Positions 1-64,000 of a DNA stretch of 64,000 nt are shown one piece after another. The stretch's first letter is position 1. The number at the start of each line of letters is the position of its first letter. The stretch is taken from NCBI RefSeq assembly GCF_014243345.1, contig NZ_JACLZF010000002.1, forward strand, positions 1,302,001-1,366,000. The letters are read 5' to 3'. Origin of the DNA: Robiginitalea sp. SC105. Lineage in GTDB: Bacteria; Bacteroidota; Bacteroidia; Flavobacteriales; Flavobacteriaceae. A program made the position numbers and the translations under genes. The notes under the pieces are model-generated. The model saw nothing but the letters and a program-made list of their open reading frames with translations. It did no database searches and was not told the DNA's origin.

Positions 1-835
1 TTCCTTTGATCCGGGTCCCGATCAGGGCCAGGTCGCCGATCACGTCCAGCAGTTTATGCCGGGCCGCCTCGTTCGGATGGTGCAGGGTCAGGTTGTCCAA
101 AATCCCATTGGGCTTTACGGACAGTTTCTTTTTCTTGAAGGCCTTTTCCAACTTTTTCATGGTATCCCCGGAAATCTCCTTATCCACGTAAACGATGGCA
201 TTGTTCAGGTCCCCGCCTTTGATCAGGCCGTTTTCCAATAACATTTCCAATTCGTGCAGGAAGCTGAAGGTACGCGCGTTGGCAATCTCCGATTTGAAAT
301 CGGACAGGTGTTCCAGGGTGGCATTTTGGGTCCCCAGTACCTTGGTGCCGAAATCCACCATGGTGGTTACCTGGTATTCGTCCGAGGGGATGACCGTGAT
401 TTCGCTCCCGGTGGCCTCATCCCGATAGGAAACCACATCCGTGATTTCGTAGACCTCCCGTTCGGCATCCTGCTCGACGATCCCTGCATTTTCGAGGGCC
501 TCGACGAAATATTTGGAGGAACCATCCATAATCGGGGGTTCCGGGGCATCCAGCTCTATCAGGACATTGTCGATATCAAGGCCTACCAGGGCCGCCAGCA
601 CGTGTTCGGAGGTCTGGATTTTCACCCCTCGTTTCTCCAGGTTGGTGCCGCGCTGGGTATTGATCACATAGTTGGCATCCGCCTCGATAATCGGTTCCCC
701 CTCCAGATCGACACGCTTAAAGGCAAAACCATGGTTCTCGGGGGCAGGAACAAACTTCATGGTAACCTGCTCGCCGGTATGCAGGCCTACGCCCTGCAGG
801 GTTACCTCCTTGGCAATGGTTCTTTGCTTGGTCAT
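1..835 (-). CDS. lpxC: UDP-3-O-acyl-N-acetylglucosamine deacetylase (LpxC part, probably LpxC-FabZ fusion), 3' end outside window
   Basis: First committed step of lipid A synthesis: zinc-dependent removal of the acetyl group from UDP-3-O-acyl-GlcNAc in the cytoplasm. The visible 278 residues start MTKQRTIAKEVTLQGVGLHT, the classic LpxC N-terminus, and continue with the SEHVLAAL zinc-histidine motif, the FLHELEMLLENGLIKGG region and, close to the window edge, HHPNEAARHKLLDVIGDLAL with the second His/Asp ligand set. In Bacteroidota LpxC is usually fused to the acyl carrier protein dehydratase FabZ; that domain would lie left of base 1, so the fusion is inferred. ATG is at 835-833, only 4 nt after the lpxD stop, so lpxD and lpxC form an operon read leftward. 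Confidence 0.95.
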   Translation of the reverse strand, partial: MTKQRTIAKEVTLQGVGLHTGEQVTMKFVPAPENHGFAFKRVDLEGEPIIEADANYVINTQRGTNLEKRGVKIQTSEHVLAALVGLDIDNVLIELDAPEPPIMDGSSKYFVEALENAGIVEQDAEREVYEITDVVSYRDEATGSEITVIPSDEYQVTTMVDFGTKVLGTQNATLEHLSDFKSEIANARTFSFLHELEMLLENGLIKGGDLNNAIVYVDKEISGDTMKKLEKAFKKKKLSVKPNGILDNLTLHHPNEAARHKLLDVIGDLALIGTRIKG

Positions 836-839
836 ATAG

Positions 840-1862
840 CTAATTACCGTTTTTCTTTTCAAGCGACTCTACCCGGTTTACCAACCTGGGAAGGTTCTTA
901 AAATGGACGTATGATTTATTGAAGTCCCCGTAATTGAGGGCTGGGGAACCCTGCAGCACTTCATCATCCCGGACATTGCGGCCAATGCCGGACTGCGCCT
1001 GTATCTTGACCCGGTCACCTATCAGGATGTGGCCCACGATGCCCACCTGGCCGCCGATCATGCAATGCTTGCCGATCTTCGTAGATCCGGCCACGCCCGT
1101 TTGTGCAGCGATTACGGTATGTTCGCCGATTTCCACATTGTGAGCAATCTGAATCTGGTTGTCGAGTTTGACCCCCCGCCTCAGAATGGTCGAACCCAGG
1201 GTGGCCCGGTCGATGGTGGTGCCAGCACCAATATCCACGTGGTCCTCCAGGATAACGTTCCCGGTTTGCGGGATCTTGGAGTAGACCCCTTCGTCATCGG
1301 GGGCAAACCCGAATCCGTCGGCGCCGATGATGGCGCCGCTGTGTACCACGCAGTCGCGGCCAATTTGAGTTTCGGAATAGATTTTGGCGCCGGCAAACAC
1401 AATGGTGTTGTCGCCAATGACCACATTGTCCCCGATATAGGCGTTCGGGTAAATCTTCACATTGTCCCCCAGCCGGACATTGTTTCCCACATAACAGAAT
1501 GCGCCGAGGTAGCAATCCTTCCCATATACGGCCGAATCGGCAATATGGACCGGGCTTTCAATACCGGTCTTGGTACTTTTGACCTGGTCGTAATACGCCA
1601 GGAGTTTTGAAAAGGACTTATAGGCATCCTCCACCTTGATCAGGGTGGTGGAAAGTGACTGCTCAGGCACAAAGTCCTTATTGACAATGATAATGGAGGC
1701 CTCAGTGCTGTAGATATAGGGGGTATACTTGGGATTGGCCAGGAAAGTCAGTGAACCAGCCTCGCCTTCCTCAATTTTTGACAACTTGTGAACGGCAATT
1801 TCGGGGTTGCCCTCAATTTCGCCTTCAAGGATGCCTGCAATCTGACTGGCCGTAAATTCCAA
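840..1862 (-). CDS. lpxD: UDP-3-O-(3-hydroxyacyl)glucosamine N-acyltransferase
   Basis: Third step of lipid A synthesis: adds a second 3-hydroxyacyl chain from acyl-ACP to UDP-3-O-acyl-glucosamine. The 340-residue protein has the N-terminal uridine-binding domain ([10 protein letters not shown] around residue 36) followed by a left-handed beta helix of hexapeptide repeats from about residue 105 to 310 (for example [20 protein letters not shown]). The catalytic His lies in the [10 protein letters not shown] segment. Length is normal for the family. The start codon is TTG (plus-strand CAA at 1860-1862); the N-terminus [15 protein letters not shown] matches the usual family start, and there is no ATG nearby. 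It is immediately upstream of lpxC. Confidence 0.95.
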
Positions 1863-1909
1863 GTGTGCTGCGTGCTAATTGATTTCAGTGGAGACAAAAG
1901 TAAGAAAAA

Positions 1910-3142
1910 TTAGTATACGCCTTTCTTGGGGTAGCAGATATAGTGCTTCACCACATCGGCCGAGAGGGCCTGCAGATTGAGTTGGTCCGAGGTGCTTGCC
2001 ACGTCGCGGATTTTACCATTGTCCCTCAGGATATTGATATTCTGCCTTTCCTGGTTGTAGGCCCTGTTGGAAATGGCGCCGGAAAAGACAAAGTAGGAGG
2101 CTTCCTCCGGGCTCATCCCCCACTCCTGGCAAATCCTGTCGAGCCTGCTCTCCAGGCGATCCCGGGAAATGGGTTTCTGCTTGATCTTGATGGCTGGCAG
2201 CCGCCGGTCCAGCAGCATTCCGCAAAGCCGTGACAATACGGCGTCCGGGTCCAGTTGCCACTCCTTGAGGGCCGAGAGGATATCCACATCGTCCAGCCGT
2301 GCAAACCACTTCAGGGACTCTTCCGGGTCCGGGGCTGCAGTTCCGTCCCGCCCCAGGAAGAAGGAAAGGTTCCGGCCGCAATTTTCAAGGTCTCCGGACT
2401 GGTAACGCTCTTTTGCACGCCGGATGACACGGACAAGGACCTGTTCGGCAGCCAAGCCGGTCTTGTGCAAATAGACCTGCCAGTACATAAAGCGGCGCGC
2501 CATCAGGAATTTTTCCACGGAGTAAATCCCCTTCTCCTCCACGGCCAGTTTCCCTTCGAAAACGGTCAGCATGGTGATCAGCCGTTCCGAATTGATATTG
2601 CCTTCTGCCACCCCTGTGTAAAAACTGTCCCGTTTCAGGTAATCCAGGCGATCCATATCCAGCTGACTGGAAACCAATTCGTTGAGGAAGCCTTTTTTAT
2701 AGGTGCCTTTGAAGATTTCGATCGCCACGTCCAGCTGTCCGCCGAATTCCCTGTTGAGCTGCTGCATAAAGCGCAGGGAAAGCGCCTCGTGGGATTGACC
2801 GGGCACCAGTTCGTGCTCCAGGGCGTGAGAAAAGGGGCCATGCCCCATATCGTGGAGGAGGATGGCGCACAACAGGCCGTTTTCCTCTTCATCGTCTATG
2901 TCAAAACCCTTGCGCCTCAGGAGCTGTATGGCGTATTGCATCAGGTGCATGGCTCCCAACGCATGGTGGAAGCGGGTATGGTGGGCCCCCGGATAGACCA
3001 GGTAGCTCATCCCCATCTGGGAGATGCGGCGCAGGCGCTGAAAATACGGGTGCGCAATTAAATCAAACAGCAGCCTGTTCGGTATGCTTATAAATCCGTA
3101 AATTGGATCGTTGAAAATCTTGAGCTTGGGAACGTGTTTCAA
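1910..3142 (-). CDS. HD-superfamily phosphohydrolase
   Basis: About 410 residues. HD-domain metal phosphohydrolase related to dGTP triphosphohydrolases and SAMHD1-like enzymes; the substrate is not known for the flavobacterial family. Visible are the first metal His in HHTRFHHALGAMHL, the paired HD motif in LLHDMGHGPFSHALEHEL, and the later Asp in SQLDMDRLDYLKRDSF. I place the start at a TTG (3142-3140), giving MKHVPKLKIFNDPIYGF, which matches how relatives begin. A further upstream in-frame TTG at 3166 lies inside a TACCTTTG promoter element and is unlikely to be translated. In flavobacteria this gene commonly sits divergently beside porX, as here. Confidence 0.88.
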   Translation of the reverse strand: MKHVPKLKIFNDPIYGFISIPNRLLFDLIAHPYFQRLRRISQMGMSYLVYPGAHHTRFHHALGAMHLMQYAIQLLRRKGFDIDDEEENGLLCAILLHDMGHGPFSHALEHELVPGQSHEALSLRFMQQLNREFGGQLDVAIEIFKGTYKKGFLNELVSSQLDMDRLDYLKRDSFYTGVAEGNINSERLITMLTVFEGKLAVEEKGIYSVEKFLMARRFMYWQVYLHKTGLAAEQVLVRVIRRAKERYQSGDLENCGRNLSFFLGRDGTAAPDPEESLKWFARLDDVDILSALKEWQLDPDAVLSRLCGMLLDRRLPAIKIKQKPISRDRLESRLDRICQEWGMSPEEASYFVFSGAISNRAYNQERQNINILRDNGKIRDVASTSDQLNLQALSADVVKHYICYPKKGVY

Positions 3143-3163
3143 CGCGGATTGCTTTAGGTGGAT

Positions 3164-3171
3164 CAAAGGTA
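3164..3171 (-). promoter_or_regulatory. -7 promoter element for the HD hydrolase
   Basis: Minus-strand TACCTTTG matches the Bacteroidota -7 consensus TAnnTTTG. It would place transcription initiation near 3157-3159, about 15 nt before the proposed TTG start at 3142. No convincing -33 TTG is seen at the usual distance. Confidence 0.5.
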
Positions 3172-3249
3172 GCCAATTGCCTCCAGATTCACATCCCGCA
3201 GCGGGTTCTACAGCATCCGAGCCCAGAATCCTCTCATTAAAACCGGCGC

Positions 3250-4794
3250 ATGAAAAACTTTACCATCCTGTGGGTAGATGACGAAATTGACCTCCTGAAA
3301 TCCCACCTGCTTTTCCTGGAGGAGCGCAATTACAAGGTGGTGACCTGCAATAGCGGGCAGGATGCCCTGGAGGCCATCGGGCAAGAATCCTTTGATATCG
3401 TATTCCTGGACGAAAACATGCCCGGGCTTTCCGGGCTCGAAACCCTTACGGAAATCAAACAGCGCAATGCGTCCCTCCCCGTGGTGATGATCACCAAAAA
3501 CGAAGAGGAATCCCTTATGGAGGACGCCATCGGTTCCAAGATTGCCGATTACCTGATCAAACCGGTAAACCCGAACCAGATCCTGTTATCCCTCAAAAAA
3601 AACCTGGACCACAGCCGCCTGGTATCCGAAAAGACCACAGCCGGGTACCAGCAGGAATTCCGTAAAATTGCCATGGACCTCTCCATGATCAATTCGTGGG
3701 AAGGTTGGACGGAACTATATAAAAAACTGATTTACTGGGAATTGCAGCTTGAATCCATCGAAGACAGCGGCATGTTCGAGATCCTCGAATCCCAGAAAGC
3801 AGAAGCCAACCAGCAATTCGGCAAATTTATCGAAAAAGAATACCCGGGATGGTTTTCCGGGGGCGACGCGCCAGTCCTATCCCACACGCTTTTCAACCAG
3901 CGCATTGCCCCCATACTCCGGGAGGGTCCTACCCTGCTGGTGGTGATCGATAACCTCCGGTACGACCAGTGGTTTGCCTTCGAAGACGCCCTGGCTCCCT
4001 ATTATAAAAAGGAATCCGAAGAGGCTTACTGCAGCATCCTTCCTACGGCCACCCAATACGCGCGCAATGCCATCTTTTCGGGGATGATGCCCCTGGAGAT
4101 GGAGCGGAAATTCCCGGATTGGTGGAAGAACGATACGGATACGGGCGGGAAGAACCTGCACGAGGCAGACTTCCTGGGGGCGCAGCTCAAAAGGCTCGGG
4201 CTCCACCTGAAATGGGAGTACCACAAGATCAGCAGCCTCAAGCAGGGGAAACAGCTGGTGCAGCAGTTCAAGTCTTTTAAGGACCTTGACCTGGTTGCCG
4301 TCGTATATAATTTTGTGGACATGCTCTCCCACGCCCGGACAGAGATGGAAGTCATCAAGGAACTGGCCTCGGACGACAAAGCCTACCGCTCCCTAACCCT
4401 CAGCTGGTTCCGGAACAGCCCGCTGCTGGCGCTTATACAGGAGGCACAGTTGCTCGGGTTCCGCATGATTATCACCACAGACCATGGAACCATCAATGTC
4501 AAACAGGCCTCCCGGGTTATCGGCGATAAGGAAACGAGCCTGAACCTGCGGTATAAAACGGGAAGGAGCCTTACCTATGAGGAGAAGGACGTGCTGGCCT
4601 GCAGGAAACCGGCAGAACTGCACCTCCCCACCATCAACATGAGCAGTTCTTACATCTTTGCCAAAAACGACCTGTTTTTTGCCTACCCCAACAACTACAA
4701 TCATTACGTAAGCTATTACCGCAACACCTACCAGCACGGGGGCGTATCCCTGGAAGAAATGGTGGTGCCGTTTGTGGTGCTGCGGCCAAAGTGA
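3250..4794 (+). CDS. porX: PorX, response regulator with PglZ (alkaline phosphatase-like) domain, type IX secretion
   Basis: Cytoplasmic response regulator that with the sensor PorY controls type IX secretion and gliding functions. Residues 1-120 form a receiver domain: acidic pair D10/D11, phospho-acceptor D54 in VFLDENMPGL, and the conserved Lys in the LIKPVNP loop. Residues about 210-510 form a PglZ domain of the alkaline phosphatase superfamily, with metal-binding segments VVIDNLRYDQW and ITTDHGTINVK. Length (514) and the C-terminal ending are typical. PorX is one of the most conserved T9SS regulators. Its usual downstream neighbours are tsaE and ald; here an AT-rich block separates them. 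Confidence 0.95.
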   Translation: MKNFTILWVDDEIDLLKSHLLFLEERNYKVVTCNSGQDALEAIGQESFDIVFLDENMPGLSGLETLTEIKQRNASLPVVMITKNEEESLMEDAIGSKIADYLIKPVNPNQILLSLKKNLDHSRLVSEKTTAGYQQEFRKIAMDLSMINSWEGWTELYKKLIYWELQLESIEDSGMFEILESQKAEANQQFGKFIEKEYPGWFSGGDAPVLSHTLFNQRIAPILREGPTLLVVIDNLRYDQWFAFEDALAPYYKKESEEAYCSILPTATQYARNAIFSGMMPLEMERKFPDWWKNDTDTGGKNLHEADFLGAQLKRLGLHLKWEYHKISSLKQGKQLVQQFKSFKDLDLVAVVYNFVDMLSHARTEMEVIKELASDDKAYRSLTLSWFRNSPLLALIQEAQLLGFRMIITTDHGTINVKQASRVIGDKETSLNLRYKTGRSLTYEEKDVLACRKPAELHLPTINMSSSYIFAKNDLFFAYPNNYNHYVSYYRNTYQHGGVSLEEMVVPFVVLRPK

Positions 4795-4857
4795 TGTCCG
4801 CGACCGAGGTGATGCCTGCAACATGGCCACCTTAAGCGGTCACCAAGCCCAGGACTC

Positions 4858-5166
4858 TTAGTGTTGCGGGTGGAAACGATTGCCTTTCAGATAACTGCCA
4901 TCCAGTATTTCCATAACATGGTCATGGGCACCGATGCAAATGGAGAAATTGACTTCAAGTACAAAGTCATCCTTATAGAAGTAGGTCTTTCTGCTGCGGT
5001 CATATCCAATTTGTGCCTCGTAATCTTTGAGCTGCTCTATCAGATAATAAACAGTTCGTTCGCTGATCCCAAGTCGGAAGGCTACTTCAGAAGGAGAACC
5101 TGTACATTCCATTTTAATCAGGTTGTGAAGCCTTTGAAGCCGTTCGATATGCTTTATGTTTTTCAT
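4858..5166 (-). CDS. Small winged-helix/HTH DNA-binding protein
   Basis: 102 residues. The N-terminal half contains an HTH_11/DeoR-like helix-turn-helix: RLQRLHNLIKMECTGSPSEV followed by the recognition segment FRLGISERTVYYLIEQLKD. The remainder is a short wing plus a tail with no recognised ligand domain, so it is a minimal DNA-binding protein. It faces away from the XRE-type regulator at 5343, and the 176-nt gap between them holds a palindrome and several ATTCTAT half-sites. The left part of the AT-rich block starts with this gene. Target and function are unknown. Confidence 0.75.
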   Translation of the reverse strand: MKNIKHIERLQRLHNLIKMECTGSPSEVAFRLGISERTVYYLIEQLKDYEAQIGYDRSRKTYFYKDDFVLEVNFSICIGAHDHVMEILDGSYLKGNRFHPQH

Positions 5167-5342
5167 AGAAGGAGGTTGTAAGATTATGATTGATTCTATG
5201 AGGGACCGATTGAAATAAAGATATAGAATAAATTCTATAGTTTAAAATATATTCTATTTATTTATATTTTTTATTCTATTACAGAGTATATTTTCTTATT
5301 TCGTGAAGATAGCGTATATTAGTGCAAAGCAATCGCAGCATT
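5167..5342. promoter_or_regulatory. Operator-like region with ATTCTAT half-sites and an 18-bp palindrome
   Basis: The divergent gap between two small regulators is very AT-rich. It contains TATAGAAT-AA-ATTCTATA (5222-5239), a perfect inverted repeat around a 2-nt centre, and direct copies of ATTCTAT at 5193-5199, 5232-5238, 5251-5257 and 5273-5279. This layout fits autoregulation by one or both flanking DNA-binding proteins. Assignment of a binding protein is inference. Confidence 0.5.
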
Positions 5343-5714
5343 ATGATCAAAACTATCGACCGGCTCATCCAGTTTATACAGCATATCGGGTTGAGTGCCC
5401 GGCAATTCGATCTTTCTATAGGTGCCAGCAACGGCTATACCCTCAGAATGAAAAAAAATAATGCTTCCGTGGGAAGTGATGTCATTGAAACCATTTTGCG
5501 GACTTACCCGGATCTCAATGTGGTCTGGCTACTAACAGGGGAGGGTGCGATGCTCAAATCACAGCAGGCAGATGAGATCCTGGACTTTGACCAGCTTCCG
5601 CCAAAGAAAAAGGCAATCATCGAGCGCATCATAGAGGAAAAAATTAAGGAGCGGCAACACCAGGAGCTTCGTAACCTGGTCAAAGAAGTCGCAAAGGAAA
5701 TGGGGAGGGATTAG
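5343..5714 (+). CDS. Small XRE-type repressor-like protein
   Basis: 123 residues. An N-terminal helix-turn-helix (about residues 5-65) of the phage-repressor type common in Bacteroidota: the LSARQFDLSIGASNGYTLRM region forms the HTH and is followed by the hallmark DLNVVWLLTGEGAML. The C-terminal 45 residues are a charged predicted helix (EIL...KKKAIIERIIEEKIKER) that could dimerise. ATG at 5343 is preferred over an upstream in-frame start at 5322 because it begins just before the domain. It resembles the protein at 15485 in architecture but has its own, different operator-like sequence upstream. Ligand and regulon are unknown. Confidence 0.75.
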   Translation: MIKTIDRLIQFIQHIGLSARQFDLSIGASNGYTLRMKKNNASVGSDVIETILRTYPDLNVVWLLTGEGAMLKSQQADEILDFDQLPPKKKAIIERIIEEKIKERQHQELRNLVKEVAKEMGRD

Positions 5715-5741
5715 GATTACCCTAGGATAGTGTGAAATTCT

Positions 5742-6821
5742 TTAATTGGAGCCATTACTCAACAGCCTGATATTTCTCTCCATGATTTGTCGCAATTGAT
5801 TTCGATAATTCAAAACTCTGACATAATTTCTTATTGTAGTGCCTAAACAAACAATCATTATAAGAGTTATGCAGGTCATTGGTAGAACAATTAAATTCCC
5901 ACCCTCTTCAACAACTGAACTTACAGAGAAGATATCCCAAAATTGATATGAATATAGTGCAATAGGAGACATCAATGACCACCTCCACCAATGCATACTT
6001 GATATAAACCATAAAGATAGAAGTGAAATCATAGCTAATTTTTGGCCGGAATACCATATAAGTGATTGAATATCCCTGAAACCAAAAGTAGGCAAGTTAA
6101 ATCCTGCGAATTCCAACGAACTTGATCTTGGAAATAAATCATATATCAAGTAAAGTGATCCAATTGCCAGAATTAAGAATCCAGTTATTAAATCAGAGCA
6201 TAAAAAATTCTCTTTGATATGTCTTTCTTCTCTTTTTATCAATTCCGCCTTTTGGTCGGATATTTGAATTAAATGATAGACTTTGCATGTGAAATTCTTT
6301 AAACTCTTTTTAGAATTTGAATTAATTATCTCATTCGATTTCGAAATAAATAATCTGAAATTCCCACTTAACAATTCTTTAATTACAACATTTAATTCAA
6401 CCTTAAATATTGATCTACGATAGTTAGAAATTAACCTTCGATCAATTATTATTAAAACAGAAAGAAGGATTATCGCAGGTATAATAGTTTCTTTAGAAAG
6501 TACAAATGAAACTAGCCTGACATCCTGATAAAAGTAAAATAGGAAACTACCAAAATTCAAAGCGATTATTGGCAAAATGAAAAACCTCCACTTTTGATAA
6601 GTACAAATGAAGAAAAGTGAGTTGAGAAGGAGTGGACAAAAAGAATTTAGTAAAAGCCAAATATATTTTTGATTATTAGAGAAACCATGAAAATACCGAC
6701 TTTCAAAAAAAGTTAAGTAATCTTGGGTGGGACTAAAAAATAAATGAGTGAATATTACAAAAGGTGAGATTGTAATAACTATTGCTAAAGTCAATTCTAA
6801 CCAGAGTTGATGACGATTCAT
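5742..6821 (-). CDS. Membrane protein of unknown function, two fused copies of a 4-TM domain
   Basis: 359 residues, very AT-rich. I see two similar halves, each with about four hydrophobic segments: residues about 8-130 and about 205-335, joined by a hydrophilic linker rich in Lys, Asn and Ser. Shared landmarks are an IW-containing segment, then a tryptophan-rich turn before a segment ending in a Pro-Ile pair (KWRFFILPI in the first half, HWWRWSLMSPI in the second). The second half aligns with the 215-residue protein at 7908 (HWWYHILLIPI). I do not recognise the family. It is divergent from tsaE. The cytoplasmic C-terminal tail is short and basic. Confidence 0.75.
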   Translation of the reverse strand: MNRHQLWLELTLAIVITISPFVIFTHLFFSPTQDYLTFFESRYFHGFSNNQKYIWLLLNSFCPLLLNSLFFICTYQKWRFFILPIIALNFGSFLFYFYQDVRLVSFVLSKETIIPAIILLSVLIIIDRRLISNYRRSIFKVELNVVIKELLSGNFRLFISKSNEIINSNSKKSLKNFTCKVYHLIQISDQKAELIKREERHIKENFLCSDLITGFLILAIGSLYLIYDLFPRSSSLEFAGFNLPTFGFRDIQSLIWYSGQKLAMISLLSLWFISSMHWWRWSLMSPIALYSYQFWDIFSVSSVVEEGGNLIVLPMTCITLIMIVCLGTTIRNYVRVLNYRNQLRQIMERNIRLLSNGSN

Positions 6822-6927
6822 ACTTAGTTAATTGAATAGGCTCTACTATAATTAATATAACCTCAATATACAGAATATTTTCGATGTGCCGAACATTATT
6901 AAGTCAAAAAAATCAAAACGTTATATA

Positions 6928-7344
6928 ATGGCGGAGCAACTAATTTATAAGCTATCTAAAATTGATGAAGTAGCGTCAAAAGTAATGGCCTCTAAAGATC
7001 CAGGAATCGTTTGCTTACGAGGTCCTATGGGATCCGGTAAAACAACTTTAGTAAAGCATTGCCTTAAATTCTTGGGGATAAAAGACTCGGGCAATAGCCC
7101 CACATTCGGGATAGTTAATGAATATTCGAATAATAATGTAATAGCTTATCATTTAGATTGTTACAGACTAAAAACGGAAGAGGAAGCTTTAGACTTTGGA
7201 ATCGAGGAATACTTAGACTCTGATAAATGGGTATTTATTGAATGGCCCTCAATTATAGAAACACTACTGCCAGAAAACCGAATAGAAATAAATATTGAGA
7301 TCTTAGAGAATTCTTCACGAAAACTACTTCTTTCCCAACTCTAA
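6928..7344 (+). CDS. tsaE: TsaE, tRNA N6-threonylcarbamoyladenosine biosynthesis ATPase (AT-rich copy)
   Basis: ATPase partner of TsaB-TsaD in making t6A37 on ANN-decoding tRNAs, normally essential. 138 residues from ATG 6928, with Walker A GPMGSGKTT at 32-40, the SPTFGIVNEY switch segment, YHLDCYRL and WVFIEWPSIIETLLP near the C-terminus, all diagnostic. An upstream ATG at 6886 would add a basic 14-residue extension not expected in the family. By hand count the gene is about 33-40% GC, against about 60% for porX and ald either side. In flavobacteria tsaE usually lies between porX and ald, so the position is conserved while the composition looks foreign. Confidence 0.93.
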   Translation: MAEQLIYKLSKIDEVASKVMASKDPGIVCLRGPMGSGKTTLVKHCLKFLGIKDSGNSPTFGIVNEYSNNNVIAYHLDCYRLKTEEEALDFGIEEYLDSDKWVFIEWPSIIETLLPENRIEINIEILENSSRKLLLSQL

Positions 7345-7529
7345 GTGTAAGGATTTTCGTATCGCTCAGACTGCATTTTTATTGCATGTTAATCGATGAA
7401 TTACACTTTTTTCGGTAAAATGTTTGATTCTATCGATGAAATACATTATTTTTGAATTTAATTGATATGAGTAGGATATAATAATTCCTACATTTGACAA
7501 TGAAATGTTGCCATTAAACCCTCCGAACC
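7345..7529. other. AT-rich intergenic region with a short direct repeat
   Basis: No gene is seen. Two copies of ATCGATGAA(T/A)TACA start at 7392 and 7432 (40-nt spacing). The promoter of the lipoprotein gene lies at the right end. Confidence 0.4.
7489..7496 (+). promoter_or_regulatory. -7 promoter element for the repeat lipoprotein
   Basis: TACATTTG matches TAnnTTTG. A TTG at 7462-7464 lies 24 nt upstream, slightly further than the usual 19-21. The start codon follows at 7530. Confidence 0.5.
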
Positions 7530-7766
7530 ATGATGAACACTAGAAAATTCTTTTACGCCTTCCTGACTATGGCAATTTTATCAGTTGCTGCTTGCTCTAA
7601 TGATTCAGGTGATGAATTATATGAAGGTGTTGAAAAAAGTAAAATTAAAATTCCTGGACGGGATAACTCCGATTCAGTTGAAAAAAGTAAAATAAAGATT
7701 CCTGGACGAAATGACACCCAATCAGTTGAAAAAAGTAAAATTGTTATTCCAGGAAGAAATAACTAA
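7530..7766 (+). CDS. Small lipoprotein with three tandem peptide repeats
   Basis: 78 residues. A lipoprotein signal peptide (MMNTRKFFYAFLTMAILSVA) ends in the lipobox SVAAC, lipidated Cys at residue 22. After a short acidic linker come three copies of a 16-residue unit, VEKSKIKIPGR(D/N)N plus three variable residues, at residues 34-49, 50-65 and 66-78; the last lacks the spacer. Nothing else is present in the mature protein, so it is essentially a membrane-anchored repeat peptide. It sits between tsaE and an unknown membrane protein and ends before a strong terminator. No function is recognised; a binding tether, a decoy or a peptide precursor are all possible. Confidence 0.75.
   Translation: MMNTRKFFYAFLTMAILSVAACSNDSGDELYEGVEKSKIKIPGRDNSDSVEKSKIKIPGRNDTQSVEKSKIVIPGRNN
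7629..7763 (+). repeat. Tandem 48-bp coding repeat, 3 copies (last one 39 bp)
   Basis: Units at 7629-7676, 7677-7724 and 7725-7763 each encode VEKSKI(K/V)IPGR plus spacer. Nucleotide differences between copies are mostly synonymous or fall in the spacer, which suggests selection on the peptide rather than very recent slippage. Confidence 0.85.
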
Positions 7767-7837
7767 CCTCAATTTTCTTTCAAGAAAAGTTTAGAGGTAT
7801 TCGTCGAGGAAAATAGCTTTTAGTCGATAATATATAA

Positions 7838-7865
7838 GGGTCAGCCAATAAGCTGGCCCTTTTTT
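7838..7865 (+). terminator. Rho-independent terminator after the repeat lipoprotein
   Basis: Stem GGGTCAGC / GCTGGCCC (one G-T pair) with loop CAATAA, followed directly by a run of six T. Confidence 0.85.
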
Positions 7866-7907
7866 CGTTGCATATAAGCAATATTCTTTTAAGAATACTA
7901 GTCAATT

Positions 7908-8555
7908 ATGGATCGACCAATTACAACACAGAAAATAGCACGAAAGAGATTCCTTTTAGAATCCCTTGCGTTATTACTTATAATTTGTTCTCCCTTTCTG
8001 TTTAAACTTCATCAATATTTCCCGAAAACTGAAGGAGTTAATTTTGAATTTTTTGGTTTAGTAATTGACAGCAATGGCTTTGCCGATGTAAGCACGTATA
8101 TGTGGTTTTTAATAGGAAAAATAATTCCTATGTACCTTTTAACCATATGGTTTTTTACTTGTAAACATTGGTGGTACCATATTCTTTTGATCCCCATATG
8201 TATGTATGCATTTCAACTCTTTGAAGTAGTCTATTCTACGGACGATGTTGTTGATACGGACAATATTCTCTGGTTGCTACCTATATGTATGGTTGTAATT
8301 CCTTTTGTATATTTCATTAGGCTTAAACTTTTTGATAAGTATGTACATGGAATAGATTTGGAAGCAATGAACGCTGAGCTAAAATATTATAAGGACAAGG
8401 AGCAAGAACAACTGAAGAAAGTAGGAATTAACATCAATGTAGATCCAATAGATGACTCAAATGTGGCAGTGAACGATCTTTCGGATAAAACGCCTAGGAG
8501 AGCACTAAATCGGATTTTCAATAGCCTACAGCACTCCCTAAAAAGCCTGTTCTAA
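7908..8555 (+). CDS. Membrane protein of unknown function, single 4-TM domain
   Basis: 215 residues, AT-rich. Four hydrophobic segments lie between residues about 15 and 145: LLESLALLLIICSPFLF, a middle pair around MWFLIGKIIPMYLLTIWFF and HILLIPICMYAFQLF, and LWLLPICMVVIPFVYFI. A soluble C-terminal tail of about 70 residues follows, charged and then basic. The landmark HWW-x7-PI-x2-Y-x-(F/Y)Q is shared with the second half of the 359-residue protein at 5742. I do not recognise the family. A perfect terminator follows the gene, so it is a separate transcription unit from ald. Confidence 0.72.
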   Translation: MDRPITTQKIARKRFLLESLALLLIICSPFLFKLHQYFPKTEGVNFEFFGLVIDSNGFADVSTYMWFLIGKIIPMYLLTIWFFTCKHWWYHILLIPICMYAFQLFEVVYSTDDVVDTDNILWLLPICMVVIPFVYFIRLKLFDKYVHGIDLEAMNAELKYYKDKEQEQLKKVGININVDPIDDSNVAVNDLSDKTPRRALNRIFNSLQHSLKSLF

Positions 8556-8576
8556 AAAGGCGAACCCAACAGTAGT

Positions 8577-8603
8577 AAAAGAGGACCCTGGTCCTCTTTT
8601 TTT
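8577..8603 (+). terminator. Rho-independent terminator between the AT-rich block and ald
   Basis: AAAA-GAGGAC-CCTG-GTCCTC-TTTTTTT: a perfect 6-bp GC-rich stem extended by A-T pairs, with a T-run. It could work in both directions. It marks the right edge of the AT-rich block. Confidence 0.88.
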
Positions 8604-8631
8604 GATTGCGGTAGATTATGCCATTTTATTG

Positions 8632-8639
8632 TACTTTTG
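8632..8639 (+). promoter_or_regulatory. -7 promoter element for ald
   Basis: TACTTTTG fits TAnnTTTG, with a TTG at 8606-8608 23 nt upstream. It lies just after the terminator and 37 nt before the ald ATG. Confidence 0.55.
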
Positions 8640-8676
8640 ATAGAAGACCCAAGCAGTAGTTTACGACACAGGGCCT

Positions 8677-9873
8677 ATGGACCAACCTTCTTCTCCCTTC
8701 AGCAAACAGCAGTTACTCCCTCAGGAAGAAAAGCTGGAAGTCCTCCAGCAAAAGGGCGAGTTATTTATCGGTATCCCCAAAGAGAGCCTGTACCAGGAGA
8801 AACGCATTTGCCTTACGCCCGATGCGGTAGGGGCCATTGTAGCCCACGGGCACAGGGTGCTCATTGAGTCGGGTGCCGGCGAAGGCGCCAGTTTTTCGGA
8901 CCTGGACTATACCAATGCCGGGGCCAGGATTACCCGTGACACCAAAAAGGTGTTCGGTTGCCCGCTGATCCTCAAGGTGGAGCCCCCTACCCTTTCGGAA
9001 GTTGAACAGATCAACCCCCAGAGTACGATTATATCCGCACTGCAGATCAAGACGCGGGACAAGGAATATTTTGAGACCCTGGCCAAAAAGCGGATAACCG
9101 CCATCGCCTTTGAGTACATCCGTGACGACGACGGCAAATACCCGGCCGTCCGTTCCCTGAGTGAAATTGCGGGGATCTCCTCTGTACTGATCGCGGCCGA
9201 GATTATGGCGGCCGACCAGGGCAACGGCATGATGTTCGGGAACATCAGCGGGGTGCCCCCGGTGGAAGTAGTGATCCTGGGCGCGGGGACGGTTGGGGAA
9301 TTTGCGGCGCGCTCCGCCCTGGGGCTTGGCGCCAACGTCAAGATTTTTGACAACTCCATTACCAAACTCCGAAACATACAGACCAACCTGAACAGGCCCC
9401 TTTATACCTCCACCCTCCAACCCAAAAACCTGCTGAAAGCCCTGAAGCGTTGCGATGTGGCCATTGGCGCCGTTCGGGGAAAGGACCGCTCCCCCATCCT
9501 GGTTTCGCAGACCATGGTCGAAAACATGAAGAAGGGCTCGGTGATCATCGACGTGAGTATCGATATGGGCGGCTGCTTCGAAACCAGCGAACTGACAACG
9601 CACAACAAGCCCACTTACAAAAAATACGGCGTCATCCACTATGCGGTCCCCAACATCCCGGCCCGCTACCCGAAAACGTCCTCGGTATCCATCAGCAATA
9701 TTTTCACCCCTTACCTGCTGAAGATCGGCGAAGACGGGGGGCTCGAAAATTCCCTGCGCTTTGACAAGGGCCTTCGCAATGGCCTCTATATGTACCACGG
9801 GATACTCACCAACCGCACGGTGGGCGAATGGTTCGGAATGAAGTTCAGCGATATCAACTTCCTTATTTTTTAA
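8677..9873 (+). CDS. ald: Alanine dehydrogenase
   Basis: NAD-dependent oxidative deamination of L-alanine to pyruvate and ammonia. 398 residues: an N-terminal AlaDh/PNT domain with PKESLYQEKRICLTPDAV (substrate-binding Arg/Lys), the catalytic-domain stretch ITAIAFEYIRDDDG, and a Rossmann fold with GAGTVGEFAARSALGLGANV around residue 205. An N-terminal extension of about 30 residues before GELFIGIPKES is usual for the flavobacterial enzyme. Composition returns to GC-rich here. The gene at 9875 follows after 1 nt, forming a two-gene unit often seen in flavobacteria. Confidence 0.95.
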   Translation: MDQPSSPFSKQQLLPQEEKLEVLQQKGELFIGIPKESLYQEKRICLTPDAVGAIVAHGHRVLIESGAGEGASFSDLDYTNAGARITRDTKKVFGCPLILKVEPPTLSEVEQINPQSTIISALQIKTRDKEYFETLAKKRITAIAFEYIRDDDGKYPAVRSLSEIAGISSVLIAAEIMAADQGNGMMFGNISGVPPVEVVILGAGTVGEFAARSALGLGANVKIFDNSITKLRNIQTNLNRPLYTSTLQPKNLLKALKRCDVAIGAVRGKDRSPILVSQTMVENMKKGSVIIDVSIDMGGCFETSELTTHNKPTYKKYGVIHYAVPNIPARYPKTSSVSISNIFTPYLLKIGEDGGLENSLRFDKGLRNGLYMYHGILTNRTVGEWFGMKFSDINFLIF

Positions 9874-9874
9874 T

Positions 9875-10252
9875 ATGTCCTTCCTGAAGCGGTTTGGTTA
9901 TTACGCCATTGGCTTGTCAGTGGGCCTGTTGTTCCTGGCTTTTTTCCTGCGCAGAAAGTCGGAGGAAACCGGGGTTGAATTCTGTTACCTGCCCAATTGC
10001 CGGGTATTGAAGGCCTTGCGGGAACAACCCCTGGAAGTAGACCCGGAAATACGTGCCAGGGTCGATACGCTGGCGGTGGCCTACCTGCTCAGGGAGGGCG
10101 ATGTGGAGTTCGACCTGAGTGACCCCCGCTCGGAACCTTGCGGCGTCTTTGTGGTAACCGGTGCTTTCGAGGAGGATTTATTCCAGCTCACCCTGGAACG
10201 GTGCGATTCCGTGACCCGGCTTACCCGGTACAACAGTGTCATGGAAGACTAA
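9875..10252 (+). CDS. Small membrane-anchored protein, DUF4258-like
   Basis: 125 residues. One N-terminal membrane segment (YYAIGLSVGLLFLAFFL) is followed by a soluble domain with two Cys (FCYLPNCRV) and the segment DTLAVAYLLREGDVEFDLSD, which resembles DUF4258 proteins seen after ald in flavobacteria; that family name is from memory. It starts 1 nt after the ald stop and is probably translationally coupled. Its end overlaps the convergent proline dehydrogenase by 4 nt. Function unknown. Confidence 0.7.
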   Translation: MSFLKRFGYYAIGLSVGLLFLAFFLRRKSEETGVEFCYLPNCRVLKALREQPLEVDPEIRARVDTLAVAYLLREGDVEFDLSDPRSEPCGVFVVTGAFEEDLFQLTLERCDSVTRLTRYNSVMED

Positions 10253-11415
10253 AGTTTCCGCCGCTTCCTTTCTTTTTTCAATAATTCGAGCTCCCTGCTG
10301 GTCTGCCCCGCAACCGAGGTGTTCTCCTCTGCACGGCGGATCAGGTAGGGCATTACATCTCGGACGGGCCCGAACGGCAGGTATTTGGCCACGTTGTAAC
10401 CCGCTTTGGCCAGGTTGAAACTGATGTTGTCGCTCATGCCGTAAAGCTGCCCAAACCAGATCCTCGGGTCGTTATTGTCAATGCCGGCTTCTTCCATCCA
10501 TTCCATGAGCTTGTAACTGCTTAGCTCGTTATGGGTGCCGGAGAAAAGGGAGACGGTTTCCAGGTTGTCCAGCCCGTACCGGACGGCTGCGTCAAAATTC
10601 TCATCCGTTTCCTTTTTGGAGCTGCAGATGGGGGTTGGATACCCCTTCTCCTCCGCCCTTTCGTTTTCCTTCTCCAGGTAGGCGCCCCGGACGACCTTGA
10701 CGCCGATCCGGTACCCGCCGCTCATGGCCCGCTCGTGCATGGCGCGAAAGTAATCCATCCGGTCCCAGCGGTACATCTGCAGCGTATTGAAGACGATGGT
10801 TTCTTTGGTATTGTAGGTCCGCATCATCTCTTCTACCAGGTCGTCGGCGGCATCCTGCATCCAGCTTTCCTCTGCATCGATCAGGAGGGAAACCCCAAGG
10901 TCATAGGCCTTTTTGCAGGTGGTGTCGAAGCGTTTGACCACCCGCTCCCACTCCGCTGCCTCGGAGGGGGTCAGCTGGTCGCCCCGGCTCTTCTTGACAA
11001 AAAGCCCGAAGCGGCCGTACCCGGTTGGTTTGAATACGGCAAAGGGCATGGCCTCCTTTTCCTTCACAAACTGAAGGATTTCCAGGGTCTTCGCCAGGGC
11101 ATCGTCCAGGGGGTCTTCCGAATCCTTGCCTTCCACCGAGTAATCCAGGACGGTGCATACCCCCTTTTCCCACATATGTTCCACCACCGGCATACAATCC
11201 TCCTCGCTGACGCCCCCGCAAAAATGGTCGAATACCGTGGTGCGGATAATCCCTTCGACGGGGAGCTTTGCCTTGATCGCAAAATTGGTTAGGCTCGTCC
11301 CGATCTTTACCAGCGGCTCATGGGAAATGAGCTTGAAGAGGTAGTAGGCGCGCTCCAATTCTGCATCGGATTTCAGTATAAAGGCTGTTTCGGTATTCTC
11401 AAAGATGCGCTTCAT
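10249..11415 (-). CDS. Proline dehydrogenase
   Basis: FAD-dependent oxidation of proline to pyrroline-5-carboxylate, first step of proline catabolism. 388 residues of TIM-barrel ProDH type, standalone rather than a PutA fusion. Visible are the conserved barrel elements SLLIDAEESWMQDAADDLV, the RIGVKVVRGAYLEKEN strand (Lys/Arg at the flavin) and the C-terminal YLIRRAEENTS, where the paired Arg bind the substrate carboxylate. ATG at 11415 gives the family start MKRIFENTETAF. A TATATTTG promoter element lies 23 nt upstream. Divergent from aroB. Confidence 0.93.
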   Translation of the reverse strand: MKRIFENTETAFILKSDAELERAYYLFKLISHEPLVKIGTSLTNFAIKAKLPVEGIIRTTVFDHFCGGVSEEDCMPVVEHMWEKGVCTVLDYSVEGKDSEDPLDDALAKTLEILQFVKEKEAMPFAVFKPTGYGRFGLFVKKSRGDQLTPSEAAEWERVVKRFDTTCKKAYDLGVSLLIDAEESWMQDAADDLVEEMMRTYNTKETIVFNTLQMYRWDRMDYFRAMHERAMSGGYRIGVKVVRGAYLEKENERAEEKGYPTPICSSKKETDENFDAAVRYGLDNLETVSLFSGTHNELSSYKLMEWMEEAGIDNNDPRIWFGQLYGMSDNISFNLAKAGYNVAKYLPFGPVRDVMPYLIRRAEENTSVAGQTSRELELLKKERKRRKL

Positions 11416-11437
11416 GCAATGCTGTTTCTGTAGGCCA

Positions 11438-11445
11438 CAAATATA
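11438..11445 (-). promoter_or_regulatory. -7 promoter element for proline dehydrogenase
   Basis: Minus-strand TATATTTG, an exact TAnnTTTG match, 23 nt before the ATG. Confidence 0.55.
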
Positions 11446-11509
11446 CTTAGACGGGTTGTAAAGATTTAATCAAAAAAAACGGTTATTTTGCCCGGAAAGC
11501 AATCCATCC

Positions 11510-12571
11510 ATGAATCCGATCCAGACGGCCTCCCACTCCGTCCATTTTGAGGAAGCGGCACTGGGGGCCCTGAAAACCCACCTGGAGGAAACCCCCTATT
11601 CCAGGATTTTCCTGTTGACGGACTCCAATACCTCGCGCCTGTGCAGACCGGTCCTCTGCGAAAATTTCCCGGAGGCCGGCCAATGGGTACACCTGGGGAT
11701 CCCTGCCGGGGAGGCACATAAGAATATCGAAAGCTGCACGGCTGTCTGGCAGGGGCTGTCCGAGAACGGGGCCGACCGGCAGAGCCTGCTGGTCAACCTG
11801 GGCGGGGGCGTGGTAACGGACCTGGGCGGTTTCGTGGCCTCCACCTACCAGCGGGGCATCCGGTTTATCAACATCCCCACCACCCTGCTATCCATGGTGG
11901 ATGCCTCGGTAGGCGGGAAAACCGGGGTGGACCTCGGGCCCCTCAAGAACCAGATCGGCGTGATCAACCAACCCGAGATGGTCCTCATATCCCCCACCTA
12001 CCTGGAGACCCTGGATGCCAGGGAACTTCGCAGCGGTTTTGCGGAAATGCTCAAGCACGGGCTGATTCGCGATGCGGGTTACTGGGAGGAACTGGCTGCC
12101 CTGGAATCCCCGGTGGAATCTATCCCGCACATCCGGCATTCCGTTGCCCTGAAAAATGAAGTGGTCCTGGCTGACCCTACAGAAAAGAACCTGCGGAAGA
12201 TCCTGAATTTCGGGCATACCCTGGGACATGCCATCGAATCCCATTTCCTGGGCCGGCCGGACCTTGAGCCCCTGCTCCACGGGGAAGCCATCGCGATCGG
12301 GATGATTATGGAGGCGTACATTTCCACGCGCATATCCGGGCTGGGTATGGACGAATGCAACCGGATCCGGGAGGGGTTGCTGAAATTTTTCCCAAAAACC
12401 CGGATACCGAAGCAGCAACAACCCGAAATCTTCCGTCTGCTGATCCACGATAAGAAAAACACGCACGGCCGGGTGCTTTTTTCCCTCCTGGAACGGATCG
12501 GAAAGGCCGTTTACAACCAGGAGGTACCTGCCGGGATCCTGGCAGAAGCCTTTGATTACTACAGGGATTAG
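11510..12571 (+). CDS. aroB: 3-dehydroquinate synthase
   Basis: Second step of the shikimate pathway: DAHP to 3-dehydroquinate, using NAD and a divalent metal. 353 residues. Seen are the NAD-binding GGGVVTDLGGFVASTYQRG, the active-site segment TTLLSMVDASVGGKTGVDLG, the metal ligands in RSGFAEMLKHGLI, and the metal His pair in FGHTLGHAIES and HGEAIAIGMIMEA. Length and motif order are standard for AroB rather than for the related 2-epi-5-epi-valiolone synthases. Confidence 0.95.
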   Translation: MNPIQTASHSVHFEEAALGALKTHLEETPYSRIFLLTDSNTSRLCRPVLCENFPEAGQWVHLGIPAGEAHKNIESCTAVWQGLSENGADRQSLLVNLGGGVVTDLGGFVASTYQRGIRFINIPTTLLSMVDASVGGKTGVDLGPLKNQIGVINQPEMVLISPTYLETLDARELRSGFAEMLKHGLIRDAGYWEELAALESPVESIPHIRHSVALKNEVVLADPTEKNLRKILNFGHTLGHAIESHFLGRPDLEPLLHGEAIAIGMIMEAYISTRISGLGMDECNRIREGLLKFFPKTRIPKQQQPEIFRLLIHDKKNTHGRVLFSLLERIGKAVYNQEVPAGILAEAFDYYRD

Positions 12572-12593
12572 CAGGTTGATACACTAAAACCCC

Positions 12594-12698
12594 GCGCTTC
12601 ACAACTCTTTTCTGCAACAGGCCTGAAAATCAATTAGATTCGACAGTAAGAACCTCCGGGTGTAGGCCCGGGCAACCAAACCTGTTGTTATGAAGCGC
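12594..12698 (+). promoter_or_regulatory. Possible RNA structure that pairs over the start codon of the next gene
   Basis: GCGCTTCACAAC (12594-12605) can pair with GTTG (12684-12687) and TGAAGCGC (12691-12698) around a 3-nt bulge, burying the ATG at 12690. A competing stem, CAACAGG (12615-12621) with CCTGTTG (12681-12687), would use the same GTTG and leave the ATG free. A small CCGGG/CCCGG hairpin (12656-12671) lies inside. No known riboswitch family is recognised. Confidence 0.3.
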
Positions 12699-12998
12699 AT
12701 TATCATCGATTACAAAAAACTCACCCAGGAGCTGGCTGCGGCACTCCTGCAGCGGTATCCTCAGGGATATGGAGATGAGGACGTGCTCACCTTTCGCAAT
12801 GCCAAGGGGGAATGGATAGAAGCTGTGGAACTACGCACTCCCGAGGCTCTTTACCTGGTGAAAATCGGCAAGGACTTAAACCGGCTCATGTCGGATTTCC
12901 TGTCCCTCGATGACGATACGGATGTTCCGTCAGAGGACCTGTTTGAATCCGAATACGACGGGTCCCTGGAAACCGACCTGCAATTGGAAGAAGACTGA
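12690..12998 (+). CDS. Conserved hypothetical protein, small acidic
   Basis: 102 residues. It opens with MKRIIIDYKKLTQELAAAL, then a segment with charged and aromatic residues (RYPQGYGDEDVLTFRNAKGE), a strand-like part around EALYLVKIGKDLN, and a very acidic C-terminus (clusters of Asp and Glu from residue 72). The pattern resembles a small conserved Bacteroidota family without assigned function. No membrane segment or signal peptide, so it is probably cytoplasmic. The leader has potential to fold over the start codon. Confidence 0.7.
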   Translation: MKRIIIDYKKLTQELAAALLQRYPQGYGDEDVLTFRNAKGEWIEAVELRTPEALYLVKIGKDLNRLMSDFLSLDDDTDVPSEDLFESEYDGSLETDLQLEED

Positions 12999-13008
12999 CC
13001 CCGGCAGC

Positions 13009-13533
13009 TTACTGATCCAGGTAGCGCTCCCGGATAATGTTGCGGTGGTGCCGCTGGTGGCCGCAGATAATGAACCCAATGGCTCCCAGGCTCATGGGCT
13101 TGCCGCTGGCCGTACCCTTCCAGCTGAGATCCTCCCTGGAGAAATCCCGGAACAGGGATAGTGTGGCCTGCCGCACTGCCTGGTACTCTTCCAGGTGCCT
13201 TTCGGCCGACCATTTCCCCGCAGGGCTGGCCCAAATCCACTCATCCTGTTCAAAGCCCGGCAACGGTGTAGCGTCTTTCCGCCCAAACCGCAGTGCCCTG
13301 TATTGAAAAACACGCTCGGTATCGTATACATGTCCCAGGCTTTCGGCCAGGGTCCACTTCCCGTCGGCATACCGGTACGACCACAGGTCCGGGGGGATGC
13401 TTTTGATGAATTCGGGGAAATTTCCCAGCTGCCGCCCCAGCATGGTCAGCAGGTCGGCATCGGGAGGCAGGGTATTCAGGTAGCCCTGGTAATACGCAGG
13501 GCAATCGGAGGAAGTCAGTTCGGAACGCTTCAT
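13009..13533 (-). CDS. DinB-family protein (putative metal-dependent hydrolase/transferase)
   Basis: 174 residues of the DinB/DUF664 four-helix bundle. The three metal-binding His expected in this fold can be placed in LAESLGHVYDTERVFQY and in the C-terminal FIICGHQRHHRNIIRERYL; the segment SAERHLEEYQAVRQATLSLF links them. Relatives include bacillithiol- and mycothiol-dependent transferases and damage-inducible DinB; the thiol or substrate here is not predictable. The gene lies 12 nt after the lrp-like gene on the same strand and may be co-transcribed with it. Confidence 0.85.
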   Translation of the reverse strand: MKRSELTSSDCPAYYQGYLNTLPPDADLLTMLGRQLGNFPEFIKSIPPDLWSYRYADGKWTLAESLGHVYDTERVFQYRALRFGRKDATPLPGFEQDEWIWASPAGKWSAERHLEEYQAVRQATLSLFRDFSREDLSWKGTASGKPMSLGAIGFIICGHQRHHRNIIRERYLDQ

Positions 13534-13545
13534 GGGCCCTGGCGG

Positions 13546-14025
13546 CTACAGTTCGTTGAAAATGGTGTGCATTAGCCGCTTCTTATCGTTGATACTCTCC
13601 TCCAGGGAAATCATGGTTTCCGTCCTGCTGATCCCCTCGATATCATCGATCTTGAAGATAATGTTCTTGGCGTGGTTGGTATCCTTTGCCCGGATCTTGC
13701 AGAAAATATTGAATTTCCCGGTGGTGATATGCGCAACGGTAACATTTGGTATCTGGGTAAGCCGCTCCAACACAAACTTGGTCTGGTGGGTCTTCTCCAG
13801 GAAAATCCCGACATAGGCGATAAAAGAATACCCGAGCTTGACGTAATCCAGAGTCAAAGAGCTGCCCCTGATGATCCCGGCTTCTTCCATTTTTTTAACC
13901 CGGACGTGGACCGTGCCGGCAGAAATCAGCAGCTTTTTTGCAATGTCAGTAAAGGGGGTACGGGTATTGTCGATCAGCATATCCAGGATCTGGTGATCGA
14001 TTTCGTCCAATTTAACTTTGCCCAT
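13546..14025 (-). CDS. Lrp/AsnC-family transcriptional regulator
   Basis: 159 residues. N-terminal winged HTH (KLDEIDHQILDMLIDNTRTP, recognition helix around ISAGTVHVRVKKMEEAG) and C-terminal RAM/AsnC ligand domain with YSFIAYVGIFLE and the NVTVAHITTGKFNIFCKI strand-turn-strand typical for amino-acid effector binding and octamer formation. ATG at 14025 is the natural family start. An AT-rich 90-nt gap separates it from the upstream M14 peptidase gene. The effector amino acid is unknown. Confidence 0.93.
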   Translation of the reverse strand: MGKVKLDEIDHQILDMLIDNTRTPFTDIAKKLLISAGTVHVRVKKMEEAGIIRGSSLTLDYVKLGYSFIAYVGIFLEKTHQTKFVLERLTQIPNVTVAHITTGKFNIFCKIRAKDTNHAKNIIFKIDDIEGISRTETMISLEESINDKKRLMHTIFNEL

Positions 14026-14116
14026 TTCAAAAAATTTTAAGCTAAAATAACCATTTAAGAAATATTACGCATCCAAACCAATGAAATTTTGAATATAATG
14101 CAATAAACCCTGCCGT

Positions 14117-15226
14117 TCACCCCTCGGTCAGCAATTTCTTAAGCCCCGGCTCCTGAAGGATTTCCGCCCGGTCTGAGGCGCGGGATGCATCCCATTCCCG
14201 ATGCCCGTAGCGCGCCTCGGACAAGCCTTCGGCCGGCCATTCGGGTACCCAGTGGATCCGGCCCTCCCTAAGCACTTCCCGGTACTGGATGGCGAGCACC
14301 TGGTCCGGCGCATAGCGGTCCGAAAGGTGCCCGGCATTTCTGATGCGTATATCCACCAGCTGTTTTCCATTTTCGGGAAGCGCCTGGTATTGGGCTGGCA
14401 GAAAGCCGTCAAAGGAACTGGACGCCACTCGCTTCAGGGCACTGAGCAACGCGTTGAATACAAAATACCTCGTGTGCTCCCGCTCATAGTCCCCCGGAAA
14501 ATGGCCGGCCTCGAACAGGAGGGTTGGTGTACCGGCCATCTGGAACTGGTCACCCACGCAATTCTCATTGAAACTGTCATCGTACCTGCCGATACCCCCC
14601 GGCAGGATCTCCCCGAGGTCTTCTGCCGTGGCGGCAATGAGCTGCATGGCCCGGATCCGGTTTACGGGAAGGCTGCGACTGCTGTCTGCCGAAGGAGCGA
14701 GGAAGGAAAGGGTGGCGGGTATGGGCGAGGCCCCGAGGCTGTAGATGGTCCGCTGGTCGTGCAGGTTAAAGCAATAATCCGGCCGAAAGGATTCATAACA
14801 GGACCTGAGGATGCGGCTCTCCGGCTGGGAAAGCACCCGGGCGTCCCGGTTCAGGTCCACGCCACTGGCATTCTCCCTTGTATACGACCTGGCTCCATCC
14901 GGATTCAGCATGGGGAGGATCTCCAGGGTTAGCTGCTCCTCCAGTGCATCCTTTTGGCCGGCAGTCTGACACAGGAAATTCAGGAGGTCCAGGACGGCTT
15001 TGGTGGTGGTGGATTCGTTGCCGTGCATCTGAGACCACATCAGTACCCGGACCGGTCCGTTGCCCCATCGCAGCCTGATTACCGGCAGGCCGTTTACGGA
15101 TTCCCCGGGCTGGTCCATCTGGATATTCCTGTCCGGGTTTTGCAGGGCCAGACTCAGGTGTTCCGGGGACAGGTACCGCCCGGAAACCGATTTGGATCGG
15201 AAGGATTCATAGTGAGAAAGGTCCAT
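14117..15226 (-). CDS. M14-family zinc carboxypeptidase-like protein
   Basis: 369 residues. Zinc ligands: His and Glu in MWSQMHGNESTTTKAV (HxxE) and the third His in DYCFNLHDQRTIY; the substrate-binding NPDGA-x-R and NRD segments lie between. The catalytic Glu is likely in TLLFEAGHFPGDYERE. No signal peptide is evident, so the protein may be cytoplasmic and act on small peptides or as a deacylase. Its promoter (-7 at 15247) is overlapped closely upstream by the palindrome TTTACATTTGTAAA, suggesting repression by the XRE protein encoded divergently at 15485. Confidence 0.9.
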   Translation of the reverse strand: MDLSHYESFRSKSVSGRYLSPEHLSLALQNPDRNIQMDQPGESVNGLPVIRLRWGNGPVRVLMWSQMHGNESTTTKAVLDLLNFLCQTAGQKDALEEQLTLEILPMLNPDGARSYTRENASGVDLNRDARVLSQPESRILRSCYESFRPDYCFNLHDQRTIYSLGASPIPATLSFLAPSADSSRSLPVNRIRAMQLIAATAEDLGEILPGGIGRYDDSFNENCVGDQFQMAGTPTLLFEAGHFPGDYEREHTRYFVFNALLSALKRVASSSFDGFLPAQYQALPENGKQLVDIRIRNAGHLSDRYAPDQVLAIQYREVLREGRIHWVPEWPAEGLSEARYGHREWDASRASDRAEILQEPGLKKLLTEG

Positions 15227-15484
15227 ATCGAAAATGGGTTGCCCTGCAAATTTAACCTTCTTAGATTTTACATTTGTAAATTATATGAGTAGCTTTCTGG
15301 GATGTAATTCCGCAGTATCACGAAGATGCTTTACAAATGTAAACAAGTAGATTCATCAAGTGTTTATAAAACTATTTATCAGATATTTATAAATTTTTAT
15401 CTAATCTTTTAATTGCATTAATAATATGTTTTTTATTCCCTGGTGACAGCCCGTTAAGGTCAGACCCGGCGTCAAATATTCACA
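15227..15484. promoter_or_regulatory. Divergent control region with two TTTACA-N2-TGTAAA operators
   Basis: AT-rich gap between the M14 gene and the XRE gene. It holds TTTACATTTGTAAA (15267-15280) and its exact reverse complement TTTACAAATGTAAA (15330-15343), 63 nt apart. The first is 13 nt upstream of the minus-strand -7 element TAAATTTG (15247-15254). A further AT-rich stretch near 15360-15410 contains TTTATAAA-like words. No gene is seen. Confidence 0.6.
15247..15254 (-). promoter_or_regulatory. -7 promoter element for the M14 peptidase
   Basis: Minus-strand TAAATTTG matches TAnnTTTG, 20 nt before the ATG at 15226. The adjacent palindrome covers the space between -7 and -33. Confidence 0.5.
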
Positions 15485-15847
15485 ATGGTAAATACAGAAT
15501 CCTTCATCAAACGGCTCGAGCAAATCCTCTCCTATTACGAGCAAACCGCCTCCGGTTTTGCCGATGAAATAGGAGTGCCCCGATCGAGTATTTCCCACTT
15601 GCTCAGCGGCAGGAATAAACCCAGCCTTGATTTTGTGATGAAGGTGATCCAGCGCTTTCCGGAAGTAAACCTCTACTGGCTGCTCAACGGCAAGGGTTCC
15701 TTCCCGGCCTCCCCTGTTGAGGTACCCGGTCCGTCCGAACCGGATCGATCAACTCCGGCTTCCCGGGAGGCAACCGAACGCCGGATCGACAAAATTGTGA
15801 TTTTCTATTCGGATGGCACCTTCGGGATTTTTCATCCGGAAGGATGA
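15485..15847 (+). CDS. XRE-family small repressor
   Basis: 120 residues. HTH at residues about 8-62: TASGFADEIGVPRSSISHLL with the recognition helix SSISHLLSGRNKPSLDFVMK, followed by EVNLYWLLNGKGSFP. A Pro/Ser-rich linker leads to a short basic C-terminal segment, KIVIFYSDGTFGIFHPEG, which could be a small dimerisation strand. The same layout occurs in the protein at 5343. The upstream region carries two copies of a 14-bp palindrome, the likely autoregulatory target; this pairing is inference. Confidence 0.8.
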   Translation: MVNTESFIKRLEQILSYYEQTASGFADEIGVPRSSISHLLSGRNKPSLDFVMKVIQRFPEVNLYWLLNGKGSFPASPVEVPGPSEPDRSTPASREATERRIDKIVIFYSDGTFGIFHPEG

Positions 15848-15892
15848 CCTTTTCAGGGGCGGGGTCGGGGCTAAGTTCTTATCTTTACCCCT

Positions 15893-16264
15893 ATGAAGCG
15901 TTTTTCCTTGTTTTTTCTTGCACTGTTGCCGATGGCCTGCTACCAACCCACACGCGAATGCCAGAATTTCCGGACGGGTTCCTTCCGGTTTACTGCCGAA
16001 GTGGAGGGAGAGGAACAGACGACCCTTTTTACCCGGGGCGAGGATCTGGAGGTATCCGAATACGCCGGGAAAACGGATTCGGCTGGTGTCCGCTGGATCA
16101 ATGACTGCGAATACATCCTGTCCAACCTGAACCCGCGCACCCGTGCCGAGGAAAAGCCCGTCCACGTGAAGATATTGTCCACCACGGAGAATTCGTATAC
16201 TTTTGAATACAAATTGGTCGGGACTTCCCGGACCTCACGGGGAACGGCCATTAAAACCGACTGA
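15893..16264 (+). CDS. Conserved small lipoprotein
   Basis: 123 residues. A lipoprotein signal peptide (MKRFSLFFLALLPMAC) has the lipidated Cys at residue 16. The mature part holds the conserved segments CQNFRTGSFRF, VRWINDCEYILSNLNPRT and VKILSTTENSYTFEYKLVG. Relatives are widespread in Flavobacteriaceae and are sometimes labelled 'DNA topoisomerase IV' in databases, which this sequence does not support. A TATCTTTA element ends 5 nt before the ATG, so the transcript would be nearly leaderless. It is followed after 2 nt by the TerC-like gene, so the two are probably co-transcribed. Confidence 0.82.
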   Translation: MKRFSLFFLALLPMACYQPTRECQNFRTGSFRFTAEVEGEEQTTLFTRGEDLEVSEYAGKTDSAGVRWINDCEYILSNLNPRTRAEEKPVHVKILSTTENSYTFEYKLVGTSRTSRGTAIKTD

Positions 16265-16266
16265 TT

Positions 16267-17079
16267 ATGTTTGAGATCTTTGCCAGCCCGGACGCATGGG
16301 TAGCCCTCCTGACCCTCACGTTTTTGGAGATTGTGCTTGGGATTGACAATATCATCTTCATCTCCATTGCCGCCGATAAACTGCCTACTGCCCAACGCAA
16401 GAAAGCCACGAATATCGGGCTGGTCCTGGCCATGGCCATGCGGATCGTGCTGCTTTTCGGGATTACCTGGCTGACTCAGTTGAAGAAACCCCTTTTCATC
16501 CTCGACAGCTCCTGGATCCACGGGTCCATCAGCGGACAGGCGCTGATTCTTTTCGGCGGCGGGTTGTTCCTGCTCTATAAAAGCACCAAGGAAATCCACG
16601 AAAAAGTCGAAGACAGGGGGCATGATGAACGGGAAATCAAAAGGGCACAATCAAAATCCATGATGAATGCGATCGTTCAGATCACCGTTATCAACATCGT
16701 GTTTTCTTTTGATTCCATCCTTACGGCCATCGGGATGACGAACGGTATTTCACCGAATCCGGTGGATGCACTGATTCTGATGATCGTTGCGGTGGTGATC
16801 TCGGTGGTGATCATGATGCTTTTTGCCAACCCGGTAGGGGCGTTTGTCAACCGGCATCCCTCCATACAGATCCTTGGCCTGTCCTTCCTGATCCTGATCG
16901 GCTTTATGCTGATCGCCGAAGCAGCCCACCTGTCCCACCTGGTCGTCTTCGACAACCCCGTTGGAAGCATCCCGAAAGGATATCTCTATTTTGCGATTGC
17001 CTTTTCCCTTGGCGTGGAATTCCTGGACCTGAGAAGGCTTAAAAACAGGACAGAAGAAACTGAGGAACCGGAAGGTTAG
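16267..17079 (+). CDS. TerC-family integral membrane protein
   Basis: 270 residues with about seven membrane segments. The TerC signature is clear: LEIVLGIDNIIFISIAADKL with the acidic residues in the membrane, and the repeated second-half motif VFSFDSILTAIGMTNG. Relatives export Mn2+ or help metalate secreted proteins (Alx, MeeF/MeeY), or take part in tellurite resistance; no ter operon is nearby, so a Mn2+ role is more likely, by inference. The last 4 nt overlap the convergent desaturase gene. Confidence 0.92.
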   Translation: MFEIFASPDAWVALLTLTFLEIVLGIDNIIFISIAADKLPTAQRKKATNIGLVLAMAMRIVLLFGITWLTQLKKPLFILDSSWIHGSISGQALILFGGGLFLLYKSTKEIHEKVEDRGHDEREIKRAQSKSMMNAIVQITVINIVFSFDSILTAIGMTNGISPNPVDALILMIVAVVISVVIMMLFANPVGAFVNRHPSIQILGLSFLILIGFMLIAEAAHLSHLVVFDNPVGSIPKGYLYFAIAFSLGVEFLDLRRLKNRTEETEEPEG

Positions 17080-18083
17080 GCAACAGGCTTGGTGAGCAAC
17101 CGCTCTGGCTTTGCCTTTGCCTGTGCTTGAGCCAGCGCCGCTGCCTTGTGCTCCCTTTCCTTTTTCAACTGTTTCCGGTACGCCCTTTGTTGCTGTTTGA
17201 CGGTAAGGGTGCTTCCGTCCGGGCTCCAGCCGGGTGGGCCGAAGATATACATCAGAACGTGTGAAAATTTCCGCGCCCCCCTGACATCCTTCCAGATGTC
17301 TTTGAATTCGTGTGTGAGTATAACGATGGGGTTATAGGAGTTGGGCGCATGGATCACTCCGTAACGGATGTCCACGGACTCGTCCAGGGGCTTCCAGGTG
17401 CCGAACAGCCGGTCGAAGATGTTCAGGATCCCCCCGTGGTTTTTATCCAGGTATTCAATATTCTGGGCGTGATGCACCTGGTGCATGGTGTGCGAATTGA
17501 TAATGGATTCAAGGGGCCCCAGCTTGGGCACATACTGGGTGTGCAGCTGGAATTGCCAAAGGGCTTCTATCCCCAGACAGACCAGGACCATTTCCGGGGG
17601 GAAACCGATGGCCGGCATCCATGCGTAGAACAACGGTTTGTACACCAGGGTAAACCAGCCATTGCGGATTGCGGTCCCCAGGTTGAAGTTATCGGAGGAA
17701 TGGTGCACGATGTGGGCGGCCCAAAGGACGCGGATTTCGTGGTTGGCCCGGTGGAACCAGTAATAGGTGAAATCGTCGGCCAGCATACATAGGAGCCAGA
17801 TATACCATACATAGCCAAAGGCCTCGTATCCCAGTATGTTGGTCCGCACACCGTCCACCAGGGGGTTGAACAACTGGTAAACCGCCTCAAAAAGAACGAT
17901 TGAAAAAACCACCTTGAGCAGGGAGCCGAGAATGGCAGAACCCACCCCCATGAAACCACTGGCAAAGAGGTCTTTCCACTTGTAAATATGATGATCTCCG
18001 TGTGTTTTGCTGTAGGCGAGCTCCAGGATGATAAAGGCGATGAAGCAGGGGACTCCATAAACCAGGGGGCTGGTTAACTCCAT
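17076..18083 (-). CDS. Sterol desaturase / fatty acid hydroxylase family protein
   Basis: 335 residues. Membrane di-iron enzyme with the eight-His pattern: HRANHE, HIVHHSSDNFN and HTMHQVHHAQN, between hydrophobic segments at residues about 5-25, 45-75, 85-110 and 150-180. The C-terminal 40 residues are a highly charged Lys/Ala/Gln tail (RAYRKQLKKEREHKAAALAQ) with no membrane segment. The substrate could be a carotenoid, lipid alkyl chain or sterol-like molecule; the sequence does not decide. Confidence 0.9.
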   Translation of the reverse strand: MELTSPLVYGVPCFIAFIILELAYSKTHGDHHIYKWKDLFASGFMGVGSAILGSLLKVVFSIVLFEAVYQLFNPLVDGVRTNILGYEAFGYVWYIWLLCMLADDFTYYWFHRANHEIRVLWAAHIVHHSSDNFNLGTAIRNGWFTLVYKPLFYAWMPAIGFPPEMVLVCLGIEALWQFQLHTQYVPKLGPLESIINSHTMHQVHHAQNIEYLDKNHGGILNIFDRLFGTWKPLDESVDIRYGVIHAPNSYNPIVILTHEFKDIWKDVRGARKFSHVLMYIFGPPGWSPDGSTLTVKQQQRAYRKQLKKEREHKAAALAQAQAKAKPERLLTKPVA

Positions 18084-18184
18084 AACAGAATGTTCAGCAT
18101 GTAGTTTGAATTAGAATCAGATGGGCACATAATACTAAAAATATGGGGGAGTTTGTAATAATTTGAGGTTAAAATCACGTGTAA

Positions 18185-18628
18185 TTACTCTTTCTTATTT
18201 TTCAGCCATTGGTTTTGTTCCTGCATCAGCGCCTCGATACGTGCCAGCAATTCTATCTCCTTGGGCGTAACTTCGGCTTTATCGTTGGGGTCGTCAGCCC
18301 GGTTACGAATGCGGTTCAACCCCTTGATAAACAAAAAGATCGTCAGGGCGATGATGCCAAAGTCAATGAGCGTTTCCAGGAGCATCCCATATCCCATTGA
18401 AATTTCCTCCGAGTTTTCAGTTGCTTCCCGGAGCACCCATCGCAAATTGGAAAAATTGACTCCGCTGGTGAATAGCGCCAAAGGCGGGGTCAGAATTTGT
18501 TTGACAAGGGCGTTGACAACATTGTTAAAGGCGGTTCCGATGATAATACCGATTGCCATGTCGAACATGTTTCCTCTGATGGCAAAATCCTTGAATTCGC
18601 GTATGAATCCCCTCATTGGTCTGGTCAT
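18185..18628 (-). CDS. mscL: Large-conductance mechanosensitive channel
   Basis: Pentameric stretch-activated channel that releases solutes on hypo-osmotic shock. 147 residues: N-terminal amphipathic helix (GFIREFKDFAIRGNMFDMAI), TM1 with the gate-lining IGIIIGTAFNNVVNALVKQI, a periplasmic loop with a short insertion, TM2 (LIDFGIIALTIFLFIKGLNR), and the cytoplasmic helix bundle. The start codon directly abuts the parC stop (0-nt gap), so it is the last gene of the parE-parC unit. Confidence 0.95.
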   Translation of the reverse strand: MTRPMRGFIREFKDFAIRGNMFDMAIGIIIGTAFNNVVNALVKQILTPPLALFTSGVNFSNLRWVLREATENSEEISMGYGMLLETLIDFGIIALTIFLFIKGLNRIRNRADDPNDKAEVTPKEIELLARIEALMQEQNQWLKNKKE

Positions 18629-21280
18629 TTAAAAAAGGGAGCCCTGGGTTTCATCCGAGTCCTTTTTCCCATTTTTCTTATCCGTTTTTCCTTCCCCCGG
18701 CTCCCCGGCATCCGCTCCGTCCACATCCTGCTCATCCACCACTTCGATGTCCCGGGCTTCTTTCTTCTCGGGTTCCTCATGGGGTAAAGGGGAAAGTGCA
18801 TTGATCTCCAGGACCTTGTCCCGGGTCAACTGGTTACCCATGGCAGTGATCCCCTTGACGGCAATGAAATCCTCCAGGCTGACCTCCATATTGGGTTTGC
18901 GTTCCTGCCCGCGCTTTTTGGCGAAAACCACTTCCGCAACGGGCCGGTAGTCCGTGAATAGTTTTTCCAGGTAGGAACCGGAGTGGTCTGTGAGGATGTT
19001 TTCCTCCTTGTCCGGGTTTTCGATCAGGAAACGCTTCACGTAAAACAGTTCCTTCTCCCCTTCCCAGTAAATGGCGGACAGGGGCTTTTCCGGGTTCCAT
19101 TTTTCCAGGACGATCATATCGGGGTCAAAATGCATGGTCAGTTCCGGGATCACGGTTTTCACATTCCCTTTCTGGTCGACAATCAACAAACGGTCCTCGG
19201 GGGTGAACTGCCCGAGCAATTCCCCCCGCCCGTCCACGTTCAGGCGCTGGACGGTTTCGTCAAACCATATCTTCCGCGGTTTGAGGGTGGACAACCCCTT
19301 CTCCTTGAGCTCGATGCGCTTGACCGCATACTTGGTGACGATATTCCCCTTGGCATTGCGGCCCTTGATCATGACATCGGCGAAATCCAGGTCCCATTTC
19401 AGTTTTTTGATACTGCCGGACTGCCTGAGGTTGATGGTGACGATCTCCGCCTCACCATTTGGGTTGGCGGTGAAATAAAGCACTTCCGACTGGGCCTTCC
19501 CGGTAGTCAGGTCATAGAGTTTGTCGCGGGTAAATGCGGTGACGTTGAAGCGCTTCACATAGCTTGGGCCCCCGCGGCCATCCTTGTAGATCATGTTGTA
19601 GGTGGTGCGCTTGTCCTTCTTCTTGTAAACGGCCACATGGATGATGTTCTTCCCTATGAAAGTCTTGGTATCCACGCGCGTAATCATCATCTGCCCGGAT
19701 TTCGTAAAGACAATGATGTCGTCGATGTCGCTGCAATCCGTCACGTATTCGTCCTTGCGCAGGGAGGTACCTACAAATCCCTCCTCCCGGTTGACGTAGA
19801 GTTTCGTGTTACGGATCACCACCTTGGTTGCTTCGATCTCGTCAAAGACCCGGATTTCCGATTTGCGTTCCCGCCCGCCCCCGAAATTCTTTTTGAGCTC
19901 CCGGAAGTAATTGATGGCATATTCCGTAAGGTGGCCCAGGTGGTGTTTGGTTTCTGCAATGCGTTCTTCCAGGTTGTCAAGGTTTTGCTGGGCCTTGTCA
20001 AGGTCAAAACGGGATATCCGCTTGATGCGTATCTCTGTCAGCCGGACGATATCCTCCTCGGTCACCTCCCGCTTGAGGTGTTCCGTATGCGGTTTGAGCC
20101 CTTTGGCAATAGCTTTCAGGACGCCTTCCCAGGTTTTCTGTTCCTCGATATCCCGGTAGATCCGGTTCTCGATAAAGATCCGCTCCAGGGAAGCGGCATG
20201 CCATTGCTCCTCCAGTTCGGCCAGCAGGATCTCCAGCTCGGCCTGGAGCAATTCCACGGTGTGGTCCGTGGAGCGGCGCAGCATTTCGCTGACGCCCATA
20301 AAAACTGGTTTGTTGTCCTCGATGATGCACCCCAGGGGGGAAATGGAGGATTCGCAGGCAGTGAATGCGTAGAGCGCGTCGATGGTCTTGTCCGGTGAGA
20401 TCCCCGCGGGCAGGTGCACGAGGATTTCCACCTCGGCGGCCGTGTTGTCCTCGATCTTCTTGATCTTGATTTTCCCCTTGTCATTCGCCTTCAGGATGGA
20501 ATCGATCAGGGAAGAGGTATTGGTGCCGTATGGTATTTCGTTGATTACCAGCGTATTCTTGTCGTGCTGGGCAATGCGTGCTCTGACGCGGACCTTCCCG
20601 CCGCGTTCTCCGTCGTTGTAATTGCCAATATCGATGATGCCCGCCGTCGGGAAATCCGGGTAGAGCTTGAAGCGCTTCCCTTCCAGGTGCCGGATGCTGG
20701 CGTCGATGAGTTCATTGAAGTTGTGCGGCAGGACCTTCGTGGACAACCCCACGGCAATCCCCTCGGCACCCTGGGCCAGCAAAAGCGGGAATTTGACAGG
20801 CAGGTGGACCGGCTCCTTCTTCCGGCCGTCATAACTCAGTTGCCAATCGGTGATTTTCGGGCTGAATACGACCTCCAGGGCAAATTTGGAAAGGCGGGCC
20901 TCGATGTAACGGGATGCGGCTGCCCCGTCGCCTGTCAGGATGTTCCCCCAGTTCCCCTGTGTGTCAATCAGCAGGTCTTTCTGGCCGATCTGCACCATGG
21001 CGTCGGCAATACTCGCGTCCCCGTGGGGATGGTACTGCATGGTCTGCCCGACCACGTTGGCCACCTTGTTGTAGCGGCCATCGTCCATTTCCTTGAGGGC
21101 GTGCATGATCCGGCGCTGTACGGGCTTGAAGCCATCCTCGATGGCCGGGACGGCGCGTTCCAGGATCACGTAGGATGCGTAGTCCAGGAACCAGTCCTTG
21201 TACATGCCGGTTACCCGGGTCAGCGCGTCCTGTTCCTCTTCGTGTTCGTTCTGGTTGTCCAGGAGTTCGTTCTCTTCCAT
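18629..21280 (-). CDS. parC: DNA topoisomerase IV subunit A
   Basis: Type IIA topoisomerase breakage-reunion subunit that decatenates chromosomes. 883 residues: winged-helix domain with the catalytic Tyr in GAAASRYIEARLSKFA, the ERAVPAIEDGFKPVQRRIMH entry motif, coiled-coil region around 400-460, and a C-terminal beta-pinwheel with degenerate blades. It lacks the canonical GyrA-box and ends in a strongly acidic/Lys tail (last 50 residues), as in flavobacterial ParC. It follows parE by 13 nt on the same strand, which supports ParC over GyrA. Confidence 0.93.
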   Translation of the reverse strand: MEENELLDNQNEHEEEQDALTRVTGMYKDWFLDYASYVILERAVPAIEDGFKPVQRRIMHALKEMDDGRYNKVANVVGQTMQYHPHGDASIADAMVQIGQKDLLIDTQGNWGNILTGDGAAASRYIEARLSKFALEVVFSPKITDWQLSYDGRKKEPVHLPVKFPLLLAQGAEGIAVGLSTKVLPHNFNELIDASIRHLEGKRFKLYPDFPTAGIIDIGNYNDGERGGKVRVRARIAQHDKNTLVINEIPYGTNTSSLIDSILKANDKGKIKIKKIEDNTAAEVEILVHLPAGISPDKTIDALYAFTACESSISPLGCIIEDNKPVFMGVSEMLRRSTDHTVELLQAELEILLAELEEQWHAASLERIFIENRIYRDIEEQKTWEGVLKAIAKGLKPHTEHLKREVTEEDIVRLTEIRIKRISRFDLDKAQQNLDNLEERIAETKHHLGHLTEYAINYFRELKKNFGGGRERKSEIRVFDEIEATKVVIRNTKLYVNREEGFVGTSLRKDEYVTDCSDIDDIIVFTKSGQMMITRVDTKTFIGKNIIHVAVYKKKDKRTTYNMIYKDGRGGPSYVKRFNVTAFTRDKLYDLTTGKAQSEVLYFTANPNGEAEIVTINLRQSGSIKKLKWDLDFADVMIKGRNAKGNIVTKYAVKRIELKEKGLSTLKPRKIWFDETVQRLNVDGRGELLGQFTPEDRLLIVDQKGNVKTVIPELTMHFDPDMIVLEKWNPEKPLSAIYWEGEKELFYVKRFLIENPDKEENILTDHSGSYLEKLFTDYRPVAEVVFAKKRGQERKPNMEVSLEDFIAVKGITAMGNQLTRDKVLEINALSPLPHEEPEKKEARDIEVVDEQDVDGADAGEPGEGKTDKKNGKKDSDETQGSLF

Positions 21281-21293
21281 CCGGCCGTGCCGC

Positions 21294-23153
21294 TTACAAT
21301 TGGTTTTCTTCTACCAGGTCTACTTCAACTTTCAGGTTCTCAATGATGAATTCCTGCCGGTCCGGGGTGTTCTTGCCCATATAGAATTTCAGCAATTCCT
21401 CGATGGACATCGCCTTGTCGAGCATGACGGGCTCCAGGCGGATGTCGTCCCCGATAAAATGCTGGAATTCGTCCGGGGATATTTCGCCCAGCCCCTTGAA
21501 CCGGGTAATCTCGGGTTTGCCTTTGAGTTTGTGCACTGCCTCCCGCTTTTCCTCCTCGCTGTAGCAATAGATGGTTTCCTTCTTGTTCCGCACCCGGAAA
21601 AGCGGGGTCTGCAGGATATACAGGTGCCCCTCTTTGATGACCTCGGGGAAGAACTGCAGGAAAAAGGTGATGAGCAGCAGGCGGATGTGCATGCCGTCCA
21701 CATCGGCATCCGTGGCGATCACAATGTTGTTGTAGCGGAGGTCCTCCAGGGATTCCTCGATGTTCAGGGCGGCCTGCAGGAGGTTGAATTCCTCGTTCTC
21801 GTAAACGATTTTCTTGCTCATCCCATAGGAATTCAGGGGTTTCCCCCTCAGGCTGAATACGGCCTGGGTATTGACGTCCCGGGATTTGGTGATGGACCCC
21901 GAAGCGGAATCCCCCTCGGTGATAAAGAGGGTGGTCTCCAGGCGGCGGTCGCTTTTCATATCGTCCAGGTGTACCCGGCAGTCGCGGAGCTTCTTGTTGT
22001 GCAGGCTTGCCTTTTTGGCCCGTTCCCTCGCAAGTTTCCGGATGCCCGAAAGTTCTTTCCGCTCCCGTTCGGCCTGCTGGATCTTCCGTTGGATGGCCTC
22101 CGCCGTCTGGGGGTTTTTGTGCAGGTAATTATCCAGTTCCCGTCCCACAAAATCGTTGATGTAGGTTCGCACGGTTGGCAATTTGCCGCCCATGTCCGTG
22201 GAACCGAGCTTGGTCTTGGTCTGACTTTCGAACACCGGTTCCATCACCTTGATGGAAATGGCCGAAATCACCGACTTGCGCACATCGGACGGGTCGTAAT
22301 TCTTGCCGTAAAAATCCCGGAGCGTCTTGACCAGGGCTTCCCGGAAGGCGCTTTGATGCGTCCCCCCCTGGGTGGTGTGCTGCCCGTTGACAAAAGAGTG
22401 GTATTCCTCGCTGTACTGGGTCTTGCTGTGGGTCAGGGCCACTTCGATGTCCTCCCCCCGCAGGTGGATGATCGGGTACAGGAGGTCGTCGGGGCTGTTG
22501 TTGTCCTGCAACAGGTCCTTGAGCCCGTTCTCGGAAAAGAATTTTTCCCCGTTGAACAAGATGGTCAGCCCGGGGTTCAGGTACACATAGTTCCGGAGCA
22601 TGCGCTCCACATATTCGTTGCGGTACTTGTATTTCTTAAAGATGCTCTCGTCCGGGGTGAAAGTTACCTTGGTGCCGCGACGCCGGGAAGACTCCTCCAG
22701 GAATTCCTCGTTTTTCAGGTCGCCCGTTTCGAATTCGGCTGCCATGGACTTGCCATCCCGGTTGGACTCCACCCGGAAATAGGTGGAAAGGGCGTTGACC
22801 GCCTTGGTCCCTACCCCGTTGAGTCCCACAGCTTTCTTGAAAGCCCGCGTATCGTACTTCCCGCCCGTGTTCATCTTGGAGACCACCTCCACCACTTTTC
22901 CCAGCGGGATACCGCGGCCGAAATCCCGTACGGTGACCTTGTCGTCCCGGATGGAAATCTCGATGGTCTTGCCCGCCCCCATGACAAATTCGTCAATGCA
23001 GTTATCGATGACCTCTTTGAGCAGGATATAGATGCCGTCGTCAGCCGAAGAGCCATCCCCGAGCTTCCCGATATACATCCCGGGACGCATCCGGATATGC
23101 TCTTTCCAGTCCAGGGAGCGGATATTCTCTTCGGTATATTGTGACTGGGCCAT
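21294..23153 (-). CDS. parE: DNA topoisomerase IV subunit B
   Basis: ATPase subunit of topoisomerase IV. 619 residues: GHKL ATPase with [20 protein letters not shown], the ATP-binding Asn/Glu segment [15 protein letters not shown] and the GRGIPLG lid; then TOPRIM with [16 protein letters not shown] and [17 protein letters not shown] take the ATG at 23153 ([10 protein letters not shown]) rather than a TTG two codons upstream. It heads the parE-parC-mscL unit. Confidence 0.95.
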
Positions 23154-23283
23154 AGACAAGGGGGTTTAACCCGCTAATATAAAATATAGGAAAACAAAAC
23201 AAAATCAGGGCCTCCCTAAGTAATTAACAATAGGAGGGCCGGTTGTTGATTACTCAATTGGTCTTCCGTGGCTGGGTTTCCCC

Positions 23284-24378
23284 TCATACATTGAACCGGA
23301 AGTGCATCACGTCCCCGTCCCGGACAACGTATTCCTTTCCTTCCACGCGCATCTTGCCCGCTTCCCGCACCTTGGCCTCGCTGCCAAAATGCACGTAATC
23401 CTCATATGAGATCACTTCGGCCCGGATAAAACCCTTCTCAAAATCCGTGTGGATGACTCCGGCGGCCTGGGGGGCCGTAGCGCCCACGGGGATGGTCCAG
23501 GCGCGCACTTCCTTTTCCCCGGCCGTGAAATAGGTCTGCAGGTCGAGCAGTCCGTAAGCGGAGCGGATGAGTTTCGAGGAACCGGGTTCCTCCAGGCCCA
23601 AATCCTCCAGGAACAGCTGGCGTTCCTCGTAGGTTTCCAATTCGTTGATATCGGCCTCCGTGGCCACAGCCAGCACCAGCACATCGGCATTCTCCCCGGA
23701 AACGGCCTGCCGGACCCGTTCCACATAATCGTTCCCCGAGATCGCTGCCTGTTCGTCCACATTGCAGACATAGAGGACGGGTTTGTCGGTGATCAGCTGT
23801 AGGGGCATGACGAATTCCCGGTACGCTTCATCCTCCATGGCAATGGCCCGCACCGATGTCCCGGATTCCAGCCCTGCTTTCAGGGCCTGGAGGGCAGCAG
23901 CTTCCTTCTGCGCTTCCTTGTTGCCGGTTCGCGCGGCCCGAGAGGCTTTTTCCAGCCGCTTTTCAACCGTTTCCAGGTCTTTCAGCTGGAGTTCCATGTC
24001 GATGGTCTCCTTGTCCCTGATCGGGTCGATGGAGCCGTCCACGTGGACCACATTGTCGTTGTCAAAGCAGCGCAGCACATGCAGGATGGCGTCCGTTTCC
24101 CGGATATTCCCCAAAAACTGGTTACCCAGGCCCTCTCCCTTGCTTGCGCCCTTTACGAGGCCTGCAATGTCCACGATCTCCACCGTGGCTGGCAGAACCC
24201 TCTGGGGCCTGACCAGGGATTCGAGTTTCTGCAGGCGCGGGTCCGGCACATTGACCACCCCGATATTCGGTTCAATGGTGCAAAAGGGGAAATTCGCGCT
24301 CTGTGCCTTGGCGTTGGAGAGGCAGTTGAAAAGGGTCGATTTGCCTACATTGGGCAATCCTACGATTCCGGCTTTCAT
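23284..24378 (-). CDS. ychF: YchF/OLA1-family P-loop ATPase
   Basis: Obg-related, ATP-preferring translation-associated ATPase. 364 residues: G1 GLPNVGKSTLFNCLSNA at the N-terminus, G3 DIAGLVKGASKGEGLG, the changed G4 (NVDEQ) that explains ATP preference, a coiled-coil insert around 130-190, and a C-terminal TGS domain (LQTYFTAGEKEVRAWTIPVG to the FRFNV end). ATG at 24378 gives the exact family start MKAGIVGLPN. A TATATTTG promoter element lies 45 nt upstream. Confidence 0.95.
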   Translation of the reverse strand: MKAGIVGLPNVGKSTLFNCLSNAKAQSANFPFCTIEPNIGVVNVPDPRLQKLESLVRPQRVLPATVEIVDIAGLVKGASKGEGLGNQFLGNIRETDAILHVLRCFDNDNVVHVDGSIDPIRDKETIDMELQLKDLETVEKRLEKASRAARTGNKEAQKEAAALQALKAGLESGTSVRAIAMEDEAYREFVMPLQLITDKPVLYVCNVDEQAAISGNDYVERVRQAVSGENADVLVLAVATEADINELETYEERQLFLEDLGLEEPGSSKLIRSAYGLLDLQTYFTAGEKEVRAWTIPVGATAPQAAGVIHTDFEKGFIRAEVISYEDYVHFGSEAKVREAGKMRVEGKEYVVRDGDVMHFRFNV

Positions 24379-24423
24379 TTGGGCAAGCAATTATGGGAAC
24401 CCGCGGCCCCCGATTTACGGCTG

Positions 24424-24431
24424 CAAATATA
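24424..24431 (-). promoter_or_regulatory. -7 promoter element for ychF
   Basis: Minus-strand TATATTTG, an exact consensus match. Confidence 0.5.
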
Positions 24432-24541
24432 GGCCAATATCCGGTTTTGCAGCAGGTAGTCGCAGCCAATTAGCCGTTAAAATTCCGACCTGCCGGTAAC
24501 AATTTAACGGGTTTTGCGTCCTAAGGGGGAATCCGACCCTT

Positions 24542-26023
24542 ATGAGACTTATCCCATTGCTGTTGCTCCTGGCTTTTACCGGGACAGCCCTTGCCCAAAA
24601 TAAAACCCTCCGCCTGCTGGACAGCCAGACCGGCGAACCTGTACCCTACGCCACCGTGGCCACCGGCCCGGGGAAAGGCACCATCAGCAACGAGGAGGGC
24701 TTTTTTACAGTCAGTACCGGAGCCCTGGCCGGGGCAGAACTCCGAATCTCGTGCATGGGGTATCGTACCCTGGAATTGAACCGGGATGCCCTCCTGGCCC
24801 AGTCGGGTCCCATCCGTTTGGAGCCCGCGGCAATCAACCTGAATGAAGTCCGGCTGACCAACAGGGTTCCCGGGGTGGAGGAAATACTGCGCGAAGTGCG
24901 CCAGCGACTGGAACAAAACTATGCCAACATCGGGAAGGCCTACGGGATATTCTACCGGGAATCGGAGTACATGCAATTCGATGACCTGCAGCTGGAACTG
25001 GAAAAGGCCTCCGACCTGAACCGCAGGGCACTGGCAGCCGCCGACGCCCGCCTGAGGAAGCTGGGCCAGGACATTGCCCGGAGCGACGCCCGCAAGTTCC
25101 TCGACTTCAAGGGCGGCTTCACCGCGGTCAATGATACCGCCCTGGTCCTTCGGGTAGACCGGGCCACGGAACTCACCGACCACAAACAGGGCTACTCCAT
25201 GGACGAGATACAGGAACGCGCCCAGGAAATCATCCTCTCCCACCTGGACAGCAGCCGAACCTACAAAGTGAAAACCGGCATCTTCAAGATCGAGGACAGC
25301 ATCTCGCCCGGCAAGGAATTTGCCGATGAGGCGGAAAGGGAAAACGACAGCACGGACTTCAGCTACCTGAAAGGAAAAAGCAAAAACCTGGCGAAAACCG
25401 CAAGCTGGAAGGACGGGACCTTGCTGCGGGAACTGATCGATCCGGATATGTACCGCCACAGCTTTCTGAAAGCCACGTATTTTGACGGCAATTATGTGTA
25501 TGCCATTGGTTTTGAACCCAGGAAGCGGAAAGCGAGCTATGCAGGCACCTTGTATGTGGATGCCGCTTCCTTTGCCGTATTGAAGGCCGACTATGCCTAT
25601 GGAAAGGGGCGGCGCGGGGACAAGGTCAACCTCAAGCTGCTGCTGGGAATCAAATACGTTGAAAACCTCAGTCGGGGGACGGTGATCTTCAGGCGTAATG
25701 ATCTAAATACTTATGATCCTTATTTTATTCAAAGTGAATACGGTAATTATATTTACCTGCACCGTAGCTTGAAGTTTATTGAAAACAGTCCGCAAAAGAA
25801 AAAAGTGCGCTTTGATTTCCTGATGGAAGGCGGAGTGCGACAGCGGGAATCCGTCCTGCTCAGCCCGCTGGCACCAGATGCGGCCCGCGAACTGGCCGCT
25901 TACCGGGAACCCAAAAAGATCCTCATACAGGAGATTGACCGGTATGAACCGACCATCTGGGAAGATACACAGATCATCGAACCCCTGGAAGAAATGAAAA
26001 ATTTCCGGGTACGCGGGGATTGA
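24542..26023 (+). CDS. Secreted protein with carboxypeptidase regulatory-like domain
   Basis: 493 residues. Sec signal peptide (LIPLLLLLAFTGTALAQ), then a CarboxypepD_reg-like beta-sandwich at residues about 22-100 (LLDSQTGEPVPYATVATGPG, GTISNEEGFFTVS, RISCMGYRTLEL). The rest is a large mixed alpha/beta region without a TonB-receptor barrel, resembling the DUF5686-less short carboxypeptidase-like proteins that are common in Bacteroidota envelopes. Probably periplasmic or outer-membrane-associated. It ends 1 nt before the convergent ferredoxin gene. Function unknown. Confidence 0.8.
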   Translation: MRLIPLLLLLAFTGTALAQNKTLRLLDSQTGEPVPYATVATGPGKGTISNEEGFFTVSTGALAGAELRISCMGYRTLELNRDALLAQSGPIRLEPAAINLNEVRLTNRVPGVEEILREVRQRLEQNYANIGKAYGIFYRESEYMQFDDLQLELEKASDLNRRALAAADARLRKLGQDIARSDARKFLDFKGGFTAVNDTALVLRVDRATELTDHKQGYSMDEIQERAQEIILSHLDSSRTYKVKTGIFKIEDSISPGKEFADEAERENDSTDFSYLKGKSKNLAKTASWKDGTLLRELIDPDMYRHSFLKATYFDGNYVYAIGFEPRKRKASYAGTLYVDAASFAVLKADYAYGKGRRGDKVNLKLLLGIKYVENLSRGTVIFRRNDLNTYDPYFIQSEYGNYIYLHRSLKFIENSPQKKKVRFDFLMEGGVRQRESVLLSPLAPDAARELAAYREPKKILIQEIDRYEPTIWEDTQIIEPLEEMKNFRVRGD

Positions 26024-26024
26024 T

Positions 26025-26378
26025 TCAGCCTTCAGGGTGCATGAAACGCTGCTTCCCAAGCAGCTCTTCCTCCGTTTCCTCGTGGTCCTCATCCGGGACA
26101 CAGCAATCCACCGGACACACCGCGGCGCATTGGGGTTCCTCGTGGAAACCCATGCATTCCGTGCATTTATCCGGTGCGATATAATAGACCTCGTCGCTGA
26201 TCGGTTCCTGAACCGCATCGGCATCCACTTCCTTCCCATTGGGTAAAACTACCTTGCCTTCCAGGGAAGTGCCATCGCTGTAGCGCCATTCATCGGCGCC
26301 TTCATAAATTGCCGTATTCGGGCATTCCGGCTCGCAGGCCCCGCAGTTAATACATTCGTCTGTTATGATGATTGCCAT
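26025..26378 (-). CDS. 4Fe-4S dicluster ferredoxin
   Basis: 117-residue electron carrier. Two clusters: [12 protein letters not shown] near the N-terminus and [20 protein letters not shown] further on, where the second has the longer Cys spacing typical of Alv-type bacterial ferredoxins. A 35-residue insertion separates them and the C-terminus is acidic. Commonly located beside acyl-CoA reductase in flavobacteria, and divergent from it here; a functional link is inference only. Confidence 0.93.
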
Positions 26379-26418
26379 GTGATTTCTTTTTCGAATCTTC
26401 TACATTGTACCGGCTCCC

Positions 26419-26450
26419 TTTGGCAGGCGGCTGCGGTATCTCTACTTTTG
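26419..26450 (+). promoter_or_regulatory. Complete Bacteroidota promoter for the acyl-CoA reductase gene
   Basis: TTTG (26419-26422), 20-nt spacer, TACTTTTG (26443-26450). Both elements and the spacing fit the phylum consensus; the ATG lies 39 nt downstream. Confidence 0.7.
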
Positions 26451-26488
26451 CACAAAGGTAATTGCTAAACAGATAGGAGACAAATAGT

Positions 26489-27559
26489 ATGGGACAGCCT
26501 GATACAAGTTACCGGGCCCTTGCAAAGCTGGGGGGCATACTTCGGGATTTTACTGCCGATGAGGGGCCCGCACCCACGCCTGGCAAGGTTTTCGTGGACC
26601 TGGGCGTTGCGGTAGAAAGGGCGCGGGTCCAGAACCCCTGGTTTACCCGGGAAGAGGTCCTGCACGCGCTCAGGCACTGGGGAAAGGTGTTGCAGGAGGA
26701 ATCCCTGTTACAATGGTTCTCAGCCTATCCCGGGAACCCGGGAAAATCAGCTACCGTCGCCCTGATCATGGCGGGGAATGTCCCCCTGGTGGGCTTCCAC
26801 GACCTGGTCTCCGTTTTGATGACCGGCCACCGGGCCCTGGTTAAGACAGCCTCTTCCGATTCGGTCCTCCTCCCAGCCATGCGGGATGTACTGGTGTCTT
26901 TCGACCCCGGGCTGTCCGGTCGGATTGCCTTTGAGACCGGGACGCTCAGCGGGTTTGATGCCGTTATAGCCACAGGGAGCAACAATACGAGCCGGTATTT
27001 TGACTATTATTTTGGGGGCCACCCCCATATCATCCGGAAAAACCGCAACAGCGTGGGGATCCTCACCGGCAATGAGGGGGTTGCTGAACTCGAGGGGCTG
27101 GCAGACGACATCTTCCGGTATTTCGGGATGGGATGCCGCAGCGTTTCCAAAATCTATGTCCCTGAGGGTTATGACTTTGACGGGCTCTTCAATGCCTTCT
27201 TCAGGCACAAACACCGGATTGACCACCACAAATACGCCAACAACTACGATTACAACAAAGCGGTATACCTTATGAGCGGCGCACCCATGCTCGACAATGG
27301 CTTCCTCCTCGTCAAGGAGGACGGCGGGCTGGGTTCGCCCATCGGCACGCTGTTTTACGAAACCTACAGCTCCCCGGAGGCTTTGCGGGAGCACCTTGCC
27401 GGCCTGTCCGAAGACCTGCAATGCATCGTGGGGCCAAAGGATATCCCCGGGGCCATCCCATTTGGCGCATCCCAGCAACCCGCCCTGGATGCCTATGCCG
27501 ACAATGTGGATACAGTAGCTTTCCTGCAATCCGTCACCGCTGATCAATCAGTCCCTTAA
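26489..27559 (+). CDS. Acyl-CoA reductase (LuxC-like)
   Basis: 356 residues of the LuxC/aldehyde dehydrogenase superfamily, which reduces acyl-CoA or acyl thioesters to aldehydes. Visible are AGNVPLVGFHDLVSVLMTGH (cofactor-binding region), FETGTLSGFDAVIATGSNNT, the likely catalytic Cys in YFGMGCRSVSKIYVPEGYD, and HKYANNYDYNKAVYL. The substrate in flavobacteria is not established. It precedes serC by 50 nt, but serC has its own promoter element. Confidence 0.9.
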   Translation: MGQPDTSYRALAKLGGILRDFTADEGPAPTPGKVFVDLGVAVERARVQNPWFTREEVLHALRHWGKVLQEESLLQWFSAYPGNPGKSATVALIMAGNVPLVGFHDLVSVLMTGHRALVKTASSDSVLLPAMRDVLVSFDPGLSGRIAFETGTLSGFDAVIATGSNNTSRYFDYYFGGHPHIIRKNRNSVGILTGNEGVAELEGLADDIFRYFGMGCRSVSKIYVPEGYDFDGLFNAFFRHKHRIDHHKYANNYDYNKAVYLMSGAPMLDNGFLLVKEDGGLGSPIGTLFYETYSSPEALREHLAGLSEDLQCIVGPKDIPGAIPFGASQQPALDAYADNVDTVAFLQSVTADQSVP

Positions 27560-27564
27560 TTGTT

Positions 27565-27572
27565 TATTTTTG
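27565..27572 (+). promoter_or_regulatory. -7 promoter element for serC
   Basis: TATTTTTG fits TAnnTTTG, 37 nt before the serC ATG. No clear -33. Confidence 0.45.
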
Positions 27573-27609
27573 CCGGGAACATAATTCCCCTACCGGAAAA
27601 TCCTTTTTG

Positions 27610-28674
27610 ATGAAAAAACATAATTTCAGTGCCGGCCCGTGCATCCTGCCGGAAGTTGTATTAAAGAAAGCTGCCGCATCGGTTGTGGAACTCGACGGCT
27701 CCGGCCTCTCCCTGATCGAAATATCCCATAGGAGTGCTGCTTTTGTCGAAATCATGGAAAAGGCCCGGAACCTGGTCCTCGAATTGATGGGGCTTTCCGG
27801 CAAAGGCTATGAGGCCCTCTTCCTGCAGGGGGGCGCCAGCCTGGAATTCCTGATGGTGGCCATGAACCTGCTGGAGAAACGGGCGGGATATGTCAACACG
27901 GGTACCTGGAGCGACAAGGCCATCAAGGAAGCCCGGTTGTTCGGGGAAGTGCTGGAACTTGCCTCCTCCAAGGAAACAGGGTTTAAAAACATCCCCAAGG
28001 GTTACAATATACCCAAAGGGCTGGATTATCTGCACCTGACCACCAACAATACGATCTTCGGCACGCAGTTCCAGGCATTTCCGGAAACGGATGCCCCCCT
28101 GGTTGCCGATATGAGTTCAGATATCTTCTCCCGCAAACTCGATTATTCCCGCTTTGACCTGATTTATGCCGGAGCCCAAAAGAACATGGGCCCGGCTGGG
28201 ACCACCCTGGTCGTAGTAAAGTCCGATATCCTGGGAAAGGTCAGCCGGAAGATCCCCTCCATGCTCGATTACCAGGTGCATATTTCAAAGGAAAGCATGT
28301 TCAATACGCCCCCGGTGTTCGCGGTCTACACTTCCCTGCTGACCCTGGAATGGCTGCGGGACCTCGGTGGAATTGCCGCCATCGATGAGATCAACGCAAA
28401 AAAGGCGAAACTCCTGTACTCGGAGATCGACCTGAATCCTTTGTTCGAGGGGTATGCGGCCAAAGAGGACCGTTCTGCAATGAATGCCACCTTCAACCTT
28501 ACGGAACCGAAGCTAAAGGAGACGTTTGAAAAGATGTGGAAGGAAGCCGGGATAAATGGCCTCAATGGCCACCGCTCCGTAGGGGGGTACCGGGCCTCCA
28601 TGTACAATGCGCTGCCCCTGGAAAGCGTGGGCGTCCTGGTGGATGTAATGAGCGACCTGGAACGGAAAGCGTGA
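27610..28674 (+). CDS. serC: Phosphoserine aminotransferase
   Basis: PLP enzyme of serine (and pyridoxal phosphate) synthesis: 3-phosphohydroxypyruvate plus glutamate to phosphoserine. 354 residues: HNFSAGPCILPEVVLKKAA start, LFLQGGASLEFLMV phosphate-binding loop, and the PLP Lys in DLIYAGAQKNMGPAG. The C-terminal HRSVGGYRASMYNALP is typical. ATG at 27610 is taken over an overlapping TTG at 27607. Followed by serA. Confidence 0.95.
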   Translation: MKKHNFSAGPCILPEVVLKKAAASVVELDGSGLSLIEISHRSAAFVEIMEKARNLVLELMGLSGKGYEALFLQGGASLEFLMVAMNLLEKRAGYVNTGTWSDKAIKEARLFGEVLELASSKETGFKNIPKGYNIPKGLDYLHLTTNNTIFGTQFQAFPETDAPLVADMSSDIFSRKLDYSRFDLIYAGAQKNMGPAGTTLVVVKSDILGKVSRKIPSMLDYQVHISKESMFNTPPVFAVYTSLLTLEWLRDLGGIAAIDEINAKKAKLLYSEIDLNPLFEGYAAKEDRSAMNATFNLTEPKLKETFEKMWKEAGINGLNGHRSVGGYRASMYNALPLESVGVLVDVMSDLERKA

Positions 28675-28711
28675 GGCGCCCCGGTCCGAAATATCAAAAA
28701 TCCCATATTAT

Positions 28712-29674
28712 ATGATGCGTGTACTGGCCAATGACGGCCTGGCCGGACCAGCCGTCGCCTACCTGGAACAGGCAGGATTCGAGGTGCTTACCACCCGGGT
28801 TGCCGCCGAGCAACTGGCCCCTTTCCTGAAAAGGGAAAAAATCCGGGCACTGCTGGTGCGTTCGGCCACACAGGTAGGCAGGGAGCTGATCGATGCCTGC
28901 CCGGATTTACTGCTGATCGGCAGGGCCGGTGTGGGCATGGATAACATCGATGTGGCCCACGCCCGAAAGAAAGGCCTGCACGTGATCAACACCCCGAATG
29001 CCTCCGCCAATTCGGTAGCGGAATTGGTTTTTGCTCACCTGCTTGGGGGGACCCGGCACCTGCACGAATCCAACCGGAACATGCCCCTGGAAGGCGACAC
29101 GAATTTTCGCTCATTGAAGAAATCCTTTAGTTCAGGCAGGGAACTCCGCGGTAAAATACTGGGCATCATCGGGTTTGGCGGCATAGGCGAAGCGGTGGCG
29201 CGGATCGGCCTCGGGCTTGGCATGGAGGTTTGCTTCCACGATACGCACCGGGACCGGGCCACCCTCACCCTGGAGTTTGCAGGGGGAGCGGAATACGACC
29301 TGGAGATCAGCGGGTACGGTTTGGAGGAACTCCTGTCTCGGTCCGACTTTGTAACCCTGCATGTCCCCGCCCAGGAAAAACCGGTGATCGGCAAAAGGGA
29401 AATCGGCCTGATGCCCAGGGGTTCGGCCCTGATCAATACCTCCAGGGGGGGCGTGGTCGATGAGCAGGCCCTGTTGGAAGCCCTCGATTCAGGCCACCTC
29501 CGGTTTGCCGGCCTGGATGTGTTTGAATCGGAGCCCCAACCCGGGATCCGCCTGCTCATGAACCCGGACGTTTCCCTGAGCCCGCACATTGGCGGGTCCA
29601 CCCTGGAAGCACAGGAGCGAATCGGCATGTCCCTGGCCAAACAGGTAGCTTCCCTGCTGAAAAAAGTTAACTGA
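28712..29674 (+). CDS. serA: D-3-phosphoglycerate dehydrogenase (short form)
   Basis: First step of serine synthesis. 320 residues, the short type without ACT regulatory domain. Rossmann motif GIIGFGGIGEAVARIGLGLG, catalytic Arg in LINTSRGGVVDEQALL, Glu in the DVFESEPQP segment and His in SPHIGGSTLEAQ. Adjacent to serC, which supports SerA over other D-2-hydroxyacid dehydrogenases. Loss of the ACT domain suggests no serine feedback at this enzyme. Confidence 0.92.
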   Translation: MMRVLANDGLAGPAVAYLEQAGFEVLTTRVAAEQLAPFLKREKIRALLVRSATQVGRELIDACPDLLLIGRAGVGMDNIDVAHARKKGLHVINTPNASANSVAELVFAHLLGGTRHLHESNRNMPLEGDTNFRSLKKSFSSGRELRGKILGIIGFGGIGEAVARIGLGLGMEVCFHDTHRDRATLTLEFAGGAEYDLEISGYGLEELLSRSDFVTLHVPAQEKPVIGKREIGLMPRGSALINTSRGGVVDEQALLEALDSGHLRFAGLDVFESEPQPGIRLLMNPDVSLSPHIGGSTLEAQERIGMSLAKQVASLLKKVN

Positions 29675-29738
29675 GCCTGGAGGATCAGTTGGGTACTTTT
29701 CGTATCTTCCCCCCTTACTTTATTTAAATACAAGACCA

Positions 29739-30374
29739 ATGTCCGGAATTCTGGAATTACTCAACAGCCCAATGGGCAAACAACTGATCGAAGGCATATC
29801 CCAGGAGTCGGGGGAACCCGAGGAGGATACTGCCGATGTGCTCAGCATGGCCATGCCTTTGCTGTTGGGGGCCATGAAAAAGAATGCCTCCTCGCCGGAA
29901 GGTGCCAAAGGGCTCATGGATGCCCTGTCCTCGAAGCACACAGGGGGGATCCTGGAGGATCTGGGCGGACTATTCGGCGGTGGCCTGGACACCAGCGTGA
30001 AACAGGACGGTGCCGGTATCCTCCGGCATGTACTGGGAGGGAAACAGCCGGCAGTGGAAAGCGCACTCAGTCAAAAATCTGGCATGGACCCCGCTGCCAT
30101 TGCCAGCATCCTGCAGATGGCTGCTCCCATCATCCTGGGCTTTCTGGGGCGACAAAAAGCGCAAAGCAACGTCTCAGATGCCGGAGGGCTCAACACGCTG
30201 CTCGGCAGCATGCTGGGGGGACAGCCCCACCGGAACCAGAGCCTGATCGAAAGCCTGATCGATACGGACGGGGATGGCAGTGTTCTGGATGACGTGGCCG
30301 ACATGGTACTGGGCAGTAAACAATCGAAAAAAGGAGGACTGGGCGGCCTGCTCGGGGGTCTTTTTGGAAAATAG
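29739..30374 (+). CDS. DUF937-family protein
   Basis: 211 residues. Repeated Gly/Leu-rich helical motifs (LLNSPMGKQLIEGISQESGE, AMPLLLGAMKKNA, QMAAPIILGFLGRQKAQ) typical of DUF937/YidB-like proteins. Near the C-terminus is DTDGDGSVLDDVADMVLG, which looks like an EF-hand-type Ca2+ loop. No signal peptide. A strong terminator follows, closing the ser cluster. Confidence 0.85.
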   Translation: MSGILELLNSPMGKQLIEGISQESGEPEEDTADVLSMAMPLLLGAMKKNASSPEGAKGLMDALSSKHTGGILEDLGGLFGGGLDTSVKQDGAGILRHVLGGKQPAVESALSQKSGMDPAAIASILQMAAPIILGFLGRQKAQSNVSDAGGLNTLLGSMLGGQPHRNQSLIESLIDTDGDGSVLDDVADMVLGSKQSKKGGLGGLLGGLFGK

Positions 30375-30400
30375 CCCTGCCTTTAGGAAATTTTAACGGG

Positions 30401-30428
30401 ACCGCCGGAATACCTCCGGCGGTTTTTT
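30401..30428 (+). terminator. Rho-independent terminator after the DUF937 gene
   Basis: Perfect 9-bp stem ACCGCCGGA / TCCGGCGGT, 5-nt loop, T6 tail. Confidence 0.92.
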
Positions 30429-30452
30429 GTTATCTTCTACTAAAACGCCCAT

Positions 30453-30905
30453 ATGAAATTGATTATACAATCACTTGCGATTGGCCTGTTCATTGTATTG
30501 ATTGCCAGCTGTTCCGCTCAGGATGGAATTTCTCTTAAGCCTGAAGAAAGGGAGGTCTTCTCCCAAACCGAACCAGACAGCGTCCGGATCGCGGATACCG
30601 AATCCAAATACGAGATCATCATTATCGAGCCGGGGTTTTACAACTGGCTGGTCAGCATTGCAAAACCGGAGGGCTATTATTCCCAGACATATCTCGAAAA
30701 CCGCAACCAACTCTATGTCACCAACTGGAACCAAAGGGCCCTGCAGCCTGCAGACTTTGGAGGGGGTGACCTGTATATTTTCCCGATAGACTACGACCCG
30801 CAGGTAGACTATGGCTATGAGGTGAATTATAAACTATTCAACTACTTTATCTACTTCCAGCGGAAGTACAAACAGCGGCTGGGCCCATGGTTGCCCAGGA
30901 TATAA
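30453..30905 (+). CDS. DUF6146-family lipoprotein
   Basis: 150 residues. A lipoprotein signal peptide (LAIGLFIVLIASCSAQ) has the lipidated Cys at residue 20. The mature part carries IIIEPGFYNWLVSIAKPEGY, the YVTNWNQRA segment and a strongly aromatic, basic end (YKLFNYFIYFQRKYKQRLGP), matching the flavobacterial DUF6146 family from memory. Function unknown. A small membrane protein follows. Confidence 0.8.
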   Translation: MKLIIQSLAIGLFIVLIASCSAQDGISLKPEEREVFSQTEPDSVRIADTESKYEIIIIEPGFYNWLVSIAKPEGYYSQTYLENRNQLYVTNWNQRALQPADFGGGDLYIFPIDYDPQVDYGYEVNYKLFNYFIYFQRKYKQRLGPWLPRI

Positions 30906-30909
30906 TAAT

Positions 30910-30917
30910 TATCTTTG
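30910..30917 (+). promoter_or_regulatory. -7 promoter element for the DUF6787-like gene
   Basis: TATCTTTG, the commonest form of the element in this window; ATG 19 nt downstream. Confidence 0.5.
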
Positions 30918-30935
30918 CGGCCATTTCCATTGGGC

Positions 30936-31253
30936 ATGAAAAAATTAAAGCAGCGTTGGGGAATTGCATCCAACTTTCAGTTGGCAGTGATTTTATTCGT
31001 TTTCGCAATTACCGGGTCGGCATCGGTCTGGGTGGCAAAACCTTTTCTTCACTGGATTGGCCTGGATGCCCTAAGGGATGGCAGCGGGGCCTGGCAACCC
31101 GTGGCATACTGGATATTGCGGCTGCTGCTGATTTTTCCCTTCTACCAGGTATTGCTGGTTGCTTTCGGCTGGCTTTTCGGCCAGTTCCGGTTTTTCTGGA
31201 ATTTCGAGAAAAAGATGCTTACCCGCCTCGGCCTGGGATTTCTGATATCCTGA
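30936..31253 (+). CDS. Small membrane protein, DUF6787-like
   Basis: 105 residues with two membrane segments: FQLAVILFVFAITGSASVWV and a second pair of hydrophobic stretches around ILRLLLIFPFYQVLLVAFGW, then the conserved amphipathic end GQFRFFWNFEKKMLTRLG. I choose the ATG at 30936 (MKKLKQRWG) over one 21 nt upstream because the latter overlaps the -7 to +1 region. Commonly found beside the DUF6146 gene. Function unknown. Confidence 0.72.
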   Translation: MKKLKQRWGIASNFQLAVILFVFAITGSASVWVAKPFLHWIGLDALRDGSGAWQPVAYWILRLLLIFPFYQVLLVAFGWLFGQFRFFWNFEKKMLTRLGLGFLIS

Positions 31254-31375
31254 AAAGCGCGCAGTCTTCCGGCACGAAAATTTCGGACAGGGAGCAGGTC
31301 GCGATCCTTCCAGGCGGGAACCCCCGGATCAGGAAATTATGAATTCATTAACAGGATGGATTCCCGCTACTTAGT

Positions 31376-31383
31376 TAAATTTG
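31376..31383 (+). promoter_or_regulatory. -7 promoter element of the TonB receptor locus
   Basis: TAAATTTG ends only 7 nt before the ATG at 31391, so the transcript would be leaderless or nearly so. A perfect ATGAATTCAT palindrome sits upstream at 31339-31348. Confidence 0.45.
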
Positions 31384-31390
31384 CTGCACA

Positions 31391-31693
31391 ATGAACAGGC
31401 TTAGATATTCCATTTCGTTACTATTTCTGGGGATTCTGGTGGTTGCCCAGATTTCGGCCGTTCATGTTTTCTCCCACGAGGACGCAAATGCAACCTCAGT
31501 TCAGGAATGTTCATGGTGTAAAATGATCGTGTTGGGCCAACAGGTTGCATTCGACGGCCCGGAGGAACAAGTGCTTCAGCCCTTCGTTCCCATCCCCTTC
31601 CAGGGAAATGAACTGACTGGGGTAAATGACTCAGGCGTCCTGCAGTTCCTTCAATTCTCCTTTTTCTCGAGGCCTCCCCCATCAATGTGCTAG
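31391..31693 (+). CDS. Small exported Cys/His protein of a TonB receptor locus
   Basis: 100 residues. A signal peptide (YSISLLFLGILVVAQISA) is followed by HVFSHEDANA and ECSWCKMIVLG, giving two His and two Cys close together, a plausible metal site. The remainder is a Phe/Pro-rich tail ending in Cys. Similar small proteins with His and Cys precede TonB-dependent receptors in Bacteroidota metal-uptake loci. Whether the metal is zinc or copper cannot be told. The TonB receptor follows after 54 nt containing a palindrome. Confidence 0.7.
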   Translation: MNRLRYSISLLFLGILVVAQISAVHVFSHEDANATSVQECSWCKMIVLGQQVAFDGPEEQVLQPFVPIPFQGNELTGVNDSGVLQFLQFSFFSRPPPSMC

Positions 31694-31706
31694 ATCGTCT
31701 TTTTTA

Positions 31707-31725
31707 TGCTGTAATAATTGCAGCA
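31707..31725. promoter_or_regulatory. 19-bp palindrome upstream of the TonB receptor
   Basis: TGCTGTAAT-A-ATTGCAGCA is a 9-1-9 inverted repeat with one mismatch, preceded by T6. Form and position suggest a Fur/Zur-type operator or an intercistronic hairpin; neither is proven. Confidence 0.45.
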
Positions 31726-31747
31726 ATGACCTAGTTCACAATGATTT

Positions 31748-34153
31748 ATGAGAAATATATTTTTAGTCTTCCTGATTCTTGCTTTGGGACTTCCGACGGG
31801 TGTGTCCTCCCAGGATTGTCGTTTGGCGCTGCAGGGTTCCGTTATCGATTTTCACGATAAAAGCCCGCTTGTTGGTGCTACCCTGGTGCTACTCAACACG
31901 GATAAGGCCACGGTATCCGATATCGACGGCACTTACCGTTTCACAGGGCTTTGCCCCGGTGACTACGAGATAGAAATTTCCCATCCGGAATGCCGCACCA
32001 CCCTCTACCCGCTGACCTTGTCGTCAGACACCAACTTCGATTTCAAACTCGAGCACCACGTAGAACTCCTGGAAGAGGTAGATGTGATCGGGGATGCGAT
32101 CATGGATAAAACAAATTCCGCCCAGGAGGTCACCCTGGAAAAGAATGTGCTGGAACGCTTCAGTTCCGCTTCCTTGGGCGACGCCCTCAAGGAATTAAAT
32201 GGGGTATCCTCCCTGAATACCGGTGCCAATATTGTTAAACCGGTTATTCACGGGTTAAATGGCAGCCGTGTGCTTATCCTGAACGACGGGGTACGGATGC
32301 AGGACATGGAATGGGGGGACGAACACGCCCCGAACGTAGACATTAATGCTGCAGGGTCCGTCTCTGTCATTAAGGGTGCGTCGGCCCTGCAGTTTGGTGG
32401 CGATGCCATCGGGGGCGTCGTGGTGATGGAACCCGAACGCGTCCGTGCCACCGATAGCCTGTACGGCCAAACCCTACTCAGCGGGGTAACCAATGGCAGG
32501 GGGGGCACCCTGGCCTCTTCCCTGACGCGGAGTTTCGAAAGTGGCTGGTTCGTGCGCGGGCAGGGGTCGTTGAAAATCCTCGGGGACCAGGAGGCCCCTG
32601 ACTATGTGCTGTCAAATACCGGGATGCGGGAACGGGCAGGCTATTTTCAATTCGGGAATCAGCAGTTGGAGTGGGGGTTCAATGCGCGTTATTCCATTTA
32701 CCAATCGGATATCGCCATTCTCAGGGCCTCCCACATCGGTAATGTGGACGACCTGATCCGCAGTATCAACAGCGGGCAGCCATTGATAATCAGGCCCTTT
32801 ACCTATGATCTTGATTCGCCCCGGCAGGAAGTCACCCACCACCTGGGCAAAGTCGAATTTTACCGGAGGTTCGAAGGGGTTGGCAAATGGCAGCTGCAAT
32901 ACGATTTTCAGGACAACCGCAGGTTTGAATACGACGTACGTGTAGGTGATGACCGGGGCACGCCATCCATCGACCTGAACCTGACAACCCATACCTTCTC
33001 AACGGATTTCAAATGGGATGCCAGCACGCGGTATGAGCTGCACACAGGTCTGGTGATGCGCTACCAGGACAACTTTGCGAATCCCGCCACCGGGGTGCGC
33101 CGGCTTATTCCGGATTATGAAAAGTACGACCTGGGTGGGTTTCTGATTGGCGAATTGCGGCTAAACAGCAAATGGATCCTGGACAGTGGGGTCCGATACG
33201 ATTTTTCGAGGATCGATGCACAAAAATTCTATCAGAACTCCCGTTGGGAAGAAAGGGGTTATGATGAGGATTTCCAGCAATTCGTAAAAGAGGACCTTGG
33301 GACGCAATTGCTGACAAACCCCGTGTTTGATTACCACAACATCTCCCTTTCCGTGGGAACGAAATACGACTGGGACCTGCGTCATTCGCTGCGAATCAAT
33401 TATGCACTTTCCCAGCGGGCACCGAACCCGTCCGAACTTTTCAGCGACGGACTGCACCATTCGGCGGCCCGTATCGAACTGGGCGACCTCCGGATCGGGA
33501 GCGAAAGTTCGCATAAATTTGCTGCTTCCTTTGAATACCGTAAGGATGACTGGGGGCTCCTCCTCGAGCCCTATGCCAATTTTATCAACGATTTTATCCT
33601 GCTGGAACCCACCGGGGTGGAATTCACCATCCGTGGTGCCTTTCCCGTTTGGGAATACCGGTCCACCAACGCATACCTCCTGGGGATGGACGGATCGGGC
33701 TACGTGAACTGGTCTGACTCCTTCCGGAGCGACCTCGGATTTGCCATGGTCAAGGGAAAGGACACTTCAAGGGACCAGGCCCTGATCAATATCCCCCCTG
33801 CTAATTTCTGGCACCGGCTGAATTTCTTCAGGGACGACTGGAATGGGTTTGAATTTTCGGTGCGGGGCGACTGGGTCCTGCGGCAAAACGAATTCCCCCC
33901 CAACATCTTCGTGTTTTCTCCGGAGCAACAGCAGGAGGTGCTTCTTGAAATCAATACGCCTCCCCGGGGCTACCTGATTTTTGGGTTTCGGACACAGATG
34001 GAGTTTGACCTTGGAAATGCCTCCCTGCTAACGACCTCATTGTCCGCCAGCAATATTTTTAACAGCCGGTACCGCGATTACCTGAATCGCCAACGATTTT
34101 TTGCCGACAATGTCGGCCGGAATATTATGCTCCAGGTCAAATTGAATTATTAA
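31748..34153 (+). CDS. TonB-dependent outer-membrane receptor
   Basis: 801 residues. Signal peptide, CarboxypepD_reg-like domain (residues about 24-105, including DFHDKSPLVGATLVLLNTDK), plug domain (LGDALKELNGVSSLNTGANI to about 230) and a 22-strand barrel ending in the outer-membrane sorting signal RNIMLQVKLNY with terminal aromatic. A short acidic TonB-box-like stretch lies around LLEEVDVIGDAIMD. The substrate is probably a metal or metallophore because of the small Cys/His protein upstream, but this is inference. A lipoprotein gene follows after 25 nt. Confidence 0.93.
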   Translation: MRNIFLVFLILALGLPTGVSSQDCRLALQGSVIDFHDKSPLVGATLVLLNTDKATVSDIDGTYRFTGLCPGDYEIEISHPECRTTLYPLTLSSDTNFDFKLEHHVELLEEVDVIGDAIMDKTNSAQEVTLEKNVLERFSSASLGDALKELNGVSSLNTGANIVKPVIHGLNGSRVLILNDGVRMQDMEWGDEHAPNVDINAAGSVSVIKGASALQFGGDAIGGVVVMEPERVRATDSLYGQTLLSGVTNGRGGTLASSLTRSFESGWFVRGQGSLKILGDQEAPDYVLSNTGMRERAGYFQFGNQQLEWGFNARYSIYQSDIAILRASHIGNVDDLIRSINSGQPLIIRPFTYDLDSPRQEVTHHLGKVEFYRRFEGVGKWQLQYDFQDNRRFEYDVRVGDDRGTPSIDLNLTTHTFSTDFKWDASTRYELHTGLVMRYQDNFANPATGVRRLIPDYEKYDLGGFLIGELRLNSKWILDSGVRYDFSRIDAQKFYQNSRWEERGYDEDFQQFVKEDLGTQLLTNPVFDYHNISLSVGTKYDWDLRHSLRINYALSQRAPNPSELFSDGLHHSAARIELGDLRIGSESSHKFAASFEYRKDDWGLLLEPYANFINDFILLEPTGVEFTIRGAFPVWEYRSTNAYLLGMDGSGYVNWSDSFRSDLGFAMVKGKDTSRDQALINIPPANFWHRLNFFRDDWNGFEFSVRGDWVLRQNEFPPNIFVFSPEQQQEVLLEINTPPRGYLIFGFRTQMEFDLGNASLLTTSLSASNIFNSRYRDYLNRQRFFADNVGRNIMLQVKLNY

Positions 34154-34178
34154 CGCAAATTTTTAATCCCTTTTAATC

Positions 34179-34733
34179 ATGAAAAAGATTCAATCCATTG
34201 TTTTGTTACTAGCGATCTCCTTGTTCCTTTCTTCTTGTTCAAATGATGATGGTGCTCCGGAACCCGTCAATGAAGAAGAGATCATCACTACGGTAACGGT
34301 TACTCTTGTCCCGCAGGGAGGGGGCAGTACAATTGTTCTTGAATCCAGGGATCTCGATGGTGACGGGCCCAATGCGCCCGAGGTTACCGCATCCGGAAAC
34401 CTGGCGGCAAATGCGGTTTACGACGGTTCCATCGTTTTGCTCAATGAAACCGAAACACCTGCTGAAAACATCACCACCGAAGTAGCGGCAGAAGCCGCTG
34501 AGCACCAGTTTATCTTCGGCACCTCCGGAAGTATTGCATCCGTTTCCTATGCGGACCAGGACGAAAACGGAAACCCCGTAGGGATTTTATTCGAACTGGC
34601 AACGGGTGTGGCGGGGAATGGCACCTTATCGGTTACCCTGCGCCATGAGCCATTGAAACCCAACGACGGAACGCTTGCAGGTGCAGGAGGGGAAACCGAT
34701 GTGGCGCAAACCTTTGCCGTAACTGTAGAATAG
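34179..34733 (+). CDS. Lipoprotein of the TonB receptor locus
   Basis: 184 residues. A lipoprotein signal peptide (SIVLLLAISLFLSSCSND), lipidated Cys at residue 20, is followed by the SusD/SLE-like acidic start NDDGAPEP. The mature part is a beta-rich domain with an Asp-rich segment (ESRDLDGDGPNAPEV) that may bind Ca2+. Similar proteins directly follow TonB receptors in flavobacteria, annotated as 'type 1 periplasmic binding fold', a label I cannot verify. Likely the outer-leaflet partner of the receptor. Confidence 0.8.
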   Translation: MKKIQSIVLLLAISLFLSSCSNDDGAPEPVNEEEIITTVTVTLVPQGGGSTIVLESRDLDGDGPNAPEVTASGNLAANAVYDGSIVLLNETETPAENITTEVAAEAAEHQFIFGTSGSIASVSYADQDENGNPVGILFELATGVAGNGTLSVTLRHEPLKPNDGTLAGAGGETDVAQTFAVTVE

Positions 34734-34751
34734 GTACCCCCCTACAGCATT

Positions 34752-35033
34752 TTACGATTTGCCCCGTCGGATCAGGTAGGTATAAATCCACATCAGCGTA
34801 AAGGACGGGATGATATCCGTGCCGGGCAACAATTCTTCGGCAAAAGCGATAAACCCTGCGGCCCGGCCGGCAACACCCGCATACAATCGGGTCATCAGCC
34901 AGCCGGCCACGGGTGCCCAGATGAGGTCCAGCGCCGGGCCCAGCCCGGGCAACAGGTAGGAAAGCATGCCGATTCCGTCGAAGAGCAGCCCCAGCAGGAG
35001 TTTGTTCCTTTTTCCTTCCATGAGCGTTTTCAT
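34752..35033 (-). CDS. Small membrane protein of unknown function
   Basis: 93 residues with hydrophobic segments LLLGLLFDGIGMLSYLLPGLGPALDL (split by Pro/Gly), APVAGWLMTRLYAGVAG and PSFTLMWIYTYLI. N-terminal basic residues and the C-terminal RRGKS suggest both ends are cytoplasmic. It lies 13 nt after folE on the same strand and is probably co-transcribed. Family unknown. Confidence 0.7.
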   Translation of the reverse strand: MKTLMEGKRNKLLLGLLFDGIGMLSYLLPGLGPALDLIWAPVAGWLMTRLYAGVAGRAAGFIAFAEELLPGTDIIPSFTLMWIYTYLIRRGKS

Positions 35034-35046
35034 AAGCGGAGGGGAT

Positions 35047-35643
35047 TCAGTGTAGTTCCGAGCTGATGAGCTTAAGGAACTCGTTCCGGGTTTCGATTTT
35101 CTCGAATTGCCCCCGGAAACCCGAGGTGGTGGTGACAGAGTTTTGCTTCTGTACCCCGCGCATCATCATGCACATATGGGCGGCTTCGATTACCACGGCA
35201 ACCCCTTTTGGCTTCAGGGTGGTGTTGATGCACTCCAGGATATCGTCCGTAAGGCGTTCCTGCACCTGCAACCTGCGGGCAAACACATCAACTACCCGCG
35301 GGATCTTGCTCAATCCCACAATATGACCATCCGGGATATAGGCGACATGGGCCTTGCCAAAAAACGGGAGCATGTGGTGTTCGCACAGGGAATACACCTC
35401 AATATCCTTGATGAGCACCATTTCACTGTAGGATTCCCGGAACATGGCGCCTTTCAGGATTTCGACGGCATCCTGCCGGTACCCTTGCGTGAGGAACAAC
35501 ATGGCCTTGGCGGCGCGTTCCGGGGTCTTTACAAGGCCTTCCCGATCCGGTTCCTCCCCGATTTCGGTGAGGATTCGCCGATAGTGGTCCATCACTTCGC
35601 GGGTGACTTCGATATTGTATTCTTCCAGGTGGCGGTAGGGCAT
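35047..35643 (-). CDS. folE: GTP cyclohydrolase I
   Basis: Converts GTP to dihydroneopterin triphosphate, entry to folate and pterins. 198 residues: Zn ligands in [19 protein letters not shown] (Cys and His) and the second Cys in [19 protein letters not shown]-binding [23 protein letters not shown] at 35643 gives a shortish N-terminus, usual in Bacteroidota. Divergent from the LolD-like gene. Confidence 0.95.
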
Positions 35644-35720
35644 CGCGTGAATTTTTTTTAAAGATGGTAAAAAAAAACCGGTTTTTGGTCCATTCGACCG
35701 TTGCGACGAGCTTCCGGGAT

Positions 35721-35751
35721 TTTGTGGATTCTCCCCGAATGGTTACTTTCA
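35721..35751 (+). promoter_or_regulatory. Promoter for the LolD-like gene
   Basis: TTTG (35721-35724), 19-nt spacer, TACTTTCA (35744-35751), one mismatch to TAnnTTTG. ATG follows 20 nt later. Confidence 0.5.
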
Positions 35752-35770
35752 GCCCCCGGAAGTATACAGT

Positions 35771-36433
35771 ATGATCAGCGCAAGGAACATCCACAAATTT
35801 TACGGCAACCTGGAGGTCCTCAAAGGGGTTGACCTTGAAATCGAAAAGGCGGAGATCGTTTCGGTTGTGGGGCCATCCGGAGCCGGAAAAACCACGCTGC
35901 TGCAGCTGCTCGGGACCCTGGATCTTCCGGCTTCCGGGTACGACACCCGGATTTCCATAGCGGGCCAGGACATCACCGGCCTTGGCGAAAAGCAAATGGC
36001 CCGTTTCCGCAATGAGCAAATCGGTTTTATTTTCCAGTTTCACCAGCTGCTGCCGGAATTTACAGCTTTGGAAAATGTCTGCATCCCCGCATTTATCCGC
36101 AACACCGACCGAAAGGAGGCTGAGGCTCAGGCCAGGGAACTGATGGATTTCCTGGGATTGTCTCACCGGGTCGGGCACAAACCTTCCCAGCTTTCGGGCG
36201 GGGAGCAGCAACGGGTAGCCGTAGCCCGGGCGCTTATCAACAAACCGGCCGTGGTCCTGGCCGACGAACCGAGCGGCAATCTGGATTCGGCCAGCGCCGA
36301 CCGGCTGCACCAATTGTTCTTTGAGCTGCGGGATACCTACGGGCAGACATTTGTCATTGTCACGCATAATGAAGAACTGGCCGGCATGGCAGACCGTATG
36401 CTGACCATGGTGGACGGGCAAATCGAAACATAG
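35771..36433 (+). CDS. LolD-like ABC transporter ATP-binding protein
   Basis: 220 residues. Walker [11 protein letters not shown]-loop [19 protein letters not shown], signature [15 protein letters not shown], Walker [13 protein letters not shown] and switch His in [14 protein letters not shown]. Closest in pattern to LolD/MacB-type ATPases (lipoprotein release). The permease is not adjacent in this window. Followed by the TIGR02757-type gene on the same strand. Confidence 0.9.
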
Positions 36434-36473
36434 CCGCCCTGGCAATCCTGTCTAATCCGAAAGCACTGGGACA

Positions 36474-37262
36474 ATGACCCTGAACGAGAAACGCGAATTC
36501 CTGGATGCCAAGGTCCGCTATTACCAACGGCCGGAATTCCTGGAATCCGACCCCATCCAGATCCCCCATGCATTCGACCGGAAGGAAGACATAGAAATCT
36601 CGGGGTTCCTGGCAGCCACCATTGCCTGGGGAAACCGCAAGAGCATCATTCGCAGCGGCGGCCTCCTCATGGAGCTGATGGGGAATTCCCCCCTGGATTT
36701 TGTGCTTCAGGCTAAGGAAGCGGACTTCAGGAACCTGCAGGGGTTCGTGCACCGGACTTTCAATGCCGCCGACCTGAAAACCTTTATCCTTTGCCTCAGG
36801 CATGTTTACCAAAACCATGGGGGGCTGGAAAGCCTGTTTACCCGGTATGCCTCTCTGGGCATGCAGCCTGCCATCGGAAAGGTCCGGGAACATTTTTTTG
36901 AGATCCCCCATGCAGCGCGTACCCGGAAGCATTTCTCGGACCCCGGGCGCGGATCGGCTGCCAAACGGCTGAACATGTTCCTGCGCTGGATGGTGCGCCC
37001 CCCGGAAGCCGGTGTGGATTTTGGCCTCTGGGATTCCATCAGCCCTTCCCTCCTCTCCTGCCCCCTGGACGTCCACAGCGGCAAGGTGGCCCGCGCGCTG
37101 GGGTTGCTCAAGCGGAAGCAGAACGACGCAAAAGCCGTAGCGGAACTGGATCGTTCCCTGCGGAAGCTGGACCCGGCGGACCCTGTTAAATACGACTTTG
37201 CCCTTTTTGGCCTGGGGGTATTCGAAGGCTTCCCGTCAACCCGCAAAGACCCGGACCGATAG
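36474..37262 (+). CDS. Conserved TIGR02757-family protein
   Basis: 262 residues. Family start NEKREFLDAKVRYYQRPEFL, then DPIQIPHAFDRKEDIEISGF, IAWGNRKSIIRSGG, the Cys/Arg-rich CPLDVHSGKVARALGLLKRK and the C-terminal DPVKYDFALFGLGV, which recalls the HhH-GPD glycosylase ending but lacks a clear catalytic Lys. This Bacteroidota family has no firm function; a DNA-base-related role is conjecture. It follows the LolD-like gene by 40 nt. Confidence 0.88.
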   Translation: MTLNEKREFLDAKVRYYQRPEFLESDPIQIPHAFDRKEDIEISGFLAATIAWGNRKSIIRSGGLLMELMGNSPLDFVLQAKEADFRNLQGFVHRTFNAADLKTFILCLRHVYQNHGGLESLFTRYASLGMQPAIGKVREHFFEIPHAARTRKHFSDPGRGSAAKRLNMFLRWMVRPPEAGVDFGLWDSISPSLLSCPLDVHSGKVARALGLLKRKQNDAKAVAELDRSLRKLDPADPVKYDFALFGLGVFEGFPSTRKDPDR

Positions 37263-37335
37263 CTGTGACCCGCAGCAGGCACTCCTTAAAGGACAAAATC
37301 ACTGCAACCTGGAAGGGCTTGCAGAAATGACCGGT

Positions 37336-38484
37336 TTATCCCCCGAACCCATAGTCCTGGGGGATGTCCAGCGGGATGGTACGCCCCCCTTCACGGATGG
37401 AGCGGTAGATGGCCTCCACAATGATCATATCGCGTTTCCCCATTTCTCCCGGGGCCCGGTTGGGGGCTCCTTCCAGTACATGGAGCGCAAAATCGTCCAT
37501 CTGCAGCTTTTGCTGGGATTCGTGCGGGAACTGGATGGGCCCGGAGGACGTCCGACCACTCAGCGGGCCGTAGTTGTTTGCGGGGTTCAATTCAAACCAG
37601 CCCGAGTCGCAGGAGGCGTATAACCGGTTGGCGTTGGCGTTGTGGGAGGTCATTACCGAGCCTACAATTCCCCCGGGGAATGTCAGCTGTGCCAGGATCG
37701 TCTCATCGGTATCCTTGAAATAATCGGGGCGGGTGCTGAATTCCTGGGCGCTGACTGCAACCGGGTTCTTCCCGCAGCCGTAGATACAGCTCTGGACGGC
37801 GTAGACCCCCATGTTCATGAGGGCGCCCCCACCGGAAAGCGCTTTGTTCAGTCGCCACTGGTCGGGGTTCCCCCTGGAAATATAGGCGGCCTCCCCCATG
37901 ACGTAACGAACGTCCCCGAAAGTCTTTTCCCGCACCAGGCGTTTGATTTCCTGTGTATAGGGCTCTGAATGCAACCGGTATCCCATGCCCAGTTTCACAC
38001 CTGCCTTCCTGCAGGCCTCGATAATCGCATCGCATTCCGCCACACTGATGCCCATCGGCTTTTCACAGATTACATGTTTCCCGGCCTGGGCAGCCCGGAT
38101 GGCATACTCCGCATGCATACTATTGGGCAGGACCACATAAACGGCATCCACGGAGGCATCGTTGGCGATCTGGTCAAAAGTCTCGTAGTTATAGACGTGT
38201 GACTCTTCAATATCGTATTTCTGCATCCAGGTCCTGGCCTTGGAAGGGGTACCCGTCACGATGCCCGCCAGGTGGCAATGCTGCGTTTGTTCCAGGGCGG
38301 GTGCCAGCTGGTTGGTGCTGTAGCTTCCCAACCCCACCAGGGCAATCCCGAGGCTTTGCTGGCTTCTGGCTGCGGGGCCCATGGCACAGTTAAGGGGCAG
38401 GCTTCCCAAAAAGACGGTTCCGGCTACGCCCTGGGAGACCTTATTGCTGAAGGATCGGCGGCTCATTTTTTCCATTGGTGACAT
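37336..38484 (-). CDS. Gfo/Idh/MocA-family oxidoreductase with Tat-type signal
   Basis: 382 residues from the ATG at 38484, chosen for the AGGA sequence 5 nt upstream; ATGs at 38475 and 38466 are alternatives. The N-terminus has the twin-Arg signal SRRSFSNKVSQGVAGTVFLG and a possible lipobox (PLNCAMG). The Rossmann motif is GLGSYSTN, and the conserved EKPMG and the C-terminal alpha/beta domain of glucose-fructose oxidoreductases follow. Folded export with bound NADP is implied. Substrate unknown, probably a sugar. Confidence 0.88.
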   Translation of the reverse strand: MSPMEKMSRRSFSNKVSQGVAGTVFLGSLPLNCAMGPAARSQQSLGIALVGLGSYSTNQLAPALEQTQHCHLAGIVTGTPSKARTWMQKYDIEESHVYNYETFDQIANDASVDAVYVVLPNSMHAEYAIRAAQAGKHVICEKPMGISVAECDAIIEACRKAGVKLGMGYRLHSEPYTQEIKRLVREKTFGDVRYVMGEAAYISRGNPDQWRLNKALSGGGALMNMGVYAVQSCIYGCGKNPVAVSAQEFSTRPDYFKDTDETILAQLTFPGGIVGSVMTSHNANANRLYASCDSGWFELNPANNYGPLSGRTSSGPIQFPHESQQKLQMDDFALHVLEGAPNRAPGEMGKRDMIIVEAIYRSIREGGRTIPLDIPQDYGFGG

Positions 38485-38608
38485 TTTTCCTAAAGGTAAG
38501 AAACAACCGGCGAATCCACCCGGTATTTGCAAACCCGGAAATATACCCGGTATTTGCCCGGGACTTTTCCAAAAAGCCTTATTTTTAGTTCGCTAATTCA
38601 AAGACGAC

Positions 38609-40099
38609 ATGATCAAAAACTACTGCCTCCTCCTATTACTCCTCCTTCCGGGCCTTTCCGCACAGGCACAGCAACGCAAGCTGCCCATCGATACCACGGT
38701 GGTCACCCAGCACAGCGTGACCATCAACGGGGAAAACATTTCATACACCGCCGAAACAGGCACCCAGCCAGTCTGGAACAAAACCGGCGAACCCGTGGCT
38801 TCCCTCCACTATACCTATTATACACGCAACAACGTCCGCGACCGGGCATCCCGGCCCCTGCTGATCTCCTTCAACGGAGGTCCAGGATCCGGTTCGGTCT
38901 GGATGCACCTGGCCTACACGGGCCCGAGGGTCCTGAAAATCGATGACGAGGGATATCCCGTGCAGCCCTATGGCGTGGATTCGAACCCGAACTCCGTCCT
39001 GGATGTCACCGATATCGTCTATGTCAACCCGGCCAATACCGGCTATTCCCGTACGATCCCGGAGGAAGGCAAGGAAGTGGACCGGGACATGTTCTTTGGC
39101 ATCAATGCCGACATCACCTACCTGGCGGAATGGCTCAATACCTTCGTAACCCGTCACAACCGCTGGCGATCCCCCAAATACATTATCGGGGAGAGTTACG
39201 GGGGGACCCGGGTAATGGGGCTTTCACTGGCCCTGCAAAACCAGCAATGGATGTACCTGAACGGGGTGATCATGGTTTCTCCGGCCGATTACAAGGTAAT
39301 CCGTGTGGGCGGTCCGGTCAGCAGTGCCCTGAACCTCCCGTATTATACTGCTGCGGCCTGGCACCACAAGGCCCTGCCGCCAGCCCTGCAGCAAAAAGAC
39401 CTGCTGGAAATCCTGCCGGAATCCGAGGCATTCACCATTGACAAGCTGATCCCGGCAATCGCAAAGGGCGGGTTTATCAACCCTTCGGAGCGTGAGGCCA
39501 TCGCCGAGCGGATGTCCTATTACTCCGGCCTGGACAAAAAGGACATCCTGGACATGAACCTGGATGTCCCCACCTCCTTTTTCTGGAAAGCGCTGCTCCG
39601 GGAACAGGGCGGCTATACGGTGGGGAGGCTCGACAGCCGCTACCTGGGGATGGACAAGATGCTGGCCGGGATGCGGCCGGATTACAATTCCGAGCTCACA
39701 TCATGGCTCCACAGCTTTACGCCGGCCATCAATTACTACCTTCAGGAAGAGCTGAACTTTAAAACGGATATCAAGTACAACATGTTTGGCCCGGTCCATC
39801 CCTGGAACAACGAGGATGACAACACGCGGGACGATCTCAGGCAGGCCATGGCACAGAACCCCTACCTGAACGTATTGGTGCAATCGGGCTATTACGACGG
39901 GGCCACCACCTATTTCAATGCGAAATACACCATGTGGCAGGTAGACCCCAGCGGCCGGATGAAGGACAGGTTCGAATTCAAGGGATACCGCAGCGGCCAT
40001 ATGATGTATCTGCGGAGGGAAGACCTCAAACAGGCCAATGACGACCTAAGGGCCTTTATCCAAAGGACACAGGCCAATGGGAAAAGTGCGAAATATTGA
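38609..40099 (+). CDS. Secreted S10-family serine carboxypeptidase-like protein
   Basis: 496 residues. Signal peptide (CLLLLLLLPGLSAQA). Alpha/beta-hydrolase with oxyanion segment SFNGGPGSGSVWMHL, nucleophile in IIGESYGGTRVMGLSL, catalytic Asp near VLVQSGYYDGATTYF and His in GYRSGHMMYLRREDL. NPANTGYSR is also typical. Periplasmic peptidase, probably cleaving C-terminal residues or small peptides. A 19-bp direct repeat lies in the 114-nt gap after it. Confidence 0.92.
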   Translation: MIKNYCLLLLLLLPGLSAQAQQRKLPIDTTVVTQHSVTINGENISYTAETGTQPVWNKTGEPVASLHYTYYTRNNVRDRASRPLLISFNGGPGSGSVWMHLAYTGPRVLKIDDEGYPVQPYGVDSNPNSVLDVTDIVYVNPANTGYSRTIPEEGKEVDRDMFFGINADITYLAEWLNTFVTRHNRWRSPKYIIGESYGGTRVMGLSLALQNQQWMYLNGVIMVSPADYKVIRVGGPVSSALNLPYYTAAAWHHKALPPALQQKDLLEILPESEAFTIDKLIPAIAKGGFINPSEREAIAERMSYYSGLDKKDILDMNLDVPTSFFWKALLREQGGYTVGRLDSRYLGMDKMLAGMRPDYNSELTSWLHSFTPAINYYLQEELNFKTDIKYNMFGPVHPWNNEDDNTRDDLRQAMAQNPYLNVLVQSGYYDGATTYFNAKYTMWQVDPSGRMKDRFEFKGYRSGHMMYLRREDLKQANDDLRAFIQRTQANGKSAKY

Positions 40100-40133
40100 T
40101 CCTGCCATCAAAAATGACCGTTTAATCCAGGTG

Positions 40134-40177
40134 GCAAGCAACGCACAGCCTGCGGGCAGCAAGCAACGCACAGCCTG
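40134..40177 (+). repeat. 19-bp direct repeat
   Basis: GCAAGCAACGCACAGCCTG occurs at 40134-40152 and 40159-40177 (period 25). Intergenic, between the S10 and the next secreted protein gene. Confidence 0.9.
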
Positions 40178-40213
40178 ATAATAACCCACGGTAACCAGTA
40201 AAATAAACAGTCC

Positions 40214-40792
40214 ATGAAAACATTGATGTATTGCCTGCTGGCGGGTTTCGGCCTTGCCCAGGGCTTCGCCCAGGAAATTCCCCCGGCGGAATGGCAAATC
40301 GAGACCGCCCTGATGGCGGTCCCATCGGATTACAAAGAAGGTGCGACGGTGTACGGGTACGACCCGGCCGGGGCACTGGTGACCCTCCGGCAGGGAAGTA
40401 ACGATTATATCGCCCTGGCCGATGACCCCGGGGATGACCGGTTTTCAACAGCCGCCTACCACAAAGACCTGGACCCGTTTATGGCCCGGGGCAGGGAACT
40501 GCGCCAGCAGGGAAAGGACGGAAAGGAAATTTTTGACATCCGCGAAGCGGAGGTAAAGGCCGGGACACTGCCCATGCCGGACAAGGCCACACTTTGTGTC
40601 TTTACCGGTACGGTGGCTGAAGGGTCCGGGGAAATCCAGGATGGCTATGTGCGTTATGTCTTTTACATGCCTTATGCCACCGGGGCGTCTACCGGGTTGC
40701 CCACAACCCCTACCCCGCCAGGCCACGCCTGGCTGATGGACCCGGGAACGCACCGCGCCCATATCATGATCACCCCCCCGAAAAACGAATAA
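40214..40792 (+). CDS. Secreted hypothetical protein
   Basis: 192 residues. Signal peptide (MYCLLAGFGLAQGFAQ). The mature part contains LMAVPSDYKEGATVYGYDPA, where the ATVYGYD segment recalls small periplasmic proteins, and the GYVRYVFYMPYATGASTGLP and CVFTG segments; a single Cys. HPGHAWLMDPGTHRAHIMIT-like histidines near the C-terminus could bind a metal. No family recognised. Between the S10-type and SGNH hydrolase genes on the same strand. Confidence 0.7.
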   Translation: MKTLMYCLLAGFGLAQGFAQEIPPAEWQIETALMAVPSDYKEGATVYGYDPAGALVTLRQGSNDYIALADDPGDDRFSTAAYHKDLDPFMARGRELRQQGKDGKEIFDIREAEVKAGTLPMPDKATLCVFTGTVAEGSGEIQDGYVRYVFYMPYATGASTGLPTTPTPPGHAWLMDPGTHRAHIMITPPKNE

Positions 40793-40885
40793 TCCCTGGT
40801 ACTGCCAACACAGGCATACACGGGCATGAAACGCTAATGGGGACCCGGTGAGCCCATCGGATACCCGAAACCTAATCCAGTTAAA

Positions 40886-41593
40886 ATGCATATCCATTAT
40901 CCGACCCGCCGATTGTTTTTTTCCCTTCTGACTATCCTGGGGCTCCAGAATGGGCTCGCCCAGGACTGGCCAGACCTGGAACATTTCAGGGAGGCCAATG
41001 AGGCCCTGCCGCCCCCTGGTCCGGATGAAGACCGGGTGGTCTTTATGGGGAATTCGATCACCATTGGCTGGCTGCATGCCGTGCCCGAGTTTTTCGAGAA
41101 CAAACCCTATGTGAACCGGGGAATCAGTGGCCAGACCACCCCCCAGATGCTGCTGCGTTTCCGGCAGGACGTACTGGACCTGAACCCCAAAGTAGTCGTG
41201 ATCCTTGCGGGAACGAATGACATTGCGGGGAATACCGGACCCATGACGTTGCAGCAGATACTGGACAACCTCAAATCCATGGCCGAACTGGCCCTGGCCA
41301 ACGGGGTGGAACCCGTACTTTCGTCCGTGCTTCCGGCTTACGATTACCCCTGGAGGCCCGGTTTGGAGCCCAACGTGAAAATCCCCAGGCTCAATGCCAT
41401 GATCAAGAACTACGCCGACCTGTCCGGAATCGTCTACCTGGATTATTTCTCGGTAATGGCAGATTCGCGGAACGGACTGGACAAAACCCTGGCAACCGAC
41501 GAGGTCCATCCCACCGTCAAGGGCTACCAGATCATGGGACCCCTGGTGGAAGCCGCCATCGACAAGGCCCTGGCCAGAAGGGCCGGCCGCTAG
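40886..41593 (+). CDS. SGNH/GDSL hydrolase
   Basis: 235 residues. Signal peptide (FFSLLTILGLQNGLAQ). Block I VFMGNSITIGW (Ser nucleophile), block II Gly in the NRGISGQTT segment, block III ILAGTNDIAG and block V DEVHPTVKGYQ (Asp/His) are all present. Secreted esterase or carbohydrate deacetylase; closest in feel to the xylan/rhamnogalacturonan acetylesterase-type SGNH enzymes of Bacteroidota. Substrate unknown. Confidence 0.92.
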   Translation: MHIHYPTRRLFFSLLTILGLQNGLAQDWPDLEHFREANEALPPPGPDEDRVVFMGNSITIGWLHAVPEFFENKPYVNRGISGQTTPQMLLRFRQDVLDLNPKVVVILAGTNDIAGNTGPMTLQQILDNLKSMAELALANGVEPVLSSVLPAYDYPWRPGLEPNVKIPRLNAMIKNYADLSGIVYLDYFSVMADSRNGLDKTLATDEVHPTVKGYQIMGPLVEAAIDKALARRAGR

Positions 41594-41666
41594 GCCGAAG
41601 CCGATCCAACACCAGCCAAGGCAATAACAGAAAGGCCCGTGCGGGCCCACCGGAAGAAACCATCGC

Positions 41667-42674
41667 ATGGAACGACCCCTGGTCAGTATTCTGATGCCAT
41701 TCAAGAACACGGCCCGATTCCTGGAGGAATGCCTGGCCTCCATCCGCGCGCAGGACTACGGCAACTGGGAACTCCTGGCGGTAGATGACCACTCCACGGA
41801 TACCAGCCGGCAAATCCTGGAAAAAGTAGCTGGGGAAGACGGCAGGGTACGGGTCACGGACAACCCGGGATCCGGCATCATACCAGCGCTCAGGCAGGCC
41901 TATGCAGCGAGCTCAGGCGCCCTTGTAACCCGGATGGACTCGGACGACCGGATGGCCGTAAACCGGCTCAGTACCATGGCCGGACAGCTGCAACAGTCCG
42001 GACCCGGCCACCTGGCCCTGGGGCTGGTGCGCTATTTTTCAAACCGGGGCATTTCGGACGGATATGCGCGCTATGAGTCCTGGCTCAACGGCCTGACGCG
42101 GGAAGGGGCGAATTTTTCAGAGATCTATAAAGAATGCGTGATCCCTTCCCCCTGCTGGATGGTCTGGCGGGATGACCTGGAACGGTGCGGCGCCTTCCGC
42201 CCGGACCGCTACCCGGAGGATTACGACCTGGCTTTTCGATTTTACAGGGAGGGGCTCACCTGCCTGCCGGTTTCCGATGTCCTGTTGTTCTGGAGGGACT
42301 ACAACGAGCGAACTTCCAGGAACTCCGAGCACTACGCCCAGAACTATTTCCTGGAGATCAAAACCCACTATTTCCTCTCCCTGGACCGGGACGCTGACCG
42401 CCCGTTAATCGTTTGGGGGGCTGGATTCAAAGGAAAAAAAGTGGCCCGCCTCCTCAAAAGGGCGGGACAACCCTTTCGCTGGGTGTGCGACAACCCCAGG
42501 AAGATTGGAAAACGCATTTACGGGATACGACTCGAGGATTACCGGGTCCTGCCGGGCATCAAAAACCCACAGAGCATCATTACCGTTGCCAACCAACTGG
42601 CGCAGAAGGAAATCCGTGCCTACCTGCAGGATCACCTGAAAACTCCGGGGGAAAGCACCTTCTTTTTCTGCTGA
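41667..42674 (+). CDS. Family 2 glycosyltransferase
   Basis: 335 residues. GT-A fold: VSILMPFKNTARFLEECLAS, LLAVDDHSTDTS and the metal-binding DxD in TRMDSDDRMAVNRL. The acceptor-side segment SPCWMVWRDDLERCGAF is present. A C-terminal extension from about residue 245 contains VWGAGFKGKKVARLLKRAGQ, a Rossmann-like nucleotide-binding element, which is unusual for a simple GT2 but known in some sugar transferases. Cytoplasmic. Acceptor unknown. Confidence 0.9.
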   Translation: MERPLVSILMPFKNTARFLEECLASIRAQDYGNWELLAVDDHSTDTSRQILEKVAGEDGRVRVTDNPGSGIIPALRQAYAASSGALVTRMDSDDRMAVNRLSTMAGQLQQSGPGHLALGLVRYFSNRGISDGYARYESWLNGLTREGANFSEIYKECVIPSPCWMVWRDDLERCGAFRPDRYPEDYDLAFRFYREGLTCLPVSDVLLFWRDYNERTSRNSEHYAQNYFLEIKTHYFLSLDRDADRPLIVWGAGFKGKKVARLLKRAGQPFRWVCDNPRKIGKRIYGIRLEDYRVLPGIKNPQSIITVANQLAQKEIRAYLQDHLKTPGESTFFFC

Positions 42675-42749
42675 ATGCCCTCCCCACAGGCTATGGGTTT
42701 TTATCAATAGTTTAGGGATCCCCCGGGGCGGGGGACCACGCGAATTGGC

Positions 42750-42757
42750 TATATTTG
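42750..42757 (+). promoter_or_regulatory. -7 promoter element for the BatA-type gene
   Basis: TATATTTG, exact; start codon 18 nt downstream. An apparent earlier in-frame TTG at 42745 precedes this element and is therefore not used. Confidence 0.55.
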
Positions 42758-42774
42758 GGCAATCAATTACCACT

Positions 42775-44691
42775 ATGCTGCTGAAGTATCCGGAAATGCT
42801 ATGGGGTCTGCTCCTGCTGATCATCCCGATCCTGATACACCTGCTGCGACTCCGCCGTTACCGCAAAACCGCCTTTACCAATGTCCGCCTCCTCCAGCGC
42901 CTGGTTGTGGAGGCCAACCGCAGCAGCGAGATCAAAAAATGGCTGCTCCTGATTTGCCGGCTCGGCCTGGTGGGGGCCCTGGTTCTGGCCTTTGCCCAAC
43001 CCTTTTTTGCCCGGGAAGATGCCGGAGAGGAAAGGGAAATCACCCTCTATATTGATAATTCCTTCAGCATGCAGGCCCCGGAAGAACGGGCCAGCCTGCT
43101 TCAAAACGCGGTGCAGGACCTGCTGCAGCAGCTGCCTGCCGATTTTGAGTGCGCTTTGCTGACAAACACCGAGCAGTTCAGCAGGCGCAGCCTGGGATCG
43201 CTGAGGGAATCCCTGCTGGGCCTCTCCTTTACCTACCAGCAGGTGGATGCCACCTCGATTTTGCTCCAGGCCAGGGACCTGTTTTCACGGGATGAAAATC
43301 CCATCCGCGAATTGTGGATGATCTCGGACTTCCAGGATCCCGGTCTCGCAATCTCCGATACCACCGGGATGCCACGTATCCACGTGCTTCCCGTGAGACC
43401 TGAAAACCGCTACAACCTGTCTGTAGATACTGCATTTGTCCGAAGCCGGAGTGCTGAAATTGTAGAGCTGGAGGTCGGGGTTTCTCTTGATGACACGACG
43501 CGTAACAAACCCCTGTCCCTGTTTAACGGGGATACCCTGCTGGCAAAAAGCGCACCAGAAATCGGGGAGGATGGCCGGGCCACCGCGGTATTCAGCCTCC
43601 CGGTTGAACAATCTGTCCAGGGATCCATCCGGGTGCTGGACGAAGGCCTGGAATACGACAACAACCTGTATTTCAACCTGGACCGCCCCCCGAAGATCCG
43701 TGTGTTCAGCCTGGGTCCGGGCCCCTGGGACTACCTGCGACGGATTTACACGGAAGATGAGTTTGAATTCCAGTGGAGCCGGATGCAGGAAGCAGACTAC
43801 GCCGTGCTGGAGTCCCAGCACCTGATCATACTCAACGAGGTTGCGGATATCCCCCAACCCCTTGCGCGATTGCTGGTAACCTTTGTTCGGGAAGGCGGGA
43901 ACCTGTTGGTAATCCCCGCAGAGGAACTGTCGCCCGCCAACTACAATGTGCTGCTCAGGCCGCTGGGCATGGGGATCCAGTCCCGGGAAAGCAACCGGAA
44001 TCTCATCACGGATATCTCCTTTGGGCACCCCCTGTACCAGGATGTCTTTGAAGGGGAAATCACCAATTTCGAATATCCTTCCGTCGGCAGCTATTATACC
44101 CTTTTGGAAGCAGGTGCCCCGGTGCTCGGATTCCAGAATGGGGCCCCCTTCCTGTCGGCCAATGCAAGCTGCTACCTGTTTACGGCGGCACTGAACCCGG
44201 GGAACAGCAATTTCCGTCAATCCCCCCTGATCGTCCCCACACTTTACGCAATTGGAAAAAGCAGCCTGCCCTATCCGGATTTGTATTATACCATCGGCAC
44301 GCCTTCTGAGATGGAACTGGACCAGCGCCTGGATGAAGACCGAATTTTTACACTCAGGGGCCCCGACTATGAATTCATCCCGCGCCAACAGGCGTTTGCC
44401 CGCAAAACAAGGTTGCTTTTCGGGGACGAGCCCAGGGTGGACGGGAATTTTACCGTATTCCAGGACGACAACCCCGGACCCATGGTGAGTTTCAATTACC
44501 CGAGGACTGAAAGCCAGGGACTCTACCCTCCGCCGGAGTTTCCCGATTTCGTAACCGTGCATGAGGACTCAGAGGCGCTGGTTGCCCGTTACCAAAATGA
44601 TACCCGTATAACGGCACTTTGGAAATGGTTTGTTATTTTAGCGCTGTTATTCGTCCTGGCAGAAGCGATTCTCCAAAAAACCATTCGATGA
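42775..44691 (+). CDS. BatA/vWA-type inner membrane protein
   Basis: 638 residues. Starts with the BatA N-terminal domain (MLLKYPEMLWGLLLLIIPIL, IHLLRLRRYRKTAFTNVRLL) and a second membrane segment (RLGLVGALVLAFAQPFF), then a von Willebrand A-like domain whose MIDAS is reduced (YIDNSFSMQAP), a large periplasmic part, and a C-terminal membrane helix (KWFVILALLFVLAEAIL). Same layout as the flavobacterial protein usually preceding the dihydroorotase-like gene, with which it overlaps by 4 nt (ATGA). Confidence 0.88.
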   Translation: MLLKYPEMLWGLLLLIIPILIHLLRLRRYRKTAFTNVRLLQRLVVEANRSSEIKKWLLLICRLGLVGALVLAFAQPFFAREDAGEEREITLYIDNSFSMQAPEERASLLQNAVQDLLQQLPADFECALLTNTEQFSRRSLGSLRESLLGLSFTYQQVDATSILLQARDLFSRDENPIRELWMISDFQDPGLAISDTTGMPRIHVLPVRPENRYNLSVDTAFVRSRSAEIVELEVGVSLDDTTRNKPLSLFNGDTLLAKSAPEIGEDGRATAVFSLPVEQSVQGSIRVLDEGLEYDNNLYFNLDRPPKIRVFSLGPGPWDYLRRIYTEDEFEFQWSRMQEADYAVLESQHLIILNEVADIPQPLARLLVTFVREGGNLLVIPAEELSPANYNVLLRPLGMGIQSRESNRNLITDISFGHPLYQDVFEGEITNFEYPSVGSYYTLLEAGAPVLGFQNGAPFLSANASCYLFTAALNPGNSNFRQSPLIVPTLYAIGKSSLPYPDLYYTIGTPSEMELDQRLDEDRIFTLRGPDYEFIPRQQAFARKTRLLFGDEPRVDGNFTVFQDDNPGPMVSFNYPRTESQGLYPPPEFPDFVTVHEDSEALVARYQNDTRITALWKWFVILALLFVLAEAILQKTIR

Positions 44692-45941
44692 CCCTACTCC
44701 TAAAATCGGCTATCCTCCTGGATGCAAGCCAACCCGGCCTAAACCGGAAAAAAAGGGATATCCTCATTGAGAATGGCCGGATCAGCAAGATTGCCTCCCG
44801 GATCGACCCCCCTGCCAAATGCCGTTCGATTTCCCTGCCCAACCTACATGTATCCCGGGGCTGGTTTGACACAAGCGTGAGTTTTGGGGAACCCGGTTTT
44901 GAAGAGCGTGAGACCATCTCAAATGGATTGGCCGTTGCGGCTGCTTCCGGATTTACGGGGATCGTACTGAATTCAAACACCCGGCCGGTACCGGATACCA
45001 GTGGGGACATTGTGTTTTTGCGGGAAGCCTCCAGGAACTCGGTCACCGAGCTTTTCCCGATGGGGGCGCTCAGCATGGGTGCCGGAGGTGAAGACCTGGC
45101 AGAACTCTTCGATATGCACGGGGCCGGTGCCGTTGCCTTCAGCGATTACAAACACGCCATTTCCAACCCAAACCTGCTCAAACTCGCCCTCCTGTATGCC
45201 CAGGGATTCAACGGCCTGGTCCACTCCTTCCCGCTGGATGGGCACCTGGGCCGTAACGGACAGATGCACGAAGGGGAGGTTTCCGTACGGCTTGGCCTGA
45301 GGGGTATCCCGGACCTCGCGGAAGAATTACAGGTAGTTCGGGACCTGGCCATCCTGCAATATACAGGCGGAAGCCTGCACATACCGCTGGTTTCTTCGGC
45401 CCGATCCGTGGCCCTGATCGCAGATGCCAAGAAAAAAGGCCTGGATGTCACCTGCAGCGTCGCGGTTCACAACCTCTACTATACCGACAGGGAACTGGAG
45501 TCTTTTGACAGTGTGTACAAGGTGCTGCCGCCCCTTCGAACGCCGCGAGACACCAAGGCCCTTCAAAAGGCGCTTCAGGACGGAACCATCGATTTTGTGA
45601 CCACGGACCACAGCCCGATAGACATTGAGGAAAAACGGCTGGAATTCGATCGGGCTGCCTTTGGGACCCTGGGGCTGGAATCCGCCTTTGGCATCCTGAA
45701 CCGCCTGTTCGGGACGGACCAGGCCGTGGCCCTGCTCACCAAGGGCCGGGGCCGCTTCGGTATCCCGCAACCCGGGCTGCGGGAAGGGGAACGGGCCCTG
45801 CTTACCCTGTTTGACCCGGACCTGGAATACCGCCTGGACGAATCGGACCTCCAATCGACTTCCAAAAACTCCATGTTCCTGGGCGCGAAATTGCTTGGGA
45901 AAGCCTATGGGGTGGTTGTCGGAGGCAAAACCAACCTGTAG
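44688..45941 (+). CDS. Dihydroorotase-like protein, metal-site His missing
   Basis: 417 residues, amidohydrolase fold. The family N-terminus ILIENGRISKIASRI is present, but where active dihydroorotases have D-x-H-x-H-x-R-x-P-G this protein reads FDTSVSFGEPGFEE, so both metal-binding His are gone. The equivalent of the carbamylated Lys is also not obvious; the late TDHSPIDIEEKR segment remains. Such PyrC-like homologues are regular in flavobacteria and may act as an inactive partner of aspartate carbamoyltransferase or on another substrate. Start ATG at 44688, overlapping the upstream stop. Confidence 0.85.
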   Translation: MTLLLKSAILLDASQPGLNRKKRDILIENGRISKIASRIDPPAKCRSISLPNLHVSRGWFDTSVSFGEPGFEERETISNGLAVAAASGFTGIVLNSNTRPVPDTSGDIVFLREASRNSVTELFPMGALSMGAGGEDLAELFDMHGAGAVAFSDYKHAISNPNLLKLALLYAQGFNGLVHSFPLDGHLGRNGQMHEGEVSVRLGLRGIPDLAEELQVVRDLAILQYTGGSLHIPLVSSARSVALIADAKKKGLDVTCSVAVHNLYYTDRELESFDSVYKVLPPLRTPRDTKALQKALQDGTIDFVTTDHSPIDIEEKRLEFDRAAFGTLGLESAFGILNRLFGTDQAVALLTKGRGRFGIPQPGLREGERALLTLFDPDLEYRLDESDLQSTSKNSMFLGAKLLGKAYGVVVGGKTNL

Positions 45942-46298
45942 ATGCAAAATCCCCCTGCCCCTGCGAAGACCATCGCGGTAATCGCCTACCTTACCCTGGT
46001 GGGTGCCCTGATTGCCATCACCATGAATGCCGAACCGAAATATGCCTTCGGGCGCTTCCACGCACGTCAGGCTTTTGGACTACATGTGGCATTTATCCTG
46101 AGTGCGCTGGTCGTGAGCCTGGTTTTTGAACTTTTTGCCGGAATGCCCTTTTTGATTTTTTACTCTGTCTGGCTGGGGCTCTACGCCGGGTATTTCGTGC
46201 TCTGGATTTATGGTTTCACCGGGGCCTTGCAGGGAAGGCAGCGACTCGTACCTTTGGTAGGATCGGCTTTCCAGCGCTGGTTTACATTTATTTCCTGA
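45942..46298 (+). CDS. Small membrane protein, Tic20/DUF4870-like
   Basis: 118 residues with three membrane segments: TIAVIAYLTLVGALIAITMN, AFGLHVAFILSALVVSLVFE and FYSVWLGLYAGYFVLWIYGF. The FGRFHARQAFGLH element between the first two is characteristic of DUF4870-type import-component-like proteins. ATG directly abuts the upstream stop codon, so it belongs to the BatA / dihydroorotase-like operon. Function unknown. Confidence 0.82.
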   Translation: MQNPPAPAKTIAVIAYLTLVGALIAITMNAEPKYAFGRFHARQAFGLHVAFILSALVVSLVFELFAGMPFLIFYSVWLGLYAGYFVLWIYGFTGALQGRQRLVPLVGSAFQRWFTFIS

Positions 46299-46302
46299 TA
46301 CC

Positions 46303-46962
46303 ATGAAAACAAAATCCCTGAACCTGGAACACCTTGTGCGGCCTGCGGCCTCCTCCGACAAGCCTGCCCCGGCCCTGTTCATGTTGCATGGATACGGCAG
46401 CAACGAGGAAGACCTGTTTTCGTTTGCAAATGACCTGCCCGAAGACCTCTGCATTCTCTCCCTCCAGGCACCTTATGACCTGGAACCATTCGGCCACGCC
46501 TGGTATGCCATCGACTTTTCCGCGGAGCGGGGAAAATGGAACGATATCGAGCAGGCTGTAAAGTCCCGGGAGGCTGTCATGAAATTCATCGCCTCAGCCA
46601 TCCCTGCCTACGGCCTGGATGCGGGTCGTGTCAATCTGTTGGGCTTTAGCCAGGGCACCATCCTCAGCTACGCCCTGGCCCTCTCCTACCCCGCAAACTT
46701 TAAAAATGTGGTCGGTCTGAGCGGCTACATCGTCCCGGAGATGCTGGTGCCGGACTACAAAGACAAGGATCACAGCCACCTGCAGGTATACGCCTCACAC
46801 GGCCAGCTGGACATGGTCATCCCGCCGGCATGGGCCCAACAGGTTCCCGGATTCCTGGATGCCCTGCAAATTGACAACACCTTCGAGGAATTTCCCGTGG
46901 GCCACGGCGTTAGTCCGGATAATTTCCGGTCCTTCCGCAAGTGGCTCACCGGGCGCTACTGA
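46303..46962 (+). CDS. Phospholipase/carboxylesterase family hydrolase
   Basis: 219 residues, alpha/beta-hydrolase. LFMLHGYGSNEEDLFSFAND oxyanion region, nucleophile in NLLGFSQGTILSYALAL, Asp in ASHGQLDMVIPP and His in FPVGHGVSPDNF. Cytoplasmic esterase similar to acyl-protein/carboxylesterases; substrate unknown. Last gene of the operon started by the BatA-type gene. Its end overlaps the convergent gene at 46956 by 7 nt. Confidence 0.92.
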   Translation: MKTKSLNLEHLVRPAASSDKPAPALFMLHGYGSNEEDLFSFANDLPEDLCILSLQAPYDLEPFGHAWYAIDFSAERGKWNDIEQAVKSREAVMKFIASAIPAYGLDAGRVNLLGFSQGTILSYALALSYPANFKNVVGLSGYIVPEMLVPDYKDKDHSHLQVYASHGQLDMVIPPAWAQQVPGFLDALQIDNTFEEFPVGHGVSPDNFRSFRKWLTGRY

Positions 46963-47453
46963 TCGCTGCGGGTATACAAAAAGTGGTCGAGGACCGTAAA
47001 ATCGATCCCCAGGTCGTCCTTCAGGTAGTATTCGATAAGGAGTTCCCCCCAGAATTTCCCATCCGAAAAATCGGCCAGGATCCAGCGGTGGTTGAGCACC
47101 TTGATCTTATTGATTTTGAAATCATTTTCCATCCCCTCGTAGGGAACCAACGGATTGTCCCCCCTGGGTTCATTGGTTTCCAGTAATTTATCCGCAATAT
47201 ACCGCGCCGGGTCGGAGAGCTCCAGGTGGTCGTAATAGGCCAGGGCATCGTCGTTGTTCTCCAGGCTGAAATACTGCATGTCCAGTACCTCCAGGCGGGA
47301 GGCTTCAAGGGAATCCTCCAATTGGGTTACCCGTGTTTCCAGGGAACGGTTTTCGGCCACGCTGCTCGCCAGCCTCCGATTCCCGCTGAAGGCCAGGTAC
47401 AGCGCTATCAGTGCGGCAAACAGGAACAGGTAGAGGTAGATCTTCTTTTGCAT
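46956..47453 (-). CDS. Conserved membrane-anchored hypothetical protein
   Basis: 165 residues. N-terminal membrane anchor (KIYLYLFLFAALIALYLAFS), then a coiled-coil-like stretch (VAENRSLETRVTQLEDSLEA) with a heptad pattern, and a compact domain: SLENNDDALAYYDHL, NHRWILADFSDGKFWGELLI, EYYLKDDLGIDFTVLDHFLY. Probably periplasmic. Similar proteins follow the MBL-fold hydrolase gene in flavobacteria; here it starts 3 nt after the MBL stop. Function unknown. Confidence 0.78.
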   Translation of the reverse strand: MQKKIYLYLFLFAALIALYLAFSGNRRLASSVAENRSLETRVTQLEDSLEASRLEVLDMQYFSLENNDDALAYYDHLELSDPARYIADKLLETNEPRGDNPLVPYEGMENDFKINKIKVLNHRWILADFSDGKFWGELLIEYYLKDDLGIDFTVLDHFLYTRSDQ

Positions 47454-47456
47454 GAG

Positions 47457-48224
47457 TCAGAGGTTAAGGGTAAGGTTGTCGTATGCCAGGAAAACATTTT
47501 CGGGCAGGCGGGACTCCACTTCGGCGTGAAAGCCGAGCCGGTGGCTGATATGTGTCAGGTAAGCAGTTTCCGGGCCTACCCGGTTGATAAATTCCAGGGC
47601 TTCCTCAAGGTTGAAATGGGAGTGGTGCGCCTCTTCCCGCAGCGCGTTGACCACCAAGACCCGTACGCCCTCAAGACGGTTTGCCTCTTCCTTCTCGATC
47701 GATTTGACGTCGGTGAGGTAGGCAAAATCCCCGAACCGGTACCCGAAAACCTGCAGGCGGTTATGCAGGGCATCCACCGGGGTTACCCAATGGGATCCCA
47801 ACCGGAAGGCACGGCCCTTCTCCACCGTGTTGACGGCCACGGATGGTGCTCCGGGATACCGGTTTTCATCGGTAAAGATGTAGTCAAACCGGCGCTGGAG
47901 GGAGGCAACCACCCGGGGGTGCGCATGGATGGGGATGTCCCCCTGCCGGAAGAAAAACGGGCGGATATCGTCCATCCCGGCCGTATGGTCGGCGTGTTCG
48001 TGCGTGAATACGATGGCGTCGAGCCGGTTTACATTGTGGGTGAGCATCTGCTGACGGAAATCCGGGCCGCAGTCCACCACGCAGTTGTAGCCGTCGTCAT
48101 AGGTGACCATTACAGAAACCCTCAGGCGCTTATCCCTGGGGTCCTCACTCAGGCAAACCGGGTCAGTACTCCCGATAACGGGGATTCCCTGGGAAGTTCC
48201 GGTGCCTAAAAAGGTAATCTTCAA
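47457..48224 (-). CDS. MBL-fold metallo-hydrolase (PhnP-like)
   Basis: 255 residues. LKITFLGTGTSQGIPVIGS start, metal-binding HxHxDH in VFTHEHADHTAGMDD, and later His in ALHNRLQVF, EAHHSHFNLEEAL and THISHRLGFH. Resembles PhnP/RNase Z-type phosphodiesterases. The start is a TTG at 48224 (plus-strand CAA), immediately before the family N-terminus; the only upstream candidates lie beyond the -7 element at 48243. The gene at 46956 follows directly. Diverges from the gene at 48312. Confidence 0.9.
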   Translation of the reverse strand: MKITFLGTGTSQGIPVIGSTDPVCLSEDPRDKRLRVSVMVTYDDGYNCVVDCGPDFRQQMLTHNVNRLDAIVFTHEHADHTAGMDDIRPFFFRQGDIPIHAHPRVVASLQRRFDYIFTDENRYPGAPSVAVNTVEKGRAFRLGSHWVTPVDALHNRLQVFGYRFGDFAYLTDVKSIEKEEANRLEGVRVLVVNALREEAHHSHFNLEEALEFINRVGPETAYLTHISHRLGFHAEVESRLPENVFLAYDNLTLNL

Positions 48225-48242
48225 CCGAGCTGTTGTTTGCTT

Positions 48243-48250
48243 CAAATTTA
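48243..48250 (-). promoter_or_regulatory. -7 promoter element for the MBL hydrolase
   Basis: Minus-strand TAAATTTG, exact; the initiation point would be about 13 nt before the TTG start. Confidence 0.5.
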
Positions 48251-48284
48251 TAACTAATTTATTACTTGGAATGCGCCATCTTTT

Positions 48285-48292
48285 TATCTTTG
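48285..48292 (+). promoter_or_regulatory. -7 promoter element for the large conserved protein
   Basis: TATCTTTG, exact, 20 nt before the ATG at 48312. It forms a divergent promoter pair with the element at 48243. Confidence 0.55.
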
Positions 48293-48311
48293 TTTGTCGA
48301 AAGCGACCCCT

Positions 48312-49769
48312 ATGGCCACTGTTGAGAAGAATGAATTCGCATTTGAGAATATCCCCTCCATCAAAGCCAAAACGCTTCGGATCAATCTCAACCCGGACAT
48401 TTACGGAACTTTTGCCGAGATCGGTGCAGGTCAGGAAACCGCGCGCCACTTTTTCCGCGCAGGAGGTGCCTCCGGCACCATCGCCAAGGCGATGAGCGCT
48501 TATGACAAGGCATTCAGCGATGCGATCTACGGGCTGGAGGAAGACGGCCGGTATGTGACGCAGAGCCGCCTTAAAAAAATGCTCTCCCATGAAATGAAGC
48601 TCATGGAGGAGCGCATCAGCCGGGACCGCCACCCCGACCGCCTCTTTTTTTCCTATGCCAACACCGTGGCGACCATCGATTTTTCAAAGCGCTACAAAGG
48701 CCATGGCTGGGTGGGGATTCGCTTCCAGCTGGACCCCAAGCAGAAGGAATTCGACGAGATCATCCTGCATATCCGCTTTAAGCAGAACGAGGCACGGCTG
48801 CAGCAGGAAACCCTGGGGATCGTCGGGGTAAACCTCATATACGGGGCCTTTTACAAACACCACAAGCCGCGCAAACTGCTAAAGTACCTCTACGACCACA
48901 TCGACAAGGACACCCTCGAAATCGATATGGTCAATTTCAGCGGGCCCAGCTTCAACCATGTGGACAACCGGCTCATGAGCCTGCAGCTGATCAAGAACGA
49001 CATGACCGACGCGGTGATGTTCGGGGCGGATGGGAACAACCTGCTGCCGGCTGCCGTACTCTACAAGAAAAATATCCTGGCGCTGCGCGGAAGCTTCCGG
49101 CCCGTGACCAAGGTGAATATGGATATGTTCCAGAAATCCTACGACATCTTTATCCGGGAGCAGACCGTGGAGCAGGAAAACGCCATTGTCATCTTCGAGA
49201 TCACCCTGTCCAACCTGAGGTCCTCGGGAGAAATCGACGAGCAGGATTTCATGGACCGGGCAGAACTCCTGTGTTCCCTGGGCCATATGGTGATGATTTC
49301 AAAATTTTCCGAGTACTACAAACTGGTGGAGTATTTCAACAACTACACCAAGAACCGGATCGGGCTGACCATGGGGGTCAACAACCTGATCGACATCTTC
49401 GACGAGAAATACTACCGCCACCTGAGCGGGGGAATCCTCGAGGCATTCGGCAAATTGTTCTTCAAGGACCTGAAGGTCTACCTCTACCCGATGAAAAACC
49501 CGGATACCGGGCAGATCATGACCAGCAACAACATCAAAGTGCACCCGCGGATGAAGGAACTCTATAAGTTCTTCAAGTACAACGGGAAGGTCATGGACAT
49601 CATCGATTACGACCCGGACATCCTGCATATCTTCTCCAGGGAGGTATTCAAGCGGATTGTGAATGATGAAGAGGGTTGGGAGGAAATGCTGCCTGAAGGG
49701 ATTGCCGAAACGATCAAGGAAAAGCAACTGTTCCTGCCGCAAAAACAGTCGGCGGAGAAAGCAAAATAA
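48312..49769 (+). CDS. Large conserved cytoplasmic protein, function unknown
   Basis: 485 residues, very conserved-looking throughout without signal peptide or membrane segments. Notable stretches: EIGAGQETARHFFRAGGASG near residue 45, FFSYANTVATIDFSKRYKGHG, MVNFSGPSFNHVDNRLMSLQ and TDAVMFGADGNNLLPAAVLY, plus a late YRHLSGGILEAFGKLFFKDL. The set recalls a Bacteroidota family that databases label variously, including 'nicotinate-nucleotide adenylyltransferase', for which I see no HxGH motif, so I leave it unassigned. ATG at 48312 is favoured over an upstream TTG at 48294 lying next to the promoter element. Confidence 0.85.
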   Translation: MATVEKNEFAFENIPSIKAKTLRINLNPDIYGTFAEIGAGQETARHFFRAGGASGTIAKAMSAYDKAFSDAIYGLEEDGRYVTQSRLKKMLSHEMKLMEERISRDRHPDRLFFSYANTVATIDFSKRYKGHGWVGIRFQLDPKQKEFDEIILHIRFKQNEARLQQETLGIVGVNLIYGAFYKHHKPRKLLKYLYDHIDKDTLEIDMVNFSGPSFNHVDNRLMSLQLIKNDMTDAVMFGADGNNLLPAAVLYKKNILALRGSFRPVTKVNMDMFQKSYDIFIREQTVEQENAIVIFEITLSNLRSSGEIDEQDFMDRAELLCSLGHMVMISKFSEYYKLVEYFNNYTKNRIGLTMGVNNLIDIFDEKYYRHLSGGILEAFGKLFFKDLKVYLYPMKNPDTGQIMTSNNIKVHPRMKELYKFFKYNGKVMDIIDYDPDILHIFSREVFKRIVNDEEGWEEMLPEGIAETIKEKQLFLPQKQSAEKAK

Positions 49770-49770
49770 A

Positions 49771-49799
49771 AAAGGCCGGTCTTTCGACCAGCCCTTCTT
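49771..49799 (+). terminator. Probable terminator after the large conserved protein gene
   Basis: Stem GGCCGGTC / GACCAGCC (one mismatch), TTTC loop, then CTTCTT; weak T-run. Lies between convergent genes. Confidence 0.5.
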
Positions 49800-49829
49800 C
49801 CGGATTAATATCCTGTTCTTATCGATTTG

Positions 49830-50282
49830 TTATTCAAGGATCTGCGCTGCGTGGTCCTTGGTTTTGACCTTGTCAATCACCCGGTCTACCCTGCCGTCTT
49901 CGGAGATGACAAAGGTTTTCCGGTGGATCCCGTCGTATTCGCGGCCCATGAATTTTTTTGGTCCCCATACCCCGAATGCCTTGATCACGGTATGGTCCTC
50001 GTCCGCTATCAGGGGAAAGGGGAAATCGTATTTATCCCGGAAACTCGCCTGCTTTTTGGGAGAATCCGCGCTCACCCCCACCAGGGCATATCCCGCCTCC
50101 TGGAGTTCGGCATAGTGGTCACGTAGGTTGCAGGCCTCGGCCGTGCACCCGGGTGTATTCGCCTTCGGGTAAAAGAAGACTACCCATTTCTGCCCCTTGT
50201 AGTCGGATGTGGAAATCGGGTTTCCGTCCTGATCCACAGCTTCAAATTCCGGTACTTTGTCCCCGGCTTGTAAGGTTTTCAT
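49830..50282 (-). CDS. bcp: Thioredoxin-dependent thiol peroxidase (Bcp/PrxQ)
   Basis: 150 residues; reduces H2O2 and organic peroxides with thioredoxin. Peroxidatic Cys in FYPKANTPGCTAEACNLRDH with the resolving Cys five residues later (C-x4-C, PrxQ type), and the conserved Arg in YDGIHRKTFVIS. Cytoplasmic. Divergent from nth with the two promoters overlapping. Confidence 0.95.
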   Translation of the reverse strand: MKTLQAGDKVPEFEAVDQDGNPISTSDYKGQKWVVFFYPKANTPGCTAEACNLRDHYAELQEAGYALVGVSADSPKKQASFRDKYDFPFPLIADEDHTVIKAFGVWGPKKFMGREYDGIHRKTFVISEDGRVDRVIDKVKTKDHAAQILE

Positions 50283-50286
50283 ATTG

Positions 50287-50294
50287 TATCTTTG
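50287..50294 (+). promoter_or_regulatory. -7 promoter element for nth
   Basis: TATCTTTG, exact; 36 nt before the nth ATG. Confidence 0.5.
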
Positions 50295-50314
50295 TATGTT
50301 TATTTATTTTGTAT

Positions 50315-50322
50315 CAAAGTTA
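50315..50322 (-). promoter_or_regulatory. -7 promoter element for bcp
   Basis: Minus-strand TAACTTTG, exact; about 33 nt before the bcp ATG. It sits inside the leader of nth. Confidence 0.5.
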
Positions 50323-50329
50323 AACATAA

Positions 50330-51004
50330 ATGACCAGAAAAGAAAAGGCGGCCTTTGTCGTCGAAACGCTGGAATCGATCTACCCGGAAGTGCCCGTCCC
50401 CCTGGAGCACCAGGATCCGTACACCCTGCTGATTGCGGTGCTGCTCTCGGCCCAGAGTACGGATGTCCGGGTCAACCAGACCACCCCCCTGCTCTTCGGC
50501 CGGGCCGACAATCCCGGGGATATGGTAAAACTGGAAGTGGATGAGATCCGGGAAATCATCCGTCCCGTTGGCTTGTCCCCTACCAAGGCAAAGGCCATCC
50601 GACGGTTGTCGGAAATCCTCCTCAGCGAACACGGCGGGAGGGTGCCCAAGGACATCGAGGCCCTGGAACGCCTGCCCGGCGTGGGCCATAAAACGGCCAG
50701 CGTGGTGGTGTCCCAGGCATTCGGGATCCCGGCATTCCCGGTAGACACCCATATCCACCGGCTGATGTACCGCTGGGGCCTGTCCACCGGCAAAAATGTC
50801 GTACAAACCGAGAAGGATGCCAAGCGGCTGTTCCCCAAAGAGTTATGGAACAAATTGCACCTGCAGATTATCTGGTACGGGAGGGAATACTGCCCGGCAA
50901 GGGGCTGGGACCTGGAACGGGACCCTATTACAAAAAGGATCGGGCGCAAATCGGTGCTCCGCTCCCAGGAAGGCAAAAAAAAGACCCGCCGAAGCGGGTC
51001 CTGA
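50330..51004 (+). CDS. nth: Endonuclease III-type DNA glycosylase without the iron-sulphur loop
   Basis: 224 residues. Base-excision repair of oxidised pyrimidines. Helix-hairpin-helix LERLPGVGHKTASVVVS with catalytic Lys (GHKTA) and Asp in FPVDTHIHRLMYRWG are clear. In E. coli Nth the C-terminus carries C-x6-C-x2-C-x5-C for a 4Fe-4S cluster; here the same place reads GREYCPARGWDLERDP with one Cys only. The same seems to hold for relatives in this phylum (from memory). The last nine residues (KKKTRRSGS) are encoded by the hairpin that acts as a terminator on the other strand. Confidence 0.9.
   Translation: MTRKEKAAFVVETLESIYPEVPVPLEHQDPYTLLIAVLLSAQSTDVRVNQTTPLLFGRADNPGDMVKLEVDEIREIIRPVGLSPTKAKAIRRLSEILLSEHGGRVPKDIEALERLPGVGHKTASVVVSQAFGIPAFPVDTHIHRLMYRWGLSTGKNVVQTEKDAKRLFPKELWNKLHLQIIWYGREYCPARGWDLERDPITKRIGRKSVLRSQEGKKKTRRSGS
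50975..51000 (-). terminator. Rho-independent terminator of the sigma/microprotein unit, inside the end of nth
   Basis: Read on the minus strand: GACCCGC-TTCG-GCGGGTC followed by T8. Perfect 7-bp stem with a UUCG-type tetraloop. It lies within the last codons of nth. Confidence 0.88.
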
Positions 51005-51009
51005 AATTT

Positions 51010-51153
51010 TTAATTCAAATTCGATTCGAATTTGAACCCTTGGTAACCCATCACATGCAGCGATCGGGAATAATGCATCAGAAAGGAAATCGTATCCTTT
51101 TTTACCCGAACGAGCTTACATGCATCGGCCTGTTTTGTGTAAATTTTTTCCAT
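51010..51153 (-). CDS. 47-residue microprotein paired with ECF sigma factor (copy 1)
   Basis: Small gene 73 nt downstream of the sigma gene at 51227 and directly before a terminator. It starts MEKIYTKQADACKLV and ends FKFESNLN. It aligns end to end with the 46-residue protein at 52098: shared CKLV, T-x2-FL, YS-x-SL, G and FE-x-NLN, about 19 identical of 46 positions. No signal peptide or membrane helix; a central amphipathic helix is likely. The conserved pairing with an ECF sigma factor suggests a regulator or partner of that factor, but no function is known to me. Confidence 0.8.
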   Translation of the reverse strand: MEKIYTKQADACKLVRVKKDTISFLMHYSRSLHVMGYQGFKFESNLN

Positions 51154-51226
51154 ATGCTTAGAGTTCGTTACACTGTAATAACGCAACCCTTATGGAAATA
51201 TTGCTCGCCCGTAAAAGTGTGGGATC

Positions 51227-51808
51227 CTAGTTGGTCAGTACTATCTTGTTTTTCTGAATGATCTTGCGGAGATTGATCAGTGCATAGCGCATCCGGCCAA
51301 GGGCCGTGTTGATGCTTACCCCTGTGCACTCGGAGATTTCCTTGAAACTCATATCCTTGTAGATACGCATGATGAGCACCTCCCGCTGGTCGTCCGGCAG
51401 CTCATCGATCAGCAGGCTCAGGTCGCTGTCGATCTGGTCCTTGATCAGTTGTTTTTCGATATTCGGCTTGTCGTCCCCGATCACTGAAAAGATGTTGAAA
51501 TCCTCGCCGCCTTCAAACTTGGGCATGCGTTTGTTCTTCCGGAAATGGTCGATGATCAGGTTGTGGGCAATCCGCATTACCCAGGGCAGGAATTTGCCTT
51601 CCTCGCTGTAGTTGCCACGCTTGAGGGTTTTGATCACCTTAATAAAGGTATCCTGGAAGATATCTTCGGTGACATCCCGATCCAGCACCTTGGAATAGAT
51701 AAAGCTGGTGATGCGTTGGTTGTGCCTGTTTATCAGGATTTCGAGGGAGCGCTCATCACCGCTGATATAATCCCTCACCAGGGCTGAGTCGTCGATCTGT
51801 AGTTCCAT
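51227..51808 (-). CDS. ECF-type RNA polymerase sigma factor (copy 1)
   Basis: 193 residues. Sigma2 region (SLEILINRHNQRITSFIYSK, DIFQDTFIKVIKTLKRG, PWVMRIAHNLIIDHFRK) and sigma4 HTH (LPDDQREVLIMRIYKDMSFK, ISECTGVSINTALGRMRYAL). No anti-sigma factor with a transmembrane segment is next to it; instead a 47-residue protein follows. About 70% identical by eye to the sigma factor at 52309. ATG at 51808. Confidence 0.95.
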   Translation of the reverse strand: MELQIDDSALVRDYISGDERSLEILINRHNQRITSFIYSKVLDRDVTEDIFQDTFIKVIKTLKRGNYSEEGKFLPWVMRIAHNLIIDHFRKNKRMPKFEGGEDFNIFSVIGDDKPNIEKQLIKDQIDSDLSLLIDELPDDQREVLIMRIYKDMSFKEISECTGVSINTALGRMRYALINLRKIIQKNKIVLTN

Positions 51809-52047
51809 AGAGCGTACATTTGGTTTATTTACAGGGCCTTTTGCAGGACATCTGAAAGTTGGTTACCGATTGGGTTTGGGTGTCTGTCTCTCAAACACAT
51901 TTTAAAAGTAGCCAAAGACCCTGCCTGTGGAAAAACTATGTTGTAAAAGGGCGGATTCTTGATGTAAAAGGCGGGATTTGCCGATTTAGCCCCAAAATGT
52001 GCCCCGCTGGAAGTGGTTGGGAAGGTTCCTGTAGGAATATACCTATA
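51809..52047. other. Upstream region of sigma copy 1
   Basis: 239 nt between the copy 2 terminator and sigma copy 1. No gene is seen on either strand that I can support. A minus-strand TACTTTTA (51903-51910) is one mismatch from the -7 consensus and could drive sigma copy 1. Confidence 0.4.
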
Positions 52048-52073
52048 AATAAAAAGGCCCCGGATAGGGGCCC
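52048..52073 (-). terminator. Rho-independent terminator of the copy 2 sigma/microprotein unit
   Basis: Minus strand: GGCCCC-TATCC-GGGGCC followed by T5-A-T3. It separates the two duplicate modules into independent transcripts. Confidence 0.85.
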
Positions 52074-52097
52074 ATTTATATGTGCTATGTTGCGAAT

Positions 52098-52238
52098 CTA
52101 GTTCAGGTTATTCTCAAATTCCATCCCCCGCGAAGAAACGATGGACAGCGATTTGGAATAATCCAGCAGAAAACGCACGGTTTCTTCCGAGGAGGATACG
52201 AGTTTGCAGTTTTGTTTGGCAGGGTAGAGTTGATCCAT
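52098..52238 (-). CDS. 46-residue microprotein paired with ECF sigma factor (copy 2)
   Basis: Small gene 70 nt downstream of the sigma gene at 52309. It starts MDQLYPAKQNCKLVSSSEET and ends GMEFENNLN. Paralogue of the 47-residue protein at 51010. Conserved features are the CKLV segment with its single Cys, the aromatic-Ser element YSKSL, and the C-terminal FENNLN. The gene ends just before a terminator. Sequence conservation across the duplicates, while the spacers differ, argues that the protein is translated and selected. Confidence 0.8.
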   Translation of the reverse strand: MDQLYPAKQNCKLVSSSEETVRFLLDYSKSLSIVSSRGMEFENNLN

Positions 52239-52308
52239 ATATTTCAATGTTTGCTCTAATTAACGCAAACATCCACAAGACAATGGTTTCAACTCGACCT
52301 AAGGCCCA

Positions 52309-52890
52309 TTAATTCGTTAAAACAATGTTGTTCTGCTCGATCAGCTTTCTCAGATTGATCAGCGCATAGCGCATCCGGCCCAGGGCTGTATTGATACTCA
52401 CACCGGTATTCTCAGCTATTTCCTTGAAACTCATGTCCTGGTACATCCGCATCTGGAGCACTACCTGCTGATCTTCGGGCAATTCCGCGATCAGGTCCGA
52501 AATGTCCGATTGGATCTGATCCTGTATCAATTGTTTCTCCGCATTGAGGCGGTCGTCCTGCATGATGGAAAAGATGCTGAATTCCGGGCTGCCTTCATAA
52601 CGCGGCATCCTGTTGCTCTTGCGGTAGTGGTCTATGACCAGGTTGTGCGCTATGCGCATCACCCAGGGCAGGAATTTACCCTCCTCGTTATACTTGCCAA
52701 GTTTCAGGGTCCGGATGACCTTGATAAAGGTATCCTGGAAAAGGTCCTCGGTAATTTCCCGATCGTAGACTTTGGAATATATAAAGGATGAAATCCGCTG
52801 GTTGTGGCGGTTGATTAAAATTTCGAGGGAGCGCTCATCACCGCTCAGATAATTGCGAATCAGGGTAGAATCTTCTGCCTGTAGTTCCAT
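52309..52890 (-). CDS. ECF-type RNA polymerase sigma factor (copy 2)
   Basis: 193 residues from the ATG at 52890 (MELQAEDSTLIRNYLSGDER), chosen because it aligns with the start of copy 1; upstream in-frame starts would add a Pro-rich leader not seen there. Sigma2 (DLFQDTFIKVIRTLKLG, PWVMRIAHNLVIDHYRK) and sigma4 (LPEDQQVVLQMRMYQDMSFK, IAENTGVSINTALGRMRYAL) are intact. The linker differs most from copy 1 (residues about 97-118). Followed by its own microprotein gene. Confidence 0.95.
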   Translation of the reverse strand: MELQAEDSTLIRNYLSGDERSLEILINRHNQRISSFIYSKVYDREITEDLFQDTFIKVIRTLKLGKYNEEGKFLPWVMRIAHNLVIDHYRKSNRMPRYEGSPEFSIFSIMQDDRLNAEKQLIQDQIQSDISDLIAELPEDQQVVLQMRMYQDMSFKEIAENTGVSINTALGRMRYALINLRKLIEQNNIVLTN

Positions 52891-53009
52891 ACAACTTACT
52901 TTTTTGGTCATTCCGTCTGGCGGCGGAGGCCGCAACAGTCGGGATTTGGGTTACATTTTCAAAAAAGTAATGGTGTTGTATAGGCAGCGTTTTGTGGTGA
53001 TTTACCTAC

Positions 53010-53017
53010 CAAATATA
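53010..53017 (-). promoter_or_regulatory. -7 promoter element for sigma copy 2
   Basis: Minus-strand TATATTTG, exact, giving a leader of roughly 115 nt. Confidence 0.45.
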
Positions 53018-53105
53018 GAAAAAAATATCTCAGGCAAAAAAATGTACCCCCTTGTATTTTTAGGGCACTCCCTTTTGTACGCTTCCGTTTGCGTAGCGCT
53101 TGTCG

Positions 53106-53113
53106 TATCTTTG
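53106..53113 (+). promoter_or_regulatory. -7 promoter element for uvrA
   Basis: TATCTTTG, exact, 29 nt before the uvrA ATG. Confidence 0.55.
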
Positions 53114-53142
53114 CAACCTATTTTCAACCCGTTTATCCATCC

Positions 53143-55929
53143 ATGTCCGCACCCGTAGAAGCCGATCCGAAACACAACATACTGATCAAGGGCGCCAGCC
53201 TGCATAACCTCAAGAATATCGACGTGGTTATCCCGAGGAACCGGCTGGTGGTGATTACCGGGATGTCCGGGTCCGGTAAGTCCACGTTGGCCTTTGACAC
53301 CCTCTATGCCGAGGGGCAGCGAAGGTATGTGGAGAGCCTCTCCTCCTATGCCCGCCAGTTCCTGGGGAAGCTCGACAAACCCAAGGTAGATTATATACGG
53401 GGTATCGCGCCGGCTATCGCCATCGAGCAAAAGGTGAATTCCACCAATCCCCGCAGCACCGTAGGTACCACCACCGAAATCTACGATTACCTGAAGCTGC
53501 TGTATGCCCGGATTGGGAAGACGTATTCCCCTGTATCCGGGGAAGAAGTAAAAAAGGACCGGGTTTCCAATGTAGTGGATTTTGTGAGGAACTTTGAATC
53601 CGGCAGCCGGCTGCTCCTGCTGGCACCCATGCGGATCCCGGAGGACCGGGAGGTTGGCAAATCGCTCGAACTCCTTTCCAAACAGGGATACGCACGGATC
53701 AAATACAAGGGGGAAGTTGTCCGGATATCCCCGGAAATAGAAGATGTGGGCAGGGAATTTGACCTGGTGGTCGACCGCATCGTGGTGCGGGAAGGGGAAG
53801 ATTTCCAAAATCGGCTGGCGGGTGCCGTGGACACGGCATTTTTCGAAGGCAAGGGAGTATGCAGGATCGAGGCACTGGCCAACGGTTCCCAAACCGAATT
53901 CAGCAACAAATTCGAAAGGGACGGCATGCAGTTCCCGGAGCCGAACGTCCACCTTTTCAGTTTCAACAACCCATATGGCGCCTGTCCGAAGTGTGAGGGG
54001 TACGGGGATGTGATCGGGATAGACGAGGACCTGGTGATCCCGAATACGGCTTTTTCGGTATATGACAACGCCATTTATCCCTGGAGGGGGGAAAGTATGG
54101 GCTGGTACCGCGACCAACTGGTCAACTCGGCCTATAAATTTGATTTCCCCATCCACAAGCCCTGGTTTGAACTCACCGAGGAACAGCGGGCCCTCGTATG
54201 GGATGGGAACGAACATTTTACCGGGTTGAATGATTTCTTTGCCAAACTCGAGGAGAAGAGCTACAAGATCCAAAACCGGGTGATGCTGTCCCGATACCGG
54301 GGCAAAACCCGGTGTACCCGCTGCAAGGGGCGCCGACTTCGCAAAGAGGCCGAGTATGTCCGCATCTACGGCAAATCCATATCGGACCTGGTGGAATTGC
54401 CCCTCTACCAGCTGGAGTCCTTTTTCAATGACCTGGAACTCAGCCAGCACGATGCGGATATCGCGAGACGCCTGCTGACCGAAATCCGGAACAGGCTTTC
54501 CTACCTGCTTAAAGTGGGCCTGGGGTACCTGACGCTGAACCGCAAATCCAATTCCCTTTCGGGGGGCGAGAGCCAGCGGATCAACCTGGCAACGTCCCTG
54601 GGGAGCAGCCTGGTGGGTTCCATGTACATCCTGGACGAACCGAGCATTGGCCTGCACCCGCGGGACACGGAGAACCTGATTGGGGTGCTGAAATCGCTGC
54701 GTGATCTGGGCAATACGGTAATCGTGGTGGAACACGACGAGGACATGATGCGCGCTGCCGACCAGATCATCGATATTGGCCCCGAAGCCGGGACGCTTGG
54801 GGGTAGTGTAGTCGCGTCGGGCACCCTTGGGGAAATCCTCCAGTCGGATTCCTATACGGCCCGCTACCTGAATGGGACGCTTGAAATCCCGGTTCCGGCC
54901 AAACGGAGGCAGTCACGGGGACATATCGATATCCGAGGGGCCCGTGAACACAATTTAAGGAATATCGATGTCCGGTTCCCGCTGCAGGTACTCACGGTCG
55001 TAACCGGGGTTTCGGGCAGTGGAAAGAGTACCCTGGTTCGCAAAATCCTCTATCCCATGCTGCAGAAGGAACTGGGGGGCTACGGGGAGAAGGCCGGGCA
55101 GCATTCTGCCTTTGAAGGGGAATTTAAATTTGTGAAATACGTGGAGCTCGTGGATCAGAACCCCATCGGGAGGTCTTCCCGCTCCAACCCGGTAACCTAT
55201 ATAAAGGCCTACGACGAGATCCGCAGCCTCTTTGCGGCACAGAAGCTGAGCAAGTTACGGGGCTACAAGTCCAAACACTTCTCTTTTAATGTGGATGGCG
55301 GCCGATGCGATAAATGCAAGGGGGACGGGGAAATCACGGTGGAAATGCAATTTATGGCCGATGTCCACCTGGAATGCGACCAGTGCGGAGGGAAGCGATT
55401 CCGGAAAGAGGTGCTGGAAGCCACCTTCCAGGACGCGTCCATTGCGGACATCCTGGAGATGACCATCACGGACGCCATCGACTTTTTCGCCAGGCACAAT
55501 CAGGATAAGATCGTCTCCCGCCTCCAGCCCCTGCAGGATGTGGGGTTGGGGTATGTGACCCTCGGGCAGCCCTCCTCCACCCTCTCAGGGGGCGAAGCCC
55601 AGCGGATCAAGCTCGCCTCTTTCCTCGGCAAGGGGCAAAGCCGCGACAAGGGGCTATTCATCTTTGACGAACCTACCACCGGGCTCCACTTCCACGACAT
55701 CCACAAGTTGCTGACTTCCTTCAATGCGCTGATAGACAAGGGCCATTCCATCGTGGTCATCGAGCACAACATCGACCTGGTCAAGTGTGCGGACCACGTA
55801 ATCGACCTCGGGCCTGAAGGCGGGGACAAAGGCGGGAAGGTCATGGCTACAGGCACCCCGGAGGAGATTGCCGGGCATCCCGATTCACTGACGGGAAGGT
55901 ACCTCCGTGAGAAACTGGGAACCTCCTGA
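53143..55929 (+). CDS. uvrA: Excinuclease ABC subunit A
   Basis: Damage-sensing ATPase of nucleotide excision repair. 928 residues: Walker A GMSGSGKSTLAFDTLYAEGQ, zinc module CPKCEGYGDV with CTRCKGRRLRKEAEYVR, ABC signature LSGGESQRINLATSLGS; second half with GVSGSGKSTLV, zinc finger CDKCKGDGEITVEM / CDQCGGKRF and LSGGEAQRIKLA. ATG at 53143 (MSAPVEADPKHN) fits the family; an upstream in-frame start at 53089 precedes the promoter element. No SOS box is recognised. Confidence 0.96.
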   Translation: MSAPVEADPKHNILIKGASLHNLKNIDVVIPRNRLVVITGMSGSGKSTLAFDTLYAEGQRRYVESLSSYARQFLGKLDKPKVDYIRGIAPAIAIEQKVNSTNPRSTVGTTTEIYDYLKLLYARIGKTYSPVSGEEVKKDRVSNVVDFVRNFESGSRLLLLAPMRIPEDREVGKSLELLSKQGYARIKYKGEVVRISPEIEDVGREFDLVVDRIVVREGEDFQNRLAGAVDTAFFEGKGVCRIEALANGSQTEFSNKFERDGMQFPEPNVHLFSFNNPYGACPKCEGYGDVIGIDEDLVIPNTAFSVYDNAIYPWRGESMGWYRDQLVNSAYKFDFPIHKPWFELTEEQRALVWDGNEHFTGLNDFFAKLEEKSYKIQNRVMLSRYRGKTRCTRCKGRRLRKEAEYVRIYGKSISDLVELPLYQLESFFNDLELSQHDADIARRLLTEIRNRLSYLLKVGLGYLTLNRKSNSLSGGESQRINLATSLGSSLVGSMYILDEPSIGLHPRDTENLIGVLKSLRDLGNTVIVVEHDEDMMRAADQIIDIGPEAGTLGGSVVASGTLGEILQSDSYTARYLNGTLEIPVPAKRRQSRGHIDIRGAREHNLRNIDVRFPLQVLTVVTGVSGSGKSTLVRKILYPMLQKELGGYGEKAGQHSAFEGEFKFVKYVELVDQNPIGRSSRSNPVTYIKAYDEIRSLFAAQKLSKLRGYKSKHFSFNVDGGRCDKCKGDGEITVEMQFMADVHLECDQCGGKRFRKEVLEATFQDASIADILEMTITDAIDFFARHNQDKIVSRLQPLQDVGLGYVTLGQPSSTLSGGEAQRIKLASFLGKGQSRDKGLFIFDEPTTGLHFHDIHKLLTSFNALIDKGHSIVVIEHNIDLVKCADHVIDLGPEGGDKGGKVMATGTPEEIAGHPDSLTGRYLREKLGTS

Positions 55930-56022
55930 ATCCGGGGATCGGCACTCTTGCCTTTGCCTCCCGGAAGAAATGTAATGTTGTATATCATTGATATTCAACA
56001 TTTTATATTCGTTTTCTGATTT

Positions 56023-56039
56023 TTGGCACGCTAATTGAA
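56023..56039 (+). promoter_or_regulatory. Sigma-54-like promoter (-24/-12)
   Basis: TTGGCACG-CTAA-TTGAA matches TTGGCACG-N4-TTGCA with exact spacing and one mismatch (C to A at -12). Initiation would be near 56050, leaving a leader of about 43 nt to the ATG at 56093. Confidence 0.6.
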
Positions 56040-56092
56040 TGTATAAGGGCGGAATGTAAATAGTTACATCCGGAACCTTTAAACCTTATACG

Positions 56093-57310
56093 ATGAAAAA
56101 GTTTGTTTTCCTTTTAGCGGCCCTTTTAGCGGGAACGGTTAGTTCCTCCGCCGCCAGCACAGATGATAAGGTTGCGTTACGCAATGCTTTCAACTATGGC
56201 AATTCCTTCATCTTTGTCGAGAATGGCATTACGTTTTCGGTATATCCGGATGGCGAATTTGACTTTTATATCGATGACCGCGTGAATGTGAGCGCCAGTG
56301 TGGGCGTGGGACCGGTCGGGGTGACCTTCAACTCCGGTTTTGATTACAACCCCTTTGTCCAGTACGACGATTACGGTGCCATCATCCAGGTGGAAAACAT
56401 CCCCGTGTTTTACGATTACTACGGACGTGTGAACCGGATCGGCGGGGTGGACATCATGTACCGCAACGGCCTGGCCTACCGGATCGGAGGCATGCGGATC
56501 TTTTATAACAGCCGCGGTTTCTACGACTATCACACCGGCTATATCAATGTGTACAACCGGGTATATGTATTCCGCCCGTGGCACCGGTATTTTGCCCGCC
56601 CAGCCCTCGGTTTCTGCATGGTGTACAACCGTCCCTACAGGAGGTATTACTCCCCGGTGCGCTATACGTATTACCGCCCCTACCGGTATAACCAACGACG
56701 CGCCTATGCATCCGTCGGCAGGACCTACCGCCACGCCCCGAGAGCCGAGCGGACCCGCATATACCGGAACGATAGCCGGGTAAGTGTGCGCAACGACCGG
56801 GTACGCAGTACCAGCCGGATTGCCGGAAATGAGCGCTCGGGTGTTCGTTCCAACCAGAACCGGAAGGTGGATACCTATCGCAAGCAGGCCCCTGCCCGCA
56901 GGAGTCAGGCAGCGGCCCCGGGACGGGGCAAATCCGCCGAAGCCCGTCGCAGTGCCCCGGCACAACGCACGGTAACCCGTACCAGCCGCGAAGTACGCAG
57001 TACCCCCCGCGGTAAATCCGTACAGACGAGCCGTACCGTGACCACCCGGAAGGCAGAAGCCCGCAGGCCTGTCCCCCAGCGAGCCTCACGGAGCTCAGTG
57101 TCCACTCAGCGGACACAAAGCGTCAAGCGGGATGCCCCGGCCCGGAAAGCCCCCCAGGCACGCTCTGGAGGCAACACCCGCACGGCGCAGGCCCAGAAAA
57201 GTGCCCCGGCCCGTACGATTCGCAAGTCGGCCGTTAAAAGCAACCGACGCAGCGAATCTTCCGCCAGGAGCAGTTCCCGCGGAAGAGGAAACAGCCGCGG
57301 CTCGGAATAG
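56093..57310 (+). CDS. Secreted protein with Arg/Ser/Ala-rich basic tail
   Basis: 405 residues. A signal peptide (MKKFVFLLAALLAGTVSSSA) precedes an aromatic, beta-rich domain to about residue 190 (YGNSFIFVENGITFSVYPDG, NPFVQYDDYGAIIQVENIPV), then a Tyr/Arg-rich stretch (RPYRRYYSPVRYTYYRPYRY), and from about 215 to the end a low-complexity tail of Arg, Ser, Ala, Thr and Pro with almost no hydrophobics. The first part recalls a flavobacterial envelope family with unknown function. The tail could bind polyanions such as nucleic acids, teichoic-like or capsular polymers. Probably transcribed from the sigma-54-like promoter. Confidence 0.78.
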   Translation: MKKFVFLLAALLAGTVSSSAASTDDKVALRNAFNYGNSFIFVENGITFSVYPDGEFDFYIDDRVNVSASVGVGPVGVTFNSGFDYNPFVQYDDYGAIIQVENIPVFYDYYGRVNRIGGVDIMYRNGLAYRIGGMRIFYNSRGFYDYHTGYINVYNRVYVFRPWHRYFARPALGFCMVYNRPYRRYYSPVRYTYYRPYRYNQRRAYASVGRTYRHAPRAERTRIYRNDSRVSVRNDRVRSTSRIAGNERSGVRSNQNRKVDTYRKQAPARRSQAAAPGRGKSAEARRSAPAQRTVTRTSREVRSTPRGKSVQTSRTVTTRKAEARRPVPQRASRSSVSTQRTQSVKRDAPARKAPQARSGGNTRTAQAQKSAPARTIRKSAVKSNRRSESSARSSSRGRGNSRGSE

Positions 57311-57329
57311 AAGATAGTTTTTAGGTTGG

Positions 57330-58826
57330 TTAGTTGTCAGGACCCCGTGGAGGATTTTTCTTCCCGGGGTCCGTTTTTTTGAAGGAATTGCCAAGCAGTG
57401 ACAGGGCGTCCCCGGAGATGCCCAACCGATGGACCAGCCCCAGGTAAAACAGGGCGGTAAGCAGGGATTTCAGGGTGATATTGACCAGGGGGTGGAAGGG
57501 AAAGGACAACCAGTAAAAGAGAATGCCGGTAAGTATCCCCACCCCGAGTAACCGGAAGGTTTTGGCACTCCAGGGCACCAGGCCGAATTTAATCCGGACA
57601 AATACCAGCTTGACCAGGTTGTAGGCGGAAATGGAAATCAGCGTCGCCCAGGCCGCACCGATGAGGCCGTATTCGGGGATCATCCACATATTCAGGCCCA
57701 CCGTCACCGCCACCAGGCCGATACCAAAAGCCAGCAGCGTCCGATAATAACGGGAATTGTATAGGATCGCCGCGTTGATCCCCAGGAAGGAATCGAAGAC
57801 CCTGGCCGCCCCGATCAACACCACGATGGCAAAGCCCCCCCGGTAACTCGCGGGCAGGAGCTGGTACAACTCGTCCAGGTTGAGCAGGATCAGCAGATAA
57901 ATCAGGCCCGCCACGACCAGCAGTGCCAGGGAAGACCTGCGATACAGGCTGCCCAGGCCTTCCCGGTCATCGCTGTGCAGCAGCTCGGCGGTTATCGGGT
58001 AGGTGATCTGGTGCATCGCCCGCAGGGGGACAATGATCACTGTGGCGATAAACACGGCCACAGTGTAATAGGCCACGTTCTCGATCTCAATATACTGGTT
58101 GATCATAAAGCGGTCCACCTCCAGCAGGAGGACGGAAACGGAGCCCCCTAGGAGGATCAGGGCGCTGTAAACCGTAATTTCCCTGGATTGCCGTGGCATC
58201 TGCCACCGGATCCGGAACGGCATCAGCCTCAGGGCATACAGGGCCATCACCAGGCAGCGAAGGACATACAGGAATACCAGCCACCGGAGGAATCCGGTAA
58301 TGGTAAGCAGTTCCAGATAAAACATCAGCAAAAGCAGCGTGATCCCGAGCCGGACGAAAACCTCCTTTATAAAGGTCCCGAAGGCCGACCGGAGGCACAC
58401 CTTGCTCCAGGAAAAAAAGATCTCGAAGTAGGCCATGGCCAGCCCGATGATAAAGATATGCCAGACATAATCCCCAACCACGGCATTTTCGCGGGCCAGG
58501 AAACTCCCTATCGCCGAGTTCGCCAGCCAGCTGAAAATAGCCAAAGGGACGACAAAGACCAGCGGCAGCAAAAGCATCCGGGTCAGGAAAGGGTCCTTTT
58601 GGGCCCCCGTTCGGTTGGCTGCAAAGAATTTTATCAGCGTATTGGGTATCCCAAAGGCCATGATGGGCATTAGCAGGGCCCCTGTAGACAGGATTACCCC
58701 TACAAGTCCGAAATAGGTGTCGGACATAAACCGGGTATAGAGGAAGAGGGTGTTGATTGCTCCCAGCCCGAATCCGATATAGGTCAGAACGGTATTTACA
58801 ATGGATTGTCGGAGGATAATTCCCAT
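57330..58826 (-). CDS. Polysaccharide/oligosaccharide flippase (Wzx/MOP superfamily)
   Basis: 498 residues with about 12-14 membrane segments, starting MGIILRQSIVNTVLTYIGFG as usual in flavobacterial Wzx-like proteins. It moves lipid-linked saccharides across the inner membrane. ATG at 58826 is preferred; a longer reading frame upstream overlaps the glycosyltransferase coding region. The gene overlaps the glycosyltransferase by 31 nt, pointing to tight coupling. Its C-terminal cytoplasmic tail is Lys/Pro-rich. Confidence 0.9.
   Translation of the reverse strand: MGIILRQSIVNTVLTYIGFGLGAINTLFLYTRFMSDTYFGLVGVILSTGALLMPIMAFGIPNTLIKFFAANRTGAQKDPFLTRMLLLPLVFVVPLAIFSWLANSAIGSFLARENAVVGDYVWHIFIIGLAMAYFEIFFSWSKVCLRSAFGTFIKEVFVRLGITLLLLMFYLELLTITGFLRWLVFLYVLRCLVMALYALRLMPFRIRWQMPRQSREITVYSALILLGGSVSVLLLEVDRFMINQYIEIENVAYYTVAVFIATVIIVPLRAMHQITYPITAELLHSDDREGLGSLYRRSSLALLVVAGLIYLLILLNLDELYQLLPASYRGGFAIVVLIGAARVFDSFLGINAAILYNSRYYRTLLAFGIGLVAVTVGLNMWMIPEYGLIGAAWATLISISAYNLVKLVFVRIKFGLVPWSAKTFRLLGVGILTGILFYWLSFPFHPLVNITLKSLLTALFYLGLVHRLGISGDALSLLGNSFKKTDPGKKNPPRGPDN
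57340..57380 (+). terminator. Rho-independent terminator of the Arg-rich protein gene, inside the end of the flippase gene
   Basis: GGACCCCG (57340-57347) pairs with CGGGGTCC (57365-57372), 17-nt loop, followed by G-T7. It overlaps the last codons of the convergent flippase gene. Confidence 0.75.
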
Positions 58827-60100
58827 AGTATATCCTTTACAAGGCGTTCCGTAAGTGCCCTGCGATGGTATTGCGACACCCCCTCGGGCCGGACCTGCAG
58901 GTCGCCTCTGCAATAAAGATCGTACCATTGGCGAAGTTGCGCAAGGATTTCGGCTTTTTGTCCATAATGGAATCCCGCACCACATTGGCTTTCCGCCACG
59001 CGTTCGGCTGCTTCCCAGCCTGAAGGCCCGATTGCGAGTACCGGGCGGGCAGCTGCCATATACTCAAAGAGTTTGCCGGGGACAATCCCCCGGGTTTCCG
59101 GGCTGTCGATTTCAAGTAGCAGCAGGACCTGTGATTTCCGCTGGCGGTGCAGGGCTTCCTGGTGCGGTACATAAGGGGTCCGGACGGTAAAGGGCTCCAA
59201 TCCACAGTGGCGGAGGCTGTCCGTGACCTCCGGGCTGACCAGTCCGGTCAGTTCCAACCTCAGGTTCTCCCGGAACCCGGGGGTATCCGCTACCATCTCG
59301 GCCAGGGCCTCCCAAAGCGCATTGGGGTTCCGGCCACTGAGCAGGGAGCCGATATGCGCCAACACAAAAGGCCCTTCGGGTTGCGTGCCCGTGGCGGGAT
59401 CCCTGTCAAACCCGTTGGTGATCACGTGTACCGGGCGGGCAGTACGGGACGCCAGCGACCCGGCGGTAAACCGGCTGGTGGTCAGAATTGCGTCTGCGCC
59501 ACCCAGGACACGGCTTTCCAGTTCCCTGTGTTTCCTTTTGGCCCGCGGCCCCAGGTACAGGGCGGAATGGTAGCCGATTTCCGTCCAGGGGTCCCTGAAA
59601 TCGGCCACCCACCTGAGCCCGGGCCGCCTGCCGGCCATTTCCAGTCCGATCAGGTGGAGGCTGTGGGGAGGCCCGGTGGTAACCATCAGGTCAATCCCCT
59701 CCTGCTCCAGGATCCCCGGGAGCTCTTTTGCGGCCTTTTTGACCCAGTTTTTACGTGCATCGGGTATGAATAGGTTGCCCCTTACCCATAGCATCAGCCG
59801 CTCCAGGAGCCCCGGGTTGTGGCGGCGGATGATCCCGGAACTGATGCGGGTAGTTTGTTTGCGCCCGAACAGCCGGGCCAGGGCGTAAGGTTCCCAGAAG
59901 CGGCTGCGAAACACCTTGAGGCCTTCCGGGACCTGGGCTTCGAGCCCCGGATCGGCCATCGGGTAATGGGGTTTCTCCGGGATATACAGGACGGGTTCCA
60001 TCCCGAAAGTTCGAAGGTATTTTACGAAGTAGAGCCACCGTTGCACCCCGGGCCCCCCTGCCGGGGGCCAGTAATATGTGACGATAAGCAGTTTCCGCAT
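58796..60100 (-). CDS. Glycosyltransferase family 4-like
   Basis: 434 residues, GT-B fold. N-terminus KLLIVTYYWPPAGGPGVQRW with the Gly-rich loop of GT4 enzymes, FRDPWTEIGYHSALYLGPRA in the acceptor domain, and the C-terminal nucleotide-binding Glu in LEIDSPETRGIVPGKLFEYM (E-x7-E-type) followed by AARPVLAIGPSG. Start ATG at 60100 shares one base with the YfhO stop (TGATG), so translation is coupled. Acceptor unknown, probably surface polysaccharide. Confidence 0.92.
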   Translation of the reverse strand: MRKLLIVTYYWPPAGGPGVQRWLYFVKYLRTFGMEPVLYIPEKPHYPMADPGLEAQVPEGLKVFRSRFWEPYALARLFGRKQTTRISSGIIRRHNPGLLERLMLWVRGNLFIPDARKNWVKKAAKELPGILEQEGIDLMVTTGPPHSLHLIGLEMAGRRPGLRWVADFRDPWTEIGYHSALYLGPRAKRKHRELESRVLGGADAILTTSRFTAGSLASRTARPVHVITNGFDRDPATGTQPEGPFVLAHIGSLLSGRNPNALWEALAEMVADTPGFRENLRLELTGLVSPEVTDSLRHCGLEPFTVRTPYVPHQEALHRQRKSQVLLLLEIDSPETRGIVPGKLFEYMAAARPVLAIGPSGWEAAERVAESQCGAGFHYGQKAEILAQLRQWYDLYCRGDLQVRPEGVSQYHRRALTERLVKDILWELSSDNPL

Positions 60101-62535
60101 CAATCCGGGGCCTTAGGTTGGCGCCTTAAAATGCTGAAAAGCAGGGCGCCCAGCACAACCGCCAGCAAGCCAATGGAGCCTGCCAGGGAAATCCGGCTTC
60201 CCTTCCGGACCACTTCCGGGTCAAAACGGAATTCGACCACATGTTCGCCCGCAGGCACTTCCATGGCCCGGAGTGAATAGTTTACCCGGAAATGGGCTGC
60301 CGGGCTGCCATCGATAGATGCTTGCCAGCCATTGGGGTAGTACATTTCCGAAAAAACGAGTACGCCTACCTCCGGATTGTAAGTCCTGTATTTCAGATAA
60401 TTGGGCCGGTAGCTGACCAGTGAGGCAACCGACGACGAATCAAGGGGTAGCGTGCGATTCCCCATTCCGGGGAAATCCGAGGTGTTCACCACGGCTGCCC
60501 TTCCTACCTCCAGGGTATCCAGGGAGCGGATCGCATCATCGGCGGAAGGTACCGCATAGAGGTTTTCAACAAACCAGGCATTGCCCAGGGCCCCCGGATT
60601 GAGGGAAACCGATGGGGCACCCTCTTCATTGGGCTGAATCAGGTACTTGGTATTCAGCATATTGAGGACCTTCCGGTTATCGCGGTAGATATGGTATTCA
60701 AAAAGATCCTGCAGACGTTTGGGCTTGGCCGCGTGGTACCCTCCCAGGGAATGGTGGAAATAGGAGGTACGGGCGCCGTTGATGCCCTCGCTCAGGTTGA
60801 GGACGCGGAACACCGCCGTGTCCCTGAGGATCGCCTGATCTGCCTGGGACATGACAATGGGGGCATTCATGCGCCGTTCGGGCACAAAATCATCCGCGTC
60901 CACATAGCGTTTGTCCACGCCAACCAGGTCCACAAGCAGCAGAATACCCAACCCAGCAATAACGAGGTTCTTCCGAAGCCGCCCCTTCAGAAATAGCCAG
61001 AGGACACCGGCCGCAAGGAGGACGATGACCAGGGAACGGATCGTATCGTTGATGTAAACGGTTTCCCGGTCCCTGCGGATCAGGGCAACCACTTCCTCCC
61101 CGAAATACCGCGTGAGCATCGGGTCGCTGCCGGACGTAAAATCGAACAGGGGCATCGCCAGGAATAAAGCCACCCCCAGCCCGGCCAGGGCAATGGCTGC
61201 TGTCCCCAAAGCCCGGAGTTTTCGCGTCGCTTCCAGCTCGGGATCAAAAAACCGTCGGAGCGCAAGCACGCCAAGTATCGGGAAACAGAGCTCCAGGATG
61301 ACCTGGGCAGAGGATACCGCCCGGAATTTGTCGTAAAGCGGGAAGTATTCGATCATGAAATCCGTCAGCAGGGGGAAATTCTTCCCCCAGGAAAGCAGGA
61401 GGGACAGGAGGGCACCCCCCAGCAACCACCATTTGGCACGGCCGTGTACCAGCAAGAGGCCCAGCAGGAACAGGAAGACGATCAGGGCGCCGACATAGGC
61501 CGGGGCGGATACGCCGGGCTGCTCTCCCCAGTACAGTTGCAGGTTGTTGCTGAATTCCAGGGCTTGCGAGCGCGGCACCCCCTGGTCTATCAGGAATTCA
61601 TAGGTCTTTGAATCCTCCCCAAGGGATTCCACCGAGGCGCCCCCGAATAATCGGGGCACGAATAAATTCAGGGATTCGGCAATGCCGTAGCTGTACTGGG
61701 TGATATAGCTGCGGTCCAGTCCGTCCGTCTCTGTCTTGGGATTCCCGTCGGGGTCCAGGGTAAGGGCTGATGGCCCCCGGGTGCTCCACTGGGCATATTC
61801 CCGGGTTGCCATCAGGGAAGTGGCGTTGGGAAGGATTCCCAGGAGTACTGCCAGGACCAGCAGTCCCGTGCCCAGCGCAAAATGCTTTAAAGCCCCCCTG
61901 CGAACGGCGTCAATGGCGTAAACGAGCCCCAGGACCAGGACCAGCATCATAAAGTAATAGGTCATCTGGTAGTGGTTCGCCTGTATCTCCAGGGCCATGG
62001 CAAGGGCTGTCAGGACAAACCCCCAAAGATAGCGCCTCCTGTAAACGAGAATGATGCCCCCCAGCACCATGGGCAGGTACCCCAGGGCATGGGCCTTTGC
62101 GTTGTGGCCAACCCCGAGGATGATGATCAGGTAGGTAGAAAAGCCATAGGCCAGGGCGCCGAGCACCGCCAGCCGGAATTCCACTTTCATGCAGCACATC
62201 AGGATATAAAAGCCCAGCATGTAGAGGAAGAGGTAATCCGCCGGGCGCGGCAGAAAGCGGATGGCACGGTCGAGGTTCTTAAGGTAATCGTTGGGGTACC
62301 GGGCACCGAGCTGGTAGGTGGGCATCCCCCCGAAGGCGCTGTTGGTCCAGTAAGGTTCCTCTCCGGTTTCCTTCCGGAACTCCTCCTGTTCCTGGGCCAT
62401 CCCCCGGTATTGTACAATATCGGACTGGTAGATAACCTTGCCCTGGAGTACCGGGGCAAAATAGGCCAGTGAGGCCAGTGCAAAAAACACCAGCACAAAA
62501 AAATGTGTAAAAAATTGCCTGAAATTGCGGTTCAT
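60100..62535 (-). CDS. YfhO-family membrane protein
   Basis: 811 residues with about 12-13 membrane helices and a large extracytoplasmic C-terminal domain (residues about 570-770), ending in a last membrane helix (LAGSIGLLAVVLGALLFSIL). The PYWTNSAFGGMPTYQLGARY loop after TM1 and NALAYGFSTYLIIILGVGHN-type helices are diagnostic; ATG 62535 (MNRNFRQFFTHFFVL). YfhO proteins are GT-C-like and may glycosylate lipoteichoic acid or other polymers; in Bacteroidota the role is not defined. Second gene of the DUF4834-yfhO-GT-flippase operon. Confidence 0.92.
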   Translation of the reverse strand: MNRNFRQFFTHFFVLVFFALASLAYFAPVLQGKVIYQSDIVQYRGMAQEQEEFRKETGEEPYWTNSAFGGMPTYQLGARYPNDYLKNLDRAIRFLPRPADYLFLYMLGFYILMCCMKVEFRLAVLGALAYGFSTYLIIILGVGHNAKAHALGYLPMVLGGIILVYRRRYLWGFVLTALAMALEIQANHYQMTYYFMMLVLVLGLVYAIDAVRRGALKHFALGTGLLVLAVLLGILPNATSLMATREYAQWSTRGPSALTLDPDGNPKTETDGLDRSYITQYSYGIAESLNLFVPRLFGGASVESLGEDSKTYEFLIDQGVPRSQALEFSNNLQLYWGEQPGVSAPAYVGALIVFLFLLGLLLVHGRAKWWLLGGALLSLLLSWGKNFPLLTDFMIEYFPLYDKFRAVSSAQVILELCFPILGVLALRRFFDPELEATRKLRALGTAAIALAGLGVALFLAMPLFDFTSGSDPMLTRYFGEEVVALIRRDRETVYINDTIRSLVIVLLAAGVLWLFLKGRLRKNLVIAGLGILLLVDLVGVDKRYVDADDFVPERRMNAPIVMSQADQAILRDTAVFRVLNLSEGINGARTSYFHHSLGGYHAAKPKRLQDLFEYHIYRDNRKVLNMLNTKYLIQPNEEGAPSVSLNPGALGNAWFVENLYAVPSADDAIRSLDTLEVGRAAVVNTSDFPGMGNRTLPLDSSSVASLVSYRPNYLKYRTYNPEVGVLVFSEMYYPNGWQASIDGSPAAHFRVNYSLRAMEVPAGEHVVEFRFDPEVVRKGSRISLAGSIGLLAVVLGALLFSILRRQPKAPD

Positions 62536-62560
62536 GGGTTGGTCGGTACGGTATTACGGG

Positions 62561-62821
62561 TTAATCGATTTCCTCATACTCGATATACTCGCCTACCGGT
62601 TCCCCGGAGCGTTGCTCTTTTTGGGGTTTCCGGTCTATGGTGACTTCCCCGGTCCGGTTTACATCCCGTCCTGCCGGTGGTGCCTGATTAAATGCCTCCC
62701 GGAAGTATTCCTCGGTCTTTCGGCTGGCATAGGATCGCAGCCATGGCCCGAGGAGCCGGCCAAGGATCATCAGGAAATAATAGCCGAGAAGCAGGAAGAG
62801 AAGGACCTTTAAAATACCCAT
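62561..62821 (-). CDS. DUF4834-like small membrane protein
   Basis: 86 residues. One N-terminal membrane helix (ILKVLLFLLLGYYFLMILGR), a basic stretch (LRSYASRKTEEYFREAFNQ) and a short acidic C-terminus (EPVGEYIEYEEID) typical of DUF4834 proteins that precede yfhO genes. First gene of the operon, with its own TACTTTTG promoter element. Function unknown; possibly an assembly partner. Confidence 0.8.
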   Translation of the reverse strand: MGILKVLLFLLLGYYFLMILGRLLGPWLRSYASRKTEEYFREAFNQAPPAGRDVNRTGEVTIDRKPQKEQRSGEPVGEYIEYEEID

Positions 62822-62841
62822 ATTCTGAACGCTCTGTATAT

Positions 62842-62849
62842 CAAAAGTA
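62842..62849 (-). promoter_or_regulatory. -7 promoter element for the DUF4834-yfhO operon
   Basis: Minus-strand TACTTTTG, exact; 21 nt before the ATG. A TTTG (plus CAAA 62875-62878) lies 25 nt upstream, slightly far. Confidence 0.55.
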
Positions 62850-62899
62850 CGATTCCGACGTTGTATTAACTGTACAAAAGTCCTAAAATAATACTAAAT

Positions 62900-63973
62900 A
62901 TGGCAGTGAAATCCCGTGGAATCCTTAATAAAACCGGTAAATACGGGCTTCTGGGCGCACTGCTGCTCTCCTGCCCCGTCGCGATAGCCCAGTATACGGA
63001 TGTGATCAACTCCAACCGGCCGGGAAAAGCCAATGGCGCCTATGCGGTCGGCAAAGGGGTCGTTCAACTGGAATCCGGTCTTTTTTACGAACAGCAGGAC
63101 CACGCCCTGCTCAATACGGAGTCGGGGATCTATGGCCTGGATGTGGCACTGCGGTACGGCCTGTTTTTTGAGGCGCTGGAATTGCAGTATGAAGGCACCT
63201 ACCAGAACCAGGACATCACCTATTCCAGCCTGGGCACGGAAGCCTCATTTACGGATTTCTATACAAACCGCCTGGGCGTGAAATACCTGATCTACGACCG
63301 GTACAAGGACCCGGAGCGGAACAAGCCAAATATCCGAAGCTGGCGGGCCAATAACGTATTCCAGCTCAAAAACCTGATTCCCTCCGTCGCGCTTTACGGC
63401 GGGGCGAATTTTATACTGGGTGAAAATCCTTTTTACCCGGCGGAACCCACAATCTCGCCCCGGGCAATGGTTGCGACCCAGAGCCGTCTGTCGCCGCGTT
63501 TTGTACTGGTCACGAACATCGCCTACGACCGGATCGGGACGGACTTTCCCGAATGGAGTTACCTCATTTCCCTCTCCCATGCCTTCCGGAACCCCAGGTG
63601 GAGCGTTTTTGTGGAAAACCAGGGCATCCAGAGCGACCGCTACTCGGACGTGCTGCTCAGAAGCGGCGTGGCCTACCTCTTCAGTTCCAATTTCCAGGCC
63701 GACCTGAACCTGGGAGCGGGATTTAAGAATACCCCGAGCCGGATCTTTATCAGCACCGGGGTCTCCTACCGCCTGGATTTCCACAAGGACGAACTGGTCC
63801 CAATCGAAGATCAGGAGCGGATTGGCCGGAATTCCATGCGCAAAGGTGGCAGGAAGCTTTCCAAAGCCGAGAGGCGCAGCCAGCGGCGTGCGGAACGCCG
63901 CAATAAAAAGCGGCAGAAAGGACAGGATGACGGCGATGGCGGGGGCGACGAGTGGGACATGGATGGCCTTTAG
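62900..63973 (+). CDS. Outer-membrane beta-barrel protein with charged tail
   Basis: 357 residues. Signal peptide (KYGLLGALLLSCPVAIAQ). The body looks like an outer-membrane barrel of the transporter/MetA-pathway type: NRPGKANGAYAVGKGVVQLE at the start, alternating strands such as LDVALRYGLFFEALELQYEG and SRIFISTGVSYRLDF. After the barrel comes an unusual 60-residue tail, first strongly basic (RRSQRRAERRNKKRQKGQ), then Asp/Gly-rich. The tail would protrude into the periplasm. Substrate unknown. It is the last complete gene in the window. Confidence 0.82.
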   Translation: MAVKSRGILNKTGKYGLLGALLLSCPVAIAQYTDVINSNRPGKANGAYAVGKGVVQLESGLFYEQQDHALLNTESGIYGLDVALRYGLFFEALELQYEGTYQNQDITYSSLGTEASFTDFYTNRLGVKYLIYDRYKDPERNKPNIRSWRANNVFQLKNLIPSVALYGGANFILGENPFYPAEPTISPRAMVATQSRLSPRFVLVTNIAYDRIGTDFPEWSYLISLSHAFRNPRWSVFVENQGIQSDRYSDVLLRSGVAYLFSSNFQADLNLGAGFKNTPSRIFISTGVSYRLDFHKDELVPIEDQERIGRNSMRKGGRKLSKAERRSQRRAERRNKKRQKGQDDGDGGGDEWDMDGL

Positions 63974-64000
63974 CCGCTGAATTCCTTCAGGGGCTTTACA

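Follow-up and report, generated by a model that had tools for sequence, protein, structure and literature searches.

In class-I anti-sigma factors, helix 4, which comes after a three-helix bundle, binds sigma2, and the last helix of the class-II anti-sigma CnrY sits on sigma2 in the same manner (passages of PMC7406223). According to the same passages, a class-I anti-sigma is found nearby for only 6% of the ECF sigma factors of Bacteroidetes, and the group ECF03 is noted as being without one. P. gingivalis possesses SigP, an ECF sigma of 193 aa that controls genes of type IX secretion (T9SS) and to which PorX binds directly (PMC4800418, in part). The sigP gene is described as auto-regulated, and no downstream anti-sigma candidate is named in the passage concerned (PMC7712824). 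One SigP homologue is reported in F. johnsoniae (a passage of PMC10951265). In F. psychrophilum, the promoter type SM6, with its 'CGT' -10 motif, heads T9SS genes and was tentatively ascribed by the authors to a sigma/anti-sigma pair among the SM6 genes (sections of PMC9723704).

A tandem sigma-microprotein locus

The window, that is, the whole stretch of 64,000 nucleotides analysed from Robiginitalea sp. SC105, carries on its minus strand two tandem units (50981-52890), each composed of an ECF sigma gene and an ORF of 46 or 47 codons. Their parts are as follows.

52309-52890, minus strand: ECF sigma-up, 193 aa; Sigma70_r2/r4 and TIGR02937 over cut-off
52294-52300, minus strand: AGGTCGA box in the gap between sigma-up and microprotein-up; present in 21/22 up copies
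52262-52285, minus strand: ECF-like promoter of microprotein-up; CGTT -10 retained, CATTG in the -35 slot
52098-52238, minus strand: microprotein-up, 46 aa, putative reduced anti-sigma; pN/pS and profile matches in relatives
52055-52073, minus strand: terminator-like hairpin 3' of the up unit; consensus match only
51227-51808, minus strand: ECF sigma-down, 193 aa; Sigma70_r2/r4 and TIGR02937 over cut-off
51180-51203, minus strand: promoter of microprotein-down, CAATA-N15-CGTT, ending 26 nt 5' of the ATG
51010-51153, minus strand: microprotein-down, 47 aa, putative reduced anti-sigma; pN/pS and profile matches in relatives
50981-51002, minus strand: terminator-like hairpin 3' of the down unit, overlapping the 3' end of nth; consensus match only

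Both sigma factors are sigma-70 family proteins with regions 2 and 4 only, as defines ECF sigma factors. They share 75% identity over 193 aa, close to the 70% estimated in an initial annotation of this DNA, and the short same-strand genes that it had placed 70-73 nt behind them follow after 70 nt (up) and 73 nt (down). The two microproteins can indeed be aligned, with 41% identity and 19 invariant positions; they are the only matches to the family in their own genome, and no model of Pfam or NCBIfam matched either of them at E<=1. No membrane anti-sigma gene adjoins the two units, just as had been noticed, the neighbours being uvrA (+), nth (+), and bcp (-), named by eye. The initial annotation had also given each unit a terminator of its own. 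The hairpins are present, but four in the region against 2.7 in shuffles is not significant by count alone.

The small ORFs are real protein-coding genes. The pN/pS ratio of the microproteins was 0.348 in frame (281 non-independent pairs, with pN<pS in 276), while the same DNA read in the other two frames gave 0.90 and 1.53. Synonymous-site bias in relatives, which the initial annotation had set as a test, is therefore seen, and on this codon bias a chance ORF or a regulatory RNA was rejected. The idea that the conserved element is a small regulatory RNA or UTR structure instead of a protein draws on an excess of inverted repeats over the -10 box (exact 6-nt arms in 41/197 regions vs 18.5 in shuffles, maximum 30, which kept base composition and not dinucleotides) and on an SM6-promoter transcript of F. 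psychrophilum with conserved structure, named putative regulatory RNA Rfp11 (PMC9723704, Table 2C); against the clear coding signature and a protein tail recognisable across the whole class, we consider it highly improbable. Rfp11 may itself be the mRNA of a microprotein.

In the window, the inverted repeat over the microprotein's -10 box lies at 52247-52272 (-), and relatives have it at the same place. It could mask the start codon in a read-through mRNA, whereas its left arm would be missing from an mRNA begun at the ECF promoter.

Distribution and ancestry of the microprotein

The sigma profile found matches in 223 of the 247 genomes of the class Bacteroidia at E<=1e-35, with one match per genome except for two in each of three genomes (G000, G168, and G287). 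The sigma is thus a near-single-copy, class-wide protein; its best named relatives were mostly Flavobacteriaceae. The profile made from the two microproteins reached 47/60 relatives at E<=1 and 35/60 at E<=1.1e-4 (own genome counted), and a first-pass search of the class with the microprotein profile A2, which is insensitive to diverged forms, reached 66/247 genomes. The microprotein was detected in 65/223 sigma-positive and 1/24 sigma-negative genomes (P 0.007, phylogeny ignored), and T9SS in 218/223 and 19/24 (P 0.001, phylogeny ignored); four of these 24 sigma-negative genomes were assigned by elimination.

Loci fetched by the microprotein are biased, and their counts contain redundant copies of the window (L001-L003), so adjacency was counted in loci fetched by the sigma. 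A small partner gene lay directly 3' of 29 of 31 class-wide sigma genes (L062-L091), the window's own two units included, and 3' of all 90 sigma genes at 80 named, mostly flavobacterial loci. Among the next 100 sigma matches in list order (L172-L271; the count stops short of the remaining 19 on the list and of those not listed), 53 had such a gene, at least 4 of which encode longer forms. In the other 47 no partner was recognised by profile; by eye, nine of them (L186, L221, L222, L246, L247, L251, L266, L268, and L269) have a longer partner that begins like an anti-sigma and measures 72-86 aa, or more in L269. The co-occurrence of the gene pair, proposed earlier as a check, is therefore a class-wide feature.

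The microprotein measures about 47 aa in flavobacterial forms and 44-70 aa elsewhere, where it typically ends in ...P..TI.NILNYSKAL.V.........LN. The family is far wider than is visible from the window. We found no description of it in the papers searched, which agrees with the earlier impression of an undescribed family. In several genomes the microprotein gene is unlinked from any sigma. By eye, four of these unlinked genes (L054, L055, L056, and L058) adjoin nth, as in the window, with bcp also nearby in three of the four, and three others (L052, L045, and L059) lie beside purB-like or fba-like genes.

The ancestry of the microprotein can be followed through longer relatives. In other lineages the partner takes a long form of 72-81 aa (72-86 aa in the nine loci above) with a start resembling class-I anti-sigma domains, and this longer N-terminal start is confined to the long relatives. 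A long-form profile (A4), biased because it includes two intermediates, matched in 69/247 genomes at E<=1e-3, in some of them through larger proteins alone. Fourteen of these larger proteins (L306-L319, 199-357 aa) were inspected, and 12 of them are encoded directly 3' of another ECF sigma. When ten were scanned against Pfam, zf-HC2 exceeded the cut-off in the N-terminal part of L314 and L316 and RskA_C in L315; L312 and L319 had a zf-HC2 match under the cut-off, and the remaining five had neither domain. Moreover, in one family (f17) the partner of the same sigma is a protein of 182-191 aa with a membrane stretch, recognised by eye, in three loci (L302, L303, and L305), and in a fourth (L304) the partner frame stops after 100 codons. 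Another family (f18) supplies six intermediates of about 89 aa, in which the anti-sigma-like start and a NYSKAL-like tail occur together. Since these intermediates carry both parts, the microprotein looks like an anti-sigma cut to helix 4 and the tail.

Profile comparison points the same way. Aligned by hhalign, the long forms and the microproteins (150 distinct sequences from 157 occurrences, mostly flavobacterial, 21 occurrences coming from the class-wide loci L033-L061) matched over 19 columns at the C-terminal helix, with a score of 27.8 and a probability of 84.6%. None of 150 column shuffles reached this score (maximum 15.6); they were run after removal of gap columns, before which 1 of 100 had given an odd score of about 130 (in two comparisons). 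We relied on this comparison because a further set (MID) includes no fewer than 4 long forms that an iterated profile had drawn in, so that its match to the long forms is partly circular. In one comparison the intermediates entered with their last 72 residues only. The long forms match the larger anti-sigmas mainly in the N-terminal part; the helix of the microprotein is thus equated with the classical helix 4 by its position, which in class I follows the three-helix bundle. Judged by such resemblances, the microprotein looks like a class-I-like anti-sigma reduced to the sigma2-binding helix 4 and a tail.

Structure prediction and coevolution gave a less definite picture. A read-through chain of sigma, linker, and microprotein from one locus (L111, 57 rows) was predicted by AlphaFold2 with a pTM of 0.50 as a normal ECF sigma and a microprotein of one helix and a hairpin. 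The microprotein of a close relative modelled alone was given the same helix and hairpin, the block-mean confidence of the helix being 92 alone vs 88 in the chain. The complex structure suggested in the initial annotation thus yielded a predicted shape for the microprotein but no located interface with the sigma, and as proof of contact the AlphaFold2 model is neutral. A fold search with this chain matched the sigma part (residues 4-194) and nothing else, and no PDB entry matched the microprotein profile at E<=10. Across 212 pairs, the 20 strongest couplings averaged 1.386, more than in any of 25 within-clade shuffles (maximum 1.315); the single top coupling was within the range of the shuffles, and the couplings did not localise to sigma2.

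Promoters, duplication, and type IX secretion

Between sigma and microprotein, the motif CAATA-N15-CGTT was perfect in 68 of 91 window and named regions (0.02 in shuffles), and CGTT occurred in all 91 (11.9 in shuffles), its last copy lying 25-44 nt 5' of the ATG in all but three. Class-wide, 43/76 intergenic regions, two of them the window's, had the perfect motif (0.06 in shuffles), as did 36/67 microprotein-fetched regions, window repeats included. It also precedes all 6 intermediates; among 8 unlinked microproteins, two of which are on the list of intermediates as well, it was perfect in 4 and loose in 7 (0.4 in shuffles), and among 26 long forms it was perfect in 6 and loose in 16 (0.9 in shuffles). 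Here and below, the shuffles of promoter regions kept base composition and not dinucleotides. The motif was found within 250 nt 5' of the sigma gene in 0/91 cases; there, the housekeeping element TAnnTTTG was enriched (54/91 vs 15.5 in shuffles). The own genome has 18 matches to CAATA-N15-CGTT vs 9 for a backwards control, which counts against the mechanism proposed below; the 18 include that of microprotein-down and one site 5' of sprA. We infer that the motif is read by the adjacent ECF sigma.

A further perfect CAATA-N15-CGTT lies in the window at 7846-7869 (+) and ends 38 nt before an ORF of 215 aa, which has hydrophobic stretches and no Pfam match over the cut-off. It is possibly another regulon member or a chance occurrence.

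The two units of the window go back to an old event. In the trees (52 sequences, midpoint-rooted), all 19 copies of sigma-down fell into one clade (support 0.82), into which four single-copy sigmas (L094, L097, L103, and L104) also fell, and the microprotein-down copies formed a corresponding clade that included in addition one up copy, L010-up (0.82). The up copies lay outside the down clades without being united in a separate clade. This fits a single ancient duplication of the module, shared by some of the Flavobacteriaceae and lost again in places, rather than a local event. The promoters of the two copies differ: CAATA was present in 21/21 down promoters with a placed CGTT and in 0/22 up promoters, which retained CGTT. 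Of the up copies, 19/22 have AGGTCGA 27-28 nt 5' of CGTT, and two more have AGATCGA there; counted as a box, it occurs in 21/22 up, 0/22 down, and 2/88 single copies, and might bind an activator in lieu of a -35 element. The duplication with differing promoters described in the initial annotation is hence an old one, and its suggestion of two versions with divided tasks gains support from these fixed differences.

These data also bear on whether the microprotein is a mere member of the regulon, an effector acting elsewhere whose place beside the sigma gene is incidental. Unlinked microproteins in several lineages, most of them with the promoter kept, would agree with this. However, the gene adjoins the sigma gene in most loci inspected, its product resembles anti-sigma proteins, and the sigma-down and microprotein-down clades correspond except for L010, although adjacent genes share history anyway. 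We regard this regulon-only reading as quite improbable.

The same promoter type occurs upstream of sprA, a gene of the type IX secretion translocon. Among the best 30 sprA loci, 16 had the perfect motif upstream (0.06 in shuffles). Because it sits inside ruvA, codon usage was tested in the 28 loci with a RuvA site (two of the 30 were without it). The first Ala-Leu (or Thr-Leu) pair of RuvA was encoded with xCGTT in 19/28, against an expectation of 1.33 (P 1.8e-20, treating genomes as independent), and the second pair, three residues on and used as an internal control, in 1/28; CAATA occupied the -35 slot of the site in 18/28. The motif is thus embedded at synonymous sites of ruvA upstream of sprA. 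A second set of sigma-positive genomes behaved alike, with a perfect sprA motif in 9/14 and xCGTT in 10/12 at the first RuvA pair and 0/12 at the second. On the other hand, two of six genomes without detected sigma (G079 and G141) had the perfect sprA motif, and xCGTT was present in all 3 with a readable RuvA site, which weighs against a one-to-one link between sigma and motif. Even at E<=1e-20 the sigma was not matched in these six; another sigma may read the motif, or the sigma gene may lie in an assembly gap. Nevertheless, the shared promoter type in ruvA suggests a probable role of the sigma in type IX secretion, and from its length, copy number, and the sprA motif, the sigma of the window is likely a SigP-type sigma.

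Proposed mechanism and comparison with known systems

Starting from four results of the computation, namely real genes, a class-wide pairing, a chain of homology, and a conserved promoter, we propose that the microprotein is a soluble anti-sigma of the ECF sigma encoded just 5' of its gene. Its ancestor would have been a soluble class-I-like anti-sigma of 72-89 aa which lost the three-helix bundle. The remaining part would consist of the helix-4 segment, binding sigma2 and keeping the sigma off RNA polymerase, and a tail mostly ending in LN. The sigma gene is probably transcribed from a housekeeping promoter, while CAATA-N15-CGTT before the microprotein would be read by the same sigma, so that active sigma would produce its own inhibitor. 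Such homeostatic negative feedback would replace the usual membrane-anchored sensor, and the sigma would probably serve type IX secretion, like SigP in P. gingivalis. We consider this explanation as a whole probable. That the small protein is the partner of the sigma, as the initial annotation held, is well supported by co-occurrence, by the anti-sigma-like longer relatives, and by the shared ECF-type promoter.

The annotation had left the role of the partner among an anti-sigma, a co-activator, and a stabiliser; similarity to anti-sigma-like proteins favours the first and disfavours the other two. ECF systems are commonly built so that the target produces its inhibitor, and this also argues against a microprotein that binds and helps the sigma, as stabiliser, co-activator, or adaptor (e.g., towards PorX), in a feed-forward loop. 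Yet the co-occurrence and promoter data would fit such a helper equally, inhibition may require more than helix 4, sigma4 would possibly stay uncovered without helices 1-3, and direct binding of PorX to SigP is known in P. gingivalis (PMC4800418, in part). On balance, a helping role seems unlikely to us, and the soluble anti-sigma is preferred. Its boldest extension is that a helix-4-only anti-sigma is the missing switch of SigP-type sigmas across Bacteroidia, that activated PorX frees the sigma in a PhyR/NepR-like manner, and that the duplicated pair is split into a self-regulated version (CAATA/CGTT) and one driven by an activator at AGGTCGA; this is speculative and rather doubtful.

If the proposed mechanism is true, a tiny soluble anti-sigma, missed by family libraries, would account for how one near-universal sigma of the class, if not more, is controlled, CAATA-N15-CGTT would be the promoter code for that sigma, and the control of type IX secretion, perhaps also of gliding, would be opened to direct test. 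The living intermediates would show the route by which an anti-sigma shrank to one helix.

Among the known systems, the anti-sigmas of the ASDI type (RseA, RsiW, ChrR, and RskA) are similar in three respects: the microprotein gene also lies 3' of an ECF sigma gene, the long forms share their start with larger proteins encoded 3' of other ECF sigmas, among which zf-HC2 or RskA_C domains occur, and the microprotein aligns to the last, helix-4-like segment of the long forms. In contrast, the microproteins of the window, with 46 and 47 aa, have no three-helix bundle, membrane anchor, or zinc motif. Lacking the N-terminal bundle, they are not filed as ASDI proteins, and would only be derived from one or work like one. 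NepR, from the PhyR-NepR-EcfG system of Alphaproteobacteria, is a small protein and an ECF anti-sigma in a partner switch, and here too the probable sigma, SigP, is bound by a response regulator, PorX; this likeness is one of system design. CnrY of class II has a membrane anchor. Its sigma-binding part is likewise very short, but has two sigma-binding helices (passages of PMC7406223), whereas the model of the microprotein has one helix and a hairpin. EcfO-Reo of Bacteroides/Phocaeicola is also an ECF sigma/anti-sigma pair of Bacteroidota; Reo, however, spans from the cytoplasm to the cell surface, and for this reason a Reo-like membrane anti-sigma was rejected as a candidate (PMC13114119, in part). 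SigP/PorXY resembles the present system in that SigP and the sigmas of the window all have 193 aa, and SigP controls T9SS genes while the promoter type of the partner here precedes sprA. They differ in that sigP of P. gingivalis is described as auto-regulated (a passage of PMC7712824), the motif being found 5' of none of the 91 sigma genes here. Set beside all of these, the microprotein is best described as a reduced, soluble, probable anti-sigma under putative feedback from its own sigma.
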